64,000 nucleotides of DNA. Source: Dictyophora rubrovolvata (taxonomy: Eukaryota; Basidiomycota; Agaricomycetes; Phallales; Phallaceae). The stretch is from positions 2,046,001-2,110,000 of the forward strand of contig CP114121.1 of the NCBI GenBank assembly GCA_029959195.1, written 5' to 3'. A program made the translations under genes and the position numbers. The notes under the pieces were generated by a model, which saw only the letters and a list, made by a program, of their open reading frames with translations, was not told the DNA's origin and searched no databases. Below are positions 1 to 64,000 of this stretch, piece after piece. Numbering within the stretch: the stretch's first letter is position 1; each line of letters starts with the position of its first letter.

Positions 1-1663
1 TCGTTTGCTGTTCAACACGTTCCAATTAACATCCGAAGACGTAAGTCAGATGCGTATCTCTACAATAATCAGTTCTCGTCCAAACCGAGTTATTACTAGT
101 CCTTGCTGCTGAGTCGGCAGCAAACGATGGTTTAGCATACCCTTTTCTTAGGTATGCACACACCTCTTCAACTACCATTTACTCCTATTAAAAAGCACTA
201 GTATATCCGTATATCTCTCCATAGAAGCCTCGAAGCGTCAAGCCATAGGCGACTGGTTCCTCGTCGGATGGCTATGTAGGCTTCCAACAGCGTTTTTGCT
301 CATCCCACTGACGACTCACAAAAACATTTTCCAGACCAAGTCATCCTTGGCACGGTACTGGGTGCCTGTCTAGGCCTTTGCTTCTCCTATTTCATGAAAT
401 TCGCCAAACGAAGGGGTTTCATTAATCGCGAAACATACGTCATACAGTACATCGCAATGACATTCCTTACCATCGGTTTATCTGACCTGTTGGGTACGGA
501 CGATTTACTAGCCGCTTTTGCAGCTGGTAAGACGCCACTCGTCTCTTATTTTCCTTTTATCTGACCGTGATTATAAATTAATAGGATCAGCGATTTCGTG
601 GGACGGTGATTTTAATGCTGAAACTGAGGATGATCTTTTTGCAACAGTCATAGATTTGGTAGTAAATTGCGTTGCGTTTATATATATCGGAGCTTGGTTA
701 CCTTTTCAAAGTTATAATATTCCAGAGGTAAAGTATATGCTGTCATCCAGAATCACCTTTTATCTAAATGAATATTGACTCCCGCGCCGTGCAGCTTAAT
801 ATTGAGCCTTGGCGACTCGTAGTATTATTTTTACTTATTCTTCTATTCCGTCGGCTCCCTTTTTTGATGTTATTATACAAATGGGTCCCCGATATCAGTG
901 ACTGGAGAGAAGCGATGTTTGCAGGTCACTTTGGTGCGTTCTCTTAGCTTCTCTCTGAAACCTACATAATTCTAAATAATTATATCAGGCCCAATGGGTA
1001 GTGTTTTTCTCACCCCTCGAGATATTAGGTCATTTCTAATGTAACAAACTAGGCGTGGGCGCAATTTTCATATCCACTCTTGCTATCACAAGGCTGGCGG
1101 AGCCGCATCTTCCACCTCACAACCAGGAAGAGAGGCTGGCAGCGAGCCTGCATCCTCTCGTATCTTTCGTTGTTCTTGGATCTATCATCGTTCGTGAGTT
1201 ACATATATGCTCACTTTTCAAACATCTCTCCCGAATTAGAATTAATTATTTCTCAGATGGACTATCCGTTCCGTTTCTTAAAATCGGACATCGAACAATC
1301 TCACTGTCTTCTACCTGGTCTAAGCTTACCGTAAAACCGGATTGGCTTTCTTCTATTAGAAACGGAAGTTCCGCCCAGAGACCAGAAGATGAAATAGCCA
1401 TAGGAGAAGACGGGATGAATGTGGCTTTGAGATCGAAATCTTTTAGTCCAGCGGAAAGAACTTCTACTTCGCTGCTAAAACCGAATCCCGTTCAGAGTTT
1501 TGAATCTGGTCCCTCTATTGCAACATTTGTACCTATTCTTCCGCAATTTGTCCCTTTCATCCCTATCTCCGATGGGAATTCCAGCCCACCTTCCGAACCA
1601 CTGCCTTCCGAATCCAATACTATATCAAATACCGTGTCTCGAACTGACGAGCACAGAGAATAA
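1..1663 (+). CDS. Na+/H+ antiporter, fungal Nha1/Sod2 type (5' partial)
   Basis: This is the 3' part of a plasma-membrane sodium/proton exchanger of the fungal CPA1 family; the start lies left of the window. Spliced exons give the family blocks in order: FAVQHVPINIRR, LAAESAANDGLAYPF (the conserved acidic ESAANDG transport motif of the membrane core), GDWFLVGWLYQVILGTVLG, LSDLLGTDDLLAAFAAG, WDGDFNAETEDDLF, NCVAFIYIGAWLPF and GVGAIFISTLAI. Several hydrophobic helices are visible. Introns are short; for example, one separates the AAFAAG block from SAISWDG near 525-583. The last exon adds a polar, proline/serine-rich tail ending DEHRE, as expected for the cytosolic C-terminus, but this tail is shorter than in yeast Nha1. 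Members export Na+ and K+ for salt tolerance and pH homeostasis. The family assignment is firm; the individual exon edges are less certain. Confidence 0.88.
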
Positions 1664-2631
1664 CAACTAAAGTTAAGGTGGCCCTCGACCGTCACCCACG
1701 CCGAGAAAAGCAGTGTTACTATGAGATATGCTGGATTTCAAGTTGAAGTCCCCCGCATCATTCTTATACCCTCTCTTGCGCTATCACAATTGTCCTTACT
1801 GTTTTGTATACCTCGTTCTCCGAATATATATCGTAACTTTGTGGTTGTCAGGGGGGGTCAAGAAGTGCGCATATACGAACTTAAAATCGCGTGGGGTTCC
1901 TTATCCGAGTATCGGTAAATCTTGTAGCATTATTCAGTTCAGCTTTAGCTCCGAGGCATGTTTATTAGTGATTCAGGTACTTAAGCTCCCTTATAAATAA
2001 GGTCATCAGTAAATCGGCGCTTGTCGAAGTATATTTTAGGCTGAAGTTCTTTGTCCTCATTCGCGAGGCCCGGGTCTTTGTCCCATCCTTTCCATCTTTC
2101 GCTTTTAGTCAGCTTTAGTTCCCCTTGTATCTTTGTAATCTCGAGCCATGCTCTTAAGACTTTGGCCTCTTGAGTTTTATCCTTCATATATTTATGTACA
2201 CATAATGTTACAACGGCGACTTGATATTTACAAAGAAAAAGGGCGTCGTAAAATGTGAAGTGCATGCATGTGAAGGGTGTTGATACACCGCCTCACACAT
2301 ACCCCGGTCCGCTGAGCAATTCGTATTAATGCGTTATAATTACCTTCATAATAGGTACAACGCAATCTTGCATGATTTCATGCAATAAAAGTAAAACCCT
2401 TCTATGTGTTTGTTTGGACCCAAAGCAAAGTTACAGGAAAATATCACTTTGAAAAAGAGGGTGAAATCTTTACCAGAAAGATTTGATTTACAAGATTGTA
2501 TAACAACGCGATCAACGCAGCTACAAAAAAATGAGAAGATCCAGTCTTTTCCATATTTGTATTCAAACTTTAGCAGCAGGTTTGTTATCTTCACACAAGG
2601 GATCGCTCCCTGTTTTACCGGCTATTAGCGA
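1664..2631. other. Convergent intergenic region, no gene recognised
   Basis: This 968-bp stretch lies between two genes that end toward each other, so it holds two 3' untranslated regions. Short open frames on both strands show no recognisable domain, no repeat structure and no plausible exon chain. Confidence 0.6.
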
Positions 2632-4087
2632 TCACAAAAAGACAAGAAGATAAACGAAAAAAAAAACATACGACATTTGGCCAGCGCTAGCCTTAAGTTG
2701 CTCAGCAAGCTGACGCCTTCTGAAATTCTGAGGAAAAATGGGAGGTTGAGTCTAATGCATCGGGGAAAAGTAAAGAAGGCAATGTTGTACCTTGCGATAC
2801 TTTGTTCTCTCATACGTAACGACACCGACAACCACCAACGCAATGACAGAGACACCCGCAAAGACAGCCAAACCGACTGGAAGAACCGAAAGGTGCTTTC
2901 CAGGCATAGCGAAAGCGGCTACAGTATCAGCAGCGGCTGTGCCGTTTGAACTTTGAGAACCTAGTGCTGACGCCGAGGCTGAAGGCAGCGAGCTCAGGGA
3001 CGTTAACCCAGTGCCAATAACAATGGCACCATCGCCTGTTGGCGATGAGGTTTCAGGGGTTGGAGATGCAGGGTCGGAACTGGGACCTGAGGAAGATGCA
3101 GGGGCCGGAGAGGTCGGGGAAGAACCCGCCGGAGAAGATAGCGGTGAAGACGTAGGGGGAACGGGTGAAGAAGACGTCTCCGAAACAGCATCAGACGTGG
3201 TCGATGAAGGAACTACTGCGTCAGGCGTTGGTGACGGAACAACAGATGGAGTGACAGTAGTGTTTGGTTCGATCGATACCTCACAAGTTTGTACTTCGGT
3301 GTAGGACCCGTTATCTTGAGGGGTCAGCTGAATTTGGCAATTCTCAGATACAGGGCCGTCTGGACTATTACAAAAACAACTATTAATAAATATATTAAAT
3401 AAATATTAAGGTAAGAATTACGTCTGTTTAACGTTAGACATGACTACAAATCTCTTGCCCTTATCTAAGCCGAGTGCAGCTGGGTCAACATTTTCTGGGT
3501 CGGGATGGACGTCAGACGCAGAGATTGTTCCATTGGCGACGATATCCATGCCAACACCGCTGTTGCTGTCCCCGAGGCCAGTGTCGGTACTGTTATCATT
3601 GTTTGCACTCCCATCGGAGGTTGAATTGTCAACGTTAGGAGTTTCGGTCGGACCAGTAAGTGTGACAGTGCTGGACCCGGTAAAAATACTGGTAGAGATT
3701 ATAGTGGCGCCACCATCAGTGGTCGTCGTCGCCGTCGGCGGCGGCGGAGCCGAGGTAAAACTTGAGGATCCGGTACCGTTGTCAATGTTACTGCTGTTAC
3801 TACTGTCATCGGGATCGCATTCGGTGGTCGCGACAAGCGTGCCATTTGAAACATCAGTGAATTGAACCGACTTGCAGGTCGCTTGCACAGTGCTCCCATC
3901 CGGTCTAAAAAAACATAAGCAACGAAAGCCGAAAGAAAGCACTTTCAGCGTCGACGTACAAAGCGAGGGAAGTCGGGAAAGTCGACTCAGTGACCGAAAC
4001 CGAATCGGGGGTGTTGGTTGCGACCGGCATGCATTTGGCAATTGCAACAAACAAGAGAATTGCAGCGCTTGAATGAGCGAATTTCAT
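2632..4087 (-). CDS. Secreted Ser/Thr-rich single-pass membrane protein with duplicated Cys module
   Basis: No named family was recognised. The protein begins with a clear signal peptide (MKFAHSSAAILLFVAIAKCMP). Two related short modules follow, each starting PDG and containing a spaced Cys pair (PDGSTVQATCKSVQF...TTECD, and PDGPVSENCQIQL...VQTCE). Long Thr/Ser/Pro/Asn-rich stretches, probably heavily glycosylated, surround them. Near the end there is one hydrophobic segment (LPVGLAVFAGVSVIALVVVG) followed by basic residues YERTKYRK and a short cytosolic tail. Inferred introns are near 3903-3985, 3362-3420 and 2729-2786; the last exon ends in a hydrophobic run VFFFVYLLVFL. The architecture suggests a cell-wall or plasma-membrane mucin or sensor, as with fungal Wsc/Mid2-like proteins, but no WSC domain is visible. 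The exact first splice donor is uncertain. Confidence 0.65.
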
Positions 4088-4424
4088 AGTTGTCTTGGTT
4101 CAAAAAAATAAGAGGTAAGCCTGAAAGGGAGTTCCTGCTCCTACGAGTGTACGAGTGATTAGAGCTTTGAGGAAATTAAAGCAAGTGTTTAGAATAGAAA
4201 AAAGCCGGGGGGGCGAAGATAAAAGGTTAACTGCTGGTTTGAAAGGGAAAAAGACGAAGAAATCTAGACAAGAAAAGAACGGAAAGTGGAGAGGGTTTAA
4301 GTATGAACAGAAAGCGGAGTGAAGAGACCGTGTCCTTAATAACGCGTGTAGTGACGGGTCCACGGGTCACACCGGTCACACGCCGAGGCAACCGGCATCC
4401 CTTCCAGTATATGTATTTCTATTT
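4088..4424. other. Promoter region of the secreted protein gene
   Basis: This 337-bp gap lies between the start of the minus-strand secreted protein and the stop of the next minus-strand gene. It should contain the former's promoter and the latter's 3' end. No motif stood out. Confidence 0.5.
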
Positions 4425-7400
4425 TTAGTATACACTCTCTACGGCTTTGTAAACTTTCCCGTCCACTCGCCTTCCGCGCCGCGTCCGTAATAAACGAATT
4501 ATTCTACCAATGAAGTCCGAGAGAATGCCCTGACACCATCGCTCGAAACCAGCAGATAAAACTACGTTAACGAAGACGACTACCAGAAGCTCTAACCGCG
4601 CCTGCATTGGGATATCAATCAGTTCCAATAGGGAACTGAGAACAGCCGAAGGAGCCATCAACAGCAAAGTGCTGAATCCAAACAGGAGAGCTAAACATAG
4701 CATCAGGAGTCCTATGGGGAAAAAAGTTTTTTTTACTCAGGGACGACCGTTACTAGCCGCAACCACTCACTGTTTCGCCACATCGGTTCTCTATATGGTG
4801 GTCCGATGGAGAAAACCGCGGCCACTAAGATATACTGAAAAAGAGACACATAAAATAACGTTGTGTTTTCGTAATTTGTGATAATTAAATCTTCATCTGT
4901 ACTGCTTGGAACTTTGGGTGGCTGATACCTGACCAAAAAAAAATCAATAAATCAATATCAGCAGTGTTCATTCACACAACCTCCCTGACAGTCTCACCAA
5001 CTTCTCGATCGTACCCATACGAAAACCCACAGTTGCACCGCCCCATTTATCAAAACCTGCCCAATAATGCTAGTAAGGACCTTTTTCGATACCAAACTTG
5101 CGGTCGGTCTTTTCGGGTGAATACTGGAATAAGGCAGTGTGCGTCCCACTAAAAGAAAACAAGGTACAATCAAAGTTGCAATGGGATTGAGTGGTCTTGT
5201 CAAACACCGCTTACTCGTCACAGCAATAGGAATAATAATGAACAAATCAATGTACAAAAACTAGCCGGGGGACAAAATCAGCGATTTTGTCGAAGTAGCC
5301 CCATCGGGTACTTACTTGAAAATCCCCAAGTCTTGACGCAAATGAATATAACAAGGTGATTGTGGTAAACTGGGAAAGAGAAATTTCAGCCACTACACAG
5401 GGCATAAAGCGAAAGCTTAATCTGACCTGTATCAGTGAATATAAGGCCCTAAAGACGACAACTCAGCACAAGAAAAGCATATTTCAAACCGCTTTGGCAG
5501 CTTACATATATTTAAAACAGCTGAAACTCGTTACAAGAGCAGCCCGTCCCTCCTTAATCACGTCGATCATACAACCAATGTCTTGCGTACGACTTGTAAA
5601 TGGTGCTGCAACAGAGGCCTCAGCTTCTGAAAGCGATAAGCCAACATCAGCAACTTTGAGAGCCCCGCAGTCGTTCGCGCCGTCTCCACAAAAGGCGACG
5701 ACATATCCAAGAGATTGAAGCCGCTCTACTAATTCATGTTTCTCGTCCGGCGACATTCGAGCAAAAACTTGCGCTTTGACGAGCATCTAGGAGTCGATCA
5801 GAATTGCAGCAATGCTTAAGAGAAGAAGTAGCATACCCGCTGAAGAGTTTCCAATGGCGCATGGTTGATTATCCATCGAAACACCTCGCCAGTTAGCGCA
5901 AGTGCATAATCCGGATAAGCAATCTCAGAAACCCCTAGATGGGGAGAAACGGGCAAAGGCCTCAAGGAATAAGGATCTAGCTTGAGAGAGTCATCGTCTC
6001 CGCTCAACCATTCTATTTTTGCATTGCGAGTAGATGCATTCCCTAAGAAAATAGAAAGGTACATCAGGCGGTAGTTCAATCTCCAGACATAAACAAGCTT
6101 ACCAACTATGAACCTAGGACAAAAAACATGGGCCGATTGACTGACCATACCACATTCCCTCGCGACGCTGACCGCTGTGCGAATGTTATCTCCTGTAACC
6201 ATTCTACAGCCCAAATGTGCAGCGCGTAATGTCGCAATTGCAGGCGCTGTAGCAGGCTTAATCTTGTTCTCGAAGATGATAAGCCCGAGGAACTGGAGAC
6301 CCGACTCCGCCTGTTCTCTATTCTTGGATCAATGGGTATTTCCTTGTCAGATAAGAAATGTAGTTTACCGTTTCATCCGTTGAGCCTTCAACCAAGTCAG
6401 ACCCTCAATACTTTTGCCCGCAATCGCAATGACACGAAAACCACGGTTGGTATAGTACGAAAGAAGATCATCATAATCACGAGGAACTAGTCATCCATAG
6501 TCAGTCTGATCAAAATCAGATCCGAGCAGACTCACAAGACGATTTTTCGCAAATGTCACTCATCGTATCCGGCGCACCTTTGACATAAATTTCCATACTG
6601 GTGCCCTTGAAGCGTTTCACGATTACGGACATGCGTCGCAAGGCCGGTACGAATTCAAACATTCGGATAACGCCCAATTCCAGAAAATGCGCATGCTACT
6701 CGGACAGTTAAGCTGTATCCACTCCTTATGTTGTTGACAAACCTTAGTTCCAGCTTTGAGAGCATCCTCTAATCTAAACCCACCTACGCCTGGAGGCCGA
6801 ACAATCATCTGCACAAGTGCAACGGGGCGGTCACCACCAGATGTCGATCTTGATTTGGGAGCCCCAATACCAATACGACCTTCCTCCAAAATCCAATTTG
6901 TAAATTGAAACATCTTCACCTCCAACGGATCACCCACGACATTCCCGTCGATGACTTTAAGAGAATGACATGTTGCTAGAGAATACAAAAAACTGAGTTT
7001 GCCAGGTGCTAAATGTAAGTCGTGAACATCGGACAGTAAATCGCCGAATAGATCTCCTGAGCGCTCCAGACAACGAACGCCTAAGACGTCCAGTCCATCT
7101 TCGGTTAGTGTGCCAGTCTTGTCGAAACATACGACATTGATTTTGCCAGCAACGTTCACTCGAGACGGTGATATGCAAAATATACCCAAACTGCGAAGTC
7201 GACCAATGGCAAAGCTTGTTCCGATAGACAACGTCGCTGGCAGAGCGGGCGGTACAACTACCGTAATGAGATCGAGTGCTTTAAGGATCATAGTTTGCCA
7301 TGGCACCTAAAAGAACTGAGCCTCTTAATGAAAATAGGTTAATTGAAAGGTACATGAAGACGGATGAACTGAGCTGCACTCGTCATGAATCCCAATATGG

Positions 7401-9751
7401 CTATAAGGGCTAAAACACCTATAAATCGCATTGAATCCCGGTAGAACTTGAATCCCATGGGTTTAGGGAAGAGCATCGATCGTATCAATGCACCTTTGGT
7501 GGTGTTAAACCCTGAATTAAGATAATTAATGACCAAGTTTTTTGCGAGGGACCAAAAACCCTACCAGTTCTGACCACTACGGCAATCGCTGGATAATCCC
7601 GAATGCCCTGTACAGTCCCTCGAATGCGTATGATACGTGTCCCAGAATACATAAATCCCTTCGATAGTTGTCCACTGATTTCACCGGCATCCCGCCAATG
7701 ATTCAATTCAGCATCATTGACTGCAGACTTGCTAATGGGAACACTTTCCCCAGTAAGCATGCTCTCATTAACGATGGCGTCACCGGAAAGAAGGATGAGA
7801 TCAGCTGGGACAACTGTGAGTTCCGGATTACTTAGGTTTATTATATCTCCAGGAACGAGGTCCGCGGAATTACGTTCTTTGACTGGGAAAAGCGTTCACA
7901 ACCTCCCAGCGATTTGGAGAAAGAGACATACAAGTATTATCGGCCAACACATTTACGGTGCACGAAAACTTGGCCATCTCTCGCATTCGGGCGATGGCCT
8001 GACATCATTATGAGCGGTCTGTGTGCGCAAGATTTCTATCTGAGAGACGTACTTTTTTGGTTTCTATTAAAGTGGTGGAAATACTAATGATGGATATAAG
8101 GGCGATGCAAAATGCATAATAATAATAGTTGTCCATAGACCATAAAATAATACTGGCAATTTGAAATACATAAAAGGGATGGATAACCTGTATCAATAGG
8201 TTGAGTTATTATGTTGAAATTCAAGAAGAACGCCTACCTCATCTAATAGAAGCGAAACAGTGGATTTGCTCTGGATGTCAACAAGGTTGGGTCCGAACAA
8301 CGCGCTACGCTGTCTTCTGGTTGGTGTATCCAAACCACTCTGTGCTTCCGAAACACTTTTCCATTTGAAATCATGCCAATCTCTGTGTATGACGTCAACG
8401 GGATACCTACGTACGGGGGAGATGACCTTACTTGATCGTGGCAAAAAGACCAGTTTCAGGATTCAGGATATATCTCGTGTAACGGTAGTCGATAACAGTT
8501 AGCGCGGTGTGCCCGTTATTAAAAGTTGATTTATTAATTCGCGGCGGCGCCGAACTTGGATGTAATAGAGGTGGGTCTTCAACATATGGAGTGGATACTT
8601 TCAAGTCCGGAAACACAGTGTTGATGGGGTATGGGTATTCTACTTTCTTCAATGGAACCAAAACGATATCATGAGAAGGTACCTAAATATCTATGAGACT
8701 CGTGTGTGTGGTAGTTGAACGCAATTGAATGTACCTCTACGACAATGAAGCCGTGCTCGATTTCTCCAAAAGCAGTCTCACGAGTGATCCAGCGTAACCA
8801 AAAACGAGGAAACCAATGTCCTACTAGGCTCAATATCCCCAGACTCAAAAAACAACTTATTCTCCACATGAGCTGTCTGAACGGCACGATCCCATATCCT
8901 AGCAACCGAATCGCGATGTCCTCGTCGGTCAGATGTATCTTTTGTCGGCGTGGAGGGCCTGGGGGAGGAGGGGAATCCTCTCTGGGGGGTAAGTCTTCGA
9001 ATTCGATTCTTGTATCTCCAAATAAAGGATCAGTAGAAAGGAAAGGTAAAGAGCCTGTAGGAGAAGGTGGCAATGAGCCGAACGCTTCAGAGTGGGGTGT
9101 GCCGAGATCTGCATCTTCGTGCAGTAGCTCGTCCTGTTCTGATGGACTTTCTTCATGGGAAGAGTACCCCCATTGTTCTGTCTCATCATCGTCATAAGTC
9201 GAATCCGCGCGTGAGCGAGACAAGCGCGACCGTGACGACATCCGAGAATGCGATCTGGAAGGCGACGGACTACGCACAGGCGAAGTTGGTCTAAAAAACC
9301 TGGCCACATTCTCAAATACGGAGCGAGAAGTAGATTCCTGACGATGAAGCGACCGGACATGCGATCCCGCCATGTCAGTCATGTCAGCTTCCTGACCATC
9401 TTCAACTTCGTCTTCGTCGTCAGATTGAAATGCACGCTCATCGACAACTCGCTGTGAATCGTGACTTGTTCTGCGAAATATTCTTTCATTGGTCGAATCA
9501 TCGCTGCGCCTTCGATGACGGCTTGAGAAGCTCAGTCGGCCGCTTCTCGAGCGTCGTAAAGGTCGTTCTCGATGCATCGTTGTGACACTAGATGGTAGAA
9601 TGGAGTGCCCCGGACCATCAAAAACAGCACCATCGTCAATGGTATCGTGAAGACTCGACTGAGATAGCCGTCTTTCGCGTATTCGGGCATTGTACGCAAG
9701 CTGAAGATCGTCCTCGGTCGCACCCTCTGTGTAATCGTGAGCAGACGACAT
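4425..9751 (-). CDS. YPK9: P5B-type cation-transporting ATPase (Ypk9/ATP13A2 family)
   Basis: This is a P-type ATPase of subfamily P5B; members sit in the vacuole/lysosome membrane, and the human orthologue ATP13A2 exports polyamines. The hallmarks appear in order: a long polar N-terminus rich in Ser/Arg and acidic residues; the N-terminal membrane-associated hydrophobic region ([20 protein letters not shown]); the actuator motif LTGESVPIS; the P5B-specific TM4 sequence [11 protein letters not shown]; the phosphorylation motif [20 protein letters not shown] in the nucleotide domain; [10 protein letters not shown]; and the hinge [20 protein letters not shown]. The C-terminal helices follow, including [28 protein letters not shown] rather than PPELP separates P5B from the ER P5A group. 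The gene has many short introns, all with plausible GT-AG borders, and no break was found. The start is the first in-frame Met before the acidic N-terminus. Confidence 0.92.
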
Positions 9752-9890
9752 TAAGGGTCTTAGCTAAGCGATTTTCACACAGCTTGAGCCACACGCCGTG
9801 CCGACACCTTAATTATCGAATGAATGAAAGGAGTGTTATAAGTTATAGTGAGATATTATACTAGTTACAGTAACCATCCCATAAGCATTT

Positions 9891-10881
9891 TCAGCCAAAC
9901 CATCTCCAAATCCAATAAAAGCAGAAAAATGTAAAAATGGCACCTGCAATAAAAATATACGTGTCTTGTGTACTAAATAAAGTTCATCATCTGAGTCAGG
10001 AGACAAAAAACAAATCATGTACATACCTTCGTCTTTCAACCCAACCAATGACTTCTCTGCTCAATCCTAAGGTATTAGCCGCACTCAAAAGTCGTCGCTG
10101 CGTTCCTTTTATTATATTCCGCTGATCGACCAAATTATTCAATACTTCCTGTCCTTGTGCGATGAATTCATCTAACCGGGCCTCTGTGCTTCTGATAAAT
10201 GAGTCCTCATCTAACGCATAGTTTTGTCGTAGAGCTGCATTTGGAAGAACAGCCTGTGAAGGTGTCGGTCCACGGAAAGGTGATTCTGATACTGGTGGCG
10301 TTTCATTTAGATTATTGGCTGCCCAGCGTCTTCTGGGTTCAGATGTGCTAGGTGATAGCGCATTATTCGACGAAGCAAATAACTCCGCCCGTTGAGCAGC
10401 AGCTTTCTAATACACAAAAGGGATATAAAGTCAAAGCTCGAACCCTAGTGATTCAGCTCGAGCCACACAGACCGACCTCACTGGATGCATGTGATTTGAG
10501 TTCATCAAATTGCGTTTTTAATTCACTATAGTCCTGACGGAACTTTTGAGCACGTCTGGCACGCACGGGATACGAAGGTCAAAGGAGAGACACAACAATG
10601 AGCATGAACAACCCATACTTACAACAAGGCTTTCTCTTGCTTCGACTTGATCATCTCTCGCTTCGCCATGGAGTCATAATCTTCAACAGTCCTATGCAGG
10701 GCAGACAACGACGCGGATATCTGACCTAGGGCCGGTCAATACGGCGAGAGAGAGAAAAAGGGGCGTTGAGCAGAAAACACTCGCCTTGTAACGAAGCCGT
10801 ATTTTCTCCCCCACGAAACCGTTCGAGGTCTGCTTGCAAAACAGTCGTCTGTCGTATCCCAGTGCTGTACAACGAATTCAT
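9891..10881 (-). CDS. BOS1: Bos1/membrin, ER-Golgi Qb-SNARE
   Basis: This is a SNARE of ER-to-Golgi transport vesicles that pairs with Sed5, Bet1 and Sec22. The protein starts MNSLYSTGIRQTTVLQADLERF, the typical membrin N-terminal helix. It then has a coiled-coil region (MAKREMIKSKQEKALVRAQKF), a polar linker, and the SNARE motif (FIRSTEARLDEFIAQGQEVL, NNLVDQRNIIKGTQRRLL) ending in IGWVERRSTQDTYIF. A C-terminal membrane anchor IAGAIFTFFCFYWIWRWFG closes the protein. The junction between VERR and STQDTYIF requires an acceptor at TTTAG, which restores the family consensus. Intron 1 uses a GC donor (10794). The start codon is preceded by a stop and gives the family-typical length. The gene is followed about 140 bp downstream by the P5B ATPase start, in the same direction. 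Confidence 0.93.
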
Positions 10882-11230
10882 ATTATCCTACAAATAACGA
10901 ATAGAGTAAATGAGCAATTGGTTGGGTATCGTCGTTGTCGCGACGTGGCCGCCGTGACGCTTGTGTAAGCATTTTTTACATAACCGGTCTCTCTGAAAAA
11001 CATGCCTCTTTTTCACGTGCTTTCAGACTGACTTCAGGCCTGAAGCAGCTACATAGTATATTACAACCAAGCACAGTATCAAACACAATACTACAAAATA
11101 TCATCCATCATGGTAGCATGCAAGAGGTGGGGTAGCCCGTAAGTGCAATTGTAGATAATACTCAAAATTGTTCAGACGTCTAATCTAAATGATATCATAA
11201 TACGATAAGACAAAAAAGGATATACAATCA
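10882..11230. other. Intergenic region between RNR2 stop and BOS1 start
   Basis: This 349-bp spacer on the minus strand contains the RNR2 3' end and the BOS1 promoter. No distinct motif was recognised. Confidence 0.5.
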
Positions 11231-12823
11231 TTAAAAGTCCTCCTCAAACGAACTGGGGGAGGTCGGGATGATATTAGGTCCGCAACTACGTCAAGAATTG
11301 AGCTTACTTACAAAGCATTGTCTTTTGCTGGTTCGCTGGAAGTTGTCAGAGCAGATTCGGTGTGTTTGACACTAGCTTTGGCATAATCTGACACTCGCTT
11401 CTCAAAGAAGTTAGTCTTTCCTTGCAGTGATATCATATCCATGAAATCAAACTGTGCAATTCGCTCAATGAGGAATAATCAAAGAAATGACAGTTTTGAC
11501 AACTCACCGGGTTCGTAACCTTGTAAACTTTCTCACTACCCAAAGCGACAAGAAGTCTGTCAGCGACGAATTCGATGTATTGATTCATTAATGTCGAATT
11601 CATGCCAATGAGTGCAACGGGTAAGGCATCTATCCAGATCATAAACTGCCAGAGCCAAAGATAAAAAAAACAATTTTCAGTAGCATACCGGTTAAGAACG
11701 ATTGTTCAATAGTAACAGCTTCCGTAATAATCCTTTTCACTGTATCCGGGTGTGGTCTTTTTCTCAAATGACTAAAGAGAAGGCATGCAAAATCGGTATG
11801 CATTCCCTCGTCACGACTGATGAGCTCATTAGAGAAGGTGAGACCAGGCATCAGACCACGCTTCTTCAACCAAAATATTGAGGCGAATGAACCGGAGAAA
11901 AAGATGCCTTCAACAGCAGCGAAAGCTACGAGACGTTCGGCAAACGTAGAACGACGATCGGATATCCATTTGAGAGCCCAGTCGGCCTTTTTCTTAATGC
12001 ATGGAATGGTTTCAATGGCATCAAAAAGATATTCGCGTTCGGCGGGGTCCTTAATGTAAGTATCGATGAGGAGGGAGTATGTTTCGGAATGAATGTTTTC
12101 CCTACCAAAAAGAAAAAAGGTTCGAGAGAGAAACATAGAATAGCAAACGACATCACGTACATCATTATTTGAAAACCGTAAAAGCAACGAGCTTCGGCAG
12201 CTTGAACTTCATTACTGAAGCGCTCCACCAGATTCTCGTTGACGATACCGTCCGAGGCAGCGAAGAAGGCGAGAACGTGAGAAATGAAATGACGTTCATT
12301 ATCGTTAAGTTTATTCTGCCAATCATTGAGATCTTTGGAGAGGTCCATTTCTTCAGCTGTCCAGAAGGACGCCTCAGCTTTCTTGTACATCATCCAAATC
12401 TGAAAGCAAGACGCGAATCAGCGAATTTCCTAGTAGAAGGCAGCGACGCGTCTAGAAAAATTAAAAAATCAAAAATCAAAAAATCACCTCGTTATATTGA
12501 ATCGGGAATAGTACGAAGCGGCGTTTTGACTCCTTAAGAAGAGGTTCGTCTTTTTCATCGAGGTCAACATCGCCCACGAAGCAGAGACGAGACGGGTCCG
12601 GCGACTCGGACTCGGACTCCGCATCGGTATCATTCTCATCGTCTGACGCGTCGCTCACCACCGGATTTTTTGTTTTCGCGTCTACTTTTGATTTTGATTT
12701 AAAGACGGGCGGTCTCATTGGTATCGAGTCCAAGGTAAATTTGTCAAGGGACGTGGCAATTGCTTTGCTTGGTGTAGCAGCGGGTATAGAAGAGTCGGAT
12801 GCGTGAATAGCTACTGGAGTCAT
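11231..12823 (-). CDS. RNR2: Ribonucleoside-diphosphate reductase small subunit (R2)
   Basis: This is the small, di-iron tyrosyl-radical subunit of class Ia ribonucleotide reductase, which supplies dNTPs for S phase. The N-terminal extension is polar and acidic ([20 protein letters not shown]), then the fold follows: [65 protein letters not shown] (metal ligand region EXXH), [31 protein letters not shown] (second EXXH) and [16 protein letters not shown]. The C-terminus ends SSFEEDF, the acidic-Phe tail that docks into the large subunit. The last intron splits ...KDNAF and CGPNIIPT. The start is the ATG that begins [10 protein letters not shown], matching the usual roughly 400-residue length. 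No lesion was seen. Confidence 0.95.
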
Positions 12824-13865
12824 GGGGAATAAAAAGGTGCCACGTGAAAGCAAGAGGAAAGAATGACTCGGAGGATATGGTATGGGAGACAGGGATGAGG
12901 AGACGTGACATTTATAAGCGTGAGACTTGTTGGAAGGCTCGCCTATACTACAACGATTGAAGCGTTGTTGTATTGAACATTCCACCAGATCATTTCGAAC
13001 ATGATCTCATATATACTTGTTCCACAATACTGTCTCTTCTCGGTGATAAGGACATTACTCACTCCCTACTACTACGGCCTTCAACTTCTCGCTCTTCCGA
13101 ATTTTTCATCCTCATGTTCCCTTCCGCTCGGACGTTCTCCGGTGTTGACGAGAAAATTCGAATTAAGAGAGTATTTACACTTGGTCCATTACATGTATTG
13201 TAGATTTTCGAATCGTCGAGTCAAGACAACACTGGACAGACAGATGGGAAAGCTACGAGTCTTATGACGTCACGCGACTACCACATGCTTCAAAAGCGAG
13301 TGCACCTGACTATGCCCTAGTACATACATAAAACCCTGTAGAGAAGCAACTAAAGGACAATATCCTCCTCAATCTTTTGGTACACAGATGCACTTCCGTG
13401 TGTATTGAATAAAGTAAGTGCATATGCATACATATGTACATAGTCTATGAGGAATCGTGGTCCGTGGAAACACCGACAAGGTAGCTACAACACTATAAAA
13501 TATATGAAAACGATGTAAATGCGACGGGTACACTTCAAAAAAAAAACCAAATCGAAACAAGAGAATTCGACCATTGACAAACCGAGATTGTGCGTGCGAA
13601 GTAATATGTGAATGCCAGAAAGGATATAATGATGATCAATGAGAATACAACACGAGAGAAGAAGGGGGAAGAGGGGGAGGAGAAGTGAAGGGTAGAAAAG
13701 CAAGGGGTAAAAGAAACAAAGCAAAACAAATGTGTTAGTTCATTCCCGGAGCGTGAGATAACTGGAATTATGTATGAGGACGTGGGGACGTGTGATCACT
13801 TTTTGTTTTTTTTTCCCTGGTCTATGATTAAGCGATAATCTTAATCATGTCTAAACGAAGAATCT
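12824..13865. other. RNR2 promoter and FAM72 3' region, no gene recognised
   Basis: This 1-kb stretch between two minus-strand genes has AT-rich tracts, a short CATATG-rich run near 13420-13440, and a purine-rich stretch near 13650-13700 (GAAGGGGGAAGAGGGGGAGG). The open frames here show no conserved domain. Confidence 0.5.
13265..13277. promoter_or_regulatory. CRE palindrome fused to MCB-like ACGCGA
   Basis: TGACGTCA (13265-13272) overlaps ACGCGA (13272-13277), about 440 bp upstream of the RNR2 start. TGACGTCA is the ATF/CREB site and ACGCG is the core of the MBF box that drives S-phase genes in fungi. The sites are seen directly; their function at RNR2 is inferred, and the distance is longer than ideal. 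Confidence 0.4.
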
Positions 13866-15089
13866 TTAGCGGCCCGCGTAGGGTGACATTGAATCCGGAG
13901 TCCATTTTGCTCTTTCATCATCAACAACAGCAGGAATCTCCCCGTTCCGAGAGAGATTATGCCAGTATAGGATATCTCCCGCACGCAGACGGCCTCTGTT
14001 GGGTTTCAAGAGAACAAGCTGAACGGGATGGGGAGACTGCGAATCTGGGCTGGAGGAGACCGTTGATGTCCCTCCTAAACCTGTGAAGCTCTCATTGAAG
14101 GCACCAGGTGGGACACTCTGGGAGATATCAGTGAATAAACGGCGATCAGTGGTATGGTGCGTGGTTGGGGGGAAGGGGTATGCTGCGAAATCGGAAGAAG
14201 GTGGAGTAGGAGTTTGCAGGTTCCTGGAGGATGTTACGGCAGATACAAATGGTGGGGAAGTGGGAACGACGCCAGGTTCGTGCAAGATATATCGTCGCGT
14301 GGTAGCATTTATTTCTCTATTGAAAAACACGAACCGGTGGCGATTCGTATGTCTATTGGTTGGGGTGACGGAAGAACAGCAGCGAAGACACTAGGGTGAA
14401 AGAAAAAAAGAGAATGAAAATGAAACCCGAAATAAATAATCTTATCCTGTGCCACTTGGACTTACTGGAATGACGACCATGTAGCCAATTGAATTGCCAC
14501 AGCCATGGCAAGAAAGTGTTTGTGTCAGACACTCACACGTGCGGAGAGGGAGTGCAGGCAATCCTGAAGGACATGCTGAGGGATTGAAGCCGGTATCGAG
14601 ATGTTCGTGAAGAAAGGGAAATTCCGGAGGCCCCGGCTTGGCTGAACAATTGACGGGGAGGGCATCGCTTGAATAAAGCGGCACGTCAGGTTGTAATAAA
14701 AGAACAGCCTACGGAATGGAATATAGAATGAGTAGCTGAGATGACAGTATAGGACATACTCGCATGCCGCGGTTCGTGAGAAAGGTATCGCAGGATTTGC
14801 ATGTGAGAAGGTAGACCTCTTGTAATAGCGGGGGAGGAGTAAAAGATGAAATTTGACTCCAGGATGCACTCTGAGGGGCTGAATGTTGCTGGAACGACTG
14901 CAGATGGAGCGAGGACTGGGGCTGCTGGGTCATGGGCTGCTGTCGTAGACGGGAGCGAGTTGAATAGAAAGTGGAGAAGAAGTAAGGAGTGTTTGAGGGA
15001 GGAGAATTCTGAGAAAAGGAATGCGAAAGGGAGGAAGAAGAAGAAGAAGAAGAAGAAGAAGAAAGGAGAGAATGAGAGCTGATATCCAT
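13866..15089 (-). CDS. FAM72-domain zinc-binding protein
   Basis: This is a fungal member of the FAM72 family, whose biochemical role is not settled (human FAM72A antagonises the uracil glycosylase UNG2). The signature is clear: LLTCKSCDTFLTNRGMRAVLL matches the FAM72 N-terminal CxxC block, and TCECLTQTLSCHGCGNSIGY followed after an intron by IPCLRCC matches the second zinc-binding block. The core ends with HRFVFFNREINATTRRYI. The segment between the blocks is longer than in animals. Upstream is a Ser/Gln-rich N-terminus with a run of 12 serines encoded by a TCT/TCC repeat. Downstream is a disordered tail ending SMSPYAGR. The start chosen is the Met of MDISSHS; an upstream in-frame ATG at 15311 would add a basic, unconserved extension. 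Confidence 0.82.
15040..15064. repeat. GAA trinucleotide microsatellite in the FAM72-like coding region
   Basis: A run of about eight GAA/AAG units encodes the poly-Ser tract on the opposite strand, so length changes would be in-frame. Confidence 0.8.
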
Positions 15090-17463
<2,374 letters not shown>

Positions 17464-19029
17464 GCTTAACCAGCATGCCATATTATTACTTAATTCTTTT
17501 CTTTGATGTATTTGACTGTAATGAATAGATGTTGTGGGATATGACAAAGAAGCGACGGAACACGTCAAGTAGAGTTTAAGTCAAACACGGAAAAACTTGG
17601 CATGCACAGCTTTATTCTTTGAATCCGATCGTATCGGCTCTAAAATGCGGGGTACGAGCGTTTTTTTTCCTCAATTGTCAAATATGCCACATAAGTATGT
17701 ATGTACGCGAGATTTTGGAAGCGATAGTGACGCTCAAATAAATGAACCTGCATTGACAGCTGATTCTTCATGCGATCCTGAATTTCAGGGCTACTCTAGT
17801 ATCCATATTAGCAATTCCGACGAAGGACGTATACATAGTTGACGGAGTCGGATTGATTTGGACATTTCAACAACGATTTTTTTTTGGGACAGCAAAATCA
17901 AACGCCACTTCAAGCTAGATCCACAGATGTATCAATTATGGCATTACAGGTACATCTTTTTCTTCTTTTTCAAAGAGGCTTTGACAGACTATGCCCAGTC
18001 TATATCGCGCCGTATGCTCCTTAGATTGTTTTTTTTTTCTCGAGACTTTACAGTCCCCTAAAATTAGCAGCTTCTTACTAACGGATAGCTATGATGGATA
18101 CGTGTTCCTGTTTCGCATTCATCAGGCCGATCATAGTATATTTACTACATATTTTAAAAGTCAGAGTGTAGTCCCTCGAATTCTTCCGTCAAAGAAGCAT
18201 ATTGCCAGCTCAGGTTCAAACAGAAAACGCCGCGGGAGAAAGGAAATGGAAAAATGTTTTTTTTGGGTCCCCAAAGTGCTTGACACTTTTGTCATAGTAC
18301 ATGATGATTTATAACTCCCGCCTTCGAAGCCCCTGAAACCAGCCACAGGCAACCAAATTGGGGAGTAGAAACAATAGAGTCTTTGTCTTCTTGTCGCGTA
18401 AAGAAAAAAAGTAGATTGTCCGATTGACGATAACCTATTCGCGAACACGTTGACCAGATTTCTCATTTGAGTAGGGACATTGAAACCATTTAATGGTTGT
18501 CGGTCCGAGCCGTCGTTTCTTTTTGGTCCCTCGAGACAAAGCAGGACAAAGCTCTGTAAGGCATGGTGCGTATATATCGCTTAACATATTCTCTATTTCG
18601 TACAAGGAGTTGTTCGGCCGCAAACCCCCCGCAGCCTGATAGTGCACACCTAAGACGTTTGGCTGAGTTATAACTTGAATGTGATATTATTGTAGAACCA
18701 GAGAAGAATGAACAATGAACATTTGCATGAAATCATAATTATATGGGCACCAGGAAGAAAGCTGAGAAACAGACACTTACCTGCCGATAGTACATGAGGA
18801 TGGCACGAGGTCTTGCCCGCTGAACACACGAGCAAAGGTTCAAAATTAGAACGCTGTTGCAACGCCATGCACACGCATTCTTAATGCTTCAACGGGCACC
18901 GTGAAGATGAGGAAAATGGGATGAAGTCGCAGGTATTCCACATCAGTAATAAGGAAAAATGGCCATCTTAATGTCCCCGACATTTACAAACCCCTTCTGT
19001 CTACATCGGCGTATTGTCTGCTCCCTGTA
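17464..19029. other. Long intergenic region, no gene recognised
   Basis: This 1.57-kb region follows the polyubiquitin stop. Frames at 17597-17842 (+), 17991-18314 (+) and 18435-18647 (-) are open but show no conserved block, splice-linked partner or composition shift. Poly-T/poly-A runs are frequent (for example 17876-17884 and 18030-18038). Confidence 0.5.
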
Positions 19030-19845
19030 ATGACTAACTCAGGGACATATACACCACATCGAAAGTCCCATACTCTGGATTCTACGCCTCTCTGGAGAGG
19101 TAAAACCCAGGCGTGGATCGAAACGCAGGGCGTCTGGCGATCGCGATCTCATACTATTGAGACACGAGACTGTATATGGCAACACTATCTGAGAGAGGCT
19201 GAAGAGCTCGAGGCGCAAAGACATGCGAGACAGAGGGAAGCTGAGAGAAGGTGGTGGGAAGCTACAGCGAAAAGCATTGATCAACAGGCTAGGCTATGGA
19301 TGGCCCAAGCAGAGGCTGCGCGTCGAAATGCTCTGCTAGAAGCAGAGAAGACGAAAAAACTGCAGGAGGAGATCAAGAGGACCAAAGACCAAGCGGAAGA
19401 CAGGGAACGGCAGAAGCGACGGATGAGAGAAGCCAGAATGATGATGAGCGATGACGAAGATAAAGACCGCAAGCAAAGAAAACGCGACCACGCTACCAGG
19501 CGATTACTCGAGGCTTGGGATAGATACCAGAGCCGATGGACTACGTTAATCTCATCATCTTCTAATGAGCGTCTCACTTTCCGAACCATCCCCTGGCCGC
19601 TCATTTCCATTCCTTCATCTCCGTCGTCTATCGTTCCAGAAAACATAGCATTTTTTCTGCTGTCTAATCTTCATTCGAAGAATAAGACCCGAAGAGAAAG
19701 ACTTCGAGAAGCCATCCAACGTTGGCATAATGATAAATTCGAGCCTAAAGTATTACCCCGAGTGGTAGAAGAAGATCGGAGCGCGGTTAAAGAAGGGGTG
19801 GATATCGTCGTCAGATGCCTTAATGAGTTGCTACGAAAGGAATAA
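19030..19845 (+). CDS. Coiled-coil protein with NFKBIL1-like C-terminal segment
   Basis: This is an intronless ORF of 271 residues. Residues about 55-165 are a long charged coiled coil rich in Arg, Glu, Ala and Lys (for example EAEELEAQRHARQREAERRW). The C-terminal 60 residues (RERLREAIQRWHNDKFEPK, then VDIVVRCLNELLRKE) resemble the C-terminus of NFKBIL1/IkB-like proteins and the helix II-III part of J domains, where the family usually has RWHPDKF. Here the HPD triad reads HND, so an Hsp70-stimulating role is unlikely. The N-terminus (TPLWRGKTQAWIETQGVWRS) is Trp-rich. The function is unknown. The start is the first ATG after a stop; the reading frame is uninterrupted. Confidence 0.75.
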   Translation: MTNSGTYTPHRKSHTLDSTPLWRGKTQAWIETQGVWRSRSHTIETRDCIWQHYLREAEELEAQRHARQREAERRWWEATAKSIDQQARLWMAQAEAARRNALLEAEKTKKLQEEIKRTKDQAEDRERQKRRMREARMMMSDDEDKDRKQRKRDHATRRLLEAWDRYQSRWTTLISSSSNERLTFRTIPWPLISIPSSPSSIVPENIAFFLLSNLHSKNKTRRERLREAIQRWHNDKFEPKVLPRVVEEDRSAVKEGVDIVVRCLNELLRKE

Positions 19846-20497
19846 TGGGTGTAATATTTTGTAAGATTTTCTTGGTAAGAGCTTCCATTCTTTACCCTGG
19901 CAGGGTGACAAAGGCTTTAATTATGATGATGGCAGGTTTTGCTTTGGTTTTAGCCATTCTTCCCGCGACGCCCTTATGAGGGCGCCTTGCTTTGTTCGTG
20001 TTCATGGGAGATGGCCATTGATGACGCATAGCGTTTCGCTACACAGGGACAACTATGTACAATAGCCTAGCTTCAGGGATTAGGAATCTTTAAATGCGAA
20101 TAGCAATCCTTGGAGACCTTTTTAAGGAAAGGTTACTTTCCTGCGAACTTTAAGTTCACTTGGGAAGTCAAATTCCGCGGGCAGTAACGGATTTCACGAA
20201 GAAGGCTATGAATGGTTAAGTCTAAATCAGTCTAATCATGGCTGTAGAACTCAACTAGTCGATGACGGTTTTTTGATACCCCGAGCTGGAATTCGTTGCG
20301 CGTGTGATGTCTATGTATGATTCTAACCGTAAAAGGTTCAGGAGTACAGAATTTAAGCTCGAGCATAAGAATGGTCGGGATAGTCGTACCACAATACTGT
20401 ATTTCAGGATTCTGCGAGTTAATTTGAACCAAGTTAAGGAAGTTCATTCAGCGGACTGACCATGGCTGCTTACCAACCAATTACATAAGTCACTTGC
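19846..20497. other. Intergenic region between two plus-strand genes
   Basis: This 652-bp spacer presumably holds the 3' untranslated region of the coiled-coil gene and the RRP17 promoter. No motif or additional gene was recognised. Confidence 0.5.
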
Positions 20498-21310
20498 ATG
20501 TCTCCTCGTCAAACCACGGGTGTTTCCACTAAATCGAATACATTTGGGAAAAACAAAGGGCGCGCGCAAAAGGTTATATTTGACGAAGATGCCAGAAGGT
20601 ATCCCGATCATTTGATTATGTGTATTTGATTGCAGTTTTTTCACATTCTGCTAGGGAGTACTTGACTGGTTTTCATAAACGTAATGTCGAAAAGAAGGAG
20701 GCCCGAAAGAAAAAGGCCTTGGAAAGACAGAGACGAGAAAAACTGGAACTCAGGAAGCAGGTTTAAGCTTGTTCAATTTGTCTCCCAGAGATCAGAGGTA
20801 ACACGTCATTTCAGCGTCGACGAGACCTCGCAGAACGCGCCGCAGAGAATGCCAAAGTGGTCGAAACAGCTCTTGGAATGGTTCAAAGTATATCATTAAA
20901 TAAATTATTTTCATTACGCACATATAATTAACATCTTTTTTTCAGGCGATGCCGAAGCCAACGAAAGTGATTTAAACGAGGATGACCTTCCTCAGGATCA
21001 AGAGTTAGAATTCGAAAATGATGAAAAGCTGGCTATCGTAACCGTTGTGGACGATTTTTCAATAGACTCCTTGCGCCATGGCGACGAGCAAAATCTCAGT
21101 CATTCCAAACCCAATTTGAATCCCAGAACTATACCACCCAACCCTATTAATCCTATATCCGTTATGAAAGGAACGGCAAAGTCCCGATCACAGAAAGTCA
21201 AATATCAAACGAAGACAGCACGTAAAGTAGAAAAAGCCAAACAACGGGTTCGCAAGTTAGAGAAGGCTCAAAAATTCGGAGATAAGAAAAAGAGGCAAAT
21301 GAGACGCTAA
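20498..21310 (+). CDS. RRP17: Rrp17/Nop25-type ribosomal RNA processing protein
   Basis: This is a nucleolar protein for 5' end processing of large-subunit rRNAs; yeast Rrp17 is a 5'-3' exonuclease. There are four exons: 20498-20598, 20655-20760, 20815-20887 and 20946-21310. The spliced product begins MSPRQTTGVSTKSN and contains KVIFDEDARREYLTGFHKRN, then a basic coiled coil KKEARKKKALERQRREKLEL and RRDLAERAAENAKVVETAL, which is the diagnostic family core. An acidic linker follows, and the protein ends in a lysine-rich nucleolar tail (KVKYQTKTARKVEKAKQRV ... KKKRQMRR). Each junction restores the family frame, so these borders are well supported. The length of about 214 residues is normal. Confidence 0.92.
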
Positions 21311-21775
21311 GCATTGGCGATGTCTTCATATACTCTTGGTACGAGAATTTCAATTTTATTTTTTGTTAGAAAATATAGTTAAGTTCTTTTTCCCAATACG
21401 ACTCAGGCGCAGCTCCGTCCTTCATGACATTGATAAAACAAATTATCAAATTGCTTATCTTCTCGGCCCAAAACCCCGGCATTTCACCGGGTTTCAAGTA
21501 GGAGTAGCCTCATGTTTGTGTTCGTACGTACTCTTCGCATCTTGCAGCCATATAAAGCGGTGCCTTTGCTCACGTGATATATCTGCTCGACCCACGAATA
21601 TGGTGCTTAGACCCAACATTTATGCATGCACTCTCAACGTAAAAAAAAACCAATTATTTTTTAACCACGTGCCGAATTATCTGAGTCCATGAGCGCTGTG
21701 CATTGCCGTTGAATTCTCAATCTCTCCAAGTTCGGCTTAACCTCCGTCGCTTGTTGGACCGGCTTGCAACTCGAG
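21311..21775. other. Intergenic region upstream of the dioxygenase gene
   Basis: This 465-bp spacer between two plus-strand genes has an open frame but no conserved block. It carries the promoter of the downstream gene. Confidence 0.5.
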
Positions 21776-21783
21776 TATAAATA
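21776..21783 (+). promoter_or_regulatory. TATA box (TATAAATA)
   Basis: A perfect TATAAATA lies 53 bp before the ATG at 21836. Its position makes the in-frame codons starting at 21764 unlikely to be translated and supports the 21836 start. Confidence 0.6.
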
Positions 21784-21835
21784 TTGGTGGTTTCGTCTCA
21801 AACTGTGTCTCTACACAACCTTTGCCTGGTCACTT

Positions 21836-23183
21836 ATGGCTACTCTTGTCGCTTCTCCTCAAGTCAACATGTTATATTCCGCTAAAGAACGAGATACTAT
21901 CTTCCCCAACTCTTTCTCGTCTATTCCAGTTGTCGAACAGCGTCATGCCACATATAATCGACCTTACCACCTTTCTCGTGCTCAAGTAGAACTTTACAAA
22001 AGAAATGGATACTTAATCCTTCGCGATCTTTTAACTTCTGAGGAAACGGCGAACATTATAGCATGGACTAATGAAGTTAAGTCATGGGATGGCAAGACCA
22101 CCAAAGCATATCTACAGTACGACGAGACCACAGAAGAAGGCACTGTTTGTTGCTCTAGTGAGGTAGGATTAATCTTTACAATAATATGACTCCATCCTTC
22201 AGTTTGCTATAGAATTTCGTCTCGGAACATCAAGGATTCGCCGACCTCTTAAACGGAGAACGTCTAATTAAACCTATTAGCGACCTCCATGGTGGTGAAG
22301 ATGTGTATGTTTCCTTTTCATTAGTTTTTTTAAAGGAGTTTAACAACCTATTTGCTAGATACTTGTTCAAGGTAATTGGACTACTCGTATAATCCTCCAG
22401 ATTTTTCTCATTTTGATCAACTTATTATTAGGAGAAAATCAGTAGGTATTTACTTTTTGTCGAGCAGATAAGTTGCTAGATATTGTCTCAATTTAGATTA
22501 TAAAGTCGCTAAGGCCGGCGGCTATGACCCGCATATTGATGCCTCCTCTTACGAGCATCTCGAGTCTTTAGAGAACAAGATACACACTACGCTACTCATT
22601 GCGGTAGAAAGAGCCACTATTGAAAATGGCTGCTTGGAAGTTGTTCCGGGCAGTCATGTTGATGGCAGAACGAATCCCATTCCCACAGTAGGAGGCAAGA
22701 CCATAACCGATGAATGGACCAAAGCGCACGAATGGAAGACAATACCCCTTGAACCAGGTAACAATTAATTTATTCTGACAGTATGGTTTATGGTAAAAAC
22801 TCTGCTTAGGGCACGCTCTGGTATTCGACTCGTATCTCGCGCATCGGTCTGGTCCTAATCACACTGAGTCAGGACGTGCCTGCTTGTATGCAACGTAAGT
22901 CGTAACTTATATCTCAATGACATAAAACTTGATTCTTCTTTTCAGATATACTACGCAACGTGAAGAAGAGAATGTGCACAGAGACTATTATGAGCACCGC
23001 TCCAAATACTGGCCCGCCACTGCCAATCGAATCCCTGAGCACGATTATTCAGTAGGAGCCAGTATCTACGGTATGCCCGTCACGCTGTAGAAAAACTATG
23101 TCTAACGATATTCCCGATTTTTAGCGTGGGCTACTCCGATGGAACAGCTTTCTGAGAAACTCGACCAGAAAGTTTTGGCTTAA
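21836..23183 (+). CDS. Phytanoyl-CoA dioxygenase (PhyH) family oxygenase
   Basis: This is a non-haem Fe(II)/2-oxoglutarate oxygenase of the PhyH family; the substrate is unknown. The spliced protein has LSRAQVELYKRNGYLILRDL near the N-terminus, the typical PhyH opening helix. The iron ligands are in YDPHIDASSYEH (HxD) and the distal histidine in SYLAHRSGPN, where the nearby Arg likely binds 2-oxoglutarate. NGCLEVVPGSH matches the family strand. The C-terminal block is REEENVHRDYYEHRSKYWP, and the protein ends EKLDQKVLA. Introns are short, for example near 22160-22212, 22306-22358, 22758-22810 and 23071-23124. The start is the Met of MATLVASPQ, set by the TATA box. All three expected metal-binding residues are present, so it is probably active. 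Confidence 0.88.
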
Positions 23184-25069
23184 TTTCGTTATGACCCCTC
23201 CAATAGTATCATAATCTAATTCGTAGTTTTTCTTTCTTGATATATTTGTCCTTGAGGTCGTATCTACGACGTTGTAATAATTCTGTTCCTTTTACATGAA
23301 ACATTGAATACAAATCATTTTAATTTTGCTAATTCTTTATCCTGTGAATATATGGAGCGAAGTGCATTTGCAGTGCAGTGCAGTTAAGCATCACATTAAT
23401 AATGCGCTTAATTCCATTTTGCAAATCAATTTCGTAGATGTGACATCATATAAAGGTTTTCGCAAATTATTGTAGCCGTATATTTATCTGTACATACATA
23501 TACAGATACCCGGTCCGTGTTTTTGATGCGCGATAGTTGCAGATCGATCGCAATAAGAAGGCTCCTAACTTTATTTTTTGAACTTTAAAAACTAAAACCT
23601 AAGATCACATGGCTTGGCCCTTTCTCCCGATGTGAAAACAAGCTGACAGAATTAAAGTCATGATGCCGGTCAGGAACGGTAACTCATCGATTCTCCCTAT
23701 TCCCCACGTGAAGTTCGAGGACAAATGTACGTACTAGCACATTCATGACCAATTGATGCGGGGTGATAAAAACGCTCGGGAATTCCACCTCAACATCTAC
23801 GTAACAGAGCATGTTTATCTCGAACGTATTCTTAGAAGTTGACGCTCAACGAGAGGAAACACTTTTGGCTTAAGAATGAACCTGGAGATTCGGCGCGAAA
23901 GGCGTGTCTGGCATACGCGAGCATGCTATGCTTGTCCATATTCCCGCCAGCCACGGGTGATGCATATGGATAATTCAAAAACTTGGCAGATCTCAGCCAT
24001 ATTTCCAGATGATGTCTTATCATATATGAAGTGAATTAGCAATAAGATAATCTTGCGTTCATGGAAAATACCGCACCTAAACTAGCCTTAAGACAGAGAC
24101 GACCATGGCAAAAGGTCGGACTCGAGCGTCCTTCAGTCTTTGAAGATTGGATCGTCAAATAGAATGAGTAGAACACGTGAATGAATCTGTGTGTTTATTT
24201 ATTTGATAACGCTTACGTTTAGTGGGCATAACTCAATCTAAATGTTGTTTGGTTTCGTATTAGACCATCGCATTATCGCTCGTAGCGCAATGCCTATATT
24301 GATGAGCATCATTTGAAAAGAACATTCCCAAATCACCGGGTATTGGAACTTCCGGGTATTAGCGTATGGCTGGGACGATTCAGGCTGTTTTTTACTCTCC
24401 CTAGATTGATTGATGGTACGGCTCGGGTCCGGGAGTAAAAAAAAGGCTAAGGAAAAAGGATGAGGCATAGAAAGAATGAGGTATAGATTTAGCTCGAGTT
24501 ATTCCGGAAAGTTTGGAGAAAACACCAAGTGGCGATGCACATTGGACACGGTATATTTACCTCTGTTTGTCATTTCTGGTTACAGATCTGTGAATAGTAC
24601 AAGAAGAATCTTTGAGAGCATGCTCAAAAATCTACTTACATAAAAATAATGGTCCGAAGAACCCGTACCGGTGTCTTTCTCGAAATTATTCCTCAAATTC
24701 TAATTAGATCCTACTTTTTTAAGTTCATTGGACGTGCCATTCGACGCATATTCACAAAACCGCAAGGGCCGATCGCTTAATAACCAGTGAAAGAGAAGTA
24801 TGTACGGTCCGGTCCTGGTTGACATAACTTGATCTAATCGTTGAATGAGATATGTCCTTGAGGACAGAGAAGCGAAAACCATCTGGACGATTCTGGACAA
24901 AAAGCAATTGCAGTGACATAAGTAACGAGCCAGTAACGCGTCGACAAAACCCAGTCGCGATCACGTGGTTTCATAACTTGCTCTCGAACCAGAAATATTA
25001 ACCTATACCTGCGGTCTCTCACCCACGAGGCTGACGATCCTTAGCTGCATTTTCATCCAAAAATTCCAA
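23184..25069. other. 1.9-kb intergenic region, no gene recognised
   Basis: This is the longest gene-free stretch in the window apart from accessory DNA. A short GTGCA repeat lies at 23368-23385 (TGCAGTGCAGTGCAG). Frames up to about 76 residues are open but have no conserved block. Confidence 0.5.
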
Positions 25070-27416
25070 ATGCCTCAAATTATTCCTGACAAAATTCCAG
25101 TAAGTTTCTCCTTCTTGTTCCGTTGTCGATAATTTTATTGTAGCCGAATAACAGTGCCAGACTTCGCAACAGTTCTTAGTAGAAGTTTCGTTACTGAGAG
25201 ATGTGATGGGGCTAGAAGAAACAGAAGAGACGTGGGACCGTATTGAAAGAGGGCTAACGCGATTTAGTGCTGCAGTTAAGGGTGGAGGACATCAATTCAA
25301 GAAAGAGCTGGTTGACATCCTCAAAAATCTACAGAGGGCAATTATCAGCGCGGTTCGTATTCTGTTTATTCATGTTATACTTTTGCATTTATTAGCCTGC
25401 AGTTAAATTCCGAAAGGACTCGCTTGTCGGCTGCTGTGCTGGACTGTATCAGTGTTGTTGCCCCACGGATGGGATCGGATTTTGAACCCCTTGTCTCGAT
25501 TTATATTCCTCCTATTTTACGGCTTTCAAATCGCGCCAATAAGGTCTATGTTACGCGTTCACAGGCTGTCATAACTCTTGTTATCGGGTTTTGTCATATC
25601 CCCTCCATACTACCTCATTTGGTAACGGCCTGTAAAGAAAGTAAAATAGCAACAGGAAGAACAATCGCTATCGAAGGTGTTCTACGGGCCTTAAATAAAT
25701 GGGACTGGTCCCAAAAGGAAATCAGAAGTAAAGTTACAAATGTTGAAGAGATGATTCGACTCACAGGTCGAGATAAGGATGCTGGCATCCGTCAAATTAG
25801 CCGACAGGTCTTTGAAGCTTACAAAAATATCTTTCCCGAACGGCTTGACGAGTAAGTGCGCTTATCTGTTTCTCGCGTCAGATGAATTTGTTGTAACTGG
25901 ATCCAGATTCATTACCCCACTTACCCCAGTGATACGGAAATACCTTGAGATTAAGCTCGAGGAACGAGGTCGCCCTGTGAATAAGCAGGCATCATCGAGT
26001 TCTACCTCTGCTACATCTGCGCCTGGTAACGGTGAATCTAATGCACTCGGCTTGAGGGTCCGTAGTATCAGCTCAAATCGAAATGGTACTCATCCACCCT
26101 CTCCAAAAGCCAAGAATACTCGCCCAAAACCTGTTTCGGTACGAACGATGCCCCCTCCAGCCACAGTGCCCAATAAAGACGTCACCGGATCTGGCCCTTT
26201 GTCTTGTTCTTCGTCACAAGAAGATCGAGACAATCAAGAACGTCAGCGTCTACTTTCCAGTATGTCTTCGACATTATCAGTCAAATCAGTCCCTGCACCA
26301 TCGAGGCAGTTGATTGAACATCGACCTCCTATCAGGCTAGCGACTTCTCAGTCTCGCTCAGTTAGTGCCACAGGATCAGCCTTAACCTCAACGGGTCCGG
26401 CCCGGCGAATACGCAGAGTGATCTCGATTGAACAGACAAATCGGCCGGATCTGTTTGCTATGGCTAAAAAAGCAGCCACAAGGACCCTCGTACAAACGAA
26501 GAACCAGTCTAAGCCGGGTGAAGAATCGGCTGCTTTTCCTATATCGGATACTCATAACTCTGGAATGGAGCGCCGAGGTGCTCAGCGCGTTCCTAAAGCT
26601 CCTCCTCCCTCGACTTCTTCCGATAACGTAGAGGAAGCCAAGAGCGAAAATCCGCCCGAACCCGCGGTGTCAAAGGACCCGACTCCATCGAGGGAAGTAA
26701 AGCCTTCTTTATTCAGACGTGCTCTCAGTGCGGATGCAAGAAGCGACCAGAAAGCAAAAAGTGGTTTTGTACCCCGTCGTGGTGGAGTCTTGCAGCCCAC
26801 AATGTCTCAGTTAAACAAGCAAAAACCGCCGGTTTCCAATGCACAGTCACGGCCAAGGGTTATTAGCACTTTGAAACGTCTTGGCACTCAAAAGAAAGTA
26901 ACCAAACCCAGTTCATTAGAATCTGCAACAGAGCCGGTTGAACTAATCGCCGGTGAATCTGGTCAAATACAGAATGAGGAAAGCGCGGGTAAGCATGGTG
27001 AGCCTCCCGCGTTGTCATCAGAAGCAGAAGGCCAGGCCCAGGGTGTCAACCATGAGTTGGAAACCGACCAAGAAACTGATGGCCCAAAAATTGCGATATC
27101 AGAGTCGGAATCACAGGTTTCAGTTGGCTCATCCGGAGGAGATACCTTGACGACCCGGAGGAAAGATATTACAGATGGTTCCTTGATTAACCAAACTGAA
27201 GATGAAATTCGATCCAGGGAATCAACACCCGCCCCTCAAACCCCATCGTCGTACGTCATGCTAGGCAAAGAGACTGACAAGCAGGTGTGGGAGAACATCA
27301 ATATTGTTCCCGAGATGGTGCAGGATGCCGGCAGCATTTCAGTCGATTCGATGAGTCCCAAAGAGGATAGATCATCGGCTCAAATGTCCCTAGTTGAAGT
27401 ACTGATTACGGAATAA
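25070..27416 (+). CDS. CLASP-type TOG-domain protein (short form)
   Basis: The N-terminal 240 residues match the CLASP_N TOG/ARM repeat that binds tubulin: SLLRDVMGLEETEETWDRIE, KELVDILKNLQRAIISALNS, LSAAVLDCISVVAPRMG, LRLSNRANKVYVTRSQAVI and the closing ERLDEFITPLTPVIRKYLEI. The remaining 500 or so residues are disordered and rich in Ser, Pro, Thr and Arg, with basic SR-like patches that could bind microtubules. The model has exon 1 starting MPQIIPDKIP, an acceptor at 25154, introns at about 25350-25403 and 25853-25908, and one long last exon. At about 780 residues and with one TOG repeat, it is shorter than Stu1/Cls1 (about 1,500). A role in spindle or cortical microtubule stability is inferred. 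The first exon junction is the least certain. Confidence 0.75.
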
Positions 27417-27670
27417 CATCCACTTGCGCTTCCGCTTTTTTTTTTCAAATTCTTGTCATGCTTTCATTCCACTTGGTCGTGATCCCATAATTTTATACAC
27501 CGTCACTATATTGTATCATTCAATTATTTTGATATATACAAACCGGAAAAGCCGGCGTTCGCAATGCTAGGTTGCAGTTGATATAAGTAAAAATCTAATA
27601 CAATGGATGTGAGAAATCAGAGAACTTAAAGAGTCAAAGAGAGGACCACTAAGCTCACCTGCCGACATGG

Positions 27671-28072
27671 TCAGTGGGTTAAGTGCCATCTGCCCTTTTT
27701 ACGCCTTCGTTCAAGAATTTTTCGGCCACCTTTCGTTCGAATCCTGGCCAGATAACCATGCCGCCGTTTCCGCTTACGCTGTGAAGGTTGGTATTCCATT
27801 CCGCGAGCACGATAGCGAATTTGTGTCATTGAAGGCGACGATGTGCAAGTCGTTGATTGTGCAGACAAAAGCGCATTTGCTGAAGTCAATACCAGTGGCG
27901 AGGTTGGTAAAAATACTGAAGTGATTGAAGTTGACTTTCGACCAAAGACGGGTAGGGTCGGAGGAGTAAACACGGTATTACGTGGAATTGAAGAGACCTG
28001 ACTTATGGAAGCGTTCATTGACCGGACTGGACGAGCCAGAGCCCGTGCAATTATTGGAGGAAGTCGAGGCAT
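27671..28072 (-). CDS. MRPL34: Mitochondrial ribosomal protein bL34m
   Basis: This is an uninterrupted 133-residue frame. The C-terminal 45 residues are the highly conserved bacterial-type L34: [20 protein letters not shown] followed by [18 protein letters not shown] and HLTH. The N-terminal 85 residues are rich in Arg, Ser, Ala and Pro with few acids, as expected for a mitochondrial targeting presequence. The protein is a component of the large subunit of the mitoribosome. The start is the first in-frame ATG and gives a presequence beginning [18 protein letters not shown]. The gene lies tail-to-tail with the CLASP-like gene (stops 255 bp apart). Confidence 0.93.
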
Positions 28073-28821
28073 CTTTGTGTCTGTCCAAGTCTAGGAGCGG
28101 AGTGTGAATATACAAATATCTGGATAGTAGTATCTTGGATACCAGACCTTCAACCGTTTCAAATTGGCAAGAAATAAGATAAGAATTATCTCGAGATTTT
28201 TTTTAAATAACTTTTGGTGTTATAAAATATTAGCATTAAACTCCATTGTTTCATGAGTTATTGGCAACTCGAGGTGAAGTGTTTACACTAAGCGAATCGG
28301 CTAACTAGACTCGGCAAAGACTAGCTTTAAGCTTCTAAGGTATGCAGAGATAATACCACTCATGGATCTCTTGACGAGCGCCAGCATTTTGGAGACATGA
28401 GATACAAGAAGATATGTATAAGAAAACCGATCGGCTAATAATATCGACCGATTGGCCCCTTGTGATTAGCAAAAACGACGCTCTTCGTTGGGAAGTGGAA
28501 TACTACTGAAGTAAGAAAATATGACTGTGTACCCGCATTTACAATTCAATTGTGCATGTGCTATGTATGTAACGTGCAGTCTCGACCCAATTCGTGCAGA
28601 TTTAATTAAGAATTGGGATGCAAGAACCAACTTGCACAACTTGAGAAACGGATTTTCCGGAAAACAAGAAAAATACCCGACTCCGACGTGTCACGGCTCT
28701 GTCACGGCGTGACGTTTTACATAAAGAAGCAGAACTTCCGCCGGAAACCTCCGCACAGTTTTTTTCAAGTTTGACTCGCTATCATCATCCGCGCTTGGAG
28801 ACTGACTGGGACAACCTCTTT
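28073..28821. other. Divergent promoter region of MRPL34 and CPA1
   Basis: This 749-bp region separates divergent starts. Near 28690-28714 it has two GTCACGG repeats followed by the inverted form CGTGACG, and a TTGACTCG (about 28771) resembling the Gcn4/Cpc1 half-site TGACTC used in amino-acid starvation control. The motifs are seen directly; their function is inferred. Confidence 0.45.
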
Positions 28822-28954
28822 ATGCCATTTACCCAAAGCACTCGAGACGAGTAAGCGGCTCTTTTTTTTGCTCCCTTGAAGATTATCTTAATGATCCACG
28901 TCTTGTGGTTTGTGCAGTTACATCAGCGACCACATCTATAGCCTCGTGAATTGA
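28822..28954 (+). CDS. Arginine attenuator peptide uORF (two exons)
   Basis: This is an upstream ORF in the CPA1 leader. Exon 1 (28822-28850) encodes MPFTQSTRD plus two bases, and exon 2 (28918-28954) completes it with DYISDHIYSLVN, then TGA. The second part matches the arginine attenuator peptide of fungal CPA1/arg-2 (Neurospora core DYLSDHLWRALN), including the Asp equivalent to Asp12 that is essential for arginine-dependent ribosome stalling. The Trp19 position is Tyr here, and the final Ala is absent, giving 21 residues instead of 24. The donor is GA|GTAAGC and the acceptor TTTGTGCAG. Without splicing the frame stops at GAG-TAA, a 10-codon peptide lacking the core. The uORF stop is 29 nt before the CPA1 ATG. 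By analogy it represses CPA1 when arginine is high. Confidence 0.85.
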
Positions 28955-28983
28955 AAGCTCCCTTTTATTTTTTCTTCTTTGCC

Positions 28984-30449
28984 ATGTTGTCTCTACGGGG
29001 TTTAAAGCAGTTACCTGTGACTCGATTATCCAGGGCGTTAGCTACGGCTGTAGCCAATAAGAATGCTACCCTTTACCTTGAAACCGGGGAATTTTTTAAA
29101 GGAAAATTATTCGGTGCTCCGAGAAGCATTTTCGGAGAAACTGTATTCTCAACATCCATAACTTCATGTGATCTTTCACTTTAATTAAAATTATGCGCAA
29201 GGTACTTATCGTTGTTTAGATACCGAATCCATGACAGACCCCTCTTATCGCGGTCAAATCTTGGTCTTTACCACGCCTCTAATAGGGAACTATGGAGTTC
29301 CCAAGAATCAAACTGCCATTGATTCCCGAGACGTAGGTGTTGTTCTTGAGTCTAAAGGAATCCAATGTGCCGGCGTTGTTGTGGCTGATGTTGCCGATGA
29401 TTATTCGCACCATTCTGCGGTTGAATCTCTTCATTCTTGGTGTCTTCGCCATAATATCCCTGGCATCACAGGTGTCGATACGCGAGCGGTGACCACCCTT
29501 TTACGTGATCAAGGGACCACCCTTGGAAAAGTGGCAGTAGGTTTAGATGCTTTAACTCCCCCTGTCCCTGAAGAATATTGGGATCCTTCGAAAGAGAACT
29601 TGGTGGATCAAGTATCAACACGTGAATCTTATGTTCTTAATCCGTGTGGCGACGTAAAAATTGCCGTATTGGACTTCGGTGTCAAAGCTAACATACTTCG
29701 GTCTCTCGTCCGAAGGGGAGCATCCGTCACTGTTCTTCCTTGGAACTTTGATTTCAATGCTATTCGGGACAACTTTGACGGTCTATTCTTAACTAATGGA
29801 CCAGGTGATCCAACGTATTGCATTGAAGCTGCGATGAATGTCAGGCGCACGATTCAGGAGTGGCATAAACCTATTTTTGGAATATGTATGGGTCACCAGA
29901 TCCTTGGTATTGCTGCTGGACTGGATGCCTATAGAATGACGTTTGGAAACAGGGGTCATAATCAACCTGTGCTAGCTCTCGCATCATCTGGCTCCATCAA
30001 GGCAGGCAGAGTCTATGTCACGAGGTAAATCGCTCACCTAGCATTCCATGACATTAGATTGACGATTTTCTTCCCAAGCCAAAACCATCAATATGCACTC
30101 CAATTGCAGGACCCCTTCCCTGAAGGCTGGGAGCCTTTCTTCATCAATTGCAATGATTCTTCAGTAGAAGGAATTAAATCTACTGCCGGGTCCGGTAAGA
30201 AGGTCTGGGGTGTTCAATTTCATCCGGAGAGTGCAGGCGGTCCTCTTGATACTATCGAGGTTTTTCCCCCTTTCATTAGTTCTTCTCTCGTCCCTTTTCT
30301 AAGTCTATGCAAATCAGATGTTCACCGACTTCGTCAATGAATGCCGCGCCACAAAAGTCGCAATCAAGCCTGTTATCACGCCACAACTAACTGAACATAG
30401 CCGAATTTTCATACCGAATACCCGTCGACCTGTGGCAGCCACCGCTTAA
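28984..30449 (+). CDS. CPA1: Carbamoyl-phosphate synthase, arginine-specific small (glutaminase) subunit
   Basis: This subunit hydrolyses glutamine and channels ammonia to the Cpa2 large subunit to make carbamoyl phosphate for arginine synthesis. After a short basic presequence-like N-terminus (MLSLRGLKQLPVTRLSRALA), the CPSase small-chain domain appears: NATLYLETGEFFKGKLFGA, GQILVFTTPLIGNYGVP, IPGITGVDTRAVTTLLRDQG. The class I glutamine amidotransferase domain follows, with LTNGPGDPTYC, the nucleophile Cys in GICMGHQILG, FGNRGHNQPV and the catalytic His/Glu in GVQFHPESAGG. The C-terminus is TDFVNECRATKVA ... HSRIFIPNTRRPVAATA. Introns are near 29168-29219, 30026-30079 and 30260-30317. The main start is the first ATG after the attenuator uORF. 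Translation is probably set by arginine through that uORF. Confidence 0.95.
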
Positions 30450-30842
30450 GAATCTATGGAAATCGAATATGTATATTACCTTCTTGCTCTATATTCTTGA
30501 ACGTCATTGTACCTTGGTATAGTGATGTGCCTATTTAGGGTCTTTTCTTCGAAAATAGAATTCTTTAGTAGTCAGACAAGTGCATTTGATTGGAAAAGTT
30601 TCATAGAGTCAGCCGATCGTTGAATTCCTCCATGGCCGCCCAACTCGGAGGCCTTAGATATGTATTCTCGCGCGTTACTTGAGCCCTAAAACGTGTTAGG
30701 GAACTCCATATGTAAAATACCCAATCTTTGGGTCTCAAGATCATCTTTCTTCACGAGGCAGTTTTTCCGTAGGCCAGGCAGATTTTTTCGAAAGGGTCCC
30801 AGTCTGATGACAGTTATTCGTTATATATTTACGTTCTATAGG
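30450..30842. other. Convergent intergenic region
   Basis: This 393-bp stretch between the CPA1 stop and the stop of a minus-strand gene holds two 3' untranslated regions. No other feature was seen. Confidence 0.5.
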
Positions 30843-31325
30843 TTATTGTTTGTGATGTACAGTGTGTTCCAGATCGGATTCAGCATGTGCAGACGCTTGG
30901 TGCTTAAATTGGTCTGCGAGGCCAAACTATTGAAATCAAATGAATTCGACCATTTGGAAAGGGAAAAAACAGAGAAACATACTAAGAGCTTACTCCCATC
31001 TTCACTATGGATGATGTTAGTCAAAACGTTGACATTCATTGCAGCCAAAAAACAAGCACTAACCGAGCTCGATAAAATATAAAAAACCACATGGTAGCTC
31101 CTAGTGCTTTAGAAAGAATCTTGTAACGTAGCCCAGGAAGATGCGGATTGAACCCGGTTGCTTTGAAAACGGGTTAAATAATATATTAAAAGAGAAACAT
31201 GGTGCGGGAGGACTTACAGCTCGCTCCGGCCATGATGGTGTCCAAGGTTGATGAATTTGCCTCCGCGTTTTGCCCTTGGGCGCTTCCCTTGCTTGTTTCG
31301 TACCGCGAGTATGGTCACTAGTCAT
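30843..31325 (-). CDS. Small complex I subunit, NDUFB2 (AGGG)-like
   Basis: There are four exons: 31325-31218, 31119-31064, 31004-30983 and 30926-30843. The spliced protein has about 89 residues: MTSDHTRGTKQAREAPKGKT, RRQIHQPWTPSWPERA, ILSKALGATMWFFIFYRARE, DGSKLL, then FGLADQFKHQ and a His-rich tail ending VHHKQ. The WTPSWPERA block, a single membrane helix with GATMWFFIFYRAREDG and a His-rich end are characteristic of the fungal NDUFB2-type accessory subunit of mitochondrial NADH:ubiquinone oxidoreductase. This assignment is from memory of the family. All exon phases agree, which supports the model. The last exon, including FGLADQFKHQ, is the least conserved. The start codon lies only 21 nt from the start of the divergent plus-strand gene. 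Confidence 0.72.
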
Positions 31326-31346
31326 GAAAAATCTAAAGAGGTTGAT

Positions 31347-34300
31347 ATGGACATACCTCGAATAAAATACCATGTTGCACAATCTGGGAGAGCATTTGAA
31401 CGTCTTTTGAAAGGTTTTTTTTTTGCAGTTGTTGCATATCTATTTCTGTTCAGTGTCTCACGAGATTTCCAGAGCATTCATTCACAGAATTGGATGATGC
31501 CATACGCGCAAAATTGGATCTTGATTCATCGTTACAACTTCAAATGTATCGTGTTCAAGATGGCGTGAAATATGATTTGGAAGATGGTATGTATTTTCAT
31601 GGTTGAGGATCACACTTTGGTCTTAACGGTATATATCCTAGAGGACGATTTTGCAGCCATGAAATCAGCCGCCTACGCGTCTGACGCGTTTGATGTTCGC
31701 ATAGCATACCAGAAGCGCAAAAACTCCAAACCTGCCTCTAAGAGGTCTTCGACCCCCTCAAGGTCACGTCGTGTGTCAATTGTTCTCCCGGAAAAAGACG
31801 CAGACACCGTACGAAAGACTATACAACAGTCTCCACAACCGACTGATAGTGATAATGAGGCACCGATTATTGAGGCCCCTGCTCCTTTAAAAAAGTCTAG
31901 ACAAAATTCTCAATCGGCCGCAGACCCGCCCCCTGCACAACCCTCGATTTTGAAAAAAAGGAAGCCTGCTTCTGATACCAGCGAAGATACTCCCGAAGCC
32001 AAAGAGCCACCCACAAAAAGGCATAAACCCGAGAAGCCTTCAAAAAAAAGCGATGATTCCACAAAAGTCTCTTCTAAGCCCAAGTCAACTTCTGTCAAAC
32101 GCAAGTCATCGAGCGACAAACTACAAAAGACTGTTTCCGAAACAGAGTCTGAATTATCTGACACGTCGAAGAAAGCTAAGACAAAACCCGTTGAGCCTCA
32201 AAGGGATGCGGACGTTGATAATCCTCCTTCTAAAAAGGCTAAAACGTCTAAAACAAAGCATGACGGTAAGACTGCTTTATTTTATTTGGTTTTCCTAGTT
32301 ACTATGATTGCATTGCAGGCGAGTCGAAGTCTACAACTAAGCTTGTTTCAAAGGCCGTGAAATCTGTAACTAAAGCTGTCAAGTCTTGTAAGTTTTTTTC
32401 TTGCCTTATCTTTGTGAATACTTCCATTTTATTAAACGTGCACACATAGCTGTAGTTGAAGATCCGCTACCTTCTGACCTAAGCTATGCTGAACTTAAGA
32501 GCAGAATATTGGAGCGCGGAAAGTCCAGACGTAACGAAGAAGAAAATTCTCCTGCTACTGAGGAGAATTCCGGAGAGAAAACAAAGAAGTCCAAGGAAAA
32601 TACTGATTCTTCAACTTCATCGGAACCTGCTCAAGTCAACGGAAAGACAAAGGACGGGGAAAAAAAGAAGGCCGCTAAAGAAGACGACATATCAAAGAAA
32701 AGCAAAAAGTCCGTATCTAAAGACAGCGCTAAAGATCAGACGAAGGAAAAAGAAACGCCAGCTGATACCACCAAAGACAAAACCAAGGATAAGAAAATAG
32801 TTAAAAAGGCGGTGGTCACTAATTCCTCGTCCAAAACTACGGCGGACTCGGCGGCAGCGAACAAAGGATCCACCAAAAGCCTTGATGTACCCCCGGTATC
32901 TTCCAACGAGCAACATAAGACGATCGAGACTCTCGTAGCCGAAATAGAGACCTCATTGAAAAACCCAAACACTGTCAGTAAAAACGACAAGAGCTCGATA
33001 CCACGGGCCTCGACATCCCAGGCGGGATCACATCGAGAGTCCACTATTCCCATTTTACCTCCGAAATCGAAGTCACTGCAGGTCGTTATGCAAAGTAATG
33101 ATGAAGAATCAGAATCAGAGTCGGAATCGGAATCTTCTAGCTCTAGCTCTAGCTCTAACTCAGATGGTGAGGATGTTGTTCCTAATCGGAAATCTTCGCT
33201 GGCTAAACCGAGCCTCTCCGTTGAGTCTGAGCTCACAAGGCAGAGCGTGAACTTGGATAATGTTGATCTTGATGCACTCATTCGTGGGCCCCCTGCCAAG
33301 ACTCTTGTTGCAAGTTTGTCAATGTTGGAAGAAGAAGAAGTGCGCGGGGGAGAAGAGAAACGTGAGGGAAGTGGGGTTGAGGAGGAGGAAGAAGAAGAAG
33401 AAGAAGTAGAGACTAAACATTCTATGATCCCTGAAGCTGCTCGCCGGCTTAGTGATGCAAGGAGACGAGTTGTAGAAAACGATGATGATGACGACGAAGA
33501 TGATGACGACCCTTCTGATTCAGACAGTCCACCGCCTATTAATGCACCTCCTTATGAAGCAGTGTCCCTTAAAGAGACAAAGGACAAGGGTGTTGACGAA
33601 GATTCTCTGACCAAGCTTGCAACTCCAACTGTGGACAACAATTCATCTACTGAGTCTACTTCCGCCGAGGGCGGACCCGGCACACCCGTTGCAGGCACTA
33701 CTCTCAATCAAACAGAGACTGAGCCACCGTCAAATCTAGGTCAGCCCTTAGATACGTCCCTTGAGCCTCCCGCCGTTGAAGTTAATCCCCCTGCTGACCA
33801 ACGACCTATTACTCCCCCACCCGATGATTCACGTCCCCATACGCCAGCACCAGCCACGCCTAAAAAGTCGCCAGGTGCAGCTATTCAATCTACCCCCAAA
33901 ACTCCCCGAACGGTTCAACGAATGAAGGATAAAAAGGGAAACATTCCTGCAGAGAATGGAACGTCTACTACGGCGAATGATGATGATGATGATGACGATG
34001 GCGTACAAGCGACCGTACGACCTGTGCGGGTTATGGCGACACGAGCACGACCCGCGCCGGGGCCTGATGTTGAAGAACTGCCGCTGCCAACGAAAACTTC
34101 CTTAAAGTCGCGTGCTTCTAGTAGACAGCCAGCTTTAGTTCCCGTGTTGGAGAAACGTGTCTTGCGTAGCTCTAGAATGCCGCCTCCCGGGGTTCCCGTA
34201 AAATCTGTCAAATTGAAAGAAAACACCAAAACGAAGAAGAATGCCAAAGAAAGCGAGCCCGAGCAGGAAAAGGCGGACCCCGCTGCAGAGCAATCTCGAG

Positions 34301-34992
34301 AGTCGGTTTTAGGTTCTCAATGGCAAGTTTTGCAGCCGTCACAACCGACGACAGTAACCTCTCCTTCGCAGATTGACGAGTTACGCGATGGTTTCAAAAG
34401 TCCCGAGTTGAGCTCGACGCGATCTGGTTCTCGCAGAAGGGATGAAAATCATGTTGAAAAGCTGGTCGGGTCTACAGAAACATTCATCTCTGATGCTGAT
34501 CGACCACGTTCACCCTTGTTCCTACCTGGTGCCAGCCAGATGTCTCCTTCTCAGCACCGACTCGAACTCGAACTCCTAGGACTAGATGATGGACCGCCTT
34601 CTTCTTTTCTTCAAACTTCTACTACTAAACCTGCTGTTGTTATCGCACCCTCCGAAGCCGAAACTGAACCCGAAAGTGATAGAGAACTCGCCGTACCTAC
34701 ATTGAGCCAGCCACTGAAGTCTATTTTCCCGTCTTTATCAGAGCTTAGCTTTAACAAGTTCCGTCCGTCTTTTCTTATGAAGAATCAAAACCAAAGCCAA
34801 TCTCAACAAAGTCGGGTTGCTCCGAAAACTGCGACCGCGAAGGCTAACGAATCGGAAACAGATGACGATGATAGCGATGATGACGACGATGATAGCAGCA
34901 GTGAATCTGATAAGGGTTCGCATATACCGAAAAATAAACGTGCTGGGGTGGGAGTTGTGAAAAGAGTTAAATCTAGGGGTTTATTACGGTGA
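31347..34992 (+). CDS. Large acidic disordered protein with N-terminal PB1/ubiquitin-like segment
   Basis: No named family was recognised. The first 80 or so residues (MDIPRIKYHVAQSGRAFERL ... LDLDSSLQLQMYRVQDGVKY ... DLEDEDDFAAMKSAAY) read like a PB1 or ubiquitin-like fold, with an acidic OPCA-like loop at DLEDEDD. The rest, about 1,000 residues, is low complexity: Lys/Ser/Glu-rich early, with SE/SD repeats (33110-33165), Glu runs (33375-33410) and Asp runs (33480-33510, 33976-34005, 34859-34895), then a basic end KRAGVGVVKRVKSRGLLR. Such charge blocks are typical of nucleolar or chromatin proteins. Introns lie near 31409-31486, 31587-31640, 32265-32318 and 32389-32449; the last exon is over 2.5 kb. 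An in-frame ATG at 31311 is possible but would overlap the divergent gene's coding sequence. Confidence 0.65.
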
Positions 34993-36030
34993 AGTCGGGG
35001 GCGGTTTATTTTCTTTCTTCTCTTTCTTTTTTTCTCTCGCGTTTCTCTCGTGAAAAGACGCATTATTTGAAGGACTGACTGCCATTTTCATATTCTTTGT
35101 TTTATCCAGTGCACATGCACACGCATACTTACACATATACTTTTATCTGTTATCGCGCAATTTTGCTTTCCTTGCTTTGTTGTAAACCAATTTTCTTTTA
35201 TCGTCCTTGACCAGTCCAGCTTCATTATTATATTGCAAACTAGTCATTAGTATAACAATAGATTTGAACATTTATAATCAAGTACCCGTGAGACTGGGAA
35301 AAGGCAAATGGCAACGATTGGAAACGGTTCACTATCTTAGGCAGTAGATAGGCAAGAACACCGGCAGAAGGATGGGATGAGACCCATAGAGCGGACAAAA
35401 AAAAGTGTATTGAGAAGGTCGAAATGCGGTATTTCGCCCCATAACATCAGGAGAGTTTCAAGACTGGGAGCCACATGCCGCCGTACGTATTTACGGAGCG
35501 AATACCATAACAAAAAATGCTCTCATCTCAAAGCGGTCCCCCAACCTCTGGAGTTGTGAATGAAACGCCGAGATCAAATAGACTACATAGCTTGGAATTT
35601 CATTTTGTTCCCATAGGTTTTGCCCCGCATTTTACCTCACGGTAGTGTCAGGTGTTACATGTTACACATTCCAGATATATGAGCCGGCGAGAAGAGTTAC
35701 TATGAAGTAGGGTTGCTTCCCTACCGAATGACGAGTTTACTGCAGGGTACTTTTGGCACTGTCTGTGATGTAAGGAGACTCGGCGTCCGAAGAGGGAGAC
35801 CAATTCGAAGTCGTCGACGGTGCATAGGCTATCAGAAATATGGGATTACCAAGATCCAAGACACGAAAAAAATTCGAGTTTTCAGTCCAGCCTCTGAGAG
35901 TATACCGATGGAATCCGAATGACTCGGGAATCGGCCACTGTTCATTTACGTAAGAAACCGTATGCGTACAGCAGGACAGCCTCATGGTTGACATGAAAGG
36001 TGATAATGGTACATACACCGACTAGATTCC
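34993..36030. other. Intergenic/accessory stretch, no confident gene
   Basis: This is about 1 kb after the disordered-protein stop. A minus-strand frame of 93 residues (35737-36018) and a plus-strand frame of 60 residues (35377-35559) are open but match nothing known to me. A CT-rich run follows the stop (35010-35050). Confidence 0.45.
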
Positions 36031-37085
36031 AGCGGTCGGTGGTTCCCAACAGAGGGAACGGCTTCATCAGACCGTGTCAGGTTTCCCTTGTCACACCGCT
36101 AGACTAAAAATAAATTGATGTCGCGCGGTTTCCAGCGTTCCGAGGAATTAAGATAGACCAAAGTGAGCGAACTTTATTAAAGGTATAGGTTATAAGAACA
36201 TGCGAAACGGAATGGAAAGAAAGATTGTATTGTACCGTATTGAGAACAAAGAAAGAAATGTATGGAGACTTATAAATAGGAGAAGAGGAAAGGCCAGCGG
36301 AAGAGGGGCAATCCAATACTTACCCGTCACTTCCGCGCTCTACCCAAATATTCCAAGAAATTATCCTTCTTACCCCAATGATGACCCACAGTATCCGCAC
36401 CCGCCGCCATCGTCGTATCCCGCTCCTGCAAGATAACCAGTTGCACCGTACCAGCACTCCCAGCTTCAACCGACGTATCCCTCCCCATATACTGCACACC
36501 ACAATCTGCAAAACCACTCAATAAACACTGCAGCGCCCTCATTTTCACTTCGATACACCTACTATCCTTACCGTCCTCTTACAACTCGAATCAACTTTGC
36601 TATTTCTTGTATATGTACGTGTCTGATCTTATCTTAGTGTTTAAACGCGAGCGTTTATCTGATCGGCGAGTCAGAGCGCCCGTTTTTTCCACATGACACC
36701 CCCACTCGTGCTAAGGCCGCGGTCATGACTTGCAGAGATTCGGGGGCCCTGTCTCAGTCGCCGTCAGCAATGTCTCAACCATCGAGGTTGATAAACCGAG
36801 ACGGCGACTTCGTCTCCCTCTAGCCCTTCTTTCACGCTCTTCTGCCTAACTAAAGCTCAGTGCTGTTGTCTTTTTTCATTACCCTGCACGCCACTACCTT
36901 GTTATTGTTTCTGTCCTCTTCACTCTTTGTTTATCTTAATTCCTCGGAATGCTGGAAATCAATTTACTTTTAGTGTTTTAGTCTAGCGGTGTGACGAGGG
37001 ACCCCTCTGCTTTGGGCCAACCCTGACACGGTCTCATCAGACCAGGACCTCTGTTTTGCCGAATGGGAACGATCGACTGTAAACC
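36031..37085. repeat. Imperfect inverted repeat pair flanking a ~0.75-kb core
   Basis: The left arm (about 36031-36165) and the reverse complement of the right arm (about 36918-37085) align with small gaps. Shared blocks include AACAGAGG, AGACCGTGTCAGG, GTCACACCGCTAGACTAAAA, TAAATTGAT and TTCCGAGGAATTAAGATA. On the left arm (+) and the right arm (-) a short frame ends in nearly the same peptide (MRPCQ/IRPCQ ... SLVTPLD then TAA). This could be an inverted gene-fragment duplication or a non-autonomous DNA element with long terminal inverted repeats; no clear target-site duplication was seen. Confidence 0.6.
36170..36910. other. Core between inverted-repeat arms
   Basis: This core has a TATA-like TATAAATAGG (about 36269-36278). 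A proline/tyrosine-rich frame (36330-36600, for example NYPSYPNDDPQYPHPPPSSY) is interrupted by one in-frame TAA near 36437. A perfect 10-bp inverted repeat (AGTCGCCGTC at 36756-36765 and GACGGCGACT at 36800-36809) encloses a 17-codon ORF starting at 36771. No function can be assigned. Confidence 0.4.
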
Positions 37086-37205
37086 TTCGGGTTTAGGGGC
37101 TTTACCTTTAGGCGGGCTACTGCATAGCGTAACTGGCCCAGGCTTTTGAATATGCTCAGGTATATAAGGAGTCTTAAACATCGAACTGCCCCACTTCCGA
37201 GTCAT
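36978..37205 (-). CDS. Hypothetical 75-residue ORF in the right inverted-repeat arm (doubtful)
   Basis: This short frame begins MTRKWGSSMFKTPYIPEHIQ and ends SLVTPLD. Its C-terminal part is repeated in the left arm of the inverted repeat. It overlaps the likely promoter of the divergent EthD gene (start codons 23 nt apart; a TATATAAG lies inside it), which argues against it being a true gene. It resembles no known protein. Confidence 0.25.
   Translation of the reverse strand: MTRKWGSSMFKTPYIPEHIQKPGPVTLCSSPPKGKAPKPEGLQSIVPIRQNRGPGLMRPCQGWPKAEGSLVTPLD
37161..37168 (+). promoter_or_regulatory. TATA-like element (TATATAAG) before EthD gene
   Basis: TATATAAG lies about 66 bp upstream of the EthD-protein ATG, a normal fungal spacing. 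Confidence 0.4.
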
Positions 37206-37228
37206 TAGCTCTGTAACCTATTCGTAAA

Positions 37229-37759
37229 ATGACTGTCCGTGTCTTACTTCTGTTGAAACGGCGAGCGGATTTGTCTCAAGAGGCGTTTGCTGAATATTGG
37301 TACGGGTAAAGTTGGAGACTTCAATGTACTAAAGCTCTCCCTCAGGAACAAAGTTCATGTCCCTATTGTGTGCGGGGTTGAAGCAGTCAAAAATCATTTT
37401 CTTAAATACAGTCAAGTACGTCTTGACTCTTTTCCGTAGACGTGACTCCGTATTTATTATACCCGTCTAGTTCCATGTTGTCTCAGCTTATAACGAGTTA
37501 CTGAAGAAAGACGGGGCAGCCCTCGCTCCATATGACGGTGCTGTAGAGTTTGAAGTGGAAGACATGAATGATTTCCTTACAGTGATCCGAAGCACGGAGT
37601 ATCGTGAGGTATGTTCAATGTGTCGCTGAATTTATGTCGCCGCTTATCAAGGATTCTTGCTAGAAAATATTACCAGATGGTCTGAACTTTCTAGATTTGG
37701 ATTCTATGGTATTTTTGGCAGGCGAAGGTCAGGTGAAACTGTTTGGCCAGGGGGCATAA
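37229..37759 (+). CDS. EthD-domain protein
   Basis: This is a small protein of about 120 residues in four exons. The spliced sequence is MTVRVLLLLKRRADLSQEAF, AEYWNKVHVPIVCGVEAVKN, HFLKYSQFHVVSAYNELLKK, then DGAAL ... YDGAVEFEVEDMNDFLTVIR and LDLDSMVFLAGEGQVKLFGQ. The start (VLLLLKRRADLSQEAFAEYW) and the pattern YDGAVEFEVEDMNDFL fit the EthD/dimeric alpha-beta barrel family. That family in fungi includes small enzymes or ligand-binding proteins linked to degradation and polyketide pathways; the substrate here is unknown. Introns are near 37304-37346, 37416-37470 and 37608-37664. A TATATAAG about 66 bp upstream supports this start. Confidence 0.75.
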
Positions 37760-37843
37760 CATTGTATTGTATTTAACTGGTTTAACTGAAAAATATTCTT
37801 TTCGCACTATTCATATACGGATACTTCCACAACAAATCCGATA

Positions 37844-38120
37844 TCATACAAGCTCTCGTCCAACAGGTCCCTTCAATACGTTCTCGCTCGTCTTCCACAG
37901 CTGTTTAGCAAGGTCCGGATTGTTGGCATTTTGGCTTGTTTGCCAAATAACGCCGAAGGACATTAAATATTGGCCTTTATGTTTCTCGTTTTCTTCACAT
38001 AGGACGGGGCTTGAAGCTGCAAAAAAAGAGGGGTAATGGCGCCTTCCCCTGGAGTGAGACCTTCCCTCTTTTTTTCGCGATCTCAAGATTGCCTTCAACC
38101 AGCTTCATTATCCCATCTGG
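37844..38120 (-). pseudogene. Decayed short-chain dehydrogenase/reductase, C-terminal remnant
   Basis: The minus strand carries the C-terminal end of an SDR oxidoreductase: GLTPGEGAIT, then FFAASSPVLCEENEKHKGQY, then LMSFGVIWQTSQNANNPDLA and KQLWKTSENVLKG. This matches the usual 'TPEEGA..PLYAATSPEV...GKYL.P......A.DP.LA..LW..SE' ending. The GEGAIT and FFAASSP parts lie in different frames, separated by a run of seven T (one base short of the frame), and a stop precedes the upstream part. No Rossmann motif (TGxxxGIG) or catalytic YxxxK was found upstream. It is therefore a fragment of a host gene. A gene with unusual splicing cannot be fully excluded. Confidence 0.6.
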
Positions 38121-39521
38121 ACTCACATGAACAAGAGATGACGATCCCGTTTGATCCAGGTCAATGCATGGCGCCCATTCGCTGTGTATATTGAACGATA
38201 ATGGGCTAGCCGCTAGCAGACTGACACCGAGCCAAATTGCTAAAGCCATGGTTTGTTTGAATAAGACCGGATTGGTCAAATTACAGGAAACTTGCTTAGC
38301 TTTAGGCTTTAGGCTTTACAGGTGGACCCCAGGTGACAAGGACGACTCTTGAGGGCTATGTAAGAGCGAGATCATGTGTTAGGGCAAAAATCGACTCCCT
38401 CGCAACCGGTCGAAAGAGCGGCGTCGAGTTTTGAATTGCGGCACAGAAATTTTCGTTATGTACTTTTATGGTTGGTAGACGCTGTAAAATTGTAGCGAAT
38501 GCGCTGTGTTTCATTATGCGGTGGCCCTTGATGCTGTTCTGTTTGTCGCCCTGAGATGGAAATGCCTGATCCGGAGGGCCTGGCAGGTGCCCGTGAACTC
38601 GACAGCCGAGTTCGGACGAAATTTGTACGATTTTTAGTAGACAACCAAATTTTGGATCTATTTTTGCGTTTTGCTACGAGAATCTTAGTCCTATATAAGG
38701 TTACTTGGCCGACGAGCTGGAGGCGTCCCTAAAGGTTTATCTATGAGGTTATATATGCACCTTCAAGTTTGAGGGAAAGCATTTGAGAAAGTGTTCAAGG
38801 TTATTGGTTTGCTTTTTTAGATATCTTCCGGAAGTTGACATCGCCATGAGTCGACTAACCAGAAAAGGTTTCGAATAAATTTGAGCTGAAAAAAGGCACT
38901 AGCTTGAAGGTGAACGTAAAGGGTTTGGGAATTGGCGTGATTCCCATTCATTCGCAGTTCTACTAGGAATGACAGGTTGAGATGTGGAGCCTTGTACTGC
39001 TGGCGTACAAGACATTGCGTTATCGAGTATTAGGCCATATGTATATGCAGTTTCAAATTGATTAAGGTGTCTGTCACTTGCGACTCTAGTGCGACTTGGC
39101 ATGAAATGTAAACTAGTAGATGATTATCTCATGCATTGACGTCATCCACTCAGCGCACTACGAGGAGCTCATTTTCTTTGACTATGAATCGGACCAAACA
39201 TGTATCTAGTTTTTAGTATTGTCGGCACGTGAGCTGAGAAAAAAAAGAAGCACAGGCGGGATCTACACGAAATGTGCACACATGTGTTTTTGGTCCTTTT
39301 CCGCTGGATGATCAGTGTTATGTTATTGAGCGGTCGTCGGTTTCGGCCCAAAATTCATGCTTGAGAGGCCAAAGTTGCTCCGGGTTTGGTCGAATTCAAT
39401 ACGGACTGGCCCCGCATTCCCCCGACTACTCCGCCCCCGATTTGTCACCTTAAATAGCGCCCCAGTTCTAACCACCAGACAGCTCTTCAGCTTCATCCCC
39501 TCCTCGCTCCTCCTCTCAACT
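38121..39521. other. Upstream region of PCK1, no gene recognised
   Basis: This 1.4-kb region contains a short TTTAGGC tandem (38302-38320), a TTAAATAG TATA-like element about 70 bp before the PCK1 start (about 39450), and no conserved coding block. Frames of 60-67 residues are present on the minus strand only. Confidence 0.45.
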
Positions 39522-41584
39522 ATGGTCCACCCGCTTTCACATCACGTCCTTCATACTCCCTACATCACTCCCCAAATCCTCCACACAAAGTATGCACATG
39601 TCCCAGAGAACGATGCTCCTAATCGCTGTATGCACTTCTTTCCTGAACCCTACGACGTCATGACTCATTTCACTTTTTTTCACGAACAGTTCTAGGCCAG
39701 GATTTGGAGCACTTTTCTCAAGCTGGCTTTGACATGGACAAGATCCATCTCAAACGCAATGCCCCTCCGGCTGCACTCTATGAAGACGCCATTCGATACG
39801 AAGGTGCTATCATCTCCTCCACCGGTGCCCTCATCAACTTTTCCGGCAAGAAAACAGGCCGCAGTCCAAAAGACAAGCGTATCGTTTACGAGGAATTCAG
39901 CAAGGATCGCATCTGGTGGGGTTCAGTCAACATTAAAATCGACGAACGTGAGTCAGGCGAAAAAAAAAATTCTTCTCGCTTGCCCAATATTAGCACTCAC
40001 GTGACCTCCACTCATCTCATTTCCCATTTTCAATTTTCGTTTTTTTTTTCGAATTCTAATCTCAATTCTAATTATAGACACATTTGAAATTAACCGCGAA
40101 AGAGCTATTGATTATCTGAATACTCGCGAGAACGTATATGTCTTTGATGGCTTCGCCGGCTGGGATCCTAAATACCGTATTAAAGTCCGGGTTATTTGTG
40201 CCAGAGCCTACCATGCTCTCTTCATGCACAACATGCTTATTCGCCCCACCGAGGAAGAATTGGCAAACTTTGGAGAACCAGATTTTATCATCTACAACGC
40301 CGGTCAATTTCCTGCCAATCGTTTCACCAAGGGTATGAGCTCCACAACTTCCGTCGAGATCAACTTTAAACGTATGGAAATGGTCATCCTTGGTACCGAG
40401 TATGCCGGAGAGATGAAGAAGGGTATCTTCTCTGTAATGCACTATCTCCAACCCGTTAGATTCAAGCAATTGTCTCTCCACTCTTCTGCCAATGTCGGCA
40501 TGGAAAAAGGAGACGTTACTCTATTTTTCGGACTGTCCGGAACAGGAAAAACGTCAGTAAATACACCACCACCACCATCATCATCACATGCTCTAAGATC
40601 CGTTCTTTGCTCACACCCCTCTTTTTCTTTTTCTGTAGAACATTGTCCGCCGATCCCCGCCGTCAGTTAATAGGAGATGACGAGCACGTCTGGTCCGAAT
40701 CAGGTGTCTTCAACATCGAAGGTGGCTGTTATGCCAAATGTATTAATCTTTCTCGCGAGAAAGAACCGGAAATCTTCGATGCCGTTCGATTCGGATCTAT
40801 CCTTGAAAACGTAGTCTACAACCCCATTTCTCGAGTATCCGATTACGACGACGTCAGCATTACCGAGAACACTCGATGTGCCTATCCCATCGAGTATATA
40901 CCCAATGCTCGTATTCCCTGCGTTGTCAACTCCCAACCGAAGAATATTATAATGTTGACTTGTGACGCGTACGGTGTGCTACCCCCTGTGTCTAAATTAT
41001 CTCCAGAACAAGCGAGTTATCATTTCTTAGCTGGCTACACATCGTACGTCGCCGTCTCAAATTCATAAATAATCTGTTTTTTTCTTTCTTTCTTTTAACC
41101 GCCTTTTTTTTTGCACAGAAAGACACCAGGAACAGAAGACGGCGTTCTAGAACCCATACCAACCTTCTCAACATGTTACTCCGCCCCATTTATCGTCCTG
41201 CACCCCTCAGAATACGCAACCATGCTCGCCGAGCGCATGGCAAAACATAACGTCGACTGCTGGCTCATCAACACAGGCTGGACAGGCGGCAAATACGGAA
41301 CAGGCAAACGCTGCCCACTCAAATACACCCGAGCCATCGTCGACGCCGTACATGACGGTTCGCTCGCTCAAGCCGAATATGAACATTTTCCGACTTTTAA
41401 TTTGAAGATTCCAACGGCTGTTAATAATGTGCCGAAAGAGTTGTTGAACCCTAGACGTGCTTGGAAGGATGGGGAGGCTTTTGAGAGGGAGGTTCGTAAG
41501 CTTGCGGCCATGTTTCAGAAAGCGTTTGCGTTGTATGAGAAGAATGTCGATGAGAAGGTTAGACTTGCGGGTCCTTCATTATGA
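39522..41584 (+). CDS. PCK1: Phosphoenolpyruvate carboxykinase (ATP)
   Basis: This enzyme makes PEP from oxaloacetate and ATP, the committed step of gluconeogenesis, in the cytosol. Diagnostic blocks: [66 protein letters not shown], the PEPCK-specific P-loop [51 protein letters not shown] and [15 protein letters not shown]. Introns lie near 39632-39692, 39949-40077, 40549-40638 (inside the P-loop at GKT/TLS) and 41043-41119. The first donor (CGCT|GTATGC) is chosen because it joins the leader [17 protein letters not shown]... in phase with [10 protein letters not shown]. The last two exons are more GC-rich and C-biased at third positions than neighbouring genes, as expected for a highly expressed gene. 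The protein is full length, about 560 residues. Confidence 0.95.
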
Positions 41585-41966
41585 AATGAAGAAAAAAAAA
41601 CGAGAATGTCTAGAAGAGTTGTCGTTTTTTTTTTGTTAGTTTATATATGTACTTTTTGTAGAGTGCTTTCTCTTCCTCGTTTCATGATACGCTTATCTAG
41701 GAGCATTTTAGTAGCAATCGAGTAATAATTGTGTCTATGTGTAAATATATTGTTTTTGGACTTTTTATCTCTCTCTATAATAGGTGATGCGAGGTTGAGT
41801 CTAACGGCAACTTCCCAGCAGGAAATACATATAATGCTACATTTGCTTTGGCGCGTACATCAAGATCTACAATAGTAATATACAACAATGACAGCAAAAC
41901 AACAAAAAGGGAAAAGAAAAAGAAATAAAACACAACCAAGACAGAAAACCCCAGAGAAGAATTCAT
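41585..41966. other. Convergent intergenic region
   Basis: This 382-bp gap between the PCK1 stop and the MED12 stop is rich in T on the PCK1 side and A on the MED12 side, as expected for 3' untranslated regions. Confidence 0.5.
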
Positions 41967-44900
41967 TCATTTCTTTTTTGTTTTCCCTCTCCCCGTACCC
42001 GACCCTCTAGGTCGTCCACGTCTCGCAACCGAAGCACCACGAACAACAACCCCGCCTGTTCCCCCTCCCGCTCCTCCTCCTCCTCCTGACCCATCAAATT
42101 CACTAGCAGTCAAAGACGACGATCCCCCAGGTGAAGCTTTCCGTTTCCCTCCCACGTGCGGTACGGCTGCTGCTGCAGTTGTTGTTGTCGCAGCCGCGGA
42201 GTCTGCAGCCCCCCCGCTACCAACGACCGAAGTATCTCCATGTACGGAGGATCGTCCACGACTCGACGTCGAGAGTACTGACCCTGCTCTATGCCCCTGC
42301 CGCTGTTGTTGCTGTTGTTGTCCCTGCTGCTGAAGTGTTCGGGCAGAACCCGTCGAGCTGCGATGTGAACGGATAGTTGGGGCAGGTGAAGATCCACCAG
42401 AACCGGGAATACCTAATTGTGATGATCCCGTCCCCAATGTCACATCCACAGCACCAGCAGCGTCATCTTTCCCTTCACTATTATTATACTCCCCGGAATG
42501 TGAAAGATCAGCTTTACAATCATCCACTCTAGACTCTCTCCAGTCTCGCTCGAACATGCTGTCAGACGCTAATCCATCTTGAAGTTGTCTCGCGACTGCA
42601 GCTTCTCGAGCCCGAGTTTCCGGTAATTCTCCAATCACACGTTCCCCTGTCGGACGCGCCCCAAATAACTCTAGAGGTATCGAAGAGTTATTCTTCAGCT
42701 CGGGCTTTTCACGAGTGAGTTTGGATGTTGAAACGGGCGGTTCGATGCTCTCGGCCCATTCCCAAGGATTATTTTGAACTTCGTTACCTATAACAAGGGA
42801 ACCAGAGGAATCTGTCCATGCATACCGCAGGTTCTGAACATAGGTGTCATCTGGAACAAAAGACAAAAGAGAAGTGAGACGACGCCGTTGTAAGCTTGAC
42901 ATCTCAGTTGGTAGATCTGAATGATTAATGTTAGGGGTATATTGGAACAAGTCAATAGTTAAAGCTTTGGAATCTCGTGGGATTTCTGAAGGGGGAAAAG
43001 AAACGTGATCAGAAAGTGAAAATTGAAGAGCCGAAAAAAATGTTACCGTCGAATAGAACAAACGCAGTGTCGAGTAACACATCGAACGCAATGGAATTGG
43101 CCATTATACCACAACTGTACCTCTGTCAATAATTTCAGCCCCACAAGAAGAAAAAAAGATCTAAACACGTAATGACGACATACAATAGCCAGTTTGAGAA
43201 TGGACACCAAAACCTCAGATACATTGTCTTTCAGGCGACGTGTCCAAGCCCCCGGTAAACATAAATCGAATTGCCACAGCCGCGCAATGATAACCACCAG
43301 ATCCGTAATATCGTCTGAGGCATGACTGGCAAGGGTGTATTGTTCCAGCTTTTGTGTAACGGTTTTGACGACTTCAACAAACGCGTCTTGGACGTCGGCT
43401 TCCAGTGTAGGAAGCCCAGACGGATCCGCCCGAAGAGGTTGAAGAATGCTACAGATCAGGTGCAAAGCTTCTCCTACATTGTGAAGCGATTTGCGAATTG
43501 ATGGTGTAGATGATAAGTCTTCCAGTTCCTTGAACAGTTCAGTTATGCGTTGTAATCCACTGTTGATAAGCTATGAAAAGAAAAGAAAGACATTTTATTG
43601 GATTCAAGCGCGTAAAGGGGGGAGCAAACCTTGCACGCGACAATACCGCTTATGCCTCTTAACATATCAGCGATTAAATCCGTTTCTTCTGAGCTCAAAG
43701 GTTGCCCGAAGAAACTGGATCCAAACTCGTACAAGTCTTTACTGGCGTCCTCCTTCAATTGAGGATCGCGGAGATTAGCGCCTAATGAACGTAAAGCGAG
43801 TTGTAATTCGATTGCAGTTCGGGCATATCTCCATGGACTAAGGAAAGACGAAAGTGTTCGCCAATCGAACGCGCTGACTTGTAGCACCCCTGAACAATTG
43901 ACATCATAAACACAGCTCGACTAAAGGGATAAAGAAAAGGACTAGACGAACAGGGTTTTGAATCGCTTAAAATTTGTTGAAGTGCATTTCCAAGATGCCG
44001 TTCGCACTCCTGGGGCAGAGACTGAGAATCTGGATCATACCAGAACGCCCTGGAAACCATTTCCAAATTCCGAAACGCCACCATACGGAATGTTGGGTCT
44101 TTGCTGACAGCAACGCGAAGCTGAGAAACGACCTGGCACAGATCTTCTTCAATGCCCGCTGCGTGTTCAAGAGTCACCAATCCAGTTAAAGCTTTCACTA
44201 GCAGACTAAAATTTTCATCGACATATATAGCACGACGACGCGTTTGTAACTTTTGAATCTCCTCGAGTCGGGTACTAGTCAGCTCAATACCATCGAAATT
44301 CGGAACGAGAAGTTGTGAAGCGATCGTGATGGTGTATCGAAGCATAACCGAGCGATTGGGATGAGTAGAGATGCAAGCCTCCCAAATAGGATACACAATT
44401 CCTTTCATCACGTTCGGAGCCGTTAAGACATCCTTAGCAACCAAATCAAGAATAATAGTGGTCATAGCGGACCACATTTCATTGTCGAACTGTCTGAGCT
44501 CGGTCTTGCCTGGTCCAGTCGCCCATTGGAAAACCAGTTGATCGAATGAACTAGGTAATAGATGTTGATCTATGTCCCAGAGAAATTGTGCATATCGTCG
44601 GACACAGATTCTACGACTGTCCACATCCATATCGGCAGACTGAAGTTCTCGTAAGGCCTCCAGCGTATTCTGCCAGACTTCTTGTACCCAAGTCGGCGAA
44701 GAGGCATGTCGCATCCAGATACTAGTCGCGAGACTAGTGTCATCCTCTCGCAAGAGCATGGAAATCCGAGCGAGAATCCCAGGTTCGCGTTGACCAGAGA
44801 TAAGTGGTGGAACAAGGCCCTACGTTCTGTTTGAAAAAAGAGAGAGAGACAACAAGGAAAAAAGAACTAACGTGCATCAACGCCGCTGCATCTTCGTTAA

Positions 44901-47867
44901 TCCGATTTTTGGCCTCAGGTGTCATTGCAGAATGTTCAATATATTCGATAAGAAAACACAGAAGTGGCCGGCTATGAGCTTGCTTCGAATTCCAATTCCA
45001 TGCCTCGTGAGCAGCGCACAAAGCATCTACCAATACTCCATGCGCGTCCATGCAGGTCCAAATGTCAGTATATCGCCGTAGAGTGTCTATGATAGCACTC
45101 AGAAGCTCCGGAGTTGACACAATCGCCAATAGTTTAATGTTCACCTAAATGAACGTTAACGTGGGGTCATCAAATCGGCACGACACACACATTCAAGAGG
45201 ATACGATATGTCTTCAGTAAGGTCAGAATATGCATGATGGTATAATAGGTCTGCGGGTTTATCACGTCGCCGCCATTGATGGGGCTAAAGAGAATTTTAA
45301 AAAAGCAGTACATCCCAACAGTCTTATGCTTACCGTTTGATATGTTTCTCAAAAATAGGGTATAGCCAGTGCTGCAAAACACGGATATGCTCATAACGAG
45401 TACCTGACGGAAAAACTTCAGGCTGGAAGGGTATAGGGTCATCGAGAGGTAATGGCGCTCCTAAATGTATATAAGGAATCGATCACACTTGCAAAAAAAA
45501 AACATACCCCCAAAGAATTCGGGTAAACATGCCCTTAATAACCGACGAAGTTCTTTTTCGTTGACTTCTTCGGGAGGGGTTCTACATGAAATGCCGTATA
45601 GTGAAACCTTCCTCTGGTTTATTAATGCTGCGTTAGGATCAAGAAGTGGAAGATATTTTAGTAAAGGACGATGGCGCGATGGAGGATCCTGCTAACAAAT
45701 GAGCAAAGAAATAATACGACCACGAAAGTTGCCAAACCTGGTTAACAAGCAGACCCCTCTCACCACGAGCAATGAGCCGATGCAGATATTTGCTATAGGA
45801 GAATGTCCCCTTATAAATCAGTTGACCAAATGTGATAGTAATTGCAGAAAGGTTGTTTGAATTTGTAACGACATCCGAGGTATCCAGCCACTCGAATAAC
45901 TTGTTTTGAATGATTTCCTCAGGAGAAGACAAGCCACGGCGTATTGCCCTATCTTCCATACGATGCATCCATATTGATAGTAAAGATGCGACAGCATAAG
46001 GTCTGTGGTCGCCATACTGATGTGACGTTATACTCCAAGTAAGAAGCATGTTCAACTTGGTAGAAAACGAATCCATATCATCGAACGAGGTATCTAGAAT
46101 CGTAATCGAGGAAAGGTTGGTAGTTTCTGTGAAAGAATTGAGAAGCTGGAAAATGATAAGTGGCGTTCGAGACCAAGGCCGAGCAACAGGATAAACCTTG
46201 ATATCGCTCATCGTAAACTTGGTTTTGGCGGTGGCTCGCTCGGGGATGATATGAAACAACAAAGCAGCGTTACGACGAGCCACGTCGTCTAAGTCATTTT
46301 CAATTGCTGATTCCCATTCGCTCCGGTTCGGTGCTGCTGAAAATGGGTAGTCGCGTAAGATCTGTGTCGTCATAGACGAATACGTCAACCAATTCTTGGG
46401 ATTGATGAAATAATCCGGATTGTAAATAAACATTCTCTGGAGTCAATTTTAAGCTTATAAGTATTGAAACAGTATATTGTAAAAACGCACGCACTTGTAA
46501 AAGGCTCTGCAGAGCAATGTTTAATGAAGTTAAATGTTCGCTACCCGTAGATACTTGAATCTAGGAAGGAATAAACTGACGCTTTTTTGAAGTACAATTA
46601 CAACTTACCTCTGCTAATTTTACTAGGCAACCATCAATCAAGGCTCTTTGTAAAGCACGGTATGGAAGCATTCCCTCGAGATATTCATCCGTTATTCGTG
46701 CGACGAATATTGCTTGCGCAAGATTTGATGATTGCATTTGCTGTGCTAACCAGGATAGAAAAATCGCATGGTCAACCAGCGACTCGGCATAGAATTCGCG
46801 TAAAAGGTCGAGACTGTTCAGTGGCTCTCTGTATAGCTCAACAACTTAAAATACGTGGTTGAACCTACCAATATGAGAATTTAGAAACCCATTTATCCCG
46901 AGTCTCAGGATCATTGAGAACTCGCTTAAACGTTTGCTTGATATTTAACCCAAGTCTTGCCGCACTGGGCAATGCGACTTCTGCTAAAAGCTTCTTAAGA
47001 TAACCAGTGACCACGTTAGCCCATTCAATGCTGTATTGAGTAGGGTTATAATTTGGCCGATTTCGCATTCCTTGCTATATTTGGAATAAGAGAATATGGG
47101 ACAGGGGAGGAACTACGAATGGTAAAAAAACATACTATTTCATTCCCTCCCAAGCCCCGGACATACCAGACTGCACGGGATATAGGAACTTTGTTATCTT
47201 GCAACAAAACCAACAAATCGTGCCCTTTGGCGTGTGGTATCTTATCGCCAATAGTATGTAAAGGAACCTCAGGGTTGAAGAAATCTGTCTGCCACGACTG
47301 CCTGCGCATTTCGCTGAGAGTTATCCGCTGAGGAGGTTTATAGACATGATCTCTGAATTTAAATTAGATCAGATGAATCTTTATAAGACGAACAAGCGTA
47401 CGGTAATTGTGCATTATTCTCGGCACGGCGAACCAGAACTTGATTCATGAGCTCATTCAAATCTGACAGGGCATTATGGTTCAGGATACGATCTTTGACT
47501 GAAGCTAATGACGAGAAATGTTCTGCCTAGAATAATGTGGAAGCACCAGTATATGCTCAATCTGTAGAACGGCCTCCATAAGTTAATTGAACGTACTCCC
47601 ATAGTCTGCGCACTATAGCCATGTTTGACATTTGAATCCGAGAGCAAATCCTCGGGCTGATCAGGCTTTGGAGGAAAGAAGCCATGAAATCCTACGCAAT
47701 TTCAGAACTTGCCAGTCAGCTCTAATGAACAGGGCTCTCTCGGAATCGGCGCGAGTTTACGTACCGAGGTCTGCGCTGTTATGTGCCGCCGACAACCACT
47801 GGGGTGGCTCAGCATGATATTTTTTCATGGGTTCGCTCACTTCGCCACTGCGAGGCATGTGAAGCAT
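41967..47867 (-). CDS. MED12: Mediator complex subunit Med12 (Srb8)
   Basis: This is a subunit of the Mediator CDK8 kinase module, which modulates RNA polymerase II transcription. The N-terminus (KKYHAEPPQWLSAAHNSADL, then GFHGFFPPKPDQPEDLLSD and GYSAQT) and the Med12 core RITLSEMRRQSWQTDFFNPE, VPLHTIGDKIPHAKGHDLL, PISRAVWYVRGLGGNEI are diagnostic; this core activates CDK8 via cyclin C. The long alpha-helical middle contains NYNPTQYSIEWANVVTGYLK and RPYAVASLLSIWMHRMEDRA. The C-terminal exon is low complexity: Gln-rich (TLQQQGQQQQQQRQGH) and Gly-rich, ending in an AT-hook-like basic tail ARRGRPRGSGTGRGKTKKK. The gene has more than ten short introns. Three in-frame ATGs lie at 47867, 47858 and 47828; the first is used here. 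No disruption was found. Confidence 0.9.
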
Positions 47868-48010
47868 GAAATAAAGATAAGAACGAAGCGACACCTTTAT
47901 AGCAGAAGGCGCGCGAACCCAATTGGAATTCTAAAGTTCATTTGTTTGTTTTGTCACCACGCGTCTAAATTTGGGAACTTGCCCGTCACGTTCCCCGTTG
48001 TTCAAATCCG

Positions 48011-48487
48011 ATGCGCCCCTCATCTGCAGCATCGATACGCGCATCTAATCTTGGAACTAATGTCTCATCAGTTACACGTTTATTAGAGAAGAGGAAAGAA
48101 TATGCGGCTGTAAATGCTCTCGATAAAATCAGCTCGGAATTGGCCGAAAGATTAGAAGGGTTGGGAGATGATTGTGAAATCATGGCAGAAGCAGGTCAAA
48201 GTATGTGATAGCCCATTTTATGCCTCCACCACGCGTCATTATATTTATTACGACAGTATATGGTTCGGTAATGGATCACTGGTCTCGGATGTTTGGTATT
48301 ATCAATCTTGTTGGTGCGTCGCGACGATTAATTACTACGTAACCATTCTCCTAATTATTGTGCAGTTCCCCCTCGAGAATCAGCCGATAATGACGAGGGA
48401 CACGTCGAGGAACAACCACCGAAGGCTGAAAAGCTCGTCCGTTTGGAAATTGCTTCCCTGGAGCAAGTTACTACTGGCAGCAAATGA
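48011..48487 (+). CDS. DAD2: DASH complex subunit Dad2
   Basis: This is a subunit of the fungal DASH/Dam1 ring that couples kinetochores to microtubules. There are three exons: 48011-48200, 48257-48313 and 48366-48487. The spliced product is MRPSSAASIRASNLGTNVSS, VTRLLEKRKEYAAVNALDKI, SSELAERLEGLGDDCEIMAE, AGQIYGSVMDHWSRMFGIIN, then a polar linker and KLVRLEIASLEQVTTGSK. The block LLEKRKEYAAVNALDKISSE with MAEAGQ...V...W..MF.II is the Dad2 signature, and the conserved C-terminal LVR(I/L) is present. The length of about 122 residues is normal. The gene is divergent from MED12, with about 140 bp between starts, so the two may share a promoter. Confidence 0.88.
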
Positions 48488-48573
48488 TGCTCTTTCACGA
48501 CGTATTCGTACTATACCATAGTAATGTGTACCTATATTGACCATATACCCTCGTTGAAATCCTTGATGAAAAA

Positions 48574-51500
48574 CTATGCAGCTGCTGTCTTTTTGCTCTT
48601 GGCTTCTTTGAGTGCAGCAATGCGCTAGATAAAGGACATTTAGAGATCGAATTGCAGATTGAAGTGAATCCATACCTGCTTCCGCTCTTCCTTTCTTTTA
48701 GCAATTTCAGCAGCCTTTTCTTCTTTGCTCAAAACGACTAAGCCGGATAACGCCGAAGGAGGATTCGGACTTGGACTCCTGTCAATGACCTTACTTCCAC
48801 TACCCATCCGAAGCGGCTGAGCTTTCGGTAATGACTGTGTGGCGGATAAAAGCTTTGGCGGATTTGAAGGTGACTTGGGTATCGTTGGTGGAAGATTTAC
48901 GTTCAATTTGGCGTCAAATTCCCCCCAAGCGTCTTAAAAAAATATTGCTAAGAGAAAAGGATGAGCTATAATCTTTGAAAACCATACCATTATCATCCGT
49001 TTGGTCAGTAGGTGGTGTGGTTATGGGAGCCGTCTCGAATGCACCTAAAATACAACGACGATCAGACAAGAAGACTAGAGAAGACTTATTACACGTACTC
49101 CAGTCATCCGTATCGGCATTGACGTCCATCAAGTCTCCATCCCAGGCATCTGTTGTTCCTTCTTCTTCGGCCCATTCAGCTGCAAGTAGAACTGTGTTGG
49201 TGGCTGCCTTTGTCGCACCAAGCTGTAGATTTTTCCCTTTTGCCGGAACAGGTCTGGGTGATGTAGGTACAGAACGAGGAACAACGGTTTTGTTCTGTGC
49301 TGTTGCGTTAAACGGGAAACCATTACTAGTAGAGCTTGATGAAGTTGAAGCTATTGCAGGTGCGGATGTGGCGCCCTCAGCACCAATCCCTGTTTGCATG
49401 TCACTTGCGGTAAGCTTATGATAAAATACGACATCAGAGCTAAAATGACGTTTAAGCGATATCAATACCTTCTTGCCGAGAGAAGAAATGGCCCATCCAG
49501 CTAATGCACCGGCAGCGCCAGCAGCAGAATTGACAAGTGTAGCTTGTACTGTTTGCGAACCTTGACCTGCAAGACCGGCTATACGAGTAGCAGGGTCAGC
49601 CTGAGTAGTTTCTGGCTAAATAAAAGATAAGCCTAGGTTTAGGACTGAATAGGAAATGGAAAGTGCAAACCATATTTCGTGCATGTTCTTCTAGTCTCTT
49701 CACAAAATACTCTAGCGTTTTGAAGGCTTGATCGCGAACAAGTCTGCGGGAAAGGATAGGTTTATCACGTCAGTATAATATGAACGATATCGAATTTACT
49801 TCTCTCCGTCAATAAGGGTCAAGGATATAATAGGAAGTACACCTTTGGCCATATCTTCCGGGTCAAAGAGTTCCCCACAGGCCATAAACGCCATAAGCCC
49901 GGAAACGCGAGCATGGACGAAACTATCTTTCACGGCTCTAGTAAATGCAGGTACCAATACTTTGCGACAAGAGAGGGTGGACAAGGAAGGAGCAAGACGA
50001 CCCAAGAGAATGGCCGTGTTAGTGCGAATGGAAGGCTCTTGGTCGTTTTGAGCTCTCGCGAGGTGACGAAGAAGATCATTGTTCAGAATGCGGGTGGATA
50101 GCTGGAGGTCTATAAGATCTTTTCATAGATCGTAGGGTCATTTAGATGACTTACTTTGGGAGCGATAAGAGTAATCGCCCGAATTGTTGCTTCCCGGATA
50201 ACAGCAACAGTATCAGTAAAACCAGTTTGCTATGAACATTGAATTTGGATATGGTCTATTGAGTGATATGACTGAGGGAGCACATACGAAATGAGGCCAG
50301 ACATCATTAACAACCATCTTTTCGTCAAGTTTATCAGCATATTCCGGTAGATGCTCCAGAAGGGCCATTCTTGTTCCACGGTCAGGGCTGGCAAAAAGTT
50401 TGACTAAAGGCCCAAGGACCAGCGAGTTATAATCTGAAGGTGGCACTTTCGACGAAAGTTGAAGAATTAGTGGGAGTAGTGTTGGAGCGGTGGCACCAGC
50501 ATGTTGAAGCGCTGTCATCAGCGACGGTAATATAAGGTATAGTGTAAAGGAGGGAGGGAAGGAATCCGACGATTCTTTTAAGGTCCTAAAGAAACGTCAA
50601 ATCCCTGAACCGCAATATACATCAAGTGGATCAAACCGTAAAAGTTCTAATTTCTCGCCTTCACCTGAAAGCGCGAAATCTGATAGTCCCTTACAGACTT
50701 TGACTAATGGATTTTCAGTAAAATAACCACCAGATAAATTCCCATTGTCAAGAAATGTTTTGGGTGTTAGCCTGGCTTTAATATTTGGATTTAAAAGTTT
50801 TTTAAATGGCGCGAATATTAGATTGGGTATCGATCCGCGAGACGGGGGTGTAGTTGCGTTGTTGGAAGGAAGTGGTGCATTGGGATTATATAAAGCATAA
50901 ATAAAAAGACCTAGAGCATAAGCATCTTGTGCATGAATCGGTAATCTAAGGAAATCAAATTTCTGTACGGAAGGGAAGAAAATGTAACCTTACTCCTTCA
51001 AAACGGACCATCCGCTCTTAGCAACTTCAGGAGAAGCATACATTGACGCATTGGGTATAAGGCTTCCAAGGGTCTGGAGGAAATTGTCTTTAAAGAGAGA
51101 ATTTGCAAGAGAAGGGACGACTGACATATAACACTGCTGCTTCATCCTTCGCATTACTCAACAATTCAAATCCACCAAGCCTCCACTCTCCCGAGCTAGC
51201 AACGAAAACAGAGTCGACATGCAGATTTCCATGCGTGGAGGCACACGATTCATTGACGAATGCAAGCGCAGTCGCCACTCTGTGCAAACCCCAGCATAAC
51301 CAATCATCTCTCCCTTGTGGACTGTTGTGTAAGGCTTTTGACAGCGGTTGAACACGCTCCGTTACAATATGGATAGTGGAATCTGTTTCAACGACATCGA
51401 TAAACTTTAAAACATCTGGATGTCTGATCGTTCGAAGCTTCCTTAATGCATTCCTCGCAAGAGGAAGCTGTGATCGTTTATTGCCTTGATTTGCATCGAA

Positions 51501-51734
51501 TGAGAATACTGAAACTGGACTAGAGTCATCCTAGTCGAGATAGTTAAAATTAACCAGACCCGCCAGAGCATTTGGCGTATTGGAACTCACGCGCTTTGTA
51601 GCGTCATACAGAGACCAAATGGTTTTTCCTTCAAAAGATATTACTTTTTCTCCTAGCGAAAAAGGCAGTGTTATTCCAGATTTTTGTAATAAAGAAGATG
51701 CAGCAGCAGATCCAAGGTTTCTCAAGTAATCCAT
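48574..51734 (-). CDS. CEX1: Scy1-like pseudokinase (Cex1/Scyl1)
   Basis: This is a cytoplasmic protein with an N-terminal pseudokinase domain and HEAT repeats, related to yeast Cex1 (tRNA export) and human SCYL1 (Golgi-ER traffic). It starts MDYLRNLGSAAASSLLQKSG, typical of the family. The kinase fold lacks catalytic residues: HGNLHVDSVFVAS replaces HRDLKxxN and RLGGFELLS replaces DFG. HEAT repeats follow (LVLGPLVKLFASPDRGTRMA, LLEHLPEYADKLDEKMVVND, DSFVHARVSGLMAFMACGEL, FDPEDMAKGVLPIISLTL). The C-terminus is disordered and ends in a charged coil EEKAAEIAKRKEERKQ, RIAALKEAKSKKTAAA, matching the basic tail that binds COPI or tRNA factors in relatives. Several short introns are present; no break was seen. 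Confidence 0.9.
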
Positions 51735-51978
51735 GGAATAAAAAAGTCAGTCTTAGCCTCAACTTGAACTTGGCCTCGATATCAGAGTGTGTGACAGCGC
51801 GACTCCCCAGTCCTGTCACGGTTTTCTCCTTGTTTCAAGAAGTTTTCTACTATTGTTCCTGCTCTGTTTTAATTTTTGAGAAGTTCATTGCACACTAGCC
51901 GGATTCTTAAAGGGGGGTTACAAAAGAGTGGAAGTTACAAAAGAGCGTGAGGTGTGCAAAAAGCTATGTATGTCAACA

Positions 51979-52703
51979 TCACCAGTGAGTTTGCAGGGAC
52001 ATTGCTGGGCACAAGTATTGATTGATTAAGGAATCTTCATTATAGTGACCTATGTCCATGGCTGCAAAACTCAAGCCAGCTAGCACTGGACGAACTGTAG
52101 GATCCTCCCACTGCAATGGGTGTGACAGAACCATCGTGTTTCTATAGGTTCGCGCACAAAACACGAAGTATTTCCCATTGGTGAGGAAATCGAGTCTACA
52201 TTTACAAAAATGCAGCTCTTCCACAGCTATGAAAAGGTTAAACAGGCAAACTAATATTTATCTGAATCACTGACCTGCTCCAAGACTTTGGCGGATGTTG
52301 TGTTTGAACCAGGAAGCAACACGCCATTGTGGACGGCATCTTCGTCAAAAGTTTTGTCGAGATCACTTTTGCTCAAAGACCACCATGTCTTGATTTCCCA
52401 TATAGCTCCATGATTACCTGGAGCCGAAACCGAAGACCTGCGGAACAAAAAATCCGGATAAGTCGACGCGTTGCCGTCACCTAGATGTAAAGCTGCGTAG
52501 GCTCGGCCTCATTGTGGGTAGCCATGTGTGTCAACATACCGAGTCTGGAATACAGATGAGCATTGGATAGCTTTGTCATGAGTCCTCACTTTTAACAAGT
52601 AGTTCAACGGCTCCAATGCTTGCATTAAAACCTCTCTGACCACTCCGTCTTCATTAGTCTCTCTACGACCATCTGCTCTCTGTTTATGTGTGAGATATAC
52701 CAT
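51979..52703 (-). CDS. Putative PD-(D/E)XK-like fold protein (copy 1), model uncertain
   Basis: No named gene was recognised. Exon 1 (52703-52590) encodes MVYLTHKQRADGRRETNEDG ... EPLNYLLK. A later exon reads SSVSAPGNHGAIWEIKTWWS ... LPGSNTTSAKVLEQ, then LHFCKCRLDFLTNGKYFVFC, ARTYRNTMVLSHPLQWEDPT and VLAGLSFAAMDIG. The order 'WEIK', a Gln helix (AKVLEQ) and a strand ending LTNGKYFV resembles the N-terminal nuclease fold of type I restriction R subunits (E-x-K, then Q, then TNG). Many agaricomycetes carry expanded, uncharacterised proteins with this pattern; this is inference. Joining exon 1 to the EIK exon in frame needs a 5-nt micro-exon or another start, so the copy may be degenerate. The acceptor before LHFCKC is GAAGAG at about 52205. 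Confidence 0.45.
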
Positions 52704-52869
52704 GCTGCCAAGGCCTTAATTCCTGACGCCTGATGTCCGGCACTCGGGAGGAGAATTAGTGTCGTAAGGGTGGCTGTCGATGGTTGGGTATGGTAAAGAA
52801 CTCGCTCTCCATGTCTACATCCCCATCTGTCCCTTTATATCATGGATATTACGTTTCAAAGGTGCAGGT

Positions 52870-53260
52870 AGGTGTGATAAAACCATCGTGTTTCTGCACA
52901 GGACACGAAATATTTTCCATTAGTGAGAAAACCGAGTCTACGTGTCAAAAAAAATGTATGATAAAGCTAAAACGGAAAACTCGTGTCTGTCTAAACCACT
53001 GACCTGCTTTAAGACGGATGTTCAAGTATTTGACCATGATTTCGGCTATGGCTCCGGACAATCCTGCGGAGCAAAAAAATCTGAATATCCGGCAGTTGAC
53101 CATGTGTGTCTGGAACTCTGTGTGATGTAGTAGGCATATTTCAGTGAGTTTGTGTCGAAAGTCCTCACCTTCAATATCAAATGGTCCATTGCGTAAAACT
53201 TGCCCCCACCATTTCACTCTTCATTCCTGGAACCATTTGTGCTCCATTGATGTGCGTTGT
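52870..53260 (-). pseudogene. Decayed tandem copy of the PD-(D/E)XK-like gene (copy 2)
   Basis: This segment aligns along most of its length with the gene at 51979-52703, in the same direction. Shared blocks are 'AATGAAGA...GTTTTA', the ACACACATGG block, GGA-GCC-ATA-x-GAA-ATC (peptide GAIAEI versus GAIWEI) and the strand RLGFLTNGKYFVSCA versus RLDFLTNGKYFVFCA. The likely catalytic Lys after GAI-E-I is Met here, there are length differences between the blocks, and the start region has an in-frame stop. It appears to be a decayed duplicate, not a working gene. Confidence 0.6.
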
Positions 53261-53833
53261 GAAGCCACATACCACGCTGAGGGTTTGCTGTTGATTAACG
53301 ACGGATCACCAAACAGTCTGCCCTCCACTGGCTCACAGTTGGCAACTTGTACAATATGGGGATCTCAGGATTTGCAGTCACAGTCACTTAATAGTCGGGA
53401 ATTATATATATCGTTGAAGTCGCTCTATGTCCGTCATTTCCTTTCCTGACCGCAACCTGTGGTATATGTCGGCAAGCCAGGCTTAAGTAAAAAAAATGAC
53501 TCGGAAGCGAAATAGTATGTGTCCAGCTGTTTACCTAATTTGAAGTCCAAGTGAATCTTCGCATTCCTTGAAGCTTAACTTATTCTCACATTTCAAGCCT
53601 CAAGTTACAGCTGAAAAGTACCCATGTACTGAATCTGTCCACCACACAATTGTAGCTTCTTCCTGAACACTCGTCAAATAGTTAAGTAACGTATGAGTGG
53701 CCGTGTCATTCTTTTCGTACTACATAAATACATATGTACAATAATATTTCTGGCTTGGGGTAACAACGTAAATACGTGAAATACAACATGATACATAGCC
53801 TGCAATGCGGCATTTTCGTGCAAACCGCATATA
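53261..53833. other. Intergenic region downstream of MCM2
   Basis: This stretch of about 570 bp lies between the decayed duplicate and the MCM2 stop. No gene or repeat was recognised. Confidence 0.45.
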
Positions 53834-56800
53834 TCAGGCTACATCGACGCTTCTAAACACCTTCTCAATGACACCATTATGGTGGGTATACCCATTTGCA
53901 GAGAAAACTTTAGACTTCAAAAACGGAGTAGTATCATAAATATCATGCTCTTTCGCCTGAGACAAAAAGTTAGCATCTGTCGAAAATCGGAATAAGAAGA
54001 CTTACTCGTTCATCGAGCTCCGAAACATTGATAGAGATTTTGTCAGGCTGCTCCCGTTTCTTTAGCTGGTGCATCCGCACACGCTCTTTAATCAATTGAC
54101 CAAGCAAGAAAGCTAACAGTTCCTCATGGTCTTTGGCATGGGATAGATACTTCCTGAATCCTCGCTCCAGACTCTTCCTGATAGAGGTCTTCTGAGCACT
54201 AACGAAGCTTCCGACTGCAACTTGAATAGCAAGATCGACATCGTCTGCACGGACGTATTCACGTAAATGCATTTTCGCGCTTGCTTCGGCCATCCGAATC
54301 ATACTTTCAAGATGCCGGACAGTGATCGGAAATGATCCAGTAGCAAGTGATTCACGTCGAAGATCGGCAAAAAGACGAGAAATTTTCTCTTGATCGAGGT
54401 CGTGCAATACCGGATGAACCCTGTCTCGAGCGTACATTATATATTTGCGGAGCAAATCTTGAGGAATTATCTAGGCATATCGCTTATTAAAAACAAGTCC
54501 GTAAGAAAAAGAGGGAACCATATCCACTCACATCTGCATCTTGTATCGAGCCGACATCCATTTCCTCCGTGTCTTTCTCAAACTTGGGATGACTCCTGAG
54601 ATGACTATCGACAACAAAACGAGCCAAAAGTTCGTCAGCAACAGGATCTACCGTATCTCTGACTACACATAGAACATCGAAACGCGATAAAATAGGTTCC
54701 GTGAGCTCGACATTCTGCTGGAAAGGGATAGTTGAATTGTAGCGTCCCCGAATCGGATTGGCCGCAGCAATGATAGCACAGCGCGCTTGGAGGGACGTCA
54801 CAATACCAGCTTTTGCGATTGAAATAGATTGCTGTTCCATAGCCTCGTGAATTGATGTTCTGTCAGCATCGTTCATCTTGTCGAATTCGTCGATTAGACA
54901 GTGCCCTTTATCCGCGAGTACCAGGGCACCGCCTTCCAACGTCCATTCACGTGTAACGGGATCTTTGCGCACACTTGCCGTTAAACCAACAGCAGAAGCA
55001 CCTTGACCAGTGGTGAAGACAGCCCGATGTGCCGTCTTTTCAATGTACTTCAAGAATTGAGATTTGGCAGTACCTGGATCGCCGAGTAAAAGAACATTGA
55101 TATCACCACGAATACGATGTTTTCGTTTGATGTCTTTTGCTTCGCCACCAAAAAGAGAAAGAGCAAGAGCCGTCTTGATGTTTTCGTGGCCGTATATGGA
55201 CGGGGCAATGGATTTGAAGAGTCGTTTACTAATTCGCTCATCGCGAGCCAATGCACGAATTTGTTTTTCATCCTCCTCGGTTAATCGAAAAGCAGCAAAT
55301 AAATCTTCCTTTTTATTGATGTGGTTAGCTTCAATTATTGTTGAGAAGACAGGGAACCCGTTCTTTGAATTCAGCGCGGCATCGAAATTGTTGCGGTATA
55401 CGCCCGTGACTTCCTATATGAATGCCTGATTGAGTGTCGTCAAGGGAGGATGGGGTTATGAACTTACAACTTCCTCCCCCGGTTTCGCGGAATCAATAAG
55501 ATCCCATAGGAGAATAACTTCTCTATGACGGGGAAGTCGCCCTGCAGGGACCGAGCCTGGGGATTCCTGTAATGTCATCTTTTGATAGTTCCGATAAACG
55601 GTTTGCTCCGAATTGACTTGGAAGGGTCCTTTACTCTCACAACTTGTACAAAAGTTGATTTTCACTTCTGTAGTCGTGTCTTGATAAAAAGGACCCAGTG
55701 TGGTGCCACATTTCATACAATCGAATTTGACGTATTTCAGCTGAGGAAAAACCCCACTTCGGCGAGTGACGACACCTGAAACGCGAACGAGACTGTTCAA
55801 ATGCGAACGGCGCAGATCTCGTAAAGTCGAAGAAGTTGGAAGTTCTGTGATACGGACGTGAATCTCGGAATGTATACGCTCGTAGTTCGGGTAATATAAA
55901 AGAATGGCTCGCAATGCCACTGAATCGAAGATGCCGAGCATTGGAGCAGGACAATTTACCAAGAAATAGGCAAGGATTGCTTTGGAATCGGCTAGGTGCA
56001 AGTACGAAACTTCTAGAGACTCCGAGTTTACTGTGTAAAGTGAAGATAAGGAAAAACTGCTTCGCTGGTAAAGGTTTATAACTCTTACATTCTCCGAGAG
56101 TGCGGATACGTTGACCGTAAACACTTGTACCATGATCATCAACGTAGGTCATAAGGAAGTTTAGGAAGTGCTTTTCAATCGCTCGTTGCACGCTTTCCGT
56201 CGCTATCCAAGCTGCTATTGAATCAGCTTTAATGTCACCGAGATGTTCCAAAGGAATTTCCTGTGGCAAGAATAATTAACAAAAATAGCAAAGGCTACGG
56301 AGCTACGACTCACGTCCTCGATGCCTTCTGCATCATCCATGTCCTTCCGTTCGTCATAGAGACGACGAGTACGTTTCTTCATACCAGCCAGTAAACCGCC
56401 TTGAGTATCAACTTCTTCATCCTCATCATCATCCTGCAAAAAAGCTGGCGCTCGGCTTCGTCGTGCAGCGCGATCACCTCTCCTTTGAGAACTTCGATCG
56501 CGTCTGGCCATCTCAGCTTCAGCAGCGCGACGCGCATTTGCAGATAACGCTTCGTATTCATTCTCGTCGTCTAAATCCACAGCATCGTAGGTATCCAATC
56601 GAGCATTAGCAGCGTAATCACTAAGGTAAAATTTTGACATGAAAACCCTCTTACTGCAAAAACAGAGGTACTACTTTTGCTTACTCTTGAAGGATATTCT
56701 CGTCAAACAAATCCTCTCCATCCCCTTCTCCATCGTCCAAAACACCTTCCTCTGCATCTGGAACCAGATCTCTATCACTAAGACCGTCATCGGTATCGGA

Positions 56801-56989
56801 AAAATTGGGTAGTGGAGAAGAAGGTGGCAATGATGAACCCGACGCGTCCGACGCACGACGTTGGTGGGATGGTTGGCGGTGGTGAGACGGGGAGCGTTGC
56901 CGTTTTGAGCCTCTTGGAGTTCCGTTCACTGAAGACTGATAAAGTTATAATGACGAAAAAAATCTTCGCTCGTTATTAAAGCTTACCAT
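53834..56989 (-). CDS. MCM2: DNA replication licensing factor Mcm2
   Basis: This is a subunit of the MCM2-7 replicative helicase. The start codon stands alone in exon 1: ATG (56989-56987) is directly followed by GTAAGC, and exon 2 continues TCTTCAGTGAACGG, giving [20 protein letters not shown]. The acidic Ser-rich N-terminal tail binds histones and is the DDK target. DEEDE-rich stretches are followed by the MCM N-terminal domain with a zinc finger (FDCMKCGTT ... [13 protein letters not shown]). The AAA+ core is intact: Walker [14 protein letters not shown], Walker [10 protein letters not shown], sensor [11 protein letters not shown] and arginine finger [20 protein letters not shown]. The C-terminus holds a winged-helix region ending [11 protein letters not shown] divergent 395-bp promoter is shared with DBP2. 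Confidence 0.95.
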
Positions 56990-57384
56990 CGCGAATTTTT
57001 CAATAATGACCGCGGTGGATATTGGTCAAAGAACGCGACGCGAAGATATCATTTGTAATCAGGCTAGGCTAAAAATAACGACATTGTGATGTCGCTCTAT
57101 TTTTCGGGATGGTAATTATCAACTCTCAAATTAAACGCGTTCCAGCAACTTTCACAAAAAAAATTAAGTCCTTATTTCCTTGGACAATTTTTTTTGTGGA
57201 CTGGGGTAAATTACATAAGGTCAAGCCCACCCCTTTTCGGACGGCTGTCGGAGTTTACTAGCCCGAGAGCTGTGACGCTCGGCTACATCTTTTTTTCCTT
57301 CGCCCACTTGCCAGCTTACTAGCGCAACATCCCTCCTGTCTTCAAATTCTCGATTTTACTTCACTTTTCCTAATTGATATAGAA
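56990..57384. promoter_or_regulatory. Divergent MCM2/DBP2 promoter with MCB elements
   Basis: The 395-bp region between the two start codons contains a perfect MluI cell-cycle box ACGCGT (57135-57140) and a tandem ACGCGACGCG (57033-57042) about 45 bp from the MCM2 start. ACGCGT is the MBF binding site that drives MCM and RNR genes at G1/S in yeasts. Occurrence is seen directly; function is by analogy. Confidence 0.65.
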
Positions 57385-60193
<2,809 letters not shown>

Positions 60194-60903
60194 TCGAACT
60201 GGGGCTTTCCGTGTTTATTATTTTGCTATGACTTGTTTTCAAAATACGTACATTAATGTAGACTGATTTGACGTTTCTTTTTTTATAATATTTCACTATT
60301 TTTGGTGGTAACCGCATTTGTGTGAAGCTAAGTAACCGCATTCGGCCTGCGGGTAGTTCGGCCAAGCTTAGACTCATCGCCGACATTGATACAACAAATG
60401 TCAACTGATAACCGTGATTTTTATATGTAGAGAGACCTTTGCCCAGATGGAACCAAAACAAGTTGATCTATTTTTCGCTTTCTTTTCTGATATTTGGGAT
60501 AGAATGCAAGTGTCATCAGCCTATCGGAGCAGCGCCTTTTGACACTCTGTCTAGGTTGAGACACCAGGCGGAAACCGCAACGCACCCACGTATAGTCTTA
60601 AAAAGCTGTCCATGTACAGGCTGATGGCTGTTCCCCCTTCTGTCTCCACCCTTCTATCGCCCTTGTTATTCGTTTCCCCCTCGGCTTGCTGGGTGGTAGG
60701 GTCGGTGTCAGTCGCAGGGTCAGTCGTCCACGTCCTTCGTTGAGCTGCTTTTTTAAATCACTTTGCGATCACACATCTAATTCTGTCCGGCCTTTAGTCC
60801 AAGCACTTAATTCCATTTTCAGGCAATTGTGCCAGCTGTTACATATTGTTTTTTTTTGTTGTTCTTGCCTTAAATACCGGGGATCGCTATTGTTCGCAAC
60901 AGA
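60194..60903. other. DBP2 3' region and CRIB-gene promoter
   Basis: This 710-bp stretch is pyrimidine-rich toward its right end (60640-60900), as in many fungal promoters. No additional gene was recognised. Confidence 0.5.
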
Positions 60904-61799
60904 ATGCCCCTTGTACCATCATTTAGGACACACACTAGCAATACTCCCTCAATCATGCTTTCATTCTTTCTATGCACTTCCGGCACCGTCGATGACGACG
61001 AGCCTTTTTCATCGTCGTATGTTCCGTACTCAATGAGAATGCAAACAACCCACCAGGCACAAATACCAAGAAGCCCAGACTCTTCGCAGAAAAAGTCGAA
61101 AACAAAAAGCAAGAAAAACTCGAAAATGATCATTGGGTCTCCAACCGACTTTCGGCACGATGCTCATCTGGGTAGTGATGTTGTACGTTCGTTCCATCAT
61201 ATTCTGGATTCTAAGTTAACTTCTTTTTTTTTTCGCAGAAGACAGATCTCTCGTATTCGTTTTGGGACTCTGATCGGTGGCGACAAGAACTAATGAAAAA
61301 AGTAAGCGACTGCACTGCTGCTTCATCCTCCAGGTACACGCGACTGACTAGCGGTCTGCTTCCTCAGAACTTATACATTCCTTCTCTTGATGTGCACAAC
61401 CCCACGGACAACACAAGGGATCTTCTTCCACCTCCGTCGGGGCCAAAACCAAACAAGCGAAACAGCATCACACCACAGAAACGCAAGCCCGTGCCGTCTC
61501 TTTCCGATCTACTCCCTCCTACGATAGCGGAACCCCATCAAGTACCATTACCACCTTCTCCAACAGACTCCTCACAGACGTTTGAAGACGCTCAATCTCA
61601 AACTGTGAGCTCTTCGGACGCAGGCACTTTCTCCGAATTTTCTTTACCAAGCCTTGTTGACCACTCGAGTCGAGGACCGAGTATGGATGGCGATTTAGTT
61701 CCGACCCCCAAGCGTACGTCAGAAGAACAGGGACCAGAACAGAAACAGAAACAGAAACAGGTCAATTCTCCTTCTCTCGATACTCATATGAACACATGA
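60904..61799 (+). CDS. CRIB-domain (Cdc42/Rac-interactive) protein
   Basis: This is a small protein in two exons (to 61192 and from 61241). The CRIB motif is clear: SKMIIGSPTDFRHDAHLGSD, matching the IxxPxxFxHxxHxG consensus that binds active Cdc42 or Rac. The next exon continues KTDLSYSFWDSDRWRQELMK. The C-terminal 150 residues are disordered and Pro/Ser-rich (DLLPPPSGPKPNKRNSITPQ), with a Lys/Gln repeat near the end (KQKQKQ). No kinase domain follows, so it is not a PAK; it resembles short basidiomycete CRIB effectors thought to act in polarity. Start candidates are 60904 and the in-frame ATG at 60955 (MLSFFLCTSGTVDDDEP); the latter is as likely. A possible intron at 61303-61334 is rejected because splicing would shift the frame. 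Confidence 0.75.
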
Positions 61800-62062
61800 A
61801 GCATTTGCTTATTCACGCCGCATATGTACTGAACTTTTTTTTTTCGACTTATTCTGCACCGGCTAAATAAAGTGTTATGATCGTTGATGACAATGATCTG
61901 GACCGAAGGGTGGTCAACGTGGCACATATGGATAGACCGGCGCACCACGATTGTAACTGTAGTTTTTCACGATCTTATTTTCTGTATTGGTTCTCGGAAG
62001 TGCATAACATATATTGTCAATCTGTTGAAGTACGAGTGAGCTATCGCATGTTCTAAAAAAAG
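61800..62062. other. Convergent intergenic region
   Basis: This 263-bp gap between the CRIB-protein stop and the P450 stop shows nothing beyond AT-rich 3' untranslated sequence. Confidence 0.5.
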
Positions 62063-64000
62063 TTACATGGCCTTCCAAGGCGATATCTTCAGGGGTAGCT
62101 GAGGATTATCGGACTTGGACGATCCTTTCAAAAATGGACGTGTGACTAATGCGGATCTCTTCGTGATATTTTCAGCTGGAACTGCCAGCTCAAATTGGAA
62201 GGATCGAAGAAGAGCGAATAGGATACACTTCAGCTCAACGAGGGCAAACCTGAATCCAATACAAGCCCTGTAAATGAAATAAGCAAAAGTTAGCTGGCTT
62301 ATCATGACGAAAGTAAAAAAAAAAGATCATGCCTTGGTCCTGCAAGGAAAGTCAACATGTTTACGTATACCCCAGGGACATCACGTTGCTTTTCAGGATT
62401 CTCCGTCCACCGTTCCGGTCTTAAAACGTATGGGATGGGTCAACTAAATAATGAAGCCGAAAGTTTCCGATATTACCTGAACACTTTGCTATCATCACCC
62501 CAAATACTAGTGTGGACATTGAGAGCAAGAATGGGAATAAAAAGCCTATCTGAGAACAGAACAGAACAGAATTCAGGACGTTGACTCATCATAATAGATA
62601 TATGCTATTATTTACCTCCTTTGCGAATTCTGCGGAAAAGGAAGTCAGATTCAATAAGCTCAAAGGAACGTGACGTATCAACAAGGAAACTTACGGAATC
62701 TCATGCCGCATAATTCCATTCTTATCTTGGTAAGGAGTCTCAAGTGGAATCAAGTCGTCCCTCGCCGCAACCCTGACAGTCGAAGACACTGGAGCATGCA
62801 AACGCATTGTCTCTCTGACGACATTTTCCAAATAAGGCAAAGCATTGAGTTCATCCATCGAAGGTGTATTCGTTTCTACCAGTAGCAGCTCTTCGCGCAG
62901 TTTAGTCTGAACATCTGGATTTTGAGCGAGCGCGAAGAGGGCCCAGGTTGCTGCGGTCGATGTTGTTTCGTGTCCCGCGACGAGGAAAGTCGAAATTTCT
63001 AGACAAGTTCGAAGTTAAGCGATTATGATCTTTTCTGAGCATGGAAATAGACACACGAGAGAACACATCGTGGTCTGATAGACGTTGATTTTCGGGAAGG
63101 TCTGTCGCCATATTTGCTGCGAGCAGGCGGCTCAACAAATCTCTCCCCGAAATGTTACTCTTCTCGATAGTACTGCCTTCTTTATTATTCACAGCAGCTT
63201 GTAGAGCTTGCTTCTTCGTCTTTACAAGCTCGAACCCAATACGAGTCATGACTTCGCTTGACTTGTTTAGATCGCGCCTTTGGCGGGTGGGCTTTTTTTT
63301 TCAATGAATTAGCTTATTGACTTTTGAATGATGGGAAAATACGATAGCTCACAACTTTGCGAAGAAGAGGAAAGTAAATTCTCATGATATTTGCGAGTCG
63401 GAAGCCCCCTCTCCTCATGGCATTGGAGAATGCCACGAGAAGTTCACTAGTGTTTCCGGTAGGATTGAGTGCGTCGAATTTATAATCGAATCCTATTGCG
63501 ACGATAGGATTGTCATCGATTTCAATTTCATGTAAAGAAGAAAAAAAAAGAATTCTCACCTGCCAGTCCAATTATATCCAGTGTCACTTTGTTTAGCCAC
63601 GGGCATATATTGGCAGTGAATTCAACGCCACCGGACTGAGTGAGTTGCATGTTCAATGTATCTCGAAGCTGTTATTTTCCTAATTAGACAGCAATGACAG
63701 TAGTACAATCCCAACTCAACTCACCTGTAGTGACTTTTCATGGAATATGTCAGTTAATTCACGGATATGGGGTCGTGCAAAGGATGGATTCTACATGTTC
63801 TTCGCATAAATCTTCATGAAAATGAGATTGTTACAGCCGTTACTGACCATGACACGACGCTATATCAAAAAGGTTAGAAAGGGTATGAAACAGGGGCTCC
63901 AGTACTCGCCTGTCGTTTATGAACGTCACCTTCCCGGCGTCAAGATAATCAACAAGAGGGCGAGTGAAAATATATAAAAACATGCCAACCTTCAGCAAAT
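62063..64000 (-). CDS. Cytochrome P450 monooxygenase (5' end beyond window)
   Basis: This is the C-terminal part of a microsomal-type P450; the N-terminus lies past the right edge. Recognisable blocks: the I-helix oxygen-binding motif in [20 protein letters not shown]; the K-helix ExxR in [20 protein letters not shown]; the aromatic/PERF region; and the haem loop [17 protein letters not shown] followed by [13 protein letters not shown], whose Cys is the iron ligand. This style of ending is common in agaricomycete expansions (CYP5150/CYP5037-like), but no family can be assigned by eye. The intron inside the haem loop has a GC donor (CCAAG|GCATGA, 62332) and the acceptor TTACAG restores R-A-C. 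The coding sequence ends [11 protein letters not shown]. No lesion was seen in the visible part. Confidence 0.88.

Follow-up and report, generated by a model that had tools for sequence, protein, structure and literature searches.

A predicted intron divides an arginine attenuator peptide-like uORF before CPA1 of Dictyophora rubrovolvata

The arginine attenuator peptide (AAP) is a classic example of a eukaryotic sensor that acts as a nascent peptide, and in Neurospora crassa the arg-2 AAP lies before the carbamoyl-phosphate synthase (CPS) small-subunit gene. A leader of similar appearance was noticed before CPA1 in a 64-kb stretch of Dictyophora rubrovolvata DNA (64,000 nucleotides, hereafter the window), part of a 28.24 Mb genome in 11 contigs. 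Here the peptide appears only when an intron is removed from the reading frame. The locus therefore raises the questions of whether the small uORF is an AAP and, if so, whether its intron acts as a switch on arginine sensing. We find a convincing AAP-like uORF, as judged from its sequence, with a predicted ordinary intron at the key codon and Tyr in place of Trp; a splicing switch is unproven.

The CPA1 gene and its leader

We identified CPA1 at 28984-30449 on the plus strand, encoding the glutamine-hydrolysing CPS small subunit (433 aa). Three coding introns, at 29168-29219, 30025-30078 and 30260-30317 of the plus strand, were inferred from frame and conservation. The product scored 385.5 bits against TIGR01368 (cut-off 307.35), and we read its N terminus as a basic, mitochondrial-type leader. 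Genome-wide, PF00988 gave four matches that fall in two genes, CPA1 and one place on contig C1. In translation, the small-chain locus on C1 appears to run on into a large subunit, which we read as the pyrimidine (URA2-type) fusion. Thus, CPA1 of the window is the stand-alone, arginine-type enzyme.

Exon 1 of the uORF (28822-28850, plus strand) begins with ATG and encodes MPFTQSTRD, followed by GA, the first two bases of the critical Asp codon. The predicted intron (28851-28917, plus strand) is 67 nt long and in phase 2, reads GTAAGC...TTAAT...GTGCAG, and has its branch-like TTAAT starting 30 nt before the intron end. Exon 2 (28918-28954, plus strand) completes the Asp codon as GA + T across the junction, continues with YISDHIYSLVN and closes at a TGA stop (28952-28954). 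A spacer of 29 nt (28955-28983, plus strand) separates this stop from the CPA1 start. Joining 28822-28850 to 28918-28954 gives the 21-residue peptide MPFTQSTRDDYISDHIYSLVN, and the unspliced frame from 28822 reads MPFTQSTRDE and ends after 10 codons at an in-frame TAA inside the donor (28852-28854). The original prediction had given the same two exons with their coordinates, the same spliced peptide and the same closure of the unspliced frame, and all of these were reproduced. A short uORF of this kind in the leader of an arginine-type CPS small-subunit gene is found in the spliced leader only, that is, in a predicted transcript.

Two further products of the same region can be drawn. With the intron retained, a second short uORF, MIHVLWFVQLHQRPHL, occupies 28891-28941 on the plus strand. 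In addition, the acceptor is tandem, with two CAG triplets 9 nt apart (28915-28926), and use of the downstream one (ending at 28926) would delete Tyr-Ile-Ser in frame and leave a hypothetical shortened exon 2 at 28927-28954 of the plus strand.

The uORF start has the context AACCTCTTT-ATG, with T at -3, and the CPA1 start has G at -3. The uORF context is thus weak and would permit leaky scanning. Nine further ATGs lie upstream of the uORF, at 28342-28618, and for 28822 to be the first AUG, transcription would have to start downstream of 28618.

Likeness to the arginine attenuator peptide

When the spliced peptide alone was searched against 177,635 distinct PDB sequences (E up to 10), the only match was 2xl1_A, named "arginine attenuator peptide", at an E-value of 0.85 that is not significant alone. 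The PDB entry names only the molecule, which we take to be the Neurospora crassa arg-2 AAP. Residues 7-21 of the peptide align with residues 9-23 of 2xl1_A, and seven of these 15 are identical (the equivalents of Thr9, Asp12, Tyr13, Ser15, Asp16, His17 and Asn23). Leu14 and Leu18 of 2xl1_A are replaced by Ile. In N. crassa numbering, Asp10-Tyr11 of the spliced peptide take the places of Asp12 and Tyr13, and Tyr17 stands at the place of Trp19. The alignment agrees with the comparison made in the original prediction, in which Asp12, Tyr13 and Asp16 were kept, Trp19 was Tyr and the last residue was absent.

Could such a likeness arise by chance in an untranslated leader? The PDB E-value would suit this explanation, and so would the frequency of the core codon pattern taken alone (TAYMTNWSNGAYCAYMTN), which occurs at 8 places in the genome versus 8 for the reversed control. 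The core-motif count does not discriminate and was rejected as evidence. The seven other core-motif sites, read by eye, include none at the PF00988 places. Because the core pattern is not rare, what counts is that it sits within a short spliced ORF immediately ahead of CPA1, the very gene under the control of known AAPs. We scored short ORFs of 15-40 codons, unspliced or spliced (donor GT[AG]NG, acceptor YAG, intron 45-100 nt), against the 15 residues of 2xl1_A. The uORF peptide scored 46, the runner-up among the 609 plus-strand candidates of the window 31, and the best minus-strand candidate 26 (n = 686); the simulated maximum was 32 (19,017 candidates from 30 simulated 64-kb strands). Without splicing, the score of the uORF against the AAP fell from 46 to 6. 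These comparisons of sequence confirm that the likeness of the uORF to the AAP is not chance, and we consider a fortuitous resemblance very improbable indeed.

The leader itself was scanned in a more permissive way, allowing all GT-AG introns between 40 and 150 nt and all peptides between 8 and 40 residues in the 500 nt before a gene. Before CPA1 there were 34 candidates, and the second best (23) is this uORF again, spliced at the downstream acceptor. Nothing AAP-like was found in the 500 nt before the URA2-type gene, where the best of 81 candidates scored 18 (here the 500 nt ended just before position 1350 of L003, beside an ATG at 1353). The RNA fold of the CPA1 leader (28780-28983) is not unusual, with a z of 1.31 and 186 of 200 shuffles folding at least as well, and neither helps nor hurts the AAP reading. 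No fungal relatives were found: the viral contigs gave 0 loci, and the best 80 of 559 genome-contig relatives all had bacterial titles.

The replacement of Trp by Tyr is the real weak point of the AAP reading. A passage of PMC3130931 lists Trp19 as critical for stalling in Neurospora; it also names "Lys14", where 2xl1_A has Leu. Given Tyr at the Trp19 place, we file the uORF as an AAP-like variant and not as a plain AAP member. It may descend from an AAP and have lost its arginine response through the replacement of Trp, persisting only as a constitutive weak uORF. We regard such a loss as unlikely, since the remaining core residues (Asp, Tyr, Ile for Leu, Ser, Asp and His) persist across the splice junction, which suggests continued selection, and Tyr is an aromatic replacement for Trp, although neither point is decisive. 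The missing last residue probably matters less, because arrest persists when the stop of the Neurospora AAP is moved towards the N terminus, according to a passage of PMC13183943.

The intron and the idea of a splicing switch

The original prediction held further that the intron switches the peptide and adds a splicing layer. Its first premise stands, as an AAP-like uORF does precede CPA1 and splicing is needed for the leader to encode the core of this uORF, so that retention would disable the peptide. The claim of a switch was not borne out when the intron was compared with others in the window. We chose 16 introns by frame continuity from four conserved genes, CPA1 and three that we read as PCK1, MCM2 and RNR2 from their Pfam matches to PEP carboxykinase, MCM protein and ribonucleotide reductase small chain. 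A PCK1 intron near 39630 was left out, as its position is uncertain. Donors were scored with a matrix made from the 15 other introns, which therefore includes these 15 themselves and excludes the uORF intron. The uORF donor scored 7.4, with the 15 other inferred introns at 2.55-9.2, and it exceeds all three donors of the CPA1 coding introns (5.4, 6.03 and 2.55). The length of the uORF intron is likewise inside the range of the inferred introns (52-130 nt).

The stop inside the donor is equally ordinary. Nine of the 16 inferred introns would bring an in-frame stop if retained, and the same in-frame donor TAA occurs in two of the 15 others, MCM2 intron 1 and CPA1 intron 2; the former shares the donor hexamer, the phase and the in-frame TAA of the uORF intron. 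The window has 96 GTAAG sites when both strands are counted; read in phase 2, all 96 gave an in-frame stop, versus 8 and 9 for phases 0 and 1. A phase 2 donor beginning with GTAA must read NNG-TAA, and the stop is therefore automatic and no sign of design. In combination, neither the splice sites nor the in-frame stop of the uORF intron stand out from the 15 other introns of these four genes in the window.

MCM2 intron 1 (56621-56684, minus strand) also has an exon ending in GA before its GTAAGC donor, with an Asp codon completed across the phase 2 join. Its junction reads Gln-Asp-Asp-Tyr, a near-repeat of the uORF junction that we take as coincidence.

In a regulated switch, a change in intron retention, or in the acceptor used (28917, with Tyr-Ile-Ser kept, or 28926, with it lost), would turn the arginine sensing of CPA1 on or off under particular physiological conditions. 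Several observations are compatible with it: retention destroys the core, and it is the splice junction that forms the critical Asp codon. Moreover, intron retention is common and condition-dependent in the basidiomycete Cryptococcus, according to a passage of PMC5006051, and in passages of PMC7049704 two repressed Cryptococcus genes pair conserved uORFs with 5′ introns, which are associated there with alternative splicing or intronic non-coding RNAs. The same source counts leader introns in 887 C. neoformans genes. The switch is thus conceivable, and leader introns are not rare. However, the donor, length and acceptor of the uORF intron are ordinary, its donor outscores those of all three CPA1 coding introns, and its in-frame stop follows from phase. 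Nothing in the sequence favours regulated over constitutive splicing, and we judge on/off control of arginine sensing through uORF splicing to be quite unlikely. If it were true, the cell would obtain its nascent-peptide sensor only once the spliceosome had joined the two parts of the key aspartate codon.

We consider it very probable that the locus is a fungal AAP uORF interrupted by an ordinary spliceosomal intron whose removal is probably constitutive. If splicing limits CPA1 anywhere, its sequence makes coding intron 3 a more likely place than the uORF. Among the 16 introns, that intron (30260-30317) has the lowest score, 2.55, with a very weak inferred donor, GTTTTT.

Probable working and known systems

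Most likely, we infer, the uORF is a real AAP that acts by arginine-dependent ribosome stalling together with leaky scanning. In published accounts of AAPs, ribosomes scanning at low arginine pass over the weak start codon of the uORF; when arginine is abundant, the growing peptide arrests the ribosome on the uORF stop codon, and this stall also triggers NMD (passages of PMC11550727 and PMC7969011). By analogy, the leader intron would be removed along with the other CPA1 introns, as its splice sites and the restored peptide suggest. Most scanning ribosomes would then bypass the weak uORF AUG at low arginine and translate CPA1, as the start context and the known AAPs suggest. At high arginine the nascent peptide would stall the ribosome at the uORF stop, block scanning and promote NMD. 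Retention of the intron would yield an arginine-blind mRNA, which we regard as a by-product of the intron position rather than as demonstrated control.

Like the N. crassa arg-2 AAP, the uORF is placed before a CPS small-subunit gene and keeps the Asp12-Tyr13 core. It differs in having 21 residues versus 24, with nothing after the Asn23 equivalent and Tyr for Trp19. The split by an intron is a feature of the uORF described here, the Neurospora AAP being compared as a peptide only.

The Saccharomyces cerevisiae CPA1 uORF shares the target gene and the weak start context, which in yeast is described as poor and as allowing leaky scanning (passage of PMC7969011). From the primer and the description of the Asp13Asn change in that passage, we read back TCQDYIS for yeast, which over this stretch only resembles STRDDYIS here; the residue before the critical Asp is Gln in yeast and Asp in our peptide. 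Asp13Asn abolishes the yeast arginine response, and Asp13 is the counterpart of the Asp created by splicing (PMC7969011, same passage).

The basidiomycetes Cryptococcus neoformans and deneoformans likewise carry an AAP uORF in their CPA1 homologue, compared here by description only. Passages of PMC7049704 report that this uORF is strongly occupied by ribosomes and the main ORF repressed, and that the mRNA is 5-fold up in a upf1 mutant, which links it to NMD.

At present the locus is mainly a well-placed new example of an AAP, known from sequence alone. Its sequence, frame and position and the identity of the downstream gene are established, and the start of transcription, the splicing, the translation and the response to arginine are predicted. 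Because the intron splits the critical codon, scans of unspliced leaders can miss uORFs of this kind. The locus also provides a naturally occurring Trp-to-Tyr change against which the AAP stalling rule can be tested, and allows direct tests of whether splicing affects nascent-peptide control. Hood et al. 2007 is the main survey of these uORFs, and an intron in those of basidiomycetes may have been published already. No paper matched exact phrases describing a uORF that contains an intron, and such an intron in an AAP uORF is undescribed in passages of PMC2075485, PMC7049704, PMC9604717, PMC3564994 and PMC5487733, a set outside which the main survey lies.

Regarding the wider setting, ARAGORN (bacterial code) and Rfam (gathering threshold) gave no matches in the 64-kb window. 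In six-frame searches, 26 stretches matched hydrophobins and 9 matched DUF6534, families that point to a mushroom-forming basidiomycete (agaricomycete). Downstream of CPA1, we noted an open frame of 866 aa (32392-34992) with a very high content of Ser, Asp, Glu and Lys.
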